Shown one piece after another: positions 1 to 64,000 of a stretch of 64,000 nucleotides of DNA. This DNA comes from Castor canadensis (taxonomy: Eukaryota > Chordata > Mammalia > Rodentia > Castoridae), in assembly GCF_047511655.1 (NCBI RefSeq), contig NC_133399.1, positions 4,095,333-4,159,332 on the forward strand. Direction: 5' to 3'. The stretch's first letter is position 1. Every line of letters starts with the position of its first letter. Made by a program: the position numbers and the translations under genes. The notes beneath the pieces are model-generated. The model was not told the origin of the DNA, ran no database searches, and worked only from the letters and a program-made list of their open reading frames with translations.

Positions 1-518
1 CCGAGAGTTTAGAAGAACAACAATGTGTTGTGTGCATATTTGTTGTGTGGGAGTGCAAAGGAGAAAGTCATCTACATGCTGGATGAGGTGGCTGGGGTCA
101 GTTGGAGGGACTGGAGGTCCTGTTGGAGAGCTAGTCCAAAAAAATAAGGACTATCCTGGAATTATGGCAGGATGGTCCAGGTTAGTTGCTTTGAGGTGAA
201 GGTGTCTGGATCCGACCAGGTAAAGGTGAATGGAGTTTGAGAAAGGGGTGGAGCGATATAGTTTAAAAAAAAAGCATCCTTTAGATCTAATACAGTAAAG
301 AATTGTGTCTGGGGAGGGATGGTGGAGAGGAGACTCTAAGGGTTGGGGACACCAGGGTGTGTAGGGAGAATGGTCTCATAGACTTTGCATAAATCCTGTA
401 CCAGCTGGTATTGGCCATTGGGTTTGGGGATGCCCAGGATTGCCAGGATCACAGAAGTCTTTAACCCGAAAATGCTCAGGGCAGGAATGAACAAGACAGG
501 ACATATGAAAGGACTCAC
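1..518 (-). pseudogene. ERV reverse transcriptase fragment (broken)
   Basis: On the minus strand the stretch 518-336 carries PKPNGQYQLVQDL and PTHPGVPNP, the N-terminal RT signature of gamma-like pol. About 290-265 reads VLDLKDAFF, the block holding the first catalytic Asp. Near the left edge a VDDLLLC-type catalytic motif is recognisable. The reading frame shifts at least once between these blocks and contains stops, so no RT can be made. The domain continues beyond base 1. Confidence 0.8.
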
Positions 519-1046
519 TCACTCAGGAAGGGAATGACAAAACACATATTGAGAGGGCCAGAAGGCTGATGACCAACTGGAAAAATTTTATTTTTCACAG
601 CCAGCTTTATACAAAAGAGGAAGAGACTTAAACGTCAAAACCACCCTGACCTAGTTACAACCTTTCTGTGTTTTCCACCCTGTATTCTTACTGCCAGTGT
701 CCTTGACTAAGTATAAACTTCTTTTTCATCAAGGGAAACCATTTATCGTTCCTTCCCACCATGATAGAGACATGGTGCACCTGCAGATTCTGACTGACCT
801 TGTTGGAATGCTGCTAAGCCACAGCGACCTTGTCAGACTGTGGCTTTTGGTTCCCAACACAGGATGGGTGTGTTGTGAGGAGAGTGAGCGGGAAGGAGAA
901 CTCTGGCTTGAAGGAGCAGGGAAATGATAGGTTTGAGTCCTCTGAGGGTAGGAGGTGGGAGGGGATATTGAGAGACATTAATAAATGTGGTGGGGTATTT
1001 GAGGGAAATGATAGCTGGCTCATGATGTTTAGCCATCTGAGGATGG

Positions 1047-1337
1047 TCAATGTCCCACACGAGTGTCAATGGAGGGATTGTTGGCATTTAAGGGAGAGGG
1101 GGATGAGAAAGGAGGAGAGGGAGAAGGAAGAACAGGTTCTGGAGGGGAGCTCTGTAGGAGAAATAGAATTGTAGAATTTAAAGGGGGAATGTGAAGGAAG
1201 CCAACCAATTTATGAAGTGACTCTCTTCCCAAAAGAGGATTGGGACATTGAGGCATGATGAGAAAGGAATGGGTCATGATCACTTGACCAAATATATGTA
1301 AAACTTTATGTAACTCCTGGATACCTGAGAGTCCCAT
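1047..1337 (-). pseudogene. ERV protease C-terminal remnant and pro-RT linker
   Basis: The minus-strand translation contains PNPLLGRESLHKLVG, which resembles the C-terminal PLLGRDLL-type motif of retroviral aspartic protease, just before RT in polarity. The catalytic DTG part is not clearly visible and would lie at about 1340-1470. Positions 519-1046 should hold the end of protease and the start of RT; overlapping short frames there have no motif I trust. It is a pseudogene. Confidence 0.6.
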
Positions 1338-1475
1338 TATAGGAGTGTGGCTTTTTGTGGAAGGACCAGACCATGAGATGAGAAGAGACCTGGGGTAGCC
1401 CCAGTATCAGCCACAAAGGAAAAGGTATGGCCAGCTACTGTCCCAATCACCCTGGGCTCCTCAGACCCCAAAAGT

Positions 1476-1820
1476 TTAGTTCGGGATGCTGGGGATTCCA
1501 GGTCTCCTCACTAGATTGACTGATGGAGGGGTGTTTCTGGGATGTTGGTAGGAGGTAAGAAGGTTTGGGGGAGCAACAGTGTGGGCATTCCATTTCCAGT
1601 GTCCCCATTGACCACAGATAGGGCATGGCTTGGAGGCAGGATGGGGGTAGGACAGGCTTTCACCCAGTAGCTGGGATTGCCACATAGAGAACAACTTACT
1701 GATAGTGTTGCTGTAGAGTGCCCACCAATCCCAGGACTGGATGTTGTCCTGGAAACACTTTGGCCAAGGGTGGAGGCCAAAAGCTGGTACTTGGCCTTGA
1801 GGATTTTTTCCCTCTCCCAT
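1476..1820 (-). pseudogene. ERV nucleocapsid with two damaged zinc knuckles
   Basis: Two CCHC-type knuckles can be read on the minus strand. The first, at 1693-1652, is CSLCGNPSYWVKAC, with Tyr where the zinc-binding His should be. The second, at 1625-1584, is CPICGQWGHWKWNA, which has lost the last Cys. They lie 26 bases apart and so in different frames, implying a one-base indel between them. Two knuckles are found in some class I ERV groups, whereas murine-leukaemia-type gammaretroviruses have one. Neither could bind zinc normally as written. Confidence 0.7.
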
Positions 1821-1849
1821 TTGTTTTCCTCATCACTATGATTAAAGAC

Positions 1850-2341
1850 TCAGAAAGCCATATTTAGGAGCTCCTGTTGGAGTGTCTCTGTTCCTTGCTC
1901 TAGCTGGTGGAGCTTTTTCCGAATATTGGGGGTAGATTGGCTAATAAATTCATTTAGTAATGCATCCATGAGGCAGGCCATAAAAAGAGTTGGGTTTCCT
2001 TCAGCCCCCTGAGTAATCTCCCTAATCTTATCATAATTTACTTGGGTATGGGCATTTCTTTGCATCCCTTCGAGGAGGCAAGCCACCATATGGTTAATGC
2101 AGAGGGGGCATGGGTTTTGCAGCTGATAGGCCCAGTTAGGTTCAGTTGAAGGTACAGCCTCATTTCCCACTGGGGTAAGGGATGGATTCTGATCATGGAG
2201 CTGATCTGTGTGCTCCTGAGCTGATTGCCAAATATGCTGGCATTCGTCAGAAGTTAAGGTGGAGGTCAGGGTATAATAAATGTCAGACCAGGATATAATA
2301 AATGTGGTAAGCCAGTGTGAGCCTAAGGAATTCCTTTCCAA
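1850..2341 (-). pseudogene. ERV gag capsid (CA) fragment
   Basis: An open minus-strand stretch of 163 codons matches the C-terminal half of a gamma-like capsid. It has the pattern ITQGAEGNPTLFMACLMDA followed by STPNIRKKLHQLEQG, the expected major-homology-region and SAPDIRKKLQ-like order. The first residues are an arbitrary in-frame Met, since the true Gag start should lie further right and is absent. The nucleocapsid remnants follow at once on the same strand. Confidence 0.75.
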
Positions 2342-2399
2342 ATTTGGCAGGATTTTCAGAAAAAGTGCCTAGGCAGCTTCAATCTGGGACATACCAGAC

Positions 2400-2615
2400 A
2401 TTGAAAAAGAAACATGAACCCAGTAATCCTACCTTGGAAGGCTGAGATCAGGAGGTGTGACATTCCAGGCTCACCTGGGCAAATAATTAGCAAGACCCCA
2501 TCTCCAAAATAGACAGAGCAAAATGGTCTGGAGATGTGGCTCAAGCAGCACAGTGTCTGCTTTGCACGTGGGAAATTCTAAGTGGACATCCCAGTCCCAG
2601 TGGAAAAAAATCCTA
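2400..2615 (+). repeat. Composite SINE (B1-like plus ID-like)
   Basis: The left part resembles a B1/7SL-derived monomer (aatcctaccttggaaggctg, then a GACCCCATCT-like block). The right part resembles an ID/tRNA-derived monomer (ATGTGGCTCAAG near the start, CCCAGTCCCAGTGG near the end) and finishes in an A-run near 2605. This two-part form recurs many times in the window and sits next to the truncated end of the ERV fragment. Confidence 0.7.
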
Positions 2616-4430
2616 TGAACATTCCAATACACCTGTAAGTGACAGATTAAGAAGGCAGAAATGAGTTATGAACAGACTAACACAAAAAACATTATCAACT
2701 AAGCAGATTCACTTATTTTCATCAAATTTATCAAGCAAAAACTGCAGAGAAACTATTTTCATGATCCAATGGAATATTCTCAAGGATATCCCATGTTCTT
2801 ATCTGCAGCATAATACTTCACTAATGTAAATCTATAGAATGAACATCTTGAATTTCCTGAGGAGGGTTGACAGGGTGAATCTGCAGAATAATTGAAAACA
2901 AATGAACCATGTGTGAATGAGGTTGAGAGTTTTATCCTTCCTGAGGTTATACATCTGGTTGTCCGGGGACTGTTTTTTTCACATTGTTTTGATTTGAAAT
3001 GAATAGCTATCAAGGAGAAAGACCAAACTATTTGCATATGGAGAAAGTCAATCAATGTCAGGCTTTTGGAAGGGAAAAATTAAGTCAAATTATGCATTTA
3101 CAATTTCTTTACACCTTCCACCTCTAAGAGTCTGAAGTGAGGTTTTCCCTCTCAGCAATATTCAACTGTAGAAGAGATATTTCTCCATAGGAGGAGAGGT
3201 AGACCAGCTTTGTAGAATACAATAGTTAAATCCTGAGGTATCTCTGACTAGGGACTGATCCAACTTAGGGCTCACTTTCAGGAATCATGCTAGTCTTCAT
3301 GCTGAAAAATAATTTAAACTCATGAAAGTGTTTTCACTTGCAATCTTGGACAACACAACATCTTGTCAGACATTGTACACAGTACATATACATCTCATTC
3401 TTTTGAAACAGGCACTCTACTTCTAGAGCTCAGCCTCCTTTTTATTCCTCTCGAATCTTTGGTGGGATATACTGGCCATATAACTCCAAATACTCCATAC
3501 ATGAAATATAACTTTTTTGGTGATGTGGGTTTTTTTCTGTGAAATGGTTAAATTGAAACATGAGCTTTGAGAAAGTCCTGGTCATCTGCTTCATTCCAGT
3601 TTCCCAAGTTTGAGCATCAGCTGTACATTGACTTCCTGAGTCTCCTCTCCTTAACTGACAGGATGGGTGTTTTCCATGAGATATTGAGTCTCTGATTTTC
3701 TGTACAAAGCAGTTGTCCCATTTTCAGAGTAATATGCAAGAATGTCTCAGTGAGTATAAGAGGCAGACTGTATCCAGAGAGCTGGACAAATGCTGCTGGA
3801 TGAAATTATCACACAAAATGAAACAGATCTTCAAGATAGGAATCTTGATTTGGCAACAGCTGCTGGATTTTATGGTTTAGAGCTTGGTTAGCCCCCACAG
3901 CCATAGTGTTTGGGGTTGGCCCTGTATCCATTAGCCAATCAGAGAGGCTGTTAAATCATCTACACCACCCCTCCTATGAGGAGCAACAGTGGTAGGAGGT
4001 CTGTGTTGCCTACCACATTATTGCCATATTTGCCAGGTATTTGCTGCTGGGATAGTTGTCAGGTTACTGAGCTCTGGCAGCTGTGTGTAATATTCTGAAT
4101 GCAGGACCAAAGGGACGTCATCTGGAAGCATCAGAAGTGGGAAATGGTGAGGGGGGACCAGGCGTCTGCAGTGCTGGGTGGAGGGACTTTTGGAATCATA
4201 AGCAGAGGCAGTTTTGACTGGGCCCTGTCTGGTAGGTTCAGGAGTGTGGGCTGTGATCACATGGTTGGGGCCTAAGGTCCACTGCCACCTGATGGGTGGT
4301 GGTGGACTGAGGGCCTTGAACCCTGTCATGTGTCCCTGTGAGGTGACTTCATCCCAGCCCACAGCACTGCTTGAATTTTTGCCGGCAAACCCCTATCTGG
4401 CAGATTGAGGTGGCTGGGGACACCACCAAC
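2616..4430. other. Unassigned non-coding DNA
   Basis: AT-rich sequence with no long ORF. Short frames in it have no recognised domain. From about 4000 the GC content rises and the text begins to resemble the duplicated block starting near 4440. I see no RNA gene or element I can name. Confidence 0.5.
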
Positions 4431-4439
4431 TACTTTTGG

Positions 4440-5050
4440 AGTTTTTGCTGAGCCCAAGGCGCTTCTGTGCAGTGACCCCATGGCCCCTTACTGGGACCTG
4501 GCTCCTCTTTGAGTCCTTCAGGTTCAAGGGAAGAATGGACTAATGCTTCTCACTCCTGCTAATAAGTTCCTAGTTTCCATGAATCCCACATATTGCCAGG
4601 GTCATTGAAAATGTGGATCCTCATGTGCATGTGGTTAGCTCTGAGTGGAGGGGGACACTTTTGCTCTTCCTAACTTAACTGTTAATTGTCCACATGTTGT
4701 CTCTAGAATTTATTGTTTTATAATGAAATTTTGATCACCTTAGACCTTGACTTTAAGAGTATTGGGGAAAGCCCCAAATGTAAGATATATAAGCATTTCA
4801 AGGCAGAAAGACGATTTGCTCTGAAACAGAGGAAAAAACAGGAGAAGAAAGAATTTGGGTGTAGACAGTCATGGAGATTGGCAAAATCAGGTTTCTCCTG
4901 TGATCATCTTGATCTTCTTTGTTTCCTAGTTTGCTTGTTTTATTTTTGTTGTCTGAGGTTTGAACTCATAGCTTTGCATTTACAGAGCAGGTGTTCAACC
5001 ACTTGGACAGTATCTCCAGTCTAATTTACTCCAGTTATTCTGGAGATGGG
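4440..5050. repeat. Diverged duplicated block, copy 1
   Basis: About 4495-4780 is similar to 5500-5790: shared phrases include cttcctaacttaactgttaa, ttgttttataatgaaat and a nearby gtggatcc/cacatgc motif. The tail (4790-5022) matches 62400-62600, including cctgtgatcatctt. The duplication is old, judging by many substitutions and indels. No coding potential is seen. Confidence 0.65.
4925..5025 (-). repeat. ID-like (tRNA-derived) SINE fragment
   Basis: The plus strand reads as the reverse complement of an ID-like SINE: T-rich start, gaggtttgaactcatagc, gagcaggtg, then tctccagtct. The equivalent element sits at 62505-62600 in the other copy of the block, so it inserted before that duplication. 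Confidence 0.6.
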
Positions 5051-5479
5051 CTCCGTACATGAATTAAGTATATTACATTTTTGGCAATGTATTTTTGTTT
5101 TCTTGGGTGCAAATGGTTAGATTGAAACATGAGGTGTGAGAAATCTCTGGACATTTACTTTCTTCCAGTTTCCAGAGTTTGAGCATCAGCCCTAGATCAT
5201 CTTCCTGTGTCCTAGCCTGCCTGAGTCTCCCCTCCTTATCTGACATGATGAAGTCTGTGCAGTGATCATACTGTTGGGCCTTAGGTCCACTGCTGCCTGG
5301 AAGGTGCCTGTTGGTCTGAATCCTTGTCTCCTTCCTGTGTCCCTGTGTGGCAACTTGTTCCCAGCCCACAGCCCTGCTGAGAGACTCTGCTTGCAAATCC
5401 CTGTCCCACAGACTGAGGTGGCTGGGGATTCTCCTTAGTACTTATGGAGTTTGTGCCAGGACAGGGCACTCCTGTGCAG

Positions 5480-7300
5480 TGTTCCCATAATTCCTTACTG
5501 AGCTGTGGCTTCCCTTTGAGTTATTCAGGTTCAATGGAAGCATGAACTAAACTCTATGCCCTGCCCTCTCAATCCAGTGCTTCTCAGAATTGCCAATAAG
5601 TCCCTAAATTTCCAAGAGTCCCACACATCGCCAGGCTCATTGGAAATGTGGATCCACATGCACAAGTGGCTAGCTTCTGTGTGGAGGGGCCACTTTTTGC
5701 CCTTCCTAACTTAACTGTTAATTGTCCACAGGTGTTTTCTAGAATATTGTTTTATAATGAAATGTTGATCAGCTCACACCATGACTCTAACAGAATTTCT
5801 CCAGGGGTGGTAATTATGCATTTACAGAGCAGGTGCAGGTGTTTGGGTGCTGAAGCTTATTATCTCCAGTCTATTTTGCTCTGGTATTTTGTAGATGAGG
5901 TCTGGTAAACAATTTTTGTAAGCTGATCTGGTCTACTGATCTCAGTCTCAATGGTAGCTTAGTTTACAGGGAGGAGCTACCAGTGCTAGGTACTTTGTGC
6001 ATTTTTGTTGTTGTTGTTTTGAGTGCAATAGGTATTGAACTCAGAACCTCAGTTTCTAGGCATGTGCTTTTACTACTTAAGTGACTCTACTAACTCTTCT
6101 TTTGATTTTTTTTTTGAGGTAAGTTCTCAAGAACTATTTGCTAGCAGGAGCTTGAACTAAGACCCTCCTGTTCTCTGTCTCCTGAACAGATAGGATTACA
6201 GGCATGAAGAACAGGGCCCTGGGATGTCCATGATCTTATGGTGACACTAAAGTGTGATTTGTTGGATGACTCAGGCTCAGATTTGTGAAAATGCACCTTA
6301 AATCTCTTTACAAATCCTTTTGAAGATTTTTGCACTGATTACTGCACATCATCATTCTTGATGCAAGAAAAGGGCATTTGGAATGTGTGTTGGTGAATAT
6401 CTGAGTTTACAAAGGTGGTAGTGGGAAGAATGTTGGTTCTGTGCTCCTTTTCCAGCAAAGAAATTGTTGGAAGTGTGGTTTAATTGCATCTATTTATTAG
6501 GATTACAACATTCAGAATATATCAATCCACTTTCCTTTGGATTCCAGTATTTGGTTAGACAATGTAATTTGTGCCAATGAAGACAAGTCTAGGAGGCCCA
6601 GGCTCAGAGAAAGACACCTTTATGTTTTTTTCTCAGGGGGCAAAAAGTTGGTATATTTGGAACACGGTGTGGGTTTGCAGTATGAATCAAATTTTTTTCT
6701 TCATTGTGTCAGTCCTTGCAATTTCTGAGGCAACAGGAGTGTATTTGGAATTTTTATGAAGCCCTATTCAGTGATATATATTCTAGTGACTGTTCTCAGG
6801 GTGGTACCCCTCTATGACTTTCAGAAGGTGACTAGTGTGACTAGACATAGCAAATATGTGCTATAGTTGGTTGTTTCTCACTGATGTCCAGAAATTGTAG
6901 GTACTGTTCTCAAGTCTGAATGGTGTCAGAGTCAAATTTCAGGACACTCAATTGATACTTGAAAGTTGGTGACAACAACACCACATATTCGTTATGAAAA
7001 GCGATGGCAAAAAAGTATAGCACAGATCATAATATTTGGGGTCTTTGGGGGAATGTTTGGTAACATTACCAGAGTGTCCCTTCTTGGTGTTTTTATCTTG
7101 TGTGAGATGAATTCAGGTAAGACACTGAAGTTGAGTAAATGAAGCATAGTTCATTAAGAAAAGAGTAAACATTGATTATACTTCATAGGTAGCAATTAGG
7201 CATAAATCATGAGAATATACTAAGCAAACCTAAAATTGTAGAAGAGGGATCACAAGGTTTCTGAAAATAAACATTGTAATTAAAACATCTCAATATGCAT
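5480..7300. repeat. Diverged duplicated block, copy 2 (paralogous to 62.6-64 kb and 34.66-34.98 kb)
   Basis: The sequence from about 6200 to 7290 runs in parallel with 62935-64000, for example cttatggtgacactaaagt, gtaatttgtgccaatgaaga and aaaataaacattgtaatt (6 to 7 kb) against matching text at 63-64 kb. A shorter third match is at 34660-34980. 5500-5790 also matches 4495-4780. No ORF in it is conserved among copies, so it looks like non-coding duplicated DNA. 7080-7290 has some look of an LTR, but I cannot support that. Confidence 0.65.
6000..6220 (-). repeat. Composite SINE shared with the 62.7 kb copy
   Basis: Reverse complement of the B1+ID composite: ID-like part with gtattgaactcagaacctca, a T-run, then a B1-like part ending gataggattacaggcatga. 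The same element is at 62705-62935 in the paralogous block, so the insertion predates the duplication. Confidence 0.7.
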
Positions 7301-7930
7301 TGGCAAAGGTCAAGGTAGCTCACTAAGGTCACAGGATGTCAAAAGATGATTCTACATATTCCACTAACCTTAAAGTGGGTGTATGACAACAATTTCTGCA
7401 GCAATAAATCTTTAACAAAGACTCAAGCCAATAAACCATATTCCTAGTGGTCAGGTTGACCAAAAACATTTTGCTTATTTTAATTATGTAAAGTTGCCCT
7501 AGTGTTTTTCCCTGTCAGCCAAAAGTAAGGGTAGGAGTTGAGGGATTGGTGTTTTGTAGATTATGGATAAATTAAATTTACTAGGGAGTTTTGATAGTGT
7601 ATGAATTTATCTGAAGTTTTATGGATGTTTGCTTATTCTGTGATTTTTCCAACACATGGAATGTTCTAGTTTCTTACACTTTTGATTCAGAATTAAACAA
7701 CTTCATTGTATGCTGTTGCTTGCACTATAGTGACAGCCTGGGTTGTTGGGTATTTCTCCTACTTGTTCCTTCATGTTATTCTTGCCCCCCATCTCACCCC
7801 TTCCTCTCTGCCTGCCATTCTTCTTTTGCTATTCCTTTGTTCTGTGTAAATGGTGTTCTTCTATTAATTTGAAGTTCAGATGGTTAGTATAAATTCAGGA
7901 AAATGTTGTGTTGTGTATTTAACTGGTGTA
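7301..7930. other. Unassigned AT-rich DNA
   Basis: No domain or RNA gene is visible. A frame at 7621-7872 is rich in Cys, Phe and Leu but has no homologue I recognise and no conserved copy in the duplicated blocks. Confidence 0.5.
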
Positions 7931-7934
7931 GTAC

Positions 7935-8045
7935 AATCTTGCTAAAATCCTTTGTTTACCTATTTATTTGCTTATTTGTCATTCAGGGTCTTGTGATTGC
8001 TAAGGCAAGCACTATACCAGTTGAGCCACTCTCCCAACTAAATTC
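7935..8045 (-). repeat. ID-like SINE
   Basis: Reverse complement of an ID-like unit: tcagggtcttgtgattgct, gcaagcactataccagttga, gccactctcccaac. The A/B-box-like tRNA-derived portion is recognisable but diverged. Confidence 0.65.
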
Positions 8046-8159
8046 ATTATTTACAGTAGGATGTTTTTGGTGTAATTGCTTCAGAACCCTCTCCTCTTTT
8101 TATAGTTAAATTGTTTACATTCATCCCAATAGTGGTTTCCAGACACCAGTAGACATGCA

Positions 8160-8550
8160 ACTTTTCTCATACATCTATAACAGTGTTCAGTCTTAGGACA
8201 CCTGGTACTACTTTTGTGAGAACAAATAGTAGGAATTAGTAATGGAAAGTGCTAGAATCCCAGTGTACAACATGCAATTGTTGGGATCAGCTACCCAAAT
8301 AGGTGCTTATGTTCTCTCAGTTTAAAAAATAGTTCCAGTGAGATGTCAGATGTACTATGTGATGTATGAATGAGAGTGTGATGACCCTGAACTGAAGTAA
8401 GCACTTGGATGACCCATCATCATGTGACTTTCTTGCAAAGACAGTCTCTAACTCACCTGCTGTGACTTTCACAGTTCTTGTAGATGGTGTCAGATGTGGT
8501 AGGAGCTACTGACCTTTGAGCCTGTGTTGCCACTTATACGTTGCTTGGTT
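8160..8550 (+). pseudogene. Relic of a KRAB zinc-finger locus 5' region
   Basis: This stretch aligns by eye with 25290-25600, upstream of and into the KRAB-A exon of the zinc-finger pseudogene. Shared features are caatcccagtgtatgatgtg / gaatcccagtgtacaacatg, the tccagtgagat(g/a)tcag block and the exon-start phrase tgacctttgag at about 8510. Past that point the KRAB coding text is lost. It is best explained as a decayed duplicate of the same KRAB unit; no finger array follows it. Confidence 0.6.
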
Positions 8551-9400
8551 TCCTTCACAGATATGATAGATGATTTTCTCAAGAGAAATTTTGACTAAAA
8601 GAGATGTGCAAAGGGAAATATGTTCATCTTTCCCACAAAGGGAAATGCACAATGGAATGAAATCTGTCATTGTACTTTGTGTGGTTTGACATACATCTTC
8701 AGTAAAGGCAGATAGATGACAGGTTTGACATCCATCAAGCAATACAGCAAGTCCAGGGAAGCCTGGACTAAATAGGAAGACCCTGTTTCAATGACTAACA
8801 CACAAAATCTTTTAAAAATAATTAAAAGTCCAGTGAAAATTACGCATGTAGTTGATTGCTATATACATAATATGAGCAAATTATAAATTCATGCAGAATA
8901 TTCCATAGAACACAACCAAGCTACAAATGTAATTTTTATCATTCTTAAATAGTATGCGTATCCTGAACATCAGCTTTCTGTTTATCATTCTGGTTCCTTC
9001 TTGTACATCCAGCTGGAGCCTGGGGTAGAAGGACTGCTAAAATATATAGTTGGACATTGGTAGCACCCTACTTCAAATAATAACAACTTGGATTAATTTG
9101 ACATAATTCTGTAAGATGTGTTTGAGTTTCATGGATATTGTCTTATTAAAAAAATATGTAACATGTCAGGAATCTACATGTCATCCTTGTGCATGGCCAT
9201 GTTAATTGTCTGTTCCATTCCATCTTCAGTATAGGTGCTGCTTAAGTGAACATCATACTGACTGTTATAATCATATCAGTTGATAAGGTGTTTTTACTTT
9301 GATTTATATGTGTGTTCATTTATCAATGAATTAAAATAGGTTTTTCAAAAATGTCCTGTAGGCTTTAATTTTATGCAACATTTGAGAGTTTGTCCTAATA
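8551..9400. other. Unassigned DNA with SINE scrap
   Basis: Positions 8740-8800 contain a B1-like scrap (aagcctggactaaataggaag, gaccctgtttcaa). The rest is AT-rich without an ORF of note. Confidence 0.45.
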
Positions 9401-11600
9401 TTTTTTGCTACCAATGACCCAAATGGAAAGAGATTTCCTCTGTCACCTGCATATCTGACCAGTTTCCCACCATGTGGAGCTCTGCCCTGATCTCACTTGA
9501 GTCCTTTCCCCTATAACCAGACCAGCACTCCTGGGCTGCATTCACTGAATCAGCAACTGACCCTTGCTGGGCGTTCCCAGAGATAGGACAATGCAGGGAC
9601 CTCTCAATGATGAAGTCCCAGACTCAGCAGCTTATCAGTAAGGCCTGCCACCACTGCACCTTGACTGAATGCCTAGAAGTAGAGAGAAGTTTCCTATTGC
9701 CAGAATGGTATGTGAGGCCTTTGCTTTCTTTACTCAAGTCTGTTCCTAATCCTGTGTATTCCACAGGCTTATGCTTGTTTCCAATCCCTCTGTCCTGTAA
9801 ATTTCAACCTCAGACATGAGAGAACTCCCAAGGATGTTCGTGTCTGTCCTGGTTTCCAGTGAGTGCTTTGTAACTCCTCACTGTCAACTCCTCCCAAGTT
9901 GTTTTCAGTAGCTGGAGCCCAACTAGAAAGGAGAGAAACTGCAGAAACCACCTAGTGGATCTTCTTTGCCCTCTGAATGATTCAGTGTAGAGTCATTGGC
10001 TTCATTCCTCAAGTCTCTCCTGAACATCAAACCAGCATTCATAATTCAATATGGACAAAAGTGACAATCACATTTTTGAATGAAGCAGTCTCTCATGCAT
10101 CCTTCATGTATTCATACAGTAGAAAAGAAATTAGGCAGATACTTCATATTGACTTAAGAATCTTGTAATTAATTATCCTTTGAAATGACAGTCTGTCTCC
10201 TACTGTGACTTGTACTTGGTGCCACAGTAGTGAGCAGAACTTAAGTCACCAGAGAAGCAAGAAATGCTGAGTTTTTAACTGGGGTCCCAGACACTAGGGA
10301 GGATGAGGAGGTTAGAAACGGCCTGAAAATGTTGGTACAGAGCCGGATCTCCCTAGTTCAGCACTGCAGTTTGTCTCCTGAGTTGCTGCTAGTGCAGCTT
10401 TGACCTTGTTCTCCATCTTTGCATGGGTCTGGTCAGACGGGTGAACTCTGGCGTCCTGTGCTCTATGTGCAGTGACATGGCCCAGCCCAGGCCCCTGTTA
10501 GGACTCCTCAGCATCTGAGCTCCAAGTCTCCCCAGCCTTCAATGGGTAGGAGCTGTTGCTTCTTACACAGGTGAAGCTGTCATCCTTGTAGACCCCACTT
10601 CATCCATTCTGCTTGGGGCATTTCTGATTGCCTTGAATAAGCTTTGTTTAGAAGCCATTCTCAGTTCAGGACCAAATGTGCATCCCACTTCTTAGGGCTG
10701 TCATAAATTCCTAAACTGAAGCTGTCTTCACATTGTCCAGTTCACTGGAAAGGCTGTGCACATGCATGTGGGGTTCATGGTGAAGGGGAGATGTTGGAAA
10801 GTTGTTGAAGATTTGAGGTGAGGTTTTTGCCCTCTCTGACGTAATTGGAGTTGTCTGAATAATATGTTAAAAAATTAAGTTCAGATGGAAGCAGGACCTG
10901 ACCTTATTGAAGCCACAGTATCAGGACAGCACCTACTCTGAGGTCTGCAGGGCCTCAAGGGTGAGGTAGATCTGGCCTGTGCTTTCTAGGGAGGAGAACA
11001 CTGTAGTGGATGACTATGGGAGAGGAAGGACAGTGGAGGGCACCATCAACTCCTGGACCAGAGCGCCTTTCCCTTGAGCTGAGACTGTCTTTCAGCTGAC
11101 TATAAAGAAGGGGTTGTTGTGGTACCTCTGGTTGAGGGTGGGTCATAGACTTCAGGAATGTAAGAAGGAGACAAAGTTCAGGAATGTTTGCTTTTTAAGT
11201 GTTGTGTTTCTTCTGACCAACTAAGGCAATGTTTTTGAGGCAGAAAGTGGGAATATCAAAAGTGTGATCCTTACCTTGTTTTAGGTTTACTGAGGAAAGA
11301 CATCTAAGTATATTGGGAGTATGATTACTTTGCTTTGATAAGATTTCAGCTGTTTGCATTTTCTCTTTTTGTGCTACTGTGCTTTGAACTCAGAGTCTCA
11401 TGCTCATGAGGGAAATCGACTACCACTTGAGTCTGTGCACCAGCAAGTTCCTGGCATCTTCATTAAGTGAGTTGGTCTTGTCAGAATGTACCTTGTGACA
11501 ATTGAGAAAGCCTGTGAAGTACAGTGGAAAAACAAGACACATTTGGTTCTGTCTGCTAGAACACAGATTTTTATTAACTTGAGGATTTATTTGGTTGTGG
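9400..11600. repeat. Non-coding duplicon, copy A
   Basis: One of four diverged copies in the window (A here, B at 11880-12089 plus 21575-23100, C at 52038-52840, D at 52841-54340). Shared landmarks: a gcctgaa...cagcactg block at about 10320 matches 22030; tcttcacattg...actcactggaaaggc at about 10720 matches 52220; cagctgtttgcattttc at 11345 matches 23010. Short frames are not conserved among copies, so I do not call a gene. It may be flanking DNA of the duplicated KRAB-zinc-finger unit. Confidence 0.65.
11370..11455 (-). repeat. ID-like SINE fragment
   Basis: The plus strand carries gtgctttgaactcagagtct, then catgctcatgaggg and accacttgagtctgtgcacc, the reverse complement of the ID-like unit. 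The matching position in copy B (about 23030) lacks it, so it inserted after the A/B duplication. Confidence 0.65.
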
Positions 11601-11674
11601 AGTTGGTATGATAGCTACAGTTTCTCTAAAAATTGTGCTTCTTTTTGGTATGTTCTTACTTTTTGTTTGTTTGG

Positions 11675-11875
11675 GGTTTTTTGTGGAATTGGGGCTTAAA
11701 AACAAAGCCTACTCCTTTAGTCACTCCACCAGCCATTTTTTGTGAAGGGATTTTTTTCAAGATAGGGTTTCACAAAGTATTTGCCCAGGGTGGCTTCAAA
11801 CCATTATCCTCCTGATCTCTGCCTCCCGAGTAGCTAGGATTACAGGTGTAAGCCTCTGGTACCCAGCTTGTTCTT
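11675..11875 (-). repeat. Composite SINE (B1+ID), well preserved
   Basis: Reverse complement of the composite SINE: ID part ending actccaccagcc, T-run, B1 part with gatagggtttcacaaagtat, cctcctgatctctgcctccc, gagtagctaggattacaggt and ending tacccagct. This is one of the clearest examples of the family in the window. Confidence 0.8.
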
Positions 11876-12085
11876 ACTTTCTTGTAATAATGGGTAGATT
11901 GGGGGACCAGGTGTGAGAGGTCCTTTTCCATAAAGCCAAGTGCCTAATACCAACACAGTGTGACAACACAGGCCTTTTTTCCACTTCTGTTGTGGTCTGA
12001 CTATCCTAGAAATTACTTCTGAGAAATCAGGGCCTAGCTCCTTAGATGCTGTGTGTGGAATATTCTGAGCAGATTCTGGGCCCTA

Positions 12086-12089
12086 CTTC
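12086..12089. repeat. 4-bp target-site duplication of provirus (left)
   Basis: CTTC directly precedes the left LTR (TGTTATGAG) and is repeated directly after the right LTR at 21575-21578. Four bases is the usual duplication of gammaretroviral integrases. Confidence 0.75.
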
Positions 12090-12527
12090 TGTTATGAGTC
12101 AACTGAGGCACGACCACCCAAGAAAGATTTTAAAGGAGAGTCTTTATTAGCCAGCTGGCAACTGCTCTGACCAACAGGTTGTTGAGTCTCAGAGAGCAGC
12201 CCCGTTCCAATTTTTAGCAGGGTTTATAAGGCAAAAATCCCTGGCAATCTTTGCAAAACAAACAAGCCTGAGTACAGAAGCGAGACAATGGCTATTTGCT
12301 AAGGTACAGAAATGAGACAATGGATATTATCTATGAGTATGAATGAACACAATCCACACAATCATTTGACCATATCCTAGTTTGGTTCCTTCTGTTCTTT
12401 TAACTTTATGAGAACAAGGCTCTCTCCTAAACCTCCCTCAGCAAGGAAATTTTTTAAAAACCTGATTAATAGCTCCCCTCCACACCTGATTAATGGCTTT
12501 CCTCTACCTAAGTTGTTAACCATTTCA
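12090..12527 (-). repeat. 3' LTR of class I provirus
   Basis: Begins TGTTATGAG and ends ACCATTTCA on the plus strand, giving TG...CA ends in both readings. It matches 21131-21574 along its length. On the minus strand a TATAAA-like box lies at about 12229-12223 and an AATAAA at 12148-12143, in the order expected of U3-R-U5. Confidence 0.92.
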
Positions 12528-12545
12528 TTCCCCACTGCTTTTACT
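12528..12545 (-). other. Polypurine tract beside the 3' LTR
   Basis: Reading the minus strand toward the LTR gives AAAAGCAGTGGGGAA, directly followed by the LTR start TGAAATGG. A purine-rich run immediately 5' of the 3' LTR is the plus-strand primer site in retroviruses; here it is interrupted by CT-type changes. Confidence 0.7.
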
Positions 12546-12589
12546 TACAGAATCAAATCTTAGACTCTTCTGACTGGATAGGATTATAT

Positions 12590-14440
12590 TTAGTTCTCAA
12601 GACCATCAGTTTCATGGAAAAAAATGTGTTGTTGGATAAAGTTAGGTAAGGCATTTGTAGTAAAGGGCCCCACTGTTAGTCCCAAGATAAGTAGAATTAG
12701 AGGTCCTGAGATTGCTATTATTAGAGTAGTCAGCCAGGGGGACCAAGAGAATAGATTTTGATACCATTTTTCTAATGATTTGCAGAGCTCTTCTCTGTCC
12801 TTTAAGTTTGTTCTCACTAAAGTTATGCTCCTTTTAATTACCCCTGAGTGATTTGTATAGAAGCAACAGGTTTCTCCCAGAGCCACACATAGTCCACCTT
12901 GCTTTAAAAGTAGGAGGTCTATCCCCTTCAGGTTTGTAATACCATCTCAGCTAGGGAATCTAATGAACTCTAAATTGGTGATAGATTGTCCTAACTCATG
13001 GAGATCATGGTCAATTTGTTTACTTAGGGTTTTGAAGTTTATATCTCCAGTTATCAATGCAGAAGCTCCTATGGCAGCTGATCCAGCTATGCCTACTCCC
13101 GTCAGGACAGGTACCAGGGTAGGGGCTACTCAGCTAGCACTGTGATTAGGAAGAGGAGGGGGAATTTGTAAGTGTTGTCTGCCTGCTTCCCCTTCATATA
13201 GGTAAACCTGGGGAATGATATGGGTTAATACACAGAGCTCCGCATGATTTTGTCTGATGAAAACATGAGCATTGATGCAAGAAGTTATTCCCATAGTGCA
13301 GGCAAACCAAGTGCTGGGGGGGTGGGTGGCACTAGGAAGGAGAGGGTATCACCTGGATCTGAGAGGATGACTTCCTGGGCACATGAATTTTGATAAGGGG
13401 ATAGTTTAAGATTGTAGCCTGGAGTCCTAATACAGAGGCCTTGCCCCTGGAGGTCCCCAAGGGTGAGTTTGAGGTTAAATCCCCATAAGCAGACAGATTT
13501 ATTGTTTTCAATTTTAGTTTGGGTCAGATTTTTAATGTCCAATTCTTCAGAGCCAAAGATGGCAACTACCCGTAGACCTACATAGTAAGGTGGCTCAGGA
13601 TTTATACAGAACCAACAATCTTGTGTTAGATCAGGGTTAGTAGCATTTAAAGCTCTAAAAACTGCATCTGTAGTCCTGAAGAGACCTCTCTAAGTAAGTC
13701 TTGACGTGGGAGGAGTTTGGGCAGGGGGAACTTGGTTTTTCTTATTTGGAGGCCTCCAGGGACAAGTGGACCAGGAGGAATCTGATAGAGGTAGTAGGCA
13801 TTTGGGCCAATAGGAACCTCTTCCCTCATTCTCTCCATTCACTGAATGGTGAACTCTGTCCCTGGCCCTCTGCCAGTCACGTATAATCGAAAGCCCCATG
13901 TCCTTCCCATTTCCCACATTGACTTTGACCAGGGTTGCCAGAACTTTAAGATTATCTTTAGAGGGTTACAAGTACCCCTCCACATGTTTTGCTGGGGGTG
14001 TCTCTGCAGGAATCTGTGATGGAGATAAAGAGGTCATTATGTGTTCAGGTGGCTTCAGTTACACAGCTCCAACTGGCACAATGGTATTGGCCTGAGCCCT
14101 GGCAGCCAGGGGTATTGGCTGGACAAACATAATATTGTGTATTCTGCAGCTCTCCTTCTAAACTGTGGTGATCACATCCCTATCAATTTCCCCTCTTTCC
14201 TGTATACATGTATAAATTCCAATTTTTTCCAAAGAAATCACATATATCAATGGAAAAAGTGGGCTGCTCTGAGGTCTTGAGCCTTTGTATCACTTGTCCT
14301 GTGACAAAATCTCAAAGTTCCCAAATGACATTTCAGGGCTGGTGGGGGTTGTGTTATGGATGAGAGTCAGAAGTAACAAGTAAGTTTAGGGCAAGCTCAT
14401 TAAAAACAAATACAGAAATAACATCGTGAGGAAACAGAAA
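12590..14440 (-). pseudogene. env: ERV env remnant (surface and transmembrane subunits)
   Basis: The 3' part (12886-12590) encodes a transmembrane subunit end with a CX6CC pattern (CVALGETCC near 12900-12870), a hydrophobic anchor (SPWLTTLIIAISGPLILLIL) and a short tail. The conserved ectodomain segment just upstream (about 12945-12905) is thrown out of frame by a one-base loss. Surface-subunit pieces are seen at 13542-13285 and 13917-13647, in different frames. The N-terminal part (14440-14000) is too eroded to place the start codon. It follows integrase as expected. No functional envelope can be read. Confidence 0.8.
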
Positions 14441-14447
14441 AGGACCA

Positions 14448-15690
14448 TCAATTAGGGACATGTTTAAGTCTGTTCTTGAGGGGGTCCTGATTAGCCTCAG
14501 GTCTGATGACTGTCCAACACTGATCAGAGTTCACTGTGAAGGCTCTCTTAAGCTGAGTATGATGAATCCATGGGCGTTTTCCAGCTACCTTGACAGCCAT
14601 GGGAGTGGACAGGATCACAGTGTAGGGAGCTTGCCAGCAGGGCTCAAGGCTGTCAGGGTGATGTCTTTTTACCCACACTAGGTCTCCTGGCTCATAAGGA
14701 GTCCCAAGGGGGCCATCAGGTGTTGCCATTCCTTGGGCTTGCTGGACAGCTGAATGAATTTGTTTGAGAGTGTGTTGAAGAGCCTGAAGGGACTGAAGAA
14801 GATCATAATTAGAAATTTTAGTCAGGGTTTCCTCCCCCAACCTGGGGATTATGGGAGGTGATCGCCCATAGAGGACCTCAAATGGAGTGAAGCCCTGTCT
14901 ATAAGGGGTACATTTAACTCTTAATAGGGCTGCAGGAAGGAGGTTCACCCAGCCATTGCCTGTTTCCAAGGAGAGCTTAGTAAGCTCTTTTAGAGTCCAG
15001 TTCATCCTCTCTACCTGTCCTGAACTCTGGGGCCTATAAACACAGTGTAATTTCCATTTGATGTGTAGTGTTTTGGCTATTAATTTAGATATTTTAGCTG
15101 GGAAAGCTGGGCCATTGTCGGACCCCAGTATTAAAGGGAGGCCAAGTCGAGGAACTATTTCTTGTAGGAATTTCTTTACAGTAATCTGAGTTGTTTCAGT
15201 TTTAGTGGGGAAAGCCTCAGTCTATCCAGAGAACATATCAATCATTACCAATAAATATTTATACCCATATAACCCTGGCTTGATGTCAGTGAAATCAATC
15301 TCCCATTGTTCTCCAGAGAAGGAACCTCGCATTCTTATTCCTGGCTCAACCAAGGGTGCTCCATTTTGGTTGACCTGTTGCCATATATTGCACCTTGTAG
15401 CGAAATTTCATGCCAGGTGTTCTAAATTCTGGATAAAGAACCATTTTCTTAAAAGTTCAGTTAATTTTGTGGGTCCTAAGTGAGTGGTGTCATGAATGTC
15501 CTTTACAAGCGTGTGTCCCAGAGACTGGGGTAGAAATACCCTTCCATCTGGCAATGTTTGCCATCCAGAGGGACTTGTTAGCTGGAGGGTCTCTCCTAAT
15601 TGTGAGTCCTGTTTTATATAATTTGGTAGTGAGGTCAGAGCTGGGGTGTGTGTCAGTAAGATCTCTAGAGACCCCACTGCTTTTGTGGTG
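14448..15690 (-). pseudogene. pol: ERV integrase, two stop codons
   Basis: The frame continues from RNase H. The N-terminal His pair of the zinc-binding domain is in HDTTHLGPTKL. The core keeps all three acidic positions: EIDFTD (about 15293), GSDNGPAF (about 15121) and GQVERMN (about 15010). The C-terminal part (15005-14448) includes YEPGDLVWVKRHHP and WIHHTQLKRA. Two in-frame stops break it: TGA at about 15410-15408 and TAG at about 15226, where a Trp codon is expected. Apart from these the frame is open to its natural stop, so this is the best-preserved part of the provirus. Confidence 0.88.
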
Positions 15691-16145
15691 ACTGTTCTTG
15701 CAGCTTGATCAGCTGCCCGGTTTCTCCTTGTTTCAGAGTGGTCCCCCTTTTGATGACCACGGCAGTGAATAATGGCCACCATTTTAGGAAGCCAGAGGGC
15801 CTCTAAGAGGGCTAAGGTTTCTGGGACATTTTTAATATGTTTACCCACAGAGGTAAGGAAGCCTCTCTCCCTGTATAGGGCTCCATGTACAGGGGCCGTT
15901 TCAAATGCATACTGGCTGTCTGTATATACATTGATAATTTTATCTCTCCCGTACCTTAGACCTTGGGTCAGGGCAATTAGTTCAGCCTTTTGGGCTGAGG
16001 TTCCATGTCCAAGTGCCTGGGCCCAAATGGTCCAGTTCAGGGTGACTACTGCTGCCCCTGCGTACCTTATTCCATTGGTCACAAAACTGGAGTCATCAGT
16101 GAACAGTACCTCATCTGGCTTATCCCAGGGGACATCAGTCAGGTT
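15691..16145 (-). pseudogene. pol: ERV RNase H domain (open, catalytic residues present)
   Basis: The open minus-strand frame starts near 16145 and runs into integrase. The four acidic residues of an RNase H fold are visible in order: TDDSS (about 16105), KAELIAL (about 15990), YTDSQYAF (about 15925) and NRAADQAA (about 15715). It is in the same frame as the YVDD part of RT and as integrase. It cannot be expressed in context because RT upstream is broken. Confidence 0.85.
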
Positions 16146-17560
16146 CGGTCAAAGGCTCTGGGTGTTCTCAAGAGTTTCTAGGCAGTCATGAATGGGTTCC
16201 TCAGAGTCGTCGTCCAGAAAAAGTGTAGCGGGGTTAAGAGCAGCAGTCTTTAAAAATTTTATTCTGTTCTCATCTATCAACAGAGCTTGGTACTGAATTA
16301 TGCAAGCATTTGTCATCCACCTGTCTGGTGAGGCTTTCAAAAGGGCTTCCTTTTGAAAGGAAAGTGGCTGCAGGAGGAGCCACTAGGTGTAGCTCTTGTC
16401 CCAGAGTTAGTTTATCACCTCTTTTACCAGTATAGCCGTGGCAGCAAAGGCTCTCAGGAATATTGGCCATCCCGCTGTGACTGGGTCTAGTCTCTTTGAG
16501 AGGTATGCACTGGTCTTTTCCATGGCCCCAAGGTCTGACCAAGCACCCCCTTTGCTATGCCCCTTACTTCAGCTACATATAGATAGAAGGGTACTGGATA
16601 TCTGGCAGGGCAAGCACCAGTGATGACACCAGCACCTGGTTCAGCTTTTCAAATGCTTGTTGTTCTGTCTCTGTCCACTTTGGGAGGCATTTCCCCCGCT
16701 GGTGTTTGCATATAAGGGCTTAGCTATCTCTGAGAAGCCAGGAATCCAAAGTTGGCAGTATCCAACAGCTCCCAAAAATTCTCACCCTTGGTTTTTAGTT
16801 CTTGGCGGTGGAATTTTGAGGATAGCCTCAATCCGCCCCTTGCTGAGATTCCGTTCTCCCTGGGTTAAATCATAGCCCAAGTAAGTAGCCATGGGGTACA
16901 CATTGGGCCTTTTTAGCTGAAACACAGTACCCTTTGTTTCCCAAGTCTTTAAGCAGGTACTCAGTGGCAACGTACAGTTAGTCTCATTTTCTGCTGCCAA
17001 TAAGAGATCATCTACATATTGTAATAGGACTGTCTCCGGATGTTCTGCTCTGAATGCTATAAGATCCTGGCTGAGGGCTTCATCAAACAGGGTAGTGGAG
17101 TTCTTGAACCCTTGTGGCAGTCTTGTCCAGGTTAATTGGCCAGAAAATCCCCCCCTGATCAATCCATTCAAAGGCAAAAATGGGTTGACTCACCTCTGCT
17201 AGCGGGAGACTGAAGAAGGCATCTTTCAGGTCCAAGACGGTGTACACTTGGTGGCTAGGAGGCAAGAGGCTGAGGAGAGTATAAGGATTGGGAACCATGG
17301 GATGGATTGTTTCTACTCTCTTGTTAATTTCTCTTAGATCTTGGACAGGATGATAGTCATTAGTGCCTGGCTTTCAGACAGGTAAGAGAGTTGTTTTCCA
17401 TGGTGAATGACATGGAACCAAAATTCCCACTTCCCTTAGCCTCTTGATGTGGATGGCAATGCCTTTTTTTGTCTCCATGTTATAGGGTACTGTTTTATTT
17501 GTATGGACATTGCCTGTGAAGTAATTTGGACCACTATTGGGTCATGATGATTAGCTACTC
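16146..17560 (-). pseudogene. pol: ERV reverse transcriptase (frameshift and stop)
   Basis: Blocks in order on the minus strand are: [10 protein letters not shown] (about 17345), [13 protein letters not shown] (about 17245), [13 protein letters not shown] (about 17130), and the catalytic LLQYVDDLLLA (about 17020-16990), then the thumb/connection. A one-base shift near 17160 separates the first catalytic Asp block from the YVDD block. An in-frame TGA replaces a codon near 17370. A stop at 16784-16782 and a local frame change at about 16540-16340 damage the connection domain. Confidence 0.87.
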
Positions 17561-17639
17561 CTGGTGGGTTAGATTCTGCCCACACACACAGGGAATCCTT
17601 TCTCTGAGTTTAGACAAGTAGGGGGTCTCTAGAGAGTTT

Positions 17640-18000
17640 TGTTTTGCCACAGACAAAAGATACTCTTCACTTAAGGGACAGGTCAATAACAATTTGATGG
17701 GAGGCTGGACTTGGGTGTCCAAATAAGTTCCCTCCTCCTGGAAGGAGATGGTGGTTTGTAACTTGTGTAGGAGGTCTCAGCCCAGCAAAGGGTAGGGACA
17801 GTCAGTAATCACCAGAAAAGAATGGGTTATAGTCCCTCCTCCTAGGTTAGTAATTCAGCCTTCTGACCAGTTGTAGTTTTGTTCAGTTCCTGTGGCCCCT
17901 GGGATAGATACTCTTCCTTTGGATAAAGGCCCTCTGGTCTTTTAATAACTGAATATGCTGCACCAGTATCATATAAGAATTTGACTTATTTGTCCCCCAG
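17640..18000 (-). pseudogene. pro: ERV aspartic protease remnant
   Basis: On the minus strand VKFLYDTGAAYSVI at about 17983-17942 carries the catalytic Asp-Thr-Gly-Ala of a retroviral protease. The following text becomes interrupted by stops. Its position between nucleocapsid and RT is as expected. In gammaretroviruses gag and pol are separated by a readthrough stop; erosion here makes that junction unreadable. Confidence 0.75.
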
Positions 18001-18203
18001 TTGAAGGGTAACCATGGGCTCTGGGTGGGGAAGGGGTGGCAGGGAGCCCTGGCCCCATCACTCCAGTTGGAGAACTTTTTGGTTCCCCCCTTTTCTCTTA
18101 GGGCATTCATTTTTCCAGTGTCCCTTTTCCTTACAGTAAGTGCATTGGTCCTTTTCCAGTGGGCTCTGGGGTTTCTTGCAAGTTGCCACTTGGCAGGAGG
18201 CCT

Positions 18204-18213
18204 AGAACTTCTT
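18204..18213. repeat. LINE-1 target-site duplication, left
   Basis: AGAACTTCTT at 18204-18213 is repeated at 19387-19396. Joining the outer sequences across one copy gives continuous gag, so it marks the LINE-1 insertion boundaries. Confidence 0.8.
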
Positions 18214-19386
18214 TTTTTTTTCATTTTTCTTTTATTATTCATATGTGCATACAAGGCTTGGTTCATTTCTCCCCCCTGCCCCCACCCCCTCCCTTACCAC
18301 CCACTCCACCCCCTCCCACTCCCCCCCCCCAATACCCAGCAGAAACTATTTTGCCCTTATTTCTAATTTTGTTGTAGAGAGAGTATAAGCAATAATAGGA
18401 AGGAACAAGGGGTTTTGCTGGTTGAGATAAGGATAGCTATACAGGGCATTGACTCACATTGATTTCCTGTGCGTGGGTGTTACCTTCTAGGTTAATTCTT
18501 TTTGATCTAACCTTTTCTCTAGTTCCTGTTCCCCTTTTCCTATTGGCCTCAGTTGCTTTAAGGTATCTGCTTTAGTTTCTCTGCGTTAAGGGCAACAAAT
18601 GCTAGCTAGTTTTTTAGGTGTCTTACCTATCCTCACCCCTCCCTTGTGTGCTCTCGCTTTTATCATGTGCTCAAAGTCCAATCCCCTTGTTGTGTTTGCC
18701 CTTGATCTAATGTCCACACATGAGGGAGAACATACGATTTTTGGTCTTTTGAGCCAGGCTAACCTCACTCAGAATGATGTTCTCCAATTCCATCCATTTA
18801 CCAGTGAATGATAACATTTCGTTCTTCTTCATGGCTGCATAAAATTCCATTGTGTATAGATACCACATTTTCTTAATCCATTCGTCAGTGCTGGGGCATC
18901 TTGGCTGTTTCCATAACTTGGCTATTGTGAATAGTGCCGCAATAAACATGGATGTGCAGGTGCCTCTGGAGTAACAGTCTTTTGGGTATATCCCCAAGAG
19001 TGGTATTGCTGGATCAAATGGTAGATCGATGTCCAGCTTTTTAAGTAGCCTCCAAATTTTTTTCCAGAGTGGTTGTACTAGTCTACATTCCCACCAACAG
19101 TGTAAGAGGGTTCCTTTTTCCCCGCATCCTCGCCAACACCTGTTGTTGGTGGTGTTGCTGATGATGGCTATTCTAACAGGGGTGAGGTGGAATCTTAGTG
19201 TGGTTTTAATTTGCATTTCCTTTATTGCTAGAGATGGTGAGATGTGTTTTCTGGCCATTTGAATTTCTTCTTTTGAGAAAGTTCTGTTTAGTTCACATGC
19301 CCATTTCTTTATTGGTTCATTAGTTTTGGGAGAATTTAGTTTTTTAAGTTCCCTGTATATTCTGGTTATCAGTCCTTTGTCTGATG
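18214..19386 (-). mobile_element. 5'-truncated young LINE-1 inside ERV gag
   Basis: Minus-strand LINE-1 3' end: ORF2 C-terminus, 3' UTR with a C-rich run on the plus strand (18270-18330, the complement of the G-rich polypurine tract), and a poly(A) tail seen as a T-run at 18211-18222. The ORF2 tail (from about 19386 to 18707) is nearly the same as the intact element at 46-50 kb; I see only a few residue changes (Thr for Ala in SFTGKW, Met for Ile in SLMCGH) and a small in-frame deletion in ARKHISPS. Truncation is at [10 protein letters not shown] of ORF2. Confidence 0.92.
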
Positions 19387-20707
19387 AGAACTTCTTGAGA
19401 GCCTCGAGGTGGGAGTTTGCAGAGCTGCCACCATCACCTTTGAAAGTCTTTTTGCCTATCTTCTGGCATGTCTCTATTATTATAGACATTTTGTGCTATT
19501 TCCACTAACTCTGATAATAATTTTCCTTCAAATCCCTCCAGCTTTTGTAATTTCTTTCTAATGTCCGGGGCCGACTGGGAAGTAAAAGCAATATTTATTT
19601 CCCTTCTATTTTCTGCTGCCTCTGGGTTTATAGGAGTGTATGTCCTATATGCCTCCAGGAGGCGCTCCAGGAATGCTGCATGGGACTCATCTGGGCCTTG
19701 TATAACCTCACTCACCTTAGACAAATTGGTGGGTTTCTGGGCTGCAGCTTGGACTCGCATAAGAAGGAGTTGGCGATAGTTGGTGAGAGCCTCCTTACCT
19801 GCATGAGAGTTTGGATCCCAGTTAGGATGGACCAAGGAAAAAACAGTCCCTAGAATGTTCTGATTCCCCATAGGAGTCCCGTCCAGGCCTAGGACATTTT
19901 TTCTGGCTTCCTGCTGAATGCGGTCTCACTCTTCAGCTGTGAAGAGAGTCTGTAACAGCTGTTGGCAATCATCCCAAGTAGGCTGGTGAGTGAAAAACAC
20001 AGTCTCAAGAAGAGAGATTAACCCCTGGCGCTTGTCAGAAAAAGACGGATTTTGTTGCTTCTAGTTATAGAGATCAGTGGTTGAAAAGGGCACATAAATC
20101 ATGAAAGGGCCCCCATCTCTGGGAGTTTGTCGTAATGGGAGAACGGGCTGAGAGGCCAGATGAGGGGTCCTCTGCCAAGGGTCTCAGCCCCGGGGACTGA
20201 TATGAAGACCCACTCCTGGTGTGTGGTGGACTCAAAACTGGGATTTGGTTCTGAAAGTTGGAAGGGGGGTAAGGAGGTGGTGAGGAAAATCATCATCCAG
20301 TGAGGCATCCTGTAGAACAGCACTTTTATCCTCTGGACTAGTAGATGGTAAATGTTTCTGGGGCTTAGTGGATAGGAGGACCTTTGAGCAACCTATGCTT
20401 TTCTTTATGCACTTTTGTAGCCAAGAAGGCTTTTCACATAAGACTTCAATCCAGGTCAGGATGTAAGGAATCTGATCAGGGTGCCAGGCTGTCCCATGAT
20501 GACCCATTCCACCTGATAGGCTGTAGGCAAATCAAAGTTCCCCTCAGCAGGCCATCCCACATGAAATGAAGGACAATCTAATTCACAGAGTTTTGTCAGT
20601 GTAAAGGCATCACAAGAGGCTCCCAGGTCTAAAGCCTTCTGCTGGAAAGAAGAAAAGTTGGTCAGCATACATTGCAAAGGACTGGAGGTAGAGGAAGATT
20701 GTCCCAT

Positions 20708-21110
20708 GTTGTAGTTCCAATTGTCCTCCAGTCACCTGGGGTGGTCCAAAAATGTTAAACACAAAATGATAAAAATGACACACAGAACAAAGAAAATGAC
20801 TTGTGGCCACACAGAACTAGACCAGACAGGGTCAGGGAGACATCTCACCACCACCTGGGATTCGGGAAGTAATGCTGCATCCAGCCTTCCTCTGAATCCC
20901 CCTTACCTCTGGAGGTTTTCCTGACCAGATAACTCTCTGCTGTGAGGATTGATGTCTCTTGACTCCACTCATTGCCCATGAGGATAAGGAGATGTGTCCT
21001 GGGGCTGAGGAATGTCTCTCAGAGGCCACCCCCTAGGGCCTCCACCCTGTTGGGCTCCATGGAGTCCTAAGAGATCAAGACTCTATCAGCATCTTGGGGT
21101 CATTAAAAGG
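20708..21110 (-). other. ERV 5' leader between primer site and gag
   Basis: About 400 bases between the primer site and the Gag ATG, the usual place of packaging and splice-donor signals. I see no confident splice donor and no long ORF. Confidence 0.5.
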
Positions 21111-21128
21111 ATCTCCCTGGGGCCTCCA
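21111..21128 (-). other. tRNA primer-binding site (tRNA-Gln-like)
   Basis: Directly inside the 5' LTR the minus strand reads TGGAGGCCCCAGGGAGAT. By my comparison this agrees at about 15 of 18 positions with the complement of a mammalian tRNA-Gln 3' end. The TGG start and position are right for a primer site. Confidence 0.7.
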
Positions 21129-21130
21129 AA

Positions 21131-21574
21131 TGTTATGAGTCAACTGAGGCATGACCACCCAAGAAAGATTTTAAAGGAGAGTCTTTATTAGCCAGCTGGC
21201 AACTGCTCTGACCAACAGGTTGTTGAGTCTCAGAGAGCAGCCCCGTTCCAATTTTTAGCAGAGTTTATAAGGCAAAAATCCCTGGCAATCTTTGCAAAGC
21301 AAGCAAGCTTGGGTACAGAAGTGAGACAATGGCTATTTGCTAAGGTACAGAAATGGGACCATGGTTATTATTTATGAATATGAATGAACACAATCAACAC
21401 AATCCACACAATCATTTGACTGTATCCTAGTTTGGGTCCTTCTGTTCTTTTAACTTTATGAGAACCAGACTCCCTCCTAAAGCTCCCTCATCAAGGGAAT
21501 TTAAAAAACCTGATTAATAGCTCCCCTCTACACCTGATTAATGGCCTTCCTCTAACTAAGCTGTTAACCATTCA
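21131..21574 (-). repeat. 5' LTR of class I provirus
   Basis: Near-copy of 12090-12527, from TGTTATGAG to ACCATTCA. The AATAAA on the minus strand is at 21189-21184. The CTTC duplication follows at 21575-21578. A 9-base extra (CAATCAACA-like) relative to the other LTR is visible near 21390. Confidence 0.92.
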
Positions 21575-23100
21575 CTTCCATGTGAAAGAAACACTGATAA
21601 TTTGGACAGACCAGGTGCATGTTCTGCTTAAACAATGCATCCCTAGGCAGGGGAACATAAAGTACAGGGAAGAGGTATCTTCTGCCAAGGGCTGTGCATG
21701 GAATCACTTATTGTCACACTGGTCTAAGATGTCTGAGCCCACGTTCAATAGCCAGAGAAAAGTGGAGGGAAAGAACTGTACAGACTGACTAATCAGAATG
21801 TAGTTGGATTTGGAAGTGAAGTAATCCTTCAAAAATGCTCTTCTGGTTCCCCTTATTTTCTGAATCACTGAGGTTCTGAGACGTAGTCTGTGAGATTCAG
21901 TCTAACTCCACTGTTGCCTGCTGGCTTAGCTAGGGTGGTGGTCAGAACCCCAGTCATCTTAGAAGGCCAAAGTAGTGTTTGTGACCAGTGTCCCCAGTCT
22001 CAGGAGGATGAGGAAGTTGGAACCTGCCTGAAGCAGTGGTGAGCACCTTGACCTCCCCACCACAGCACTGGAGTCTGTGGCCTTAGTTGCCTGCAGTGCC
22101 TTGTGCACTGTATATTCTCTGTATGGTGTGGAAATGTGAAGATGAGCAGGAGCCTGTCATCCTGTCCTCTACCTCTGGGTAACCTGATCTATCCTGGAGC
22201 CCTGGATTCCCTCCCCAGATAAGGTGATGATGGAAAGTGGCAGGTTTCTACCAGGAGAAACTGTGGTCCTTGGTGTCCCCGCTCCTGTCAAACTCCTCAG
22301 GGTAAAATTGATGGTCCTGAATTATATAAAAATTTAGAGTCAGGGTTCTGAATGCACAACCAGATCCCAGGTATATGCTAGTTAGGGTTACAGAGAACTC
22401 ACATTGTACAACTCACTGCAATGGTGGTTCATTTGCACTTGGGGTTCAAAAGGTAGGGGGGAGGATAGAGACTTGTCAAAGTTTTATGAACATAACTGAT
22501 GTTCTCTTTGGCCTGTGTCTAGATAGCATTTTCCAAAAATGAAATGTAGATTGAGGTAAGACATGTACTTAGGGCCTCAGTGGCAGGACATTCCCACCAA
22601 CAGAGTGTGCAGGTATCTCAAGGAAAGGCAAAGAAGGGATGAACAAAGATTATTAAAATGAAAATGGCAGATCATGGGTAATGAAGAAGCCCAATTTAGC
22701 TCCTGGACCAGAGACCCTTAGCCTTGAGACTGTATTTCAGGTGACAATCAAGGAGAGGTTGCTATAGTGGCACAGGCTGAGAATGGCCAGAGACTTCATC
22801 CTGGAAAGAGGAGAGAATTTCATTAGGAAACTTTGTATAGTTAGCGTTCCTTTTCAGCTGATCAAGTAAGATGATAAATTTGAGGTAGAACATGGAAGAA
22901 TCAAAAGTGTGTGCTTCCTTTGTTGGGCATCTCAGTATGATGGGAACATAAAGATGTGGGGGAGGTAGTCTTTACCACTGTTGTTATCAAGATTATTTTG
23001 CTTGTGTAAGTTTTCAGTTGTTTGCATTTTCATTCATAGAACCTAACAGAAAGACAACTTTGGGTTCCTGCTGCTACCAGAATGCATTTATGCATTTTAG
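21575..23100. repeat. Non-coding duplicon, copy B (right half)
   Basis: Continues the unit interrupted by the provirus; its left half is 11880-12089. It matches 53040-54250 (copy D), for example gactgactaatcagaatg / aacttcccaatcagaatt, then gcacttggggttcaa and gtctagatagcattttcca / gtctagacagcattttcca. The far end matches copy A near 11345-11580. No ORF is conserved. Confidence 0.7.
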
Positions 23101-25285
23101 AGTATTGGTGGGTATTTAGTAAAATTTTTACAGTTTGGTTATTGTGTCACTTTCTGGTACTCAAATGACCACACCTTTTGAGACTTTGGAAATTCATTAG
23201 GTGATGGAACTCATACATTTTTGACATTAAAGGTGATGTACAACAACTTCCAAAGACAGGAAACTCTACAGTGAAATTATCTCAAGATAATTCTGAAATA
23301 CATGGAAAGATCTGCACCTGCATGCACAGGAGGTATATAGATGCTCTGGTAGATTTGAATAAAAAGGGTCTGTATACACATTACTACAGTAGATGTCTAC
23401 AACCTCAATCGTTTCCCTACTTTTTTTCCATCTTATGCACTAGACAGTTTTCTACTGTTTTTGACACGTTGTAATTTTTAAAAGTATTAGATATGTTTCA
23501 TACAAAAGCCTCTGGGGTGCTTTGTTTGAATATATTTCACAAACAATCACGTGTGATATTGAACTAAACTATTTTCACATTTGTTTCAGTGGTTATGGTT
23601 TTGTGGTCTTTTTAAGATGTCTTCTCCAGGATGCAAAAAATAGTTCTCATTAACAATCATGATACATTCAATGGGTATTAGAAACAATTTCAGGACTTTG
23701 TTTGATAACTGTAATTAGAGAAATGTCAGTAGAGAGTGTGTCAGTTGACACTCCAGTCAAGCATTACTCTTTTCCTATGTGTTTGGATTTTGAACACTTA
23801 TTTTACTCAGCTAATTCCTAAATCAGGGACATAGATTTTTATTAATACGTGGTGTTTTATGTTGAATAGACATGTACATTTCTCAATCACATTCTCATTC
23901 ATTAGGGTATACTCTACACTAATCCTTTTCTTGGCTTATATCACAGCTATTTATCATTGTTTTCTTTTTGCCTCTAATATATTAATATTCCTCATTTGTT
24001 TTTTATATTCTGGTGTAGTGACTTTCAAAATTTTCTACTTTTTGTGTTACTTTCAGAAAGAGACTTCATATGTAGCTCTTGAACAGGAGATGTATCCCAT
24101 GATTACATTGAACATATTCTAGTCCTTCCTTATCTGACAAATGCTGGGATGACAAGCCTGTGACACCATGACTTCAAAAGTATTCAGATTTTAACTTTCC
24201 TATCTCCAAATGCAATTGGATCATTTTCCATTACATCCAAGAATACAATGTGTGTTACAAAGAGAAACCAGGTTTGCACTTTCATTGGGTTTTCAAGATT
24301 TTGTACTTTAGCCACCATTTTATGATGTGTCTTCTGTCATGAATCAATTTTTCTTACTTTAAAGCCAAGGGAATACTGATTCCCTTTCCTGTCTGACCTA
24401 TTTATTTATCTCTTTAATGTACCACAGTGACCTCAAAAATGTAGTTTGAACATTGTTTTTCAGTATTAGACAGTAGGTCACATTTCATTCTTTCCCTTGC
24501 TCTCTTTCTCCCATTCTTCACTATTTTGACAGTGGTTCTTGCTGTGTAGATTACTCCAAGTTTTAACCTGTGATCTTTCTGGGGGAATTACAAGATTAGG
24601 CCTCCATGAATGGCTCAAGGGATCACTTTCTTATTTCAATTATTTTATGTGGTGTTTGGAATTTATTATACCAATTACACTTTGAAAAGTAATTTTATTC
24701 ATGAGTTTTAAGGTGTATTTTCAAAATTACAAATTTTATTTTATACATATAGCATGATGTGATGACTTGTTGAAATCCATCTATTTCTAGGGACATATGC
24801 CACATTTCTCCTTTTTACATTGTGCTTTTACATGCTAAAGCAAAAACTAATATTATTTGAATGATCCTTCATGAGTCTCATTTAGCTTTAAATTTGGGTT
24901 GGTCTGTAAGAAACCAGGTAGAACCTTCCATATGTCCTCTCTTGATATAGTCATTAAGTAGGAGCTCAATTCCAGAAAAAATGTTTGATAAGATTTGTCA
25001 TACCAACTTTCTATTATTCATCAGGAGTACATTGTGGATTATCTTACTACAGAATCCCTATGGTGAACATTGCAGAAATGTGCAAATAATCATAAATAGT
25101 ATATATTGAATGGAATATTGTTGTAATAAATTGTTTCTGGCACTCTTCTCTTGTTACAGTTTATATTTAGTTTGGTGAGGTTCATCCCATTAGCAGTTCT
25201 GCAATAACTGACATGAAAGTGTTACTCATGTATTTCTAACTTTATTCATGCAGTCTCTTTTCAGCTGATATTGCTCTAACGGGAA
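23101..25285. other. AT-rich DNA upstream of the KRAB exon
   Basis: No domain is recognised. A frame at 23859-24122 is Phe/Tyr/Leu-rich, as expected of random AT-rich DNA. A B1-like scrap may lie at 24520-24620 (gattaggcctccatgaatgg). Promoter and first exons of the zinc-finger gene might lie here or further upstream, but I cannot place them. Confidence 0.45.
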
Positions 25286-25564
25286 CTAAGTTGAAGGAAT
25301 TTCTTAATAGATTGCTACAATCCCAGTGTATGATGTGTAATTTTAATGACAGTGTTCTGCTTTGAACTTAACAAATAGATCCAGTGAGATATCAGAATAC
25401 TATGAAGTGCCTGTGAGTACAGATGGAGAATGAGACTGTCATAAAAATACAATGCATTGAATATGTGGAGACCATATCACCATATGAATTTATCATACAG
25501 AGATTGTCTGTTTCCAGTACTGTGACACTCACACTTCTTCTCACAAATGTGTTGGACATATTAA

Positions 25565-25711
<147 letters not shown>

Positions 25712-25899
25712 TGATTCAAACTGTGCACTACTGTTCTGGCTCATTCTTGTTCCTTGTGGGGTGTTTAAGAAGGGATAGAAATGGTTCTTATACATGCATG
25801 ATAATATTATACTATGAAAATAGCTGGGATCTTAAATTGTTCTTCCATATTGATTAACTATTAATGATTTCTCTGTGTCTACATCTTACAAACCCAAAG

Positions 25900-25951
25900 G
25901 AGAAAATGAAAATATTGAAGGGGACTTCAGAAATCCCAGAAGTAATACAAG
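25900..25951 (+). pseudogene. Small KRAB-B-like exon
   Basis: Reads ENENIEGDFRNPRSNT, the short B/C-type box seen in many rodent KRAB genes (NIE...NPRR pattern). It is bounded by CCCAAAG at the acceptor and CAAG|GTAATT at the donor. Phases fit: the KRAB-A exon ends with one base of a codon that this exon completes, and this exon ends with two bases completed by the A at 26581. The short introns on either side (25692-25899 and 25952-26580) have no other feature. Confidence 0.8.
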
Positions 25952-26580
25952 GTAATTTCTACTCATAACAGAAACTGTTAACATCAAATGTGGCATAACA
26001 AGTTTGAAAACCAAGGAAATGAAACCCCAACTTCCACTTGTAAATTGATGAAATGAGTGAAAAGTTTCTGTAAGATTGGAAAAATAAGCATCCAGAATCA
26101 GAAAATACAAAATCTGATATGTGCCATTATTCATAACATGTTTTGTCCCAAGCAGTCACAAGAGACACTGTCGTATTATTTAAAATATAAAAATATGTTT
26201 TACTTATTCAATGATATTTTGTCAAATTCCATCTAAGTAGCAGTATAATGTACAGAGGAATAGATTGGCACACTTTTCAACGTATCTTCTCCTATTCCTT
26301 CTTGTATTTCACAATTCAACACGCTTTTGAGCAAAGACATCTCAATAAGCATTTTAAGTGTATTTCAATGTAGTAAAACTCATTCACTGTTGTCAAACCC
26401 CTAACATGGAAATAGTATTAGGGAAACATATGAACACCACTGTTTTGATAATAGCTGTACATAGACCCTGCTGCAGAACATGTTTTATATTTGTGTTCAT
26501 AAATTCTTATAGGAATGAACTCTGTCACTTCTCTTAAATCATTAATAGAATAACAATGGTAATCCTTTTCATTTTTATAG

Positions 26581-28260
26581 ACCTGAAGTGTTAGAGAGAC
26601 TGCATGAACATAAGCAACGTGTTCATGTTCAATGTGATGAATAATTTCAAAAGGTTCCAGAGAGCATTGTAAGCAAGGAAACTCTGCTTAGGCTAACACC
26701 ATGTGAATGCTATGTATATAATGCTTATGGGAAAACCTTCACTGATAGCAAGGTTTTTCTAATCCATGAAAGGATCCAGAATGTAGTGAACTCTCATGGA
26801 TGGAAGCACTATGGGAAAGCCTTGACTGAAGCCTGTCACCTTCAGAAACATAGAAGAGCTCACATTGGAGAGAAACCGAATGGATGTAAGCAATGTGCGA
26901 AAGCCTTTATTTGTTCTATGTACCTTCGGAGACATAGAAAGACTCACACTGGATTGAAACCCTATGGATGTAAACAATGTGAGAAAGCCTACACTCATTT
27001 TAGTCATCTTCAAATACATGAAAGAACTCATACTGGAGAGAAACCCTATGGATGTAAGCAATGTGGGAAAGCCTTTATTCGTTCCTTTCACTTTCAGAAA
27101 CATAGAAGATCTCACAGTGGAACAAAACCCTATACATGTAATCAATGTGGGAAATTCTACACTCGTTCCAGTACTCTTCATATTCATGAAAGAACACACA
27201 CTGGAGAATCCCTATGAATCTAAGCAATGTGTGAAAGTCTACACTTCTTCCAGGATCCTTCATGTTTATAAGAGAACTCATGCTGAAGAGAAACCCTATT
27301 GATATTCACAATGTGTGAAAGCCATCCCTCATTCCAGTCACCTTTGAAGCCTTGACAGAAATCACACTAGAGAGAAATCTTATGAATGTAAGGAATGTGG
27401 AAAGAGTGTTCACATACCCCACTACCCTTAAAAGACATAAAGGAACTTACACTAGAGAGAAAAGATATGGATATGAGCAATTTCCAGTGATGTTAATAAA
27501 TGTGAACTCACTCTGCAGAGAAACTCTATGAATGTAAGGAATGAGAGACAACCTATACTCTATCCAGTATCCTACATAGTCATCAGAAAACTCACACAGG
27601 ACAAACAAAATGGAAATAAAAGATATGGAAAGCCTGCTGTAGTTCTGGTACCCTTCATGCACCTAAAAGAACTCATGATGCAAATAGGCAATGGGGACAT
27701 GGAAAATGTGGTAAAGCATTCACATATCCCTGTCTTCTTGAAAGACATGAATGAAGTCAGAAACCATATCAATGTAAGTAATGTGGGGATGCCTCCACCT
27801 TTTCCAGTACCCTTCTTTGCAATGTCACAATCCACATTAGATTACAATGCTATACACATGCATCATGTGACTAAGCCTTCACACATTCCAGTGCACCTCC
27901 AAAACATACAAAATTAACACTAGAGAATAATTGTATTAGGAAATCATTGTGGAAAGTCTTCACTCATTTCCATGACCTCAAACATGAAAGTACTCACAAT
28001 GGAGAGAAAAAATACAGGTGTAAGCATAATGAAATTCTCTGTATTCATTCCATTCACCATCAAACAAATGAAATAATACAATCTGTGACAATTCTTACAG
28101 ATGTAATATATATGGGAATGTCTTCTTTCATTCCCATTGCCAAAAAATACATGCAGGGTGTCATACTGGAGCATATCACTATGCATTGAAGTAATGAGGG
28201 AAAGCCTTCACTTATCCTGCTTCCTTTTAGCAACATGAAGCAACTCCATTCTTGCACTCA
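26581..28260 (+). pseudogene. C2H2 zinc-finger exon of the KRAB gene (premature stop, frameshift)
   Basis: The acceptor ctttttcattt-like tract and TATAG end at 26580. The frame joins KRAB in phase, runs 20 codons (PEVLERLHEHKQ...) and hits TAA at 26642. After that single stop the same frame is open to 27217. It holds degenerate fingers, then four complete ones: CKQCAKAFICSMYLRRHRKTH, CKQCEKAYTHFSHLQIHERTH, CKQCGKAFIRSFHFQKHRRSH and CNQCGKFYTRSSTLHIHERTH. Near 27205 a two-base loss in the linker shifts the frame. Fingers remain recognisable in changing frames to about 28260 (ECKECGKS at 27385, for example). Relics continue at 30042-30480. Confidence 0.88.
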
Positions 28261-28439
28261 TGAGACTGCCCAGTTTATGTATCTTTTGTTAGCAAAAGCA
28301 TGACATATCACCTGCTTTCCTCCAGAGATATGATGAAAGATGATATAAAGAGAAACCTTGCCTCATGGCTTTGTGCTTTCAGGAAAGGGACTCCACCTTC
28401 AAGTCATACATCCCATCCAGTCTGTTTTCTCCTAATTAT

Positions 28440-28555
28440 TTTGAAGCAAGGGCCTTTGATATATTTATGAGCCTGACCTCCAATCAAGATCCTCCTGGCT
28501 CACCCTCTCAAGTACTAGGATTACAGACCTGAGCCACTGGAAACTGGATTGTTCA
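28440..28555 (-). repeat. B1-like SINE fragment
   Basis: The plus strand carries cctgacctccaatcaagatc, agtactaggattacagacct and gagccactgg, the reverse complement of a B1-like unit. Confidence 0.6.
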
Positions 28556-28794
28556 TTCTTAGACATCAGTGGTTATGTATTTCTAAATTTTTCTCTGAAA
28601 ACAACCTTTATGAATCTCATTCTGGTGTGAGCCTATAAGGACAGCCACATGGATCCTGCATCAGTAGACTTGCTTAAGTGCTGGGAGCAGTTACTTAAGT
28701 ATGCCTTTCATGTTGGACTGACAGCCCATTGTGTTTATCTTTAATTGTGACTTTCAGGGAGAGGGATACCTGTCTCTGAAAAGACAGGGATCTT

Positions 28795-28870
28795 TTTAAC
28801 TGGATATGTGTCCTAGGCTGACTTTGAACTTAGGATAAAGTGTGAACTACTGGTGCCCGGATCTGGTGTT
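28795..28870 (-). repeat. B1-like SINE scrap
   Basis: Fragment with gtgtcctaggctgactttga and ending actactggtgcccgg, in the reverse orientation of the B1-like part. Confidence 0.5.
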
Positions 28871-29009
28871 TGCTTCCTTATTCCAATGATTTCAAATGCT
28901 TTAAGGCATTTTTTTCTACCTAGTATACTTTTGTTCCATAGTTTACAATGTGTTGTTGGAATCAGAGAATTGTACACATCCCATTAGATATCACAATTTT
29001 TTCAACTTA

Positions 29010-29890
29010 ACCTATTTGGCATTCAAACTCAGGGCCTCATGTTTATTGGGCATTCACTCCATTACTTGACTACTTTGCTAGGCCTCTTTTGCACTGGTGA
29101 TTTTTGAGATAGAACTTGATATGACTTTAAACCATGATCCTTAAGAAAATGTGGTATCTATACACAATGGAATTTTATGCAGCCATGAAGAAGAACGAAA
29201 TGTTATCATTCACTGGTAAATGGATGGAATTGGAGAACATTATTCTGAGTGAGGTTAGCCTGGCCCAAAAGACCAAAAATCGTATGTTCTCCCTCATATG
29301 TGGACATTAGATCAAGGGCAAACACAACAAGGGGATTGGACTATGAGCACATGATAAAAGCGAGAGCACACAAGGGAGGGGTGAGGATAGGTAAGACACC
29401 TAAAAAACTAGCTAGCATTTGTTGCCCTTAACGCAGAGAAACTAAAGCAGATACCTTAAAGCAACTGAGGCCAATAGGAAAAGGGGAACAGGTACTAGAG
29501 AAAAGGTTAGATCAAAAAGAATTAACCTAGAAGGTAACACCCACGCACAGGAAATCAATGTGAGTCAATGCCCTGTATAGCTATCCTTATCTCAACCAGC
29601 AAAACCCCTTGTTCCTTCCTATTATTGCTTATACTCTCTCTACAACAAAATTAGAAATAAGGGCAAAATAGTTTCTGCTGGGTATTGAGGGGGGGGAGTG
29701 GGAGGGGGGGAGTGGGTGGTAAGGGAGGGGGTGGGGGCAGGGGGGAGAAATGAACCAAGCCTTGTATGCATATATGAATAATAAAAGAAAAATGAAAAAA
29801 AAAAGAAATGTAAATCCAAAAAAAAAAAAAAAAAAAACCATGATCCTACTGATTTCTGCCTCCTGACAAGCTAGAATTAAGGGCATGAAA
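29010..29890 (-). repeat. Composite SINE split by a LINE-1
   Basis: The left piece (29010-29141) has tcaaactcagggcctcatgt, ccattacttgactactttgc and gatagaacttgatatgactt. The right piece (29848-29890) has actgatttctgcctcctgac and agctagaattaagggcatga. Together they form one composite SINE in reverse orientation, into which the LINE-1 at 29142-29834 inserted. Confidence 0.75.
29142..29834 (+). mobile_element. Short 5'-truncated young LINE-1
   Basis: Starts within the last codons of ORF2 (tgtggtatctatacacaatg) and contains ORF2 end, the 3' UTR, a G-rich tract (29690-29755), AATAAA near 29780 and poly(A). It is flanked by a 13-base duplication AAACCATGATCCT at 29129-29141 and 29835-29847. It is nearly identical to the 3' end of the intact copy. 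A short non-L1 piece GAAATGTAAATCC (29805-29817) lies between two A-runs in the tail. Confidence 0.93.
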
Positions 29891-30041
29891 TCAATCTGTT
29901 TCTAAGTATGTATGCTACACTTCTTGGTTCATTATGCTCTGTTAGATAAGCAAAAACTAAATTTATCTGAGTTATCTTTTATTAGTCTTATTCACTTTTG
30001 AATTTTTGGTGGTCTGTACATAACCACTTAGAAACTTCCTA

Positions 30042-30479
30042 ATGTCTCCTGTTAGAGACAGTCACAGAGGAGCTCTTCAGTTCCTTTCTACTCATGAAAG
30101 AACTCACACTGGAGACAAACCTTACAGATATGGGAGATATGGAAAAGCATTCACATATCCCTGTTGCCTTTATAGAACTTCTATGGATATAAGTAACATG
30201 TGGAAAACTTTTTTAGTTCCAGTGATCTTAAGAAAAATGAGCAAATTTACATTAGAGAGTAAGTATAGGAAAGCAAGGTGGGAAAGTATTCACTTATTTC
30301 ACTACCACAAAAGTCCACACTGCAGAGAAAACCCCTAACATTTACCATTGTGAAAGTGCCATTTACCTTTACAAAAATGAGATAATTCACAGCCACAAAC
30401 CTTATATATGGAAGCCATGTTGAGATGTCTTCATTCATCCCATTACCAGAATATACCTGAAATACATCATATCATATCT

Positions 30480-30480
<1 letters not shown>
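30042..30480 (+). pseudogene. Zinc-finger array relic
   Basis: Contains STHERTHTGDKPYRYGRYGKA (Cys to Tyr/Arg losses), then further fragments such as the HTAEKT-like linker near 30310 in shifting frames. It looks like the far end of the 26.6-28.3 kb array or a second decayed array, separated by repeats. It has no usable reading frame. Confidence 0.7.
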
Positions 30481-31145
<665 letters not shown>

Positions 31146-31149
31146 ACAA

Positions 31150-31640
31150 AACCCTTAGTGACGTCCATCACACATTCCAGAAACACTTCATCCAGTTTTG
31201 CTGAAGAACTAATTAAACATATGTTGCTTTGACAGGGCTTCCTTATATCACTTTTCTGACCATTCACAACATAGTGTTACTTTTGTTCATTTATTTTGAC
31301 AGTAATTCCTGTTAAACACACAGAGTTTGTTCTTCCTATGCAGACACATGATTTGAACCAGGCCTCAGCCCTCTCAGGATTTTAGTAATTTTTCAGGTCT
31401 GGTTTCCCAGTTTTGCTCATGGCTTCCTCAAACTTTGCACCTTCACCAATAACTTCATGTACCTGCCATTACAGGCACATTGCAATATGCTACAGTTTTT
31501 ATTAAAAAAAAATGGTGCTCTTCTCTGTGTTGTACCCATGAATATGATTTCAGTTACTTCACTTTTGCCATCCTTTACAAAATCATCTTATGACTGATGT
31601 TCTTCAGAGTCTTCATTAAAGAGGCATTTCAAATTTTTAT
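31150..31640. repeat. Flank shared with the 55.8-56.1 kb region
   Basis: The phrases ccagaaacacttcatcc, gaagaactaattaaacatat and gttgctttgacagggctt run in parallel with 55835-55910. The homology around the HNRNPA1-like copies is thus part of a larger duplication. No gene is seen. Confidence 0.6.
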
Positions 31641-31720
31641 TTGGTGGGACTGGGGTTTCAAATTATGAGTTTCAGTTGCAAAGCAGGTGTGTTTCCACTT
31701 GAACCACAACTCTAATCCAA
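31640..31720 (-). repeat. ID-like SINE
   Basis: Reverse complement of the ID-like unit: gtgggactggggtttcaaat, gcaaagcaggtgtgtttcca, cttgaaccacaactctaatc. Confidence 0.6.
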
Positions 31721-31979
31721 CACATAAAAAGATGACATAGGCTTTGAGAATATTCTCCTTATACAGCTCTGCCTGTCTGGAGACCTCATTACTGGACAAT
31801 TAATTTTGCTCATATCAAAGGAGAAAATGAAAAAAGAATAATCACCTGCATTGAAAAAAATTATTGTAAGATTTTGGGGGCGAAAAGAGGTGATTATAAA
31901 TGAAAAGCACTCAAAGAGTGCTAAAAGAATTAAATGAAGGTATACTAAATCTTTTTCTCCCTTGAGCATACTGGTGTTA

Positions 31980-32215
31980 TGCCCAAACCTCACACTTGAT
32001 AGGCATGTGGCTTAACAGTTAAGCCACACAACCAGGCCCCAAAATCTCCTTTTTATTCACATTTTTTTATCATGCATACATGCCCACAATGAAAAATTTC
32101 AACATTGTACTGAGTTCTTGTGTTTTGTTTTCTGTTTTACTGGGGTTTGCACTCAGGGCCTTATGCTTGCTATGAAGGCACTTGACCACTGTAGTCACTC
32201 CACCAGCCCATCAAT
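31980..32215 (-). repeat. Two adjacent ID-like SINE units
   Basis: A scrap at 31985-32040 (gataggcatgtggcttaaca, gttaagccacacaaccaggc) is followed by a clearer unit at 32105-32212 (tactggggtttgcactcagg, gccttatgcttgctatgaag, cactccaccagccc). Confidence 0.65.
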
Positions 32216-32334
32216 AATTGCTGATAAGGAAAATAATGAATAGGAGTAAATGCATAGAGGTGGCAGGGAGGGCTGAGGAGCATTCCAAGATACCTGTATT
32301 GCCCCTGCACCTGGATAATGTTATTTCACAGTGG

Positions 32335-32545
32335 ACAAAAGGCCTTGAGTGTGCCTCAATGGGTAGAGTGACTTCCTACCAAGTGCATGGCCTGGAGTCA
32401 AATGCCAGCATAACAAAAAAATGGATGAAATTTTCAGTTGTAGTGGTACACACCTAATATCCCTGCTGTTGTGGAGGCACTGGCAAAAAGATCACCAGTG
32501 ACAAAAGAGCCACTTTCTGAGATCTTGTCTCAGAATAAAAAGTCT
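32335..32545 (+). repeat. SINE, ID-like then B1-like order
   Basis: gtgcctcaatgggtagagtg and caagtgcatggcctggagtc form an ID-like unit ending in an A-run at 32415. A B1-like piece follows (gtagtggtacacacctaata to gatcttgtctcagaataaaa). The order is the reverse of the usual composite, or two separate insertions. Confidence 0.6.
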
Positions 32546-32779
32546 ATGCAATTTATCACACCACTGTAAGACTCATCTAGCAGTTATGAGGCATTGGGAT
32601 CAACTCATAATACACATATACAAGCAAAAACACATCTGAATCAAAATAGGGAAAGTGCATTGACATAAGCTGCAAGTATACATTGCAAAGTGTAGGAAAA
32701 TGAAAAATAAAAATAGGAAGCATATATTTGATATAACAATGAAAACAAAATAGAATATAGAGAAAGCCCAATGAAAATG

Positions 32780-32990
32780 AGAAGGCAGTGCCAATGACTT
32801 CTGGTCCACTCCTGTAATCCCTAGTACTCAGGAGAATCACAGGTTGAAACAAGCCTCATGCAACACAGCTACATCAAAAAATGCCCAACAGAAAAAGGGC
32901 TAATGGAATGGCTCAAGTAGTAGAATGCCTGCCTCAAGTCTGAGGCTATGAGTTCAAACCCCAGTACCAGAGAAAAGTAGAGAAGATAAA
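32780..32990 (+). repeat. Composite SINE, forward
   Basis: B1-like part (ccactcctgtaatccctagt, actcaggagaatcacaggtt) joined to an ID-like part (atggctcaagtagtagaatg, cctgcctcaagtctgaggct, gagttcaaaccccagtacca) with an A-rich tail. The element is nearly full length. Confidence 0.8.
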
Positions 32991-34655
32991 GATATAGGGA
33001 AAAATTGAAACCCCAAAAACATGTACAACCAGCCAATGGCAATATTTACAAATACATCACTAGAATTCCATCTATGTCCACATCCTTTTAATTTTGATTT
33101 ACCTAAATAAATGAAGTAAAAGACATGGTAATTTAAAAACCAAGATAGTATCTTCTATTTTGTTTAAAAACCCACTTTAAATATGCTAAAATAGTAGAGC
33201 CTCTGTCTAGAAAGAGTGAATCTCTGAGTTCAAACTCCAAAATTGTCCCCCAAAGGAAGTCTTGAAACTGGAAGTCCAGCCCTCTCTGCCCTGCTCACTG
33301 CTCCTCTACTTTCTAGCAGAGATCACTGGGCTCTTTGCTTATAATAAATTTCCTTGATGCATACATGTGTTTCTGCTGGGAAAATAGTGCTGCTCACCTA
33401 ATATGGCTGGGAAATACATTTAGTGAAGGAAAGCGAGGTGAATTTTAGTGGAGATACACCTCCTTGTCTATCTGAAATAATTCCTGAATCTTTTATTATC
33501 AACTGAACACAATACACCTGTAAGATCATAATTGAATGAATATCAACATCAGGAGGCCTGAGGAAAATGGGTCTGAGCTTTTTTTTCTTTTTTAATCTAT
33601 CAGTAATGACTTTAGTTAGGAAGACTAGCTCTTGTCAAGTAATGACTTTTTGACATAAGGTATTGTTTACCTAGGCAATGTTCCCTTACTTGCATTTTAA
33701 TGAGCCTAATTAATAATGTTAGGAGTCCTCCAGTATTTCTTCACAGATGGACCATATGCACTAATTATGCTAAATGTGCAAACCTAAAATAATCCATTTA
33801 GTCTGAAGAAATACTTTAAAGATAGTAAAAAAAGCATGGTTACATATTTTTTCTTCATCCCCTTCATGATGTCAACTGTGATGTCACAGCAATTTGCAAG
33901 TGATTTTGGCCAATATCATCTTGATAATGCAGGTTTTCTTTGTGGTTTTTGGTTGACATTTTCACTAGTAAAAGTTTCAGGAGTTTGCATAAGATATTGA
34001 CTGATAGATTGGCTTTATGCTTCCTTGTTGAATCTCAGTTAGAGTTCTCAGTATGGGACTTGATTGACAGGAGGCCTGGAAGTTTCCCTCTGAATCTTCT
34101 CCCTTGAACGAGCAGTTTCAAAGGTTTCAGTCCATCATGCCGGGGAAGGCATGGCAGAGCACATCATGTGACCAGGAAGCATGCCTGTCTTTTCCTATCT
34201 TCCTGAGGGACTTTCCTGCCATGGTGTTAAACCAGTCACTCCTTGCCAACTCTGGCCTCACGGCGATTCTGGCTCTGCGGAGCTCATGCTTCCTACCTGT
34301 GGGCTGAGACCAAGCCTGGGATTTATTCAGTGACCGGAGAGTGGAGGTTTCATTTTGCTGCAAGTCTGGGTCTGACCTTGATAACTTAGAAAATGAAATA
34401 TGTGGCCTGATTTTACTATTGGGTACTTTTGTCACCTCCTGCCTGCATCATGGGGCTGGGCCATGAACCAAGAAGCCAGTTATTACCCTAGGTCTTGTAA
34501 GGTGACTTCATTGGATCCTGCAGCCCTTGAGGGGAGGTTCTTCCCCTAAAGCCATGTCTCTCAGGCCGAGTTGACAGTGGAGTGGCCATGTGAGACTCCT
34601 ATTTGTGCAGTTTGTGTGGGATTGGGGTGCTGCCATGCTGTCCTCATATTTCCTT
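32991..34655. other. Unassigned DNA
   Basis: An ID-like scrap is at 33185-33250 (tagtagagcctctgtctaga). The piece 33340-33400 (ataataaatttccttgatgc, atacatgtgttt) resembles 36985-37030 (tgataaagtctcttaatgca, tccatgtgttctg), possibly the ends of two related old LTRs. A GC-richer patch at 34080-34440 has no domain I recognise. Confidence 0.4.
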
Positions 34656-34659
34656 TCTC

Positions 34660-34985
34660 TTCATTTGGACCTGGTTTCCTTTGGGATCATTGATATTGAA
34701 GGGAAATGTAGGCTGAAGTCTATGACCTATCCCCTGAGGTAATGCTTCTAAGTACTGTCCATTGAGCATTGGTTCTATGCTCCCTTTCTAGCACAGAAAA
34801 GATTTGGAAGTCAGGGTTAATCACAGCTATTTATGAGGATTTCAATTTTCAGGATAAATCATTCCATCAATTTCCTTTTACCTTCAGGTTGTTGGGGAGA
34901 CAGTATAGTTTATGTCAATGATGACAAGTCTGACAAATCCAGGCTGAGAGAATGACAGTATTATATTTATATTATTAAGGATTTT
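34660..34985. repeat. Third, shortened copy of the 5.5-6.6 kb block
   Basis: 34670-34770 resembles 5505-5600 (the cttcccttt-gag, tca-ggttcaatggaa type text). 34790-34960 resembles 6455-6625, for example gtcaatgatgacaagtct / gccaatgaagacaagtct. About 0.8 kb present in the other copy is missing between these two parts. Confidence 0.55.
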
Positions 34986-36660
34986 AAAGAACCTTTATTT
35001 TTTTAAGTTAACATGTGCATTAGTGAAAAAAAAACACACAGAGCAAAAAACAAAATCACCCATATCCACAAGCAGTACAGTTGAAATTCCCTAATTCCTG
35101 CATGTACACAGATTGATCCATTTTAGATAACTGAGATTGTATAGTCTGTGTCATACTTTTCCACCCATTGTGAATGGCATTAACTTAAAATCCCAAAGCA
35201 ACATGAATATTTTGACAACCAAGCATATACTACATCAACTCAAATATGTTAGAAGAATATTATAATCCTGCCTTCTTTGGGGACAAAAAATTCACTGAAG
35301 ACAGAAATGGCAACTGGCTTCTCCCTAGGCAGAAGTATTGGCAGAGTTACAATACTGCATTCCCCGAATGTTCCATTAACAGTGAGACATAAAGTGTCAG
35401 AGTACACTAAGCTTGTTCCCACTGTATTAATGTATCTACAGTTCAGACAGGAGGTACATACACATCAATAGCTCTCATCAAACTAAACCTGAGCACACCA
35501 GGACATAATTCTCCCTGTAGGCTTCCTTCTTCCCCTCAGCTGCCATCCTAATGAGGAAGTGCTACACACATTGCCCAAAGTTGGTAACAATTCTGGGTCC
35601 AAGATGCATCTTTTATGTTGATTATAAACTTTTTTAAATAGTTGGCTAATTCACTAGCTCTACTTTTCACCATACATGGTCACTGCAGGGAATCTAGAAA
35701 GTGTAGATGTTGTAACAATGAACTCTGTGCACAATAAACACAAGTACTTTACCAAATGCATATATGGACTTTTGGTTATAATTAATATCCATCTTCTAGA
35801 TGTGGACATACTAGCAAAAAGCTCTCCCTCACTCCTCCAGTGACTAACTTCAGATAGACACTAGCTCAAAGGAGTGGATTAATAAAGGGCACTCTTCCTA
35901 AATCTTAAAAAATGGCCATTTATGCAGAGAATATAAACTACTTCTAACATACTTTGGGCATTAGGACTTATACTTTAATACCAAGCAATATTAATGAAAT
36001 GCATATAGACCAAATGCTGGAGAACCTGCATCAACCTAACAGACACAGAACATAGTCTCTGAATACTTCCTTTCTACCACCCCACCTCTGCCACCACACA
36101 GTGAACTGTCAGCATACTCCCCAAGACATTACGTTTAACAATTTTATTCCCCAAATGCAACCATTTCTATGAAGTCACAAAAAATACTTCAAGAACACTG
36201 TTAGCCCTCTTTTTACATAATGCACTTTTAAACATCTCAAAAAATTAGATGTTCCCCCAAAATAATTAAATTTCACACTATACACACAGTATCATTGAAT
36301 TAAACTGTAGAAACCTAACAAAGACTATAATCTGGGAGGAACAATCTAGCCTAGAAACCTTCCCATGTCTATCAACCTTGTGGTCAGCTTTATGCATCTG
36401 TAATGTTTCCAGGGTATTTAATAATTTCACTGTGTAAGTGGTTTTAGAATTGTTTTTCTTACAAATTTTAACACAATATGTACTCCCTCTCCTTTTGTCA
36501 TCACTGACCACTTCTTTAACATACAGCGTTCAGACTAGATGTTGTATGTTAAGACTCATTTATCCTTTATATACAGTATACACATAGGAAAATAAACCAA
36601 AATACTTAGATATAAGCTACAATCAATCTTGCTTCACCAAACACACATTGGTACAAAGCC
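34985..36660. other. AT-rich segment, perhaps a retrocopied 3' UTR
   Basis: A uniform AT-rich stretch. On the minus strand it ends with AAAATAAAGG near 35005, which could be a polyadenylation signal. No protein domain is seen; short frames such as 35277-35471 and 36278-36511 are unsupported. I cannot name a parent transcript. Confidence 0.3.
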
Positions 36661-36789
36661 CTTTGTGCTTTTTCTCTCTCCCTCTCTCAGGCAGCAATCT
36701 TTGTGTCAGTTTCTAGCACAGACATTCTGAAATCTTTGGATTTCAGGAGGATTTTGGTTAGTTCATGGGATCATATGCCAAAAGTACCC

Positions 36790-36910
36790 AATAGAGTAAG
36801 GAGTGGTCAGTGTCTTCAGTGGTAGAGCATTTGCCTAGCATGTGTATTAACCTGACTTTAGACCCTGGAATCTGCCCCATCCCAAAAGACTTGAAAAGAA
36901 AATCTGCCCT
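36790..36910 (+). repeat. ID-like SINE
   Basis: gtgtcttcagtggtagagca, tttgcctagcatgtgtatta, then agaccctggaatctgcccca and an AAAAG tail. Confidence 0.6.
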
Positions 36911-37130
36911 ATTTGTCCCCTGCCCACAACTATACTGCATGTGTCAGAGACCACAGGGCCCATTGGGATTCCTTCCCTCGCTTATGATAAAGTCTCTTAA
37001 TGCATCCATGTGTTCTGCCTGGATTCTTCCACACCAAATGTGATGAATCTGATAGTTTTTGATCAGGGAACATACAATATTGCAAAACCAGGAGTTTCTT
37101 CCTCCAGTCAGTCCTCACCTAGCCTGACTT

Positions 37131-37136
37131 AGGAAT
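37131..37136. repeat. 6-bp target-site duplication of class II provirus (left, one mismatch)
   Basis: AGGAAT precedes the left LTR, and AGGAAC follows the right LTR at 52038-52043. Six bases is the usual size for betaretrovirus-like integration; one base has changed. Confidence 0.55.
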
Positions 37137-37716
37137 TGCCACAACCTGTTTGATGAGCTGCTTATCCTGACTAGGAGCAATGGGGAATGAAAAATAAAGA
37201 TGTGCAGACATATAGACACACTGACATGAAACAGAAAACTGGGATCAGGAGAACTACACATTCCTGGTGGGAAAAGAGAGTGCCTACCCAAGCCAGAGTG
37301 TTTATTTTATAGGTCAGTAAAAGGAAATGAATCAGGTAAAATGAAACTTCAACAATTCTTTGATCTAAGGTAAAAGGAATGGGGTGTGTTGGGCTAATTT
37401 TCCTAAGGCAATAGAAGCTTAATTACAACATATCTGATTTGGAAATCAAGGCATGCAGTACACCTTATTTATAAGTATTGATCAATCTGGCATAAAGGAG
37501 TTCCCTTACAGTACTGGTGTTTTATCTAGTTTTGCATCAGAGAGCTGGAATGCAGAGACAGCAAGCTATTTTCTCCAAGCAGATGTGGGAACCATAGGTC
37601 AAAGCACCAGGTACTGGGAAAAAAGAAGGTAGGAGAGGATTTGCAAGCTCCTACTCTGGAGAATCTCTGCATGCTCCATTTTTTCCCAGTCCAAGGTCCA
37701 TGCCTAATCCCCAACA
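37137..37716 (-). repeat. 3' LTR of class II provirus
   Basis: Starts TGCCACAACCTG and ends CCCCAACA on the plus strand. It aligns with 51472-52037, sharing catatagacacactgacat, tctagttttgcatcag and ccatgccta. On the minus strand TATAAAATAAA at 37320-37311 may serve as TATA box or polyadenylation signal. Confidence 0.88.
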
Positions 37717-37732
37717 TGTCCCCCTCTATTAA
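37717..37732 (-). other. Polypurine tract of class II provirus
   Basis: The minus strand reads TAATAGAGGGGGACA directly before the LTR start TGTTGGGG, the expected place of the plus-strand primer. Confidence 0.75.
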
Positions 37733-38049
37733 TTATTAAATATTCCCAATGCATTTTTACCTCTAATCCAAGGAGTCATTTTCTGATTCTTTGAACTCTG
37801 AGTCAAAGCAAACAAAAGAAACAAACCATTAGTATTTTAATACCAATGGAATACCAGAAGTAATGTTTCAGGGAATATAAAGGGTTAAATCCTTGTAATT
37901 CATCTAAGATAGTTTTTGCTATATTTACAAGAGCAGCCAACTGATCACACGCTCACTGCATAGCAAAAATTTGCTGTTTTAAAGCTTGGAGGTTATGGGA
38001 ATCATTATTTTTCCATAATCCCTTGAAACAAATGTGTTGGAAGCCTCCA

Positions 38050-39420
38050 TGGCACATTAAGTCTTGATGAAATTTCAGCATTTGAACCTCATCTCCTGGC
38101 TTGCAAAGCAGCTTGTAGAGAATTTAAATGGATATCAATTTTTTCATCTATAGCAACTTGTTGAAAGGCATAACTGACATTTTGTGTTAAAGTATTAATG
38201 TAATGAGCATTTTGAATACTTTGGGAGAGGGCTTCTGTAGCAGTAGTCATGGTGGCCATTGCAGTGATTACTGCTACAATTCCTGCCATCAAGAGCCCTA
38301 CAAATATTTTTTCTGATTTTATTTCTTTGACAACCTGTATCATGGTCCTGTGAAGTTTGTAGGTACCAAGATATAGGGGCTTTGTTTTACTATAAGTAGG
38401 CTGCCATTTATGTATTTGTCCACACATGAAGTTAAATTGCAGTTAGAACAAGAGATATCAAAAATAGTTCCATTTTTTGAAATGTTAATTGATCCAGCCA
38501 GTAAAGCAAAAGGATGTTGAACACAAGCTTGTAAGACTTTAACATTAATAGCCACTGGAGAAGCAAATATACATTGTTCCCATGATGCTCCCTTAGGGGG
38601 TGCCAGGGATTGTGTTTGTCATGACAGCAGGGAATGTGAGGTCAATTTGTAGCATTATATGACTCAGTGGCAATAGAACCAAAAAATTCTAGTTTTTTAT
38701 CAAGAAACTGAGTACCTTTCCATAACAGCACTTTTCAAAATAGGTGTGAGAGGGAGATAATGAAATTTCCCAAACATGTGGGTAAAGCAACCGCTTGTCC
38801 TATAAAATTATAATTAGTGAAAGTAGGAACCAGGTGTCCATTGGAGTGACCTCCAACCAGCTCAGAGTCATTAGTAAAAACTGATATAGATGGACTTTTC
38901 CAAGTAACTGCATAAAGCAGAGGTGAATGTGGCACAAAAGCCCAATGTACAAACCATTGGGATCCTGTACCATTTACCTGTTGATAAATGATGGTAATCA
39001 GAGCTCACAGGAGAACAGCAGGAATTTCTTCCAGTCCTCAGCCCTTAATAGCATTCTTGGCTATATCCACCAAGCATTTTATTTGACGCCAAGTTGGGTG
39101 GATAGATCCCTGGGTTGTTTTACTGCTTTTGTCAATGTAGTGATGTTGTCTATTGTAGGACTGGTAAGGGTGATTCCTTGTCAATTTCAGTGACAGAATC
39201 TCCTTTGGTTTGCTTTTAGATGGGCTTGAGCTCCTCTCCTCCATCGGGTGGAGATTCTACATCTGATGGCTGATGGGTCCCATGGGTCTTCATGAACCAT
39301 GATGGTACCCAAACTGGGTTTTCTACACCTTTAGAAAAAAGCACAAACATGGCCTTGACCCCATAAGATGGCCTAGGACCTTTCCAGGCCCCAATCATTA
39401 CATCTTTCAACAATATCTAT
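38050..39420 (-). pseudogene. env: Beta-like env remnant, overlapping the integrase end
   Basis: In order on the minus strand: an N-terminal leader with HPTWRQIKCLVDIA (about 39090), surface-subunit fragments at 38935-38735 and 38555-38340 (Cys-rich ISCSNCNLTSC), then a transmembrane subunit at 38427-38089 with a hydrophobic Gly/Ala segment (FVGLLMAGIVAVITAMA) and a helical repeat region. Frames change between these pieces and stops intervene. The leader resembles that of HERV-K/MMTV-type env. No intact membrane anchor end is readable to the left of 38089. Confidence 0.8.
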
Positions 39421-40132
39421 GGCAAAGGTTCTTTATTACAATGTTCCCAATGTTTTTCAGCTGGAGTAAAGCCAGATTCAGAGCAATTTTTAAAATTTAA
39501 AATAAGAAGAGCTTTGTTAGTTTCCTGTAATCAGGGAGATTTCTCCCCCTTCTTGTCTTTCTAATTGAAGTTTTAAAGTTTTGTGAGCTCGTTGCACTAT
39601 AGCTTGGCCTTGTGGATTATAGGGTATGCCTGTGGTATGAAGAATTTGGTAGGAGGAACAAAAAGCCTTGAAGGCAGTAGATGTATAGCCTGGGCCATTA
39701 TCAGCTTTAATTTGGAGCAGCTTGCCCATCACTGCAAAGGTGGCCAAAGAGTGATCTATGACATGGCGTTTTCTTCCCTTAATCTTGGAGAGGCAAAAAG
39801 AAAACCAGCATAAGTATGAATGACAACATGGACATAACACTGTTATTCAAAAGATGGAATGTGAGTAACATCCATCTGCCATAGTGTTAGAGGTCTGAGA
39901 CCATGAGGGTTAACTCCCTCAGTTGGCACAGGCAAATGAGGAGCACAACTTGAACACCATTTAACAATTTGTTGAGCTTGTTCTTGGGTGATATGAAAAT
40001 GTTTGTGGACAGCTTTGGAGTTTTGGTGGAAGTGTGAATGAATTGTATGGCCTGGTTCATTGGTGAGGAGATAGCCACCTGTAAAACTAATGGAGAAACC
40101 AAGGCATCTGCCTGGCAATTGCCCTCTGCCAA
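39216..40132 (-). pseudogene. pol: Beta-like integrase, catalytic Glu replaced
   Basis: The zinc-binding region has HSHFHQN...KHFHIT then WCSSC. The first core Asp is in WQMDVTHIP (about 39870), the second in IKADNGPGY (about 39705). The third, normally Glu, is Gln in AIVQRAH: codon CAA at 39594-39592 instead of GAA. The C-terminal domain continues at 39413-39216 (GAWKGPRPS, VWVPSWFMK). Several frame changes occur, for example near 39840. It is inactive on two counts. Confidence 0.83.
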
Positions 40133-40670
40133 CAGCTCAGGAAGACTAGAGATGGCCTATAAAATAGGGACATTGGTGTTGTTGTAATAAAGCCCTTAAC
40201 TGATGGAATAGCTTAAAAAGCTGTTCATCTTGGGTGTGTCCTATATAGGCATACATAGTCATTGTCTGTGTACAAATTGAAAGGAACAAGAGCAAAGTCC
40301 TGACAAGTCAATATAACTGCTGGAAACTCACCATGATGAGCAGTGGAAAAACCTGTTTGTACCACCTTTTGTCCTTGACAGGAAAAGTAAGAAGCATTTC
40401 CAGAACCTGAAGCATCAGTAAAAATCACAAGAGCCTGAGGCATGGGATACTCTCAGATATTGTGAGGAATTATAAAAGCATGCTGAGAAGCAAAATTAAG
40501 ATGTTTAGAGGAAGGTAAATGTTCTCCAGGCTGTCCTGTAAAGTTAGCTAATGTATTTTGCCACATGGTATCAGTATACCATAACCAAGCCTGTTGTTCC
40601 TCGGTAAATGGCACAATAATAAGGGATGGGTCTAGTCCTACCAGTTGTACAGTATGAAAATGTCCCATGG
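40133..40670 (-). pseudogene. pol: Beta-like RNase H remnant
   Basis: LVIFTDASGSGNAS at about 40430 and LYTDNDYVC at about 40270 carry two of the catalytic Asp residues, and HGEFPAVI holds a Glu at the second position. The later part up to integrase is out of frame. The segment 40668-40453 (EEQQAWLWYTDTMWQ) is the RT connection. Confidence 0.75.
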
Positions 40671-41770
40671 CTATTTATTTTGCTACTATATTATGGTAAG
40701 GAGTGATCATCCTAGCCAGTAAGTGAGGTAAATACCACCAATCTAGTATTCCCTGAGACTGCCAAAGAACTTCTGTGGGTAGACTTGTAGTAAGTAAAAT
40801 AAGAAGCTGTATTGGTTGAGAATAATCAACACGAGTTCTCTGAGAGTTATGAATTTCTCATTCAACCTTAGCCAGGGCCATACAACCCTCTGGTGTAACA
40901 TATCTAGGAGTTGATAGTTTAGTGTTTCCCTATAAAATTTTAAAGAGAGGAAACACTTCACAGGTATTAAGTTTGAAGGCAGGAAGCAGCCAATTTATAT
41001 CACCTAATAATTTATGGAAATCATTTAAAGTTTTTAAATTATCTTTACAGACTCCTGTTTTTGGGGTGAGGACAGTACATCCCTCAATAAGCTGTCCCAA
41101 ATGTGAAAAGGGAGGTTCTTTTTGTACCTTTTCTGGAGCTACAATAAGACCCCATTATGGCAATTGTTTAAGCACATTAGCAAATAGATTTTGGAGGATA
41201 TCTAAATTAGTGTGGCTAAGTAAAATATCATCCATAAAATGAACAATATAAGCTTGATTAAATTTTTGTCTTAAAGACTCCAAGTCTGAACCAACAAACT
41301 CTTGACACACAGTAGTGCTTTTTGTCATGCCCTAAGGCAAAACCTTCCAATGATAACATTTACAAGGAGCCTGACGATTAGGCATGGATAAAGAAAAAGC
41401 AAGTTTGTCTGTATCTTCCTCATGTAATGGAATGTTAAAAAAGCAATCTTTTAAATTAATAATAAAGAGATAGTTTTGTAGGGTAATGGCAGTGGGTAAA
41501 GAAGCCCAGGTTGTAAAGACCCCTGGGTTGCATAATTTTATTGATAGCTCTTAGATCCTGTAGCAAACACCATTTGCCTGATTTTTTCTTAATGACAAAA
41601 GTAGGTGTATTTCATGGACTATGAGATATTTCTTTATGTCCTGCTTATAACTGCTCCTGAATTAAGGCCTGTGCTGCTGCTAATTTCTCCCCTGTTAGGG
41701 CCCATTGATCTACCCATATTGGCTTACTATTGAGCCAAGTGATTTTACTAGCTGTGTGAAATGGGAGGGA
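40671..41770 (-). pseudogene. pol: Beta-like reverse transcriptase remnant
   Basis: An N-terminal block near 41560 ([10 protein letters not shown]) and the catalytic IVHFMDDILLSHTN at about 41255-41215 are clear; Phe precedes MDD. Between them there are multiple stops and at least two indels, and a stop follows near 41160. The PRIW-like start around 41730 (ITWLNSKPIWVDQWALTGEK) matches beta-type RT. Confidence 0.82.
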
Positions 41771-41771
41771 G

Positions 41772-42255
41772 TTAATCAGGGCCTCCTCTAAAACAATGTG
41801 TAGGAGATTTCTCATATCCCAATCCCATATGAGGAGGACGGGGCATAGAAGAGATGGGTTCCTTTATTCTCTGTTGACTCTTTCCTAGGCCCTTACAAGG
41901 ATCAAAACCCTGTTGTAATATCATATATGAAACCTGAGCACGTGGGCTATATAAAACAGCTCTCATTTCCTGTAAAACATCTCTTCCCAATAAATTTACT
42001 GGCAAATCTTTTAGCACACATGGTAAAAAGATGCCAGAATGTCCTTCCTCATCATGCCAAGAGATGGTGCAAGCACCGTGTAAAGGAGCTGTGGCAGAGC
42101 CAACCCCTTTTAAATCTGCTGTAGTCTGAACACAAGGCTGTGTGGCTGGCAATGTCACTCTGTAATTATGGAAACATCCGCTCCGGTGTCTAACAATCCC
42201 ATAAACTGGTTGCCATTTAAAAATAGAGCCTTCTCGGGACAGTCAGAAGCAACTC
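41772..42255 (-). pseudogene. pro: Beta-like protease with DTGAD and G-patch tail
   Basis: On the minus strand MGLLDTGADVSII at about 42210-42172 is the catalytic site; a stop follows within a few codons. In the next frame 42158-41772 continues the domain (HSGIFLPCVLKDLPVNLLGR) and ends in a Gly-rich tail with LGKSQQRIKEPI, like the G-patch of betaretroviral proteases. One frameshift near 42165 breaks it. Confidence 0.82.
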
Positions 42256-42262
42256 GTACCCA

Positions 42263-42694
42263 CTAAACATGATCGGAATGACCAAACCCTTTTTCTCCCT
42301 GTGGCGTGTCCGTGAGCACTTTTCCTACCCTTACATTGGGAAGGATTACCAACTGTGCCATCTTGTCTGTGGGAGCAATAGCTACAAAAGTCTGAGGAGC
42401 TTGAGCAAGAATTGTAAGTTTTCCCATAAAATTTTGATCAACAACTCCAGGATGTGTTTGCAGACCCTTTAATGTCATATTATTTCTTCCCCAAATTAAT
42501 CCTATTGTCCCTTCTGGTAATGGCCCATAGACTCCTGTAGGGATTGCCTGAGTTCCCATCTCAGGAAGGGAGGGATTGAGATGTAGTCCTGCCCTTCCAG
42601 GGGCGGCACAAATGAGGTCTGTAATGGTGACCCCACTGGTCTTTTCTGGAAGATGGTGAGTGTCCTTCCTGTTTAAGGGGACCAGGGCCCCCAT
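42263..42694 (-). pseudogene. Retroviral dUTPase domain (open)
   Basis: An open stretch of 143 codons with the five dUTPase motifs in order: APGRAGLHL (motif 1), IGLIWGRNN (2), HPGVVDQNFMGKL (3), DKMAQLVILP (4) and GEKGFGHS (5). dUTPase removes dUTP; in betaretroviruses it is fused upstream of protease. Several active-site positions differ (for example Asn after Asp-Gln in motif 3, His in motif 5), so activity is doubtful. It is expressed only through Gag-Pro frameshifting in live viruses. Confidence 0.85.
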
Positions 42695-43629
42695 GAGTTT
42701 CTCTGCTGCCTTTGTAATATTCGCCCTTCTATATCAGGTTGTGAGTGACACTCATTAGCCCAGTGATGGCCACGTTTGAAACAAGGACATATTCCTGGGG
42801 GGGGGGGTTGTCCTTGTCCAAAGGATCCAGCAGGTGGCGCATTTGCCTTTATGACATTCTTTAGCAAAATGACTTTTTTTTACAATTAGAACAGACACCT
42901 CCTTTTGAAGGGCGTAAGGGTTCCTTCAGAATGGCTGCTAATGCCATTCCCTGAGTGTAGCCTTCGTCTATATCTGAACAAAGCTGAATCATGTCTTGTA
43001 AGGAAGCCATTTTTCTATAAGGTCTGAGAGCTTCCTTACAATGTTTGTTAGCATTTTCAAAGGCTATTTGTTTTACAAGGAGAGTACCCAGTTCAGGTTC
43101 CCCAACAGTTCTACACATATGATGTAATAGGCAAGCCACAAAGTCTTGAAAAGTCTCCTCAGGAACTTGATGTAGTTTAGTAATTTCTTGGGTCTTATCT
43201 CCTTTAGTGGGAAGCTCTTTCCACGCTCTGGTGGCAGTGATACCCCTTTGGTCATATGTTAGCGGGGGATAATTTAATTGACTTTGCAAGCCTGTATGGT
43301 CCCCTTGACCTAGGAACATATCTGCAGTGATTGGTATTCCATGATTAACACTGCAGGTGGCTTGTTCTTTACCTATTTCATTTTAGCTAGTTTTCCATAA
43401 TAAATAATGTCCAGGTCTAAGACAAGCTTTAGCAACAGCCATCCAATCATCAGGAGGGAAGCAGAGCCAGCAGCAATGCTGTTCAACAGTTGCTGTGTAA
43501 ATGGAGCTGTAGCCCTGTACATAGTACAATCTTCCTTGAGTTCTTTTAAAGTTTTAAATGGAGTGGGTTCATAATGCCTCTGAGGCTCCCCTGCAGCTGG
43601 ATCAGTTTGTTCAAAAACTGGGTATATAT
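42673..43629 (-). pseudogene. gag: Beta-like gag, capsid C-terminal part and nucleocapsid
   Basis: The frame 43319-42861 carries capsid text: TRAWKELPTKGDKTQEITKL then FVACLLHHM and LVKQIAFENANKHCKEALRP. A first knuckle begins CSNCKKKSFC but is cut by a shift. The second, CPCFKRGHHWANEC at about 42790-42750, has Phe in place of the second Cys. The earlier capsid text lies at 43629-43320 in broken frames and continues beyond the LINE-1 at 50721. Confidence 0.8.
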
Positions 43630-43638
43630 TAAAACCAG
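43630..43638. repeat. LINE-1 target-site duplication, left
   Basis: TAAAACCAG at 43630-43638 recurs at 50712-50720. The site reads TT/AAAA, which is the LINE-1 endonuclease preference. Confidence 0.85.
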
Positions 43639-45100
43639 GGAGATTCCAAGATGGCGGCTAGAGGTAGGAAGCAGAAAGCGAGCCTCCTATAGTGAAATCT
43701 TGGAGAGACGCTGGAGACACACATTGCAGGCATAATCACCGAGAAAAGGCATAACTTTGACCCCTCCACATCTCCAGCCGGCGCAGAGAATCTCCACTTC
43801 ACGTTAAACGGAGAACCGAGGAGGCCCCCGGGCCGCCAGTGGCCGGCGCCCATACGGCTTGGGAAGACGCGGACCAGGTGAGCTTCGCGGTACCGCGGTT
43901 CCCCCACAGACAAGCCTGGGCCAGAGCAGCATAGCCCCCTGGACAGACTGACCTCCACCCGGGAAAAAAAAGAGAAACTGAGTACTAAGCAATAAGAACA
44001 GTTAAGACACGCTGGAAAGAGGGTGGGGCGCCCTGAGCGCTGAAGATTGGGGGAAGGGAATCCTTCCCGGGACTGTAAATAAACGAGCCGGGCGGGCCGG
44101 AGAGGCTCTGGCGGGAGCGGGGCGCGCCAGCAACCAGGAGCGGGGACGCTTGTGAGAGGAGGGAAGACCCACTTCCCACGTGAACTGTAAATAAACACGC
44201 AGGCCTGACAACGCGGGGCAGTGTCGCCTTTCCCAGTGCTTGGAAAGGGAAAAGCCTGTAGCAGAGGCCCCCCTCCCCCGCACAGGAGAACTCTGAGCAA
44301 ACAAAGCCTGTGGGACCAGGTGAGTGCTAAGCTCACCCCAGAGATCTGCATAAATAACGCCGCCAGCTACAGGCTGAGAGCAGCAGGCAGGCAAGCCACA
44401 GTTGCAGACACCACTCTCAGAACTGCCTCCAGACGCTTTTTTTTCTTTTTCTCCCTACCTTTGATGAGAGAACAACCGAATTACACCTGCAAGCCGAAAA
44501 ACTTACTGAAACTATTGCATTTGAACTGGGGACACTTGGTGGGGCTTTTTTTTTATTTTTTCTTCTGTGTGTGTGTGAGTGTAGTTTTGTTCTACTTTAT
44601 GCATCCCCTTTGATGAGACAACTACAGAACAACATCTGAGGCACCAACTCCAGGACTGGAGATTGAGACGGACATCCAAATTATTAAGACTGAAATTGCA
44701 TTGCATATAAACTTGGAAGTTTTTTGGTTTTTTTTTTTTTTTTAATTTCCTATTTTCCATTTTATTTTAATTCATTTTTATAAATAGATATTACTTTCAT
44801 ATACTTATTTTTTATTTTTTTTATCTTTGATTTTCAATCCTCTCTCTGTCTCTCTATTGTCTGTTCAGCTTACTGTGGATTAGTACACTAACACTCCCTG
44901 TTTATACCTTTGAAACTCTCTTGTCTGATACCTTGTTCTGCTTTCTCCCTCTTGTCTGTATATTTGTTTTCCCCTTTTCTTTAACTTCTTGCTTTCCATC
45001 TCAGCTCACTCTTCCGTTCTCAATATTACCATTGTTATTATTACAAGCTAGAAAATACTTAATTACACACAGTACAGGGACAGTAACAACACCAAGGACA
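43639..45100 (+). promoter_or_regulatory. LINE-1 5' UTR / internal promoter
   Basis: The sense promoter region starts with a YY1-type site CAAGATGGCGG (43647-43657) near the first base, as in primate L1. The first 700 bases are CpG- and GC-rich, consistent with an internal RNA polymerase II promoter that is usually methylated. Two related sections are seen at 44460-44545 and 44605-44720 (tttgatgaga...gcatttgaactggg / tttgatgaga...gcattgcatataaactt), suggesting an internal duplication. T-rich runs follow at 44715-44830. Confidence 0.8.
43647..43657 (+). promoter_or_regulatory. YY1-like site at the L1 5' end
   Basis: CAAGATGGCGG at nine bases from the L1 start. In human L1 the same motif sets accurate transcription initiation. 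The minus-strand L1 at 60.4 kb has the eroded form (CCAAGATGGTGG). Confidence 0.8.
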
Positions 45101-46303
45101 ATGACAGGAAGACAGAAAAAACAAGGAAACCAGTTTCCCCACAGCAAAAAATTAGTACAGGAACCAGAGGGGAATGAAGAGAACAGAAACTCAGAGCCAG
45201 ACTCGAACAAAATGAAGATAAACTATGCCAAAGGACCCAATGAAGCCTACAAGAATAATTTAAAAGAAGACATACTACAAGTACTCAATGAGAATTTTAT
45301 AGAGATGATACTGGATAGGGTCAACCAAAATGTACAGGAGACACTCAAGAAATTCCAAGACAATAAAAATAGAGAATTTGAAAAAGCAAAAGAAGAAATA
45401 AAGGAAACCATAGAAGCACTGTATAAACACCAAAGTGAAAGAGAGAACACAATGAATAAATGGATAAATGAACTCAGGACAAAAATAGACAACAATAAAG
45501 AAGAAAACAGCCAGGATATGGAAAACCTCAGAAAAAAGAACGAAACAGAACTGCAAAACAAAACGGAAAGCCAATCCAGCAGAATAGAACAAACAGAAGA
45601 CAGAATCTCAGAACTTGAAGATGAAATGGTAATTAAAGGAAAAACCGAAGAACTATTAATTAAACAACTCAAGACCTGTGAAAAGAAAATGCAAGAACTC
45701 ACCGACTCCATCAAAAGACCAAACTTGAGAATCATGGGCATCGAAGAAGGAGAAGAGGTGCAAGCGAAGGGAATGCGTAATATATTCAACAAAATAATAA
45801 CGGAAAATTTCCCAAATCTAGAGAAAGATATTCCCATACAAATGCAAGAGGCCTCCAGGACACCAAACAGACCAGATCAAAATAGAACTACTCCACGACA
45901 TATCATCATTAAAACAACAAGTTCAGAAACTAAGGAAAGAATATTGAAGGCTGCAAGAGAGAAAAAACAAGTAACATACAAAGGTAAACCCATCAAAATC
46001 ACAGCAGACTTCTCAACAGAAACATTAAAAGCAAGAAGAGCGTGGGGTGAGATCTTCCGGGCACTGAATGAAAATAACTTCAACCCCAGGATACTCTACC
46101 CAGCAAAGTTATCATTCAAAATAGATGGAGCAATAAAAGTCTTCCATGATAAGCAGAAACTAAAACAATATGTGACCACAAAGCCACCATTACAAAAGAT
46201 TCTGCAAGGGATCCTGCACACAGAAAGTGACACCCAACTTAACCATGAAAAGGCAGGCAGCACCAAACCACAGGATAAGAAAAAGCAAGACAGTAGAGAG
46301 TAA
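45101..46303 (+). CDS. LINE-1 ORF1 protein (RNA-binding chaperone)
   Basis: I choose the ATG at 45101 (MTGRQKKQGNQF), giving 400 codons; the frame is open further upstream to 44921 but that part is hydrophobic and unlike ORF1p. ORF1p trimerises and packages L1 RNA with ORF2p in cytoplasmic particles. A long Glu/Lys-rich coiled coil lies at about residues 45-200, then an RRM-like domain (RPNLRIMGIEEGEE at about 205) and a basic C-terminal domain (REKKQVTYKGKPIKI, then ARRAWGEIFRALNENNFNPR at about 310-330). It is a little longer than human or mouse ORF1p (about 340-370). It is intact. Confidence 0.93.
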   Translation: MTGRQKKQGNQFPHSKKLVQEPEGNEENRNSEPDSNKMKINYAKGPNEAYKNNLKEDILQVLNENFIEMILDRVNQNVQETLKKFQDNKNREFEKAKEEIKETIEALYKHQSERENTMNKWINELRTKIDNNKEENSQDMENLRKKNETELQNKTESQSSRIEQTEDRISELEDEMVIKGKTEELLIKQLKTCEKKMQELTDSIKRPNLRIMGIEEGEEVQAKGMRNIFNKIITENFPNLEKDIPIQMQEASRTPNRPDQNRTTPRHIIIKTTSSETKERILKAAREKKQVTYKGKPIKITADFSTETLKARRAWGEIFRALNENNFNPRILYPAKLSFKIDGAIKVFHDKQKLKQYVTTKPPLQKILQGILHTESDTQLNHEKAGSTKPQDKKKQDSRE

Positions 46304-46353
46304 CATCAAGTTAGGTACACACAATCAAACCTTCAAACAACTAAGATAACTAA
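46304..46353 (+). other. LINE-1 inter-ORF spacer
   Basis: Fifty bases between the ORF1 stop and the ORF2 start, with stops (TAA at 46301 and 46336). ORF2 is thought to be translated by reinitiation across this spacer. Confidence 0.75.
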
Positions 46354-49300
46354 ATGGCAGGAATCACCACATACCTATCAGTACTAACACTTAATGTCAA
46401 TGGACTTAATTCACCCATCAAAAGACACCGTTTGACAAAATGGATTAAAAAAGAAGATCCAACAATTTGTTGCTTACAGGAGACTCATCTCACCGACAGA
46501 AATAAGCATATGCTTAGGATGAAAGGCTGGAAGAAGATTTACCAAGCTAATGGCCCCCGAAAACAAGCAGGAGTAGCAATACTTATCTCTGACAAAGTAG
46601 ACTTCAAACCTACATTGATCAAACGAGACAAAGAAGGACATTCCATACTAATAAAAGGGGAAATAGACCAAAAGGAAATAATAATCATCAATCTGTACGC
46701 ACCCAATGTCAACGCACCCAATTTCATCAAACATACCCTAAAAGACCTAAAAGCATATATAAACGCCAACACAGTGGTTGTGGGAGACTTTAACACTCCA
46801 TTATCATCAATAGATAGGTCATCCAAACAAAAACTCAATAAAGAAATCCAAGATCTAAAATATGCAATAGATCAAGTGGACCTAGTAGATGTCTACAGAA
46901 CATTTCATCCAACCTCTACACAATATACATTCTTCTCAGCAGCCCATGGAACCTTCTCCAAAATAGATCATATCCTAGGGCACAAAGCAAGCCTCAGCAA
47001 ATATAAGAAAATAGAAATAATACCGTGCATACTATCTGACCACAATGCAGTAAAAGTAGAACTCAACAACAAAAGTAAAGACAAAAAACATGCAAACAGC
47101 TGGAAACTAAATAACTCATTACTTAATGAAGAATGGATCATCGATGCAATAAAAGAGGAAATTAAAAAGTTCCTAGAAGTCAATGAAAATGAAAACACAA
47201 CCTACCGGAACCTATGGGACACAGCTAAGGCAGTCTTGAGAGGAAAGTTTATAGCCATGAGTGCATATATTAAAAAGATTGAAAGATCCCAAATCAATGA
47301 CCTAATGATACATCTCAAACTCCTAGAAAAACAAGAACAAGCAAATCCCAAAACAAATAGAAGGAGAGAAATAATAAAAATAAGAGCTGAAATCAACGAA
47401 ATAGAAACCAAAAAAACCATACAAAGAATTAATGAAACAAAAAGTTGGTTCTTTGAAAAAATAAACAAGATTGATAGACCCCTGGCAAACCTGACTAAAA
47501 TGAGGAGAGAAAAAACCCAAATTAGTAGAATCAGGAATGCAAAAGGGGAGATAACAACAAACACCATGGAAGTCCAGGAAATCATCAGAGACTACTTTGA
47601 GAACCTATATTCAAATAAATTTGAAAATCTAAAAGAAATGGACAGATTTCTAGATACATATGATCATCCAAAACTGAACCAAGAGGAAATTAATCACCTG
47701 AATAGACCTATAACACAAAATGAAATTGAAGCAGCAATCAAGAGTCTCCCCAAAAAGAAAAGTCCAGGACCTGACGGATTCTCTGCTGAATTCTATCAGA
47801 CCTTTAAAGAAGAACTGATACCAACCCTCCTTAAACTGTTCCATGAAATAGAAAGGGAAGGAAAACTGCCAAACACATTTTATGAAGCCACTATTACACT
47901 TATCCCAAAACCAGGCAAAGACACCTCCAAAAAGGAGAACTATAGGCCAATCTCCTTAATGAACATTGATGCAAAAATCCTCAACAAAATAATGGCAAAC
48001 CGAATTCAGCAACACATCAAAAAGATTATCCACCACGACCAGGTAGGCTTCATCCCAGGGATGCAGGGGTGGTTCAACATACGAAAATCAATAAACATAA
48101 TAAACCACATTAACATAAGCAAAGACAAAAACCACTTGATCATCTCAATAGACGCAGAAAAAGCCTTTGATAAGATCCAACATCATTTCATGATAAAAGC
48201 TCTAAGAAAACTAGGAATAGAAGGAAAGTTCCTCAACATTATAAAAGCTATATATGACAAACCTACAGCCAGCATTATACTTAACGGAGAAAAATTAAAA
48301 CCGTTCCCTCTAAAATCAGGAACCAGACAAGGATGCCCACTATCTCCACTCCTATTCAACATAGTACTGGAATTCCTAGCCAGAGCAATTAGGCAAGAAG
48401 AAGGAATAAAAGGAATACAAATAGGTAAAGAAACTGTCAAAATATCCCTATTTGCAGACGACATGATCCTATACCTTAAAGACCCAAAAAACTCTACTCA
48501 GAAGCTTCTAGACATCATCAATAGCTATAGCAAAGTAGCAGGATATAAAATCAACATAGAAAAATCATTAGCATTTCTATACACTAACAATGAGCAAACG
48601 GAAAAAGAATGTATGAAAACAATTCCATTTACAATAGCCTCAAAAAAAATCAAATACCTAGGTGTAAACCTAACAAAAGATGTGAAAGACCTCTACAAGG
48701 AAAACTATACACTTCTGAAGAAAGAGATTGAGGAAGACTATAGAAAGTGGAGAGATCTCCCATGCTCATGGATTGGTAGAATCAACATAGTAAAAATGTC
48801 GATACTCCCCAAAGTAATCTACATGTTTAATGCAATTCCCATCAAAATTCCAATGACATTCATTAAAGAGATTGAAAAATCTACTGTGAAATTTATATGG
48901 AAACACAAGAGGCCACGAATAGCCAAGGCAATACTCAGTCAAAAGAACAATGCAGGAGGTATCACAATACCTGACTTCAAACTATATTACAAAGCAATAA
49001 CAATAAAAACAGCATGGTACTGGCACAAAAACAGACATGAAGACCAGTGGAACAGAATAGAGGATCCAGATATGAAGCCACACAACTATGAGCAACTTAT
49101 CTTTGACAAAGGAGCTAAAAATATACGATGGAGAAATAGCAGCCTCTTCAACAAAAACTGCTGGGAAAACTGGTTAGCAGTCTGCAAAAAACTGAAACTA
49201 GATCCATGTATATCACCCTATACCAAGATTAACTCAAAATGGATCAAGGATCTTAATATCAGACCCCAAACTCTTAAGTTGATACAAGAAAGAGTAGGAA

Positions 49301-50172
49301 ATACTCTGGAGTTAGTAGGTATAGGTAAGAACTTTCTCAATGAAACCCCAGCAGCACAGCAACTAAGAGATAGCATAGATAAATGGGACCTCATAAAACT
49401 AAAAAGCTTCTGTTCATCAAAAGAAATGGTCTCTAAACTGAAGAGAACACCCACAGAGTGGGAGAAAATATTTGCCAATTATACATCAGACAAAGGACTG
49501 ATAACCAGAATATACAGGGAACTTAAAAAACTAAATTCTCCCAAAACTAATGAACCAATAAAGAAATGGGCATGTGAACTAAACAGAACTTTCTCAAAAG
49601 AAGAAATTCAAATGGCCAGAAAACACATGAAAAAATGCTCACCATCTCTAGCAATAAAGGAAATGCAAATTAAAACCACACTAAGATTCCACCTCACCCC
49701 TGTTAGAATAGCCATCATCAGCAACACCACCAACAACAGGTGTTGGCGAGGATGTGGGGAAAAAGGAACCCTTTTACACTGTTGGTGGGAATGTAGACTA
49801 GTACAACCACTCTGGAAAAAAATTTGGAGGCTACTTAAAAAGCTGGACATTGATCTACCATTTGATCCAGCAATACCACTCTTGGGGATATACCCAAAAG
49901 ACTGTTACTCCAGAGGCACCTGCACATCCATGTTTATTGCGGCACTATTCACAATAGCCAAGTTATGGAAACAGCCAAGATGTCCCAGCACTGACGAATG
50001 GATTAAGAAAATGTGGTATCTATACACAATGGAATTTTATGCAGCCATGAAGAAGAACGAAATGTTATCATTCGCTGGTAAATGGATGGAATTGGAGAAC
50101 ATCATTCTGAGTGAGGTTAGCCTGGCTCAAAAGACCAAAAATCGTATGTTCTCCCTCATATGTGGACATTAG
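46354..50172 (+). CDS. LINE-1 ORF2 protein (endonuclease and reverse transcriptase)
   Basis: 1272 codons uninterrupted, the usual length. N-terminal APE-type endonuclease: Asn14 (LTLNVNGLN), Glu43 (LQETHLT), Asp145 (VGDFNTPLS), and Ser228-Asp229-His230 (SDHNAV) are all present. Reverse transcriptase: [30 protein letters not shown], and the catalytic FADD at residues 700-703. The C-terminal Cys/His motif is [18 protein letters not shown] at about 1130. It nicks target DNA and reverse transcribes L1 RNA there (target-primed reverse transcription). Start ATG in MAGITTYLS. No stop or indel is seen. The LINE-1 promoter drives it; host repression is expected. Confidence 0.96.
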
Positions 50173-50650
50173 ATCAAGGGCAAACACAACAAGGGGATTG
50201 GACTATGAGCACATGATAAAAGCGAGAGCACACAAGGGAGGGGTGAGGATAGGTAAGACACCTAAAAAACTAGCTAGCATTTGTTGCCCTTAACGCAGAG
50301 AAACTAAAGCAGATACCTTAAAGCAACTGAGGCCAATAGGAAAAGGGGACCAGGAACTAGAGAAAAGGTTAGATCAAAAAGAATTAACCTAGAAGGTAAC
50401 ACCCACACACAGGAAATCAATGTGAGTCAATGCCCTGTATAGCTATCCTTATCTCAACCAGCAAAACCCCTTGTTCCTTCCTATTATTGCTTATACTCTC
50501 TCTACAACAAAATTAGAGATAAGGGCAAAATAGTTTCTGCTGGGTATTGAGGGGGGAGCGGGAGGGGGTGGAGTGGGTGGTAAGGGAGGGGGTGGGGGCA
50601 GGGGGGAGAAATGAACCAAGCCTTGTATGCACATATGAATAATAAAAGAA
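50173..50650 (+). other. LINE-1 3' UTR with G-rich tract
   Basis: Non-coding, with a purine-rich run at 50551-50610 (GGGGGGAG, GGAGGGGGTGGAG, GGGAGGGGGTGGGGGCAGGG) that could form a G-quadruplex, as known for L1 3' UTRs. AATAAA is at 50641-50646, followed by the tail. The 29.1 kb and 18.2 kb copies keep the G-rich tract with small length differences. Confidence 0.85.
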
Positions 50651-50711
50651 AAATGAAAAAAAAAAATAAAAGGAGAGACTTCCCCTACAAAAAAAAAATA
50701 AAATAAAAAAA
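50651..50711 (+). repeat. LINE-1 A-rich tail with interposed sequence
   Basis: Two A-rich runs are separated by GGAGAGACTTCCCCTAC (50672-50688). This piece is not part of the L1 3' UTR seen in the other copies, so it may be a short 3' transduction. Confidence 0.75.
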
Positions 50712-50720
50712 TAAAACCAG

Positions 50721-51334
50721 AAGTGTCGTCCGCTGACTATTGTGCCGGGTCCAATGCATGTTGTAATGGACTCTTTTTAAAGGATATACTTGGAAGTGAT
50801 TTTTTGAAAGGTTGAGGCAGAACATCCTGATAGTCTTCCTCATTATTGTCTTCTGACTCAGATCCGTTCTCAGAATCCGTGTCAGTGGGTGCTGGATTAA
50901 GTTTGAAAAAAGGCAGCAGGCTTCCACTGGAGGAGCCATAAGGACTGAAGGCAGTGACAGTTGAAATTGGGAAAAGCTGTGGTGACTGCCATTTCCTGAT
51001 TTTTTATAGCCTCCTGCTTCAGATTCAGAGGACCTAATTTTTATTTTATGAATTGGAAAGATGTCTAAACAGTGTCGAATTTGTGTGCACATAGCAAAGG
51101 TAAAAAATTGGCATCCCCTTAGCTCCTTCCACCATATAATGGTTTCTTAAGCTTTCTCCTACCTTTAGCCAGGCTTCTAAATTAACTGTCCCTTCTTTAG
51201 GAAACCAGGGACAAGTGTAATGAACAAAGAATAAAAACTGTACAAGTTGAAGAGACTTTATTACCTCTAGTTTTAAGCATAGCTTTAAGTATCTGTACAT
51301 AGGGATCTCTTTTCTTAGATCTAATTTGTCCCAT
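50721..51334 (-). pseudogene. gag: Beta-like gag 5' part (matrix)
   Basis: The ATG at 51334 gives MGQIRSKKRDPYVQILKAML, a betaretroviral matrix start with Gly2. A frame change near 51275 puts the rest (YTCPWFPKEGTVNLEAW) in the next frame (51300-51046). The section 51092-50721 is an acidic/Ser-rich stretch as between matrix and capsid. Gag then continues across the LINE-1 at 43629. Confidence 0.8.
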
Positions 51335-51451
51335 ATTTATTCCTCCTGGCTATACTCAATATTGCACTTTCCTCTTACCTTATCTTCCTTGTGCATTTGT
51401 CCTTCGGGGAATGTTCCCTAGCCTTCTGAAATGAGTCCTCCTGTAGTTAGG

Positions 51452-51469
51452 CTCCAAGATTGGGCACCA
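51452..51469 (-). other. Primer-binding site of class II provirus
   Basis: TGGTGCCCAATCTTGGAG on the minus strand, two bases inside the LTR. The TGGNGCCCAA start recalls tRNA-Lys primer sites, with several mismatches; tRNA-Phe is a weaker alternative. Confidence 0.55.
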
Positions 51470-51471
51470 CT

Positions 51472-52037
51472 TGCTGTGACCTGTGTAGGCAGCTGCTGAA
51501 CCAAAGTAGGAGTGACAGGGATTGAGAAGTAAAGACTCACAGACATATAGACACACTGACATAAAACAGAAAACTGGGATCAGCAGGACTACACTATCCT
51601 GGAAGGAAACATGAACACCTACCTGATCCATGGTGTTTATTCTATAGGTCAGTACAAGGAAATGAATCAGGTAAAATCAAGCTTCAACAATTCTTTGTTC
51701 CAAGGTAAAAGGAATGGTGTATGCTAGGCTCTTTTCCTAAGACTATAGAAGCTTAATTACAACACATGTGATTTGAAAACCATACTTATATATAAGTATT
51801 GATTAATCCAGCATCAAGGAGTTTCCTAACAGTTCTGGTGTTTTATCTAGTTTTGCATCAGGGACCTGGTATGCAGAGATAGAAAGCTATTTTCTTCAAA
51901 CAGATGTGGGAAACATAGGTGAAAGCACCAGGTACTGGGAAAAAAGATGTTAGGAGAAACTTTGCAAGCTCCTACTATGGAGAGTCTCCACAAGCTCCAT
52001 TATTTCCCAGTCCAGGGTCCATGCCTAGTCCCAAACA
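51472..52037 (-). repeat. 5' LTR of class II provirus
   Basis: From TGCTGTGACCTG to CCCAAACA on the plus strand, paired with 37137-37716. The minus strand begins TGTTTGGGACTAG. Confidence 0.88.
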
Positions 52038-54340
52038 AGGAACCAGTTCTTGGTTCTTGCAAGGAAGGAGTTGTGGTCCTTTGGGGTCCCCACTTCACCT
52101 AATATTTTTGGGGCAGACCTAATTGCCCTGAATCTGCTAAATATTTCAAAACAGACTGTCAAGTCTATGGTCCCAACACCTTGTCTTTTAGGGTTATCAT
52201 GTATCCCTAAATTTACAGCTATCTTCACATTGCCTAACTCACTGGAAAGGCAAAACATGTGCACTTGAAGTTCATGCAGAAGGTGAAATATTGGGAAGAT
52301 GTGGAAAATTTGAGGATTGTGCTCTCTGACATAATTTTTGGTGTCCTGGCCTGTGTCTAGACCATATGTTCAAAAATGAATTGCAGATGTAGCAGGATGT
52401 GATATAATTGAATGTAGCAAATCAGCACCAGCTGTAATGTCCATAGGTATCTCAAAAGTGAGGCAGAACAGAACTGCTTTCTACAGATGATCAAACAGTT
52501 CAAAGGATTGGTCCAATCTAATGAAATTTTTCACTTTGTTTTGTGTGCCACCATTTCAGTGTTCATATTGTGTCTGGTTCCCAAGCTTGGGAATAAGCTG
52601 TACTTTCTGATTGTGGGTTTTCATTTTAACCTGGGGTCAATCATTGTGGTTGTCTGAACTGTTTTTATTTTGGGGGTGGAATAGTTCTGTGGGTTTTTTA
52701 ATTTCTTTTAATCTTCTGTCCTGAATCCTTTGTAAAGTATTGGTATGAAATTTACAACCTTGTACTTCATAATTGTGTTCCCTCGTTAATATGCACTTAC
52801 ATTCTTGGATTTCAATGGGGAGATTCAAATTCTGAGATTCAGTTTTGAGAAATCCCTTTCCATAAAGTTAAGTGACTGATACCAACTTACTTAAGTGAGA
52901 CAGTACCAGACCTTTTTTCTTGTTTCATTGAGTCCTCAACCAGCCTGTCCTAAACACTGCTCCTTCTGTGAGATCATGGGTCATCTCCTTGGACATTGAT
53001 TGTGGAATTCTCTCACCAGAACTCTGGCTCCATTTCCAGCTGGAAAAAACGGTGTTCATTTGGAAAAGCCAGGAGCAGGATCTCCTTAAATACAATGAAT
53101 CTCAAGGCTGGGCTGGGTAGCTTTCAGGGAGAAGGTCAGGTCTCCTAAAATCTGTGGCTGGAATGATTTATCTTTTCCTGGCACTTTACCAAGGAGGGTA
53201 CCATTTCTCCTGTAACTCAAGTCTCAGGGTACAAGGCCCTGATTCACTAGGCAATGAGAAGTTCTGGAGGAAAGGAACTGTATAAACTTCCCAATCAGAA
53301 TTTGATGAGTTGAGTAACTGAATAATTCCTAGAAATACCTTTCTGGCACCAGCCATATTCAGGTTCATTCAGGTTATTCTGAAATCAATTTTGCAGGACT
53401 CAGTCTCACTCCCTGGTGGTCTGTGTGCTGGCCAGGGTAGTGGGTGGAACCACAGTCATGGCAGAAGACAGAAATGGTAGCATTGTGACCTTCATCCACA
53501 CTCCCTGGAACATGAGGTGATTGGAACCATTTTGAAGCAGCTGTCATGGACCAGTGCATCTCCACACTGGTCCATGGGACTTAGGTCCCAGTTGCCACCC
53601 ATGTGGCACTTGGACTTGTCTGTTTAGGTATGGTGCAGGGTGGGTGGGCAGTACCATGGCATCCTGCCCTCTATCTGCAGGGAGCCTGACATGGGCCCGG
53701 AACACTCTCATTTAAGCCTGGCAGGATGTCATAGTTCCTGGCAGAAGGTCATTTTTTTCCTGTTAGGAGCCTCTGTGGTCCTTGGGCTCCCAGGTCCTTC
53801 CAATCTCCAAAGGACAGAACTGACAGGCCTCAATTATCTAAAAGATTGGAAGGAGAATGTTGAATCCACAAGAGCCCATGCAGTTGCTTTTGAATGCTCT
53901 AGTAAAACCTTAAATTTAGAGGCAATCCACACTGCACAACTCACTGCATAGGTGATACACAGGCACTTGGGGTTCAAGTGGGAGGGGACACTGGGGAAGT
54001 GACAAAGTTTTGTGGCTGGTGCCTTCCCTGACCTGATTGATGTTCACCTTGGACTGTGTCTAGACAGCATTTTCCAAAATGAAATGCAAATTGTATCAGA
54101 ACATGAACATAGGGACACAGAGTTGAGACAACCCCATCAGCATGGTCTTCAGGGATCTCAAGGTAATGCAGCGGAAGGCTGTTTGTTCTAGGCGGGAGCA
54201 AAGAGGACTAGAAAGAAGATGGGAGAGGAGGGACAAAGGAGGGGCCAAAATCAGTTCCTGAACCAGAGTTCCTTTCCTCTGAAGACAATTTCAGGTGACA
54301 ATAGAGAAGGGTTTGTTGTGGTGACCCAAATCCCACAATC
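52038..54340. repeat. Non-coding duplicon, copies C and D in tandem
   Basis: Copy C (52038-52840) matches 10590-10900 of copy A. Copy D (52841-54340) matches 11890-12089 and then 21575-22780 of copy B without the provirus between, so it shows the unoccupied site at about 53036. Phrases: ttccataaagttaagtg / ttccataaagccaagtg, and gtctagacagcattttcca / gtctagatagcattttcca. Copies C and D also share text with each other. No ORF is conserved. Confidence 0.7.
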
Positions 54341-54980
54341 CAAAACAAGCTGAAAACTAAAATATGTACTTTATACCTTTCTGATTGGTGTATTTTACTA
54401 TTAGCAAGAGAAACTGATTTAACACAAGCAGGTTCTATATTCAGTCCTGTCCAGACCATATTAACAAAAAGGGTTTGTGCTAGCAAAAAAAAAAAACCCT
54501 TTTTATTATACAGTCTTCTTGGATTTGAAGGATGACATTTACTAAGGACTGTGGTAATGAACCGAATAATGTGTATATACCTAGGAAAAGTGCTAGAGAG
54601 GGTTTTATAGGAAAAGGACAATAATGATAACTCCATATAAGCAATGGATTTTGGAAGGTATTACCAGCACCCTGAAAATGGAAGGGATGGTGGCTACTCC
54701 TGATAGGCCTGGAGGCTCTTCTTATTCATCAAATAGAAAAAGAAAGGGAGAAGTACTACTGCTAATGATTTTAAGATCTTCACAGAGGCTAGTGAAGAAC
54801 TTGTAGAATGAAAAAGGTGTTGACAATTACTTCTAAATTGATCTTATCAAGTTTGAAATCACAGATTCCATATACTGGGAGCATAGGAAACAGTATATTA
54901 GTCAGCTTTCACTCTAACAATTTCTTCAGATAGTGAAGTTATGAGGGTTAAAATTGCTTTTTGCTTGTAATGTAAATGTT
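54341..54980. other. Unassigned AT-rich DNA
   Basis: An A-run at 54485 and no recognisable coding domain. Nothing further is seen. Confidence 0.45.
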
Positions 54981-55009
54981 ATGGGGCACATTTCTGAGTA
55001 CAAATTTGT

Positions 55010-55145
55010 ATTTAAATGGGATACAGGGAGACATGCATTGACACATGTCTGAAATCTCAGCTACCCAGGAGACTGACAGTAATGGTTTGAGATGTTGAGG
55101 CCAGACATCAATATTGCATGGGTGCACCAACAATGTACACATAAA
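55010..55145 (+). repeat. B1-like SINE fragment
   Basis: agacatgcattgacacatgt, ctgaaatctcagctacccag, gagactgacagtaatggttt and gaggccagacatcaatattg form a forward B1-like unit, diverged. Confidence 0.6.
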
Positions 55146-55389
55146 GCCCCTTGATGGAATGCTTTACACTTTCCACAAGAGAGAAACAAAGAACATCTTA
55201 CACAATAAGTAACAGATATACTCCTCAAGTCCTTTTACCCATGCACACACTATTGTCTAATATATGTCTTGTGGTCTGGCTATGTGGACCATGAGGTAAG
55301 AAATAAGGATACAGCCCAAATTCATCTTAGGATGGTGAAAAATAAAGACAAAATGTAAACATGTCTTCTTTATACATTTGGACTCTGTA

Positions 55390-55800
55390 ACCACTTTATA
55401 AACTAAACACAAAAGTATGTAGAAAATCATAGCTTCTCTTCCTTCTCTGGCACTACTTTCTAGCTAAACTTTGTTTCCTGGCAGTAATTAGAGTGGTCAT
55501 CCTCTGACATGGTGCTTGCTATTTCTAGACCAACATAGCAACCTTGGTTTCATGATTTTCCAAAATATTGACCACAAGTGCCCATAGCCAGCAGGTGTTC
55601 CTCCAACTTTCTTCCCCACTTGCTCAAAATTTGAAGTTGTTTTTGAATCCCCAGACTTAGCTAGCTTCCACCACTACCAAAAGTGTTTCCTTCATTTCCA
55701 AACCCATTAGCCATACCTACTACCACTATACTAACCACCACCATGGCTTCCACCAAAACCACCATTACCATTGAAATTTCTTCCTTGACCAAAATTATCA
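55390..55800 (-). pseudogene. HNRNPA1-like processed pseudogene fragment, copy 2
   Basis: Minus strand: GGFGGSHGGG-like text, then the GYNGFGN-like region, CAATATTTTGGAAAA (QYF) and 3' UTR words like ggaaacaaagtttagctaga and agtgccagagaaggaag. It is homologous to 30480-30928, including both flanks (tttataaactaaac / tttataggctgagc). Frequent stops. The plus-strand Thr-rich frame at 55683-55865 is only its reverse reading. Confidence 0.68.
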
Positions 55801-55924
55801 TTACCAAGAAAACAACTAATGACCATTATCAAAGTTTCCAGAAACAGTTTAATGTATTTGGCTGAATGAAGAACTAACTAAACAAATGTTGGTGTGACAG
55901 GGCTTTACTGATATCATAAATATT

Positions 55925-56110
55925 GTCACTCACAATATGGTATTTCCTTTATTAACTTATTTTTGGCAATCATGTGCTTTGAACACAGGGACTTGCACTT
56001 TCTTAGCCAGATCTCTAACATTCAAACTCCAAGCTCTTTAGCACCATTTTTGATATTTTTCAGGGAAGGTCTCACATTTGGCCCATGGCTGCTTCATACT
56101 ATAATACTCC
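55925..56110 (-). repeat. SINE fragment
   Basis: ttttggcaatcatgtgcttt, gaacacagggacttgcactt and atctctaacattcaaactcc are the reverse complement of an ID-like unit; a B1-like piece follows (tcagggaaggtctcacattt). The matching copy-1 flank at 31300-31450 has a comparable element. Confidence 0.55.
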
Positions 56111-56237
56111 CAAAGATGCCTCCAATATAGGTATAATTATTTGCAAATATAACTATGAAGAGTTACTGACCATCATGATGTTGCATAACTTCTTGCCCCG
56201 GTCTCAAACCATTTCTGAAATATTATCCCTTGTTATG

Positions 56238-57853
56238 GAGGATTTTTGCATCAATGTTCATTAAGGAGATTGGCCTATAGTTCTCCTTTTTTGGAGGTGT
56301 CTTTGCCTCCAAATAAATGTAATACTGGCTTTACAAAATGAGTTAGGCAGTTTCCCCTCTCTTTCTATTTTGTGGAACAGTTTAAGGAGGGTTGGTATCA
56401 GTTCTTCTTTAAAGGTCTGATAGAATTCAGCAGAGAATCCATCAGGTGCTGATGGATTCTTTTTGGGGAGACTCGTGATTGCTGCTTCAATTTCATTTTG
56501 TGTTATAGATATAGTTAAGTGATTAATGTCCTCTTGGTTCAGTTTTGGATGATCATATATATCTAGAAATCTGTCCATTTCTTTAAGATTTTCAAATTTA
56601 TTTGAATATAGGTTCTCGAAGTAGTCTCTGATGATTTCCAGGACTTCTGTGGTGTTTGTTGTTATCTCCCCTTTTGCATTCCTTATTCTACTAATTTGGG
56701 TTTTTTTCTCTCCTCATTTTAGTCAGGTTTGCCAGGGGTCTGTCCATCTTGTTTATTTTTCAAAGAACCAACTTTTTGTTTCATTGATTCTTTGTATGGT
56801 TTTTTTGGTTTCTATTTCATTGATTTCAGCTCTTATTTTTCTTATTTCTCTCCTATTTGTTTTGGGATTTTCTTCTTCTTTTTCTAGGAGTTTGAGATGT
56901 ATCATTAGGTCATTGATTTGGGATCTTTCAGTCTTTTTAATATATGCACTCATGGCTATAAACTTTCCTCTCAGGACTGCCTTTGCTGTGTCCCATAGGT
57001 TCCGGTACATTGTGTTTTCATTTTCATTGATTTCCAGGAACTTTTTAATTTCCTCTTTTATTTTATCAATGACCCATTGTTCATTAAGCAATGAGTTATT
57101 CAGTTTCCAGCTGTTTGCATGTTCTTTGTCTTTACTTTTGTTGTTGAGTTCTAGTTTTATTGCATTGTGGTCAGATAGAATGCATGGTATAATTTCTATT
57201 TTCTTATATTTGCTGAGGCTTGCTTTGTGCCCTAGGATATGATCTATTTTGGCGAAGGCTCCATGGGCTGAGAAGAATGTATATTGTGTAGAAGTTGGAT
57301 GAAATGTTCTGTAGACATAAAATAGGTCCATTGGATCTATTGTATATTTTAGATCCAAAATTTTTTTATTGATTTTTTGTTTGGATGACCTATCTATTGA
57401 TGATAATGGGGTGTTAAATTGTCTCCACAACCACTGTGTTGGAGTTAATATATGCTTTTAGGTCCTTCAGGGTACGTTTGATGAAATTGGATGTGTTGAC
57501 GTTGGCTGAATATAGGTTGATAATTTTTATTTCCTTTTGGTCTATTTCACCTTTTATTTGTATGGAATGTCCTTCTTTATCTCATTGGATCAATGTAGGT
57601 TTGAAGTCTACTTGTCAGTAATAAGTATTGCTACTCCTGCCTGTTTTGGGAGGCCATTGGCTTGGTAATTCTTTTTCCAGCCTTTCATCCTAAGGCTATG
57701 GTTATTTCTATCAGTGAGACAGATCTCCTGTAAGCAACAAATTGTTGGATCTTCCTTTTTAATCCATTTTGTCAAACAGTGCCTTTTGATGGGGGAATTA
57801 AGTCCGTTAACATTAAGCGTTAGTACTGATAGGTATGTGGTGATTCCTGTCAT
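56238..57853 (-). pseudogene. LINE-1 ORF2, 5' half, disrupted copy
   Basis: 57853-57608 encodes the endonuclease start with Asn14 and Glu at LQEICLT. 57430-56753 continues through [12 protein letters not shown] and [12 protein letters not shown]. 56578-56261 reaches [20 protein letters not shown]. Frameshifts separate the three pieces. Confidence 0.85.
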
Positions 57854-57906
57854 TTAGTTGTCTTAGTTGTTTGAAAGTTTGATTGTGTATACCTAAGTTG
57901 AGGTTA

Positions 57907-59119
57907 CTATCTACTTTCTTGCTTTTTCTTTTCCTGGAGTTTGGTGCTGCCTGCCCTTTCATGGTTATGTTGGGTTTCACTTTCTGCGTGCAGAATCCCT
58001 TGAAGAATCTTTTGTAGTGGTGGCTTTGTGGTCACATATTGTTTTAGTTTCTGCTTATCATGGAAGACTTTTATTGCTCCATCTATTTTCAATGATAGTT
58101 TTGCTGGGTAAAGTATCCTGGGGTTGAAGTTATTTTCATCCAGTGCCCGGAAGATCTCACCCCAAGCTCTTCTTGCTTTTAATGTTTCTGTTGAGAAGTC
58201 TGCTGTGATTTTGATGGGTTTACCTTTGTATGTTATTTGTTTTTTCTCTCTTACAGCCTTCAATATTCTTTCTCTAGTTTCTGTATTTGTTGTTTTAATG
58301 ATAATATGCTGTGGGGTAGTTCTATTTTGGTCTGGTCTTTTTGGAGTTCTGGAGTCCTCTTGCATCTCTATGGGAATAGATTTCTCTAGATTTGGGAAAT
58401 TTTCTGTTATTATTTTGTTGAATATATTATGCATTCCCTTTGCTTGTACCTCTTGTCCTTCTTCAATGCCCATGATTCTCAGGTTTGGTCTTTTGATGGA
58501 GTCTGTGATTTCTTGCATTTTCTTTTCACAGGTCTTAGTTGTTTAACTAATAGTTCTTCCATTTTTCCTTTAATTACCATTTCATCTTTGAGGTCTGAGA
58601 TTCTGTCTTCTGTTTCTTCTATTCTGCTGGATTGGCCTTCCATTTTGTTTTGCAATTCTGTTTCATTCTTTTTTCTGAGGTTTTCCATATCCTGAGTCCC
58701 TTCCTCTTTAATGTTGTCTATTTTTGCCCTGAGTTCATATATCTCCTTATTAATTGTGTTCTTTGTTTCACTTTGGTGTTTACACAGTGCTTCTATGGTT
58801 TCTTTTATTTCTTCTTGTGCTTTTTCAAATTCTCTTTTTTTGTTGTCTTTGAATTTCTTGAGTGTCTCCTGTACATTTTGGTTGACCATATCCAGTATCA
58901 TCTCTATAAAATTCTCATTGACTACCTGTAGTATTTCTTCTTTTTGATTTTTCTTGTGGGCTTCATTGGGTTCTTTGGCATAGTTTATCTTCATTTTTTG
59001 GAGTCTGGATCTGAGTATCTGTTTTCTTCATTTCCCTCTGGTTCCTGTAGTAATTTTTTGCTGTGGGGAAACTGGTTTCCCTGTTTTTTCTGTCTTCCTG
59101 TCATTGCCCTTGGTGTTGT
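57907..59119 (-). pseudogene. LINE-1 ORF1, disrupted copy
   Basis: Pieces: MTGRQKKQGNQFPHSKKLLQ to 58991 then a stop; the coiled-coil part at 58994-58479; and the RRM and C-terminal part at 58518-57907 (RPNLRIMGIEEGQE, ARRAWGEIFRALDENNF). At least two frameshifts relative to the intact copy at 45101. Confidence 0.85.
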
Positions 59120-59353
59120 TATTGTCCCTGTACTGTGTACAATTAAGTATTTTCTAGCTTGTAATAATAACAATGGTGATATTTAGAATGGAAGGGTGAG
59201 AGGACATGGAAAGCAAAGAAGTTAAAGAAAAAGGGAAAAACAAACAAGTAGGAAAAAAACAAAACAAACAAAAAAGTTTCAAAGATATACACAGGGAGAG
59301 ATAGTGTACTAATCAATAGTAAGCTGAACAGGCATTAGACAGACAGAGAGATG

Positions 59354-59361
59354 ATTGAAAA

Positions 59362-59404
<43 letters not shown>
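59354..59404. repeat. (AAAT)n microsatellite
   Basis: About eleven tandem AAAT units inside the 5' UTR of the minus-strand LINE-1. The equivalent place in the intact copy (44765-44830) is T/A-rich without this expansion. Confidence 0.9.
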
Positions 59405-60402
59405 AAATCTCCAGTTCAAATGCAATAAACTTTCAGTCTTAATTATTTTGTTTTTGGTCCCTCAGCCTCCAATCCTGGAGATGGTTTCTCAGAAATAGTT
59501 CTGTCATTGTGTTACCAAAGGGTAAAAAAACTAAAAAAAAAACAAAAAACAAGAAACAAAAAAAACACCACAAAGTGTCCCAAGTTCAAATGCAATACAG
59601 TTTCAGTAAGTTTTTTACCATGCAGGTGTAGTTCAGTTATTGTCTTATCAAAGGAAGAGAGAAACAAATAAGAGTCTGGAGACAGTCCTGTGAATGACTA
59701 TCTGAGGCTGTGGCTCACCTGCTCGCTGCAGTTAGCTTGCTGTTTCTGGAGGCTTTATTTATGCAGATCTCAAGAGTGTACTTAACACTCAGCTAGCCCC
59801 TCAGACTTTGTTTACTTAGCGTTCTCCTGGGCGCAGCTGCCACTGCTACAAGCTTTTTCAGGCTGGCATGTTTATTTACAGCTCATGTAGGAAGGGGGTC
59901 TTCTCCCCTATCCTGTGGAGTTTTCCTCCCACCACCACTTTAACAAGCTTTCCCACTCCTGTTTGCTGGGTGTGTGCCATCATTCCTGCTTTCTCTGGCC
60001 AGCACCCTCTTTGCTATGTGTCTTTTTTGTTATTGCTTATTATTCAGGTGTTTTTTTCTTTTTTCCCTGGGTGGGGGTCAGTCTGACCAGGGGGCTATGC
60101 TGATCTGGCCTAGGGTTGTCTGTGGGAGTATCGTGTGCTGCTTAGCTCTCCTTGTGGTCTGCATCTTCCCAAGCCATCTGGGTGCTGCTGTCTGGCAGCG
60201 GCACGGGAGTCCTCCTGTTTTCTCCATTTAATGTGAAGTGGAGATGCTATGCACAGGCTGGAGGTGTGGAGGAGTCAAAGTTTTGCCTCTTCTCGGTGGT
60301 TTTTCCTTTAAGATGTATCTCCAGTGTCTCTCCAAGATTTTACTTTAGGAGGCATGCTTTCTGCTTCCTCCCTCTAACCACCATCTTGGAATCCCCTCCC
60401 TA

Positions 60403-62390
60403 TTGTTTTCTAGAGTGGTTATAGAACTTGCATTCCCACCAACAGTGTATGAAGTTTCATTTTTCTACACATAATCACCAGCACCTGTTGTTGGTGGTGT
60501 TTTTGATGATAGCTATTCTAACAGTGATGAGGTGAAATCTTTAGTGTGGTTTTGATTTGCATTTCCTTTATGGCCAGAGATGGTGAGCATTTTTTCATGA
60601 GGTTTGGATTTCTTATTTTGGAAAAGTTCTGTTTAGTTCAGTGGCCCATTTCTTTATGATTTAATGATTTTTGAGGAGTTTAGTTTTTTGAGCTCCCTGT
60701 ATATTCTGGTTATCAGTCCTGTGATGTATAGCTAGCAAATATTTTCTCCCACTCTGGGTGGTCCCTTCCATTTAGAGACCATTTCTTTGGTTGTGCAGAA
60801 CTTTTTAATTTCATGTAGTCCCCTTTGTCCATTCATTCTCTTAGTTGCTGAGCTGGTGTGGTTCTACTGAAGCAGTCCTTGCCTGTACCTAATGCTTCCA
60901 GAGTAGTCCCTGCTCTTTCCTGTACTAACTTAAGAGTTTCACATCTGATACTAAGATCATTGATCCATCTTGAGTTGATACTACTACACGGTGATAAACA
61001 TGGATCTATTATCAGTTTTCTGCAGGCAGGTAACCTCTTCTCACAGCAACATTTCTTAAAGAGGCTGCCTATTTTCCATCATATGTTTTTAGTGACTTTG
61101 TCAAAAATTAGGTGGGCATACCTGTGTGGATTCATATCCAGGTCCTCTCTTTAATTCCACTGGTCTTCATATCTGGTTTTGTTCCAGAATGATGGTGTTT
61201 TTATTGCTATTGCTTCATAATATAATTTGAAGTCAGATATTGTGATTCTGCCAGCATTGCTGTTTTTGCCAAGTACTGCTTTGGCTATTCACAGTATCTT
61301 TTGTTTCCAAATGAATTTTAGGGTAGATTTTTCAATCTCTGTGATGAATATCATTGGGATTTTAATGGGAATTGCATTGAACATGTAGATTGCTTTTGAT
61401 GGTGTGGCCATTTCTACTTTGTTGATTCTATCAATCCATGATCACGGAAGATCCTTCCACCTTCTGTTGTCTTCCTTAATCTCTTTCTGCAGAAGCTTGT
61501 AGTTCTCCTTGTAGAGGTCATTCACATCCTTTGTTAAGTTTACTCCTAGGTATTTAATTTTTTTAAGGCTATTGTACATGGAGTTGTTTTCATATATTAT
61601 TTCCCAATTAACTCATTGTTGGTGTATAGAAAAGTTAATAATTTTTTTAAGTTGATTTTCTATCCTGCCACCTTGCTGAAGCTGTTTATACTGTCTAGGA
61701 GTTTTGGGGTAGAGTGTTTTGGGTCTTTGAAGTATAGGATTATGTCGTCTGCAAATAGGACTATTTTGAACAGTTTCTTTACCTATTTGTATTCCTTTTA
61801 TTTCTTCTTCTTGCCTTATTGCTCTGGTTAGGAATTCAGTACCATGTTGAATAGGAGTGGGGATAGTGGGCATCCTTGTCTCATTCCTGATTTTAGGAAA
61901 AGTGATTTCAGTTTTTCTCCATTAAGTATGATGTTGACTATAGGTTTGTCTTCTATAGCCTTTATACTGTTGAGTTACATTCCTTCTATCCCTAGTTTTC
62001 TTAGAACTTTTATTACAAAGTGGTGTTGAATCTTATCAAATGCTTTTTCTGCATCTATTGAGATGATCAAGTAGTTTTTGTCTTTGCTTCTATTCATGTG
62101 CTGTATTATATTTATAAATTTGTGTATATTGAACCACTCCTGCATTCCCTGGGATGAAGTCAACTTGGTCATTTTGAATGATCTTCTGATATGTTGTTGG
62201 ATTTGGTTTGCCATTATTTTATTGAGGAATTTTGCATTGATGTGCATTAAGGAGATTGGTAAGTATCCTCTTGTTTTAATATTGGATGGTTATAAGTATT
62301 TTGAAATTTTTCCATTTCTTCAAGATTTTCAAATTTATTTGAACATAGGTTCTTAAAGTACACTCTGATGATTCCCTGGATTTCTGTCAT
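60403..62390 (-). mobile_element. Older LINE-1 ORF2 fragment
   Basis: Starts on the left inside the ORF2 C-terminal region (about residue 1150, catgg-type text cattcccaccaacagtgta) and runs back to about residue 410 at 62390. An internal loss near 62255 joins about residue 533 to about residue 435. More diverged than the neighbour (longest frame about 90 codons: [20 protein letters not shown]). No 5' or 3' end and no target duplication seen. Confidence 0.85.
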
Positions 62391-62394
62391 GTGA

Positions 62395-64000
62395 TGTTTG
62401 TCTCAAGCAGAGGAGAAAACAGGAGAAGAATTTTGGGGCAAACAGACATGTATATTGGAAAATCAGTTTCCTCCTGTGATCATCTTGGTCTTGTTTGTTT
62501 CCTTGTTTGCATGTTTTATTTTTGGGAATTGAGGTTTGAACTCAGAGATTTGCATTTTCAGAGCAGGTGCTCAGCTGATTGAACCATATCTCCAGTCTAT
62601 TTTACTCTAGTTAATTTGGTATTCTTAACCATTTTTATAGCTGACCTTGACTGGTATACCTAGGTTTACAGGAAAGAGATACCAGTGCTAGAATAATTGT
62701 GGTCTTTTTTGTTTTGTTTTGTTTTTATGGTTGCACTGAGTTTTGAATTCAGTTGCTCATATTTAGTGTTACCACTTGAGTGACGCTGCTAGCCCTTTTA
62801 TGTGATGGATATTTTCAAAATATGGTCTTACAAAGTATTTGCTAGCACAGGCTTTGAACCTTTATCTTCATGAGCTTGTCTACCTCCTGAGCAGCTAGGA
62901 TTACATGCATGAACCATAGGGATCATGGTTCTTTGTAATCTTATGGTGACACTAAAGTTTTGTTTATGTGCTGACTCAGGTTGAGATTTGTCAAAATTCA
63001 CATTATAACTGCTTATATATCATTTAAAAGATATTTGCACTGATTGCTTCACATAATCATTTTTGATGCAAAAAAAAGGGAATTTGGAAAGTGTGTTGGA
63101 TAATGTCTGAATTTACAAAGGGGATAATGGGGAGAGTGTTGGTTCTGTGCTAATTTTCTAGCACAGAAATGATTGGAAGTGAGGGTTAATCACAGCTATT
63201 TGTGAGGGTTGTAACACTCAGAATAAATCTTCCCACCACTTTCCTTTTGCATTCAAGTAGTTGGTTAGAGAGAGTAATTTGTGCCAATGAAGATATATTT
63301 GAGAGGCCCAGACTAAGAGAAAGACACCTTTATATTACTCTCAATGAGGCAAAAAGTTTGTGTATTTGGGAGATGACATGGTGTATTGTATAAGTTAATT
63401 TTTTTCTTCATTGTATCAGTTTCTATCACAGAGATTCAGAAATCCTTGTAATTTCTGAGTCAATAAGAGTGTATTTGGTTGTTTTCCTAATCCCCATTCA
63501 GGCAGTGTTTGAAATTATTCTAATGATTTGTTTCATGGTGGTACTTCTGTATAACCTTTGGAAGGTGAAGGCATGGCAAATGTGCTATTGCTTGTTGTCT
63601 GTTTCACACCGATGCCCAGAAGTTGGAGGGACTGTGCTAAGTCTTGATGGTGTCAGAGTTGAATTGTAGGGGACTCAGTTGGTATTTGAAAGTTGGTTGA
63701 TGTTGACAAGACCACATATTTTTATCAGAAGTGATGACAAAGGAATACAACACAGATGATAACATTTGGGGTCTTTGTGGGAACATTTGGTAATGTTACC
63801 AAAACTACATTCTTGGTAGTTATGTCTTGTGTGAGATGAATTCAGGCAGGGCACTGGAGTCAAGAAAAGTGAAGTGTGGTTCCTTAAGGAAAGAGGACAG
63901 ACACATTGAGTAGACTTCCTGGGTAGCAGTACTAAGCAAACACAAAATGGTAGAAAACATCAGAAGGTTTGTGAAAATAAGCATTGTAATTAAAACATTG
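62395..64000. repeat. Copy of the 4.8-7.3 kb duplicated block
   Basis: Parallel text with 4790-5025 (cctgtgatcatctt, gtttgaactca) and then with 5930-7290, including the composite SINE. It omits the second 4.5-5.8 kb sub-copy. It continues past the right edge. Same strand as the first copy. Confidence 0.7.
62705..62935 (-). repeat. Composite SINE (paralogue of 6000-6220)
   Basis: gcactgagttttgaattcag, accacttgagtgacgctgct, aaagtatttgctagcacagg and gcagctaggattacatgcat form the reverse complement of the composite SINE at the same place as in the 6 kb block. Confidence 0.7.

Follow-up and report, generated by a model that had tools for sequence, protein, structure and literature searches.

A full-length LINE-1 (L1) in the beaver Castor canadensis is, in our assessment with high confidence, an intact and recently active source element, from which at least four relatives elsewhere in the genome (L038, L040, L041 and L042), perhaps six, appear to descend. 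The element lies at 43639-50712 on the plus strand of the window, the whole 64,000-nt stretch of DNA that was analysed (G000:C14:4095333-4159332 of the 2.81-Gb genome), to which plain positions refer. The main evidence comes from a two-step tail with a 22-nt tag, of which the preliminary description of this DNA made no mention. That description had put the element forward as a source-gene candidate, and a genome-wide search bore this out by retrieving relatives that carry the element's own target-site letters before their A-tails.

Structure of the element

Both reading frames are uninterrupted, as the preliminary description had claimed, with ORF1 (400 aa) at 45101-46303 and ORF2 (1272 aa) at 46354-50172. 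The catalytic residues that it listed, Asn14, Glu43, Asp145, Asp229 and His230 of the endonuclease and F700-A-D-D703, were likewise all read as claimed. ORF1p contains L1 RBD-like and dsRBD-like domains (Pfam PF02994, 6e-28; PF17490, 1.7e-23) and matches the solved structure of human ORF1p (2YKO, 1.5e-62), while ORF2p matches PF03372 and PF00078, comprises an endonuclease, a reverse transcriptase and a CCHC motif from residue 1130, and aligns with human ORF2p over residues 1-1271 (2027 bits). By these domains of both proteins the element is an L1 non-LTR retrotransposon.

The 5′UTR (43639-45100, 1.46 kb) displays no obvious tandem array in a repeat scan. Near its 5′ end, the motif AAGATGGC was found at 43648-43655, where a YY1-type site had been noted; we likewise take it to be of this type. 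The CpG observed/expected ratio is 0.58 in the 5′UTR and 0.64 in its first 802 nt, compared with 0.09 for the rest of the window, and this retention of CpG (0.58 versus 0.09) is a mark of youth.

Downstream of ORF2, the 3′UTR (50173-50655, with AATAAA at 50641) is followed by a first A-run (50656-50666), presumably the tail of the progenitor, the 22-nt 3′ transduction TAAAAGGAGAGACTTCCCCTAC (50667-50688) and a second A-rich tail (50689-50712). One AATAAA at 50665 spans the junction of the first A-run with the tag, and three more start at 50697, 50702 and 50710 in the second tail. The 8-nt target-site duplication AAAACCAG flanks the element at 43631-43638, where it is preceded by TT, and at 50713-50720. 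The TT/AAAA endonuclease site, the duplication and the A-tail are marks of target-primed reverse transcription; site and duplication had been proposed before and are backed by empty copies of the host, an old endogenous retrovirus (ERV), the nearest of which (L045) reads TTAAAACCAGAAG at the site of the 5′ duplication. A Gag p24 fragment of this ERV lies at 42861-43319 on the minus strand. Other old ERV remains in the window are gammaretrovirus-like Gag p30, RNase H and integrase fragments (1850-2341 and 14448-16082, minus strand), and a U6 snRNA match, gene or pseudogene, is found at 9150-9251 on the minus strand (54.1 bits).

Two further L1 copies in the window had been called almost identical to the 3′ end of the element. 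The match itself is real, but the wording overstated it, as the copies at 18212-19386 (minus strand) and 29141-29804 (plus strand) are 98.1 and 98.2% identical, respectively; the 22-nt tag is absent from both. At 29795-29850 (plus strand), a truncated copy, the third in the window, has two A-runs separated by a few letters other than A, which may be one more very small 3′ transduction. The minus strand at 56238-62384 contains older L1 pieces with 79-87% identity to the element.

Copies with an open ORF1 elsewhere in the genome

A 49-nt pattern from the 5′ end of the element, allowing up to 3 mismatches, was found at 2,742 places genome-wide (1,344 + 1,398), and its reversed control at none. 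By hand count, 72 of the matches listed, window included, are exact. These places are not all full L1s: L025, which contains a presumably ID-like SINE, is cut short, and L033 (region of C5:158447947) is devoid of most of its 5′UTR. The gap in L033 runs exactly from GT to AG (window equivalent 43878-45072, plus strand), as might be left by the re-integration of a spliced L1 RNA, and is similar to human SpIREs as portrayed in the parts of PMC5860796 used here. The 21-mer at its junction has 13 exact matches and 37 within 2 mismatches genome-wide (reversed control, 5), L033 being the one of the 37 whose surroundings were read. Four other L1 5′ ends, L009-L012, lie within 0.26 Mb (C1:106.79-107.06 Mb) on one strand at near-equal distance from the window copy, which suggests a duplicated segment.

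Open frames do not set this copy apart in its genome, because the best 104 of 86,931 candidates in an ORF1 search, all 104 of them, are open across 400 residues, and the top score is reached at 29 of these loci, among them the window. A neutral calculation, assuming indels at one tenth of substitutions, gives a copy that is 0.1% changed a chance of about 47% of keeping both frames, so intactness alone is not surprising. PMC10239488, as far as excerpted here, reports intact LINE ORFs in all the rodent genomes that it analysed save H. glaber. The open loci also bear on the concern that the frames are open merely through an error of assembly. One assembly is the whole basis of our reading, but the 29 loci at the top ORF1 score, the 104 open loci and three relatives with both ORFs open (L038, L040 and L041) make such an artefact exceedingly improbable.

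The 5′UTR also contains an antisense open frame of 240 aa (43629-44351, minus strand). Primate L1s possess ORF0, an antisense gene of the L1 5′UTR, and the frame would be its analogue if it were a real gene. Its length is reached in 2 of 1000 dinucleotide shuffles, and of 2719 candidate proteins from a large database, 1553 match at E ≤ 0.001, in some cases across 98-99% of the frame. Yet among 23 close copies, those differing by no more than 1.5% in the 5′ part, L031 alone keeps the full-length ATG frame, while the other 22 have antisense ATG frames whose maximum length is 44-203 aa; the frame has no Pfam match, and the 120 database matches listed are all unnamed JGI hypothetical proteins. With the frame kept in 1 of 23 copies and no Pfam match, we rejected an ORF0-type gene, which we consider very unlikely. 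The JGI proteins would be what gene callers make from host DNA; with its many matches among hypothetical proteins of metagenomes, the antisense frame probably gives rise to spurious gene predictions.

Tagged relatives and the native target site

When the genome was searched for GGAGAGACTTCCCCTACAAAA (the 17-nt tag core followed by AAAA) with up to 1 mismatch, seven places were found, all exact and all L1 3′ ends; the reversed control gave no match. The six tagged L1s besides the window copy share 98.5-99.9% identity with it in an initial comparison over 468-1,504 nt, and on visual reading they have A-tails and flanking duplications of their own. Three of them (L039, L042 and L043) are truncated. 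The other three (L038, L040 and L041) are full length with both ORFs open, L038 carrying H230N in its endonuclease, and in longer sequences they are 99.4-99.6% identical to the element; substantial divergence from all other copies, named beforehand as an observation that would tell against a source, is not what we see.

The tails of these relatives differ beyond the tag. L038, L040 and L041 read ATAAAACCAG and then an A-run, such that the full AAAACCAG with its letters CCAG stands before the poly(A). L042 reads ATAAAACCA and then an A-run, and so has the target-site letters in part (AAAACCA, that is, CCA). In L039 and L043, tag and T-bearing second tail are present, and ATAAAA runs straight into A with no CCAG. 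At the window copy, the same letters run on into CCAGAAGTGTCG, which is host DNA.

To which locus CCAG is native can be read from the host ERV family. The right flank of the element matches 41 places genome-wide, with 100% identity at the window itself and no more than 94% elsewhere, and the junctions at 20 of the 41 (the window and 19 others) were examined. All 19 others also have the left flank and are hence ERV copies, not offspring with a longer 3′ transduction reaching into the ERV, a candidate that we discarded. In L045, the closest L1-free copy (left flank 99%, right flank 94%), the site reads TATATATTAAAACCAGAAGTGTCG, and AAAACCAG stands at the insertion point in 6 of the 19 fetched copies; in the remainder, one A is missing (L051 and L056), the last letters are changed (L048, L057-L060 and L063) or the site is rearranged or diverged (L047, L052, L053, L055 and L061). 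CCAG is therefore native to this locus, and since it is part of the target site, copies with CCAG before their A-tail derive most simply from this locus or its alleles. Apparent offspring carrying a short piece of its flank, together with two open ORFs that keep their catalytic residues, are the features of a source element, and the window copy very probably acted as one.

Parent or sibling

The parentage mark is short, four letters past the A-rich run, with a chance of 1 in 256. All seven tagged copies might instead stem from an unseen master, the CCAG of which matches the target site by accident, making the window copy a sibling. L039 and L043, with tag and T-bearing second tail but no CCAG, would allow an unseen common ancestor that had this tail; the tail could equally have originated in the window copy, L039 and L043 being cleaved just ahead of CCAG. 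A sibling further requires a four-letter coincidence with DNA that, according to the empty ERV copies, is native here, in addition to the shared 44409C: this position is C in the window, L040 and L041, and T in L038 and in 20 of 20 other close copies. The comparison copies derive from 30 loci, the first of the 72 exact 5′-pattern rows (contigs C1-C6), of which nine were dropped because they had diverged or could not be aligned, and L037 because it and L041 are one locus; they include the near-duplicates L009-L012 and, having been chosen by their exact 5′ pattern, are uninformative on 43640-43688. On the reading of the window copy as source, 44409C would be a change in the source that was passed to later but not earlier offspring.

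Private substitutions favour the sibling to some degree. A parent and its offspring should have equal private counts, barring additions to the offspring through copying errors, gene conversion or alleles. Counted across its full length, the window copy has 6, L038 16, L040 13 and L041 19, and the low number in the window (P 0.05 versus L038, 0.17 versus L040 and 0.015 versus L041) is unlike that expected of a parent; outside the 5′UTR the counts are 4, 3, 6 and 13, respectively. Because the whole-element counts are the more uneven, we slightly lowered our confidence in the source and slightly raised that in the sibling, which we still judge unlikely. In L038, 13 of the 16 private substitutions fall in the 5′UTR, which points to gene conversion or some other local process. 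Five sites (43665, 43682, 43840, 44325 and 44405) split the four copies into conflicting pairs, and 50407 (A in the window, L038 and L041, G in L040) is at odds with 44409; a repeated change at 50407 is plausible, since G there would create a CpG. L040 and L041 have in common 44405T and, at 44436, five additional T, so one may derive from the other, or both from a shared intermediate. The uneven counts and conflicting sites could reflect source alleles, gene conversion, copying errors or a chain of descent, and which relatives are offspring and which grand-offspring we can only infer. Under assumed rates of 1-5e-9 per year, the 3-13 private substitutions counted in 5,565 nt would put the copies at very roughly 0.1-2.3 million years.

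As to the present, the element may be a former source that inactivating or silencing changes have immobilized since it seeded its copies, with the frames still open, a state that overlaps with our preferred reading and that we regard as a serious possibility, if not the favoured one. Its private changes include one amino-acid change, Ile582 in the window and Val in L038, L040 and L041; this change is conservative, and all catalytic residues checked are kept.

A presumed progenitor site

Searched without its trailing A, the tag occurs at eight places, the eighth being C11:19144271 (L069), where no L1 match was detected within the 1.5 kb fetched on each side. L069 reads TTTTTTTTAAAAGGAGAGACTTCCCCTACAACCC, of which 24 nt are identical to the window. 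With 1 mismatch allowed, the reversed control of the tag without its trailing A was matched 3 times, but chance would yield an exact 24-mer 2e-5 times. A T-run that leads into AAAA is typical of L1 target sites. Probably, an L1 that once resided at C11, and that the sequenced haplotype lacks, transduced the tag into the lineage of the window copy; we infer that the end of such a progenitor would read AAAAGGAGAG.

Proposed origin of the short tags

Open ORFs, tags, empty sites and relatives with their own duplications and A-tails are observed directly. Behind them, we envisage that an internal promoter would drive a transcript running past the L1 end, that the polyadenylation signals of the tail would stop it a few bases into host DNA, and that ORF1p and ORF2p would insert copies of it elsewhere through target-primed reverse transcription. 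The AATAAA at 50665 lies 23 nt upstream of the end of the first tag (50688), and those at 50697, 50702 and 50710 lie 23, 18 and 10 nt upstream of the end of CCAG (50720). This spacing agrees with the 10-30 nt past the signal at which transductions often end (PMC13009371, in the parts considered here), but says little on its own because a TAAA-rich A-tail would often hold AATAAA anyway. Tentatively, we suggest that the tail might act as a ratchet: an A-tail joined to a T-AAAA target, or single T changes in the tail, would build a new AATAAA, so that the RNA of each generation would tend to end just past the previous tail and gain a very short tag from its own target. Although we consider this doubtful, if it were true, tags of 4-25 nt, which are easily missed, could make whole L1 pedigrees readable from one assembly, missing progenitors included.

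Discussion

A source L1 with its offspring is ordinary LINE-1 biology, yet here it is traceable unusually well from sequence alone. The sections of PMC6425141 drawn on here describe a human L1 transduction family with a chr11 lineage progenitor and a chr3 donor, whose members are likewise linked by 3′ transductions, with a daughter traced to its donor; we also count as a likeness the polymorphic donor, which the reference genome lacks, and the two alleles of the progenitor. In contrast, the beaver tags measure just 22 and 4-8 nt, and the presumed progenitor site is seen empty in the present assembly. In mouse, according to the portions of PMC10620060 at hand, donor and daughter pairs were similarly traced by 3′ transductions in an L1 family rich in intact copies, of which there are about 2800, whereas the mouse 5′UTRs are monomer arrays and the 1.46-kb 5′UTR described here has no obvious array. 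Short tags between two A-tails, often ending 10-30 nt past the signal, are shared with the colorectal cancer transductions covered in our extracts of PMC13009371; those are mainly somatic human insertions, whereas ours are copies in one assembly.

For the beaver, the analysis raises the element from a candidate to a probable source gene, documented by sequence, in a genome where related L1 5′ ends number in the thousands. Exact loci can now be named for the presumed progenitor (C11:19144271) and for this insertion (C14:4138970), in a likely three-generation pedigree of an empty progenitor site, this element and at least four offspring.
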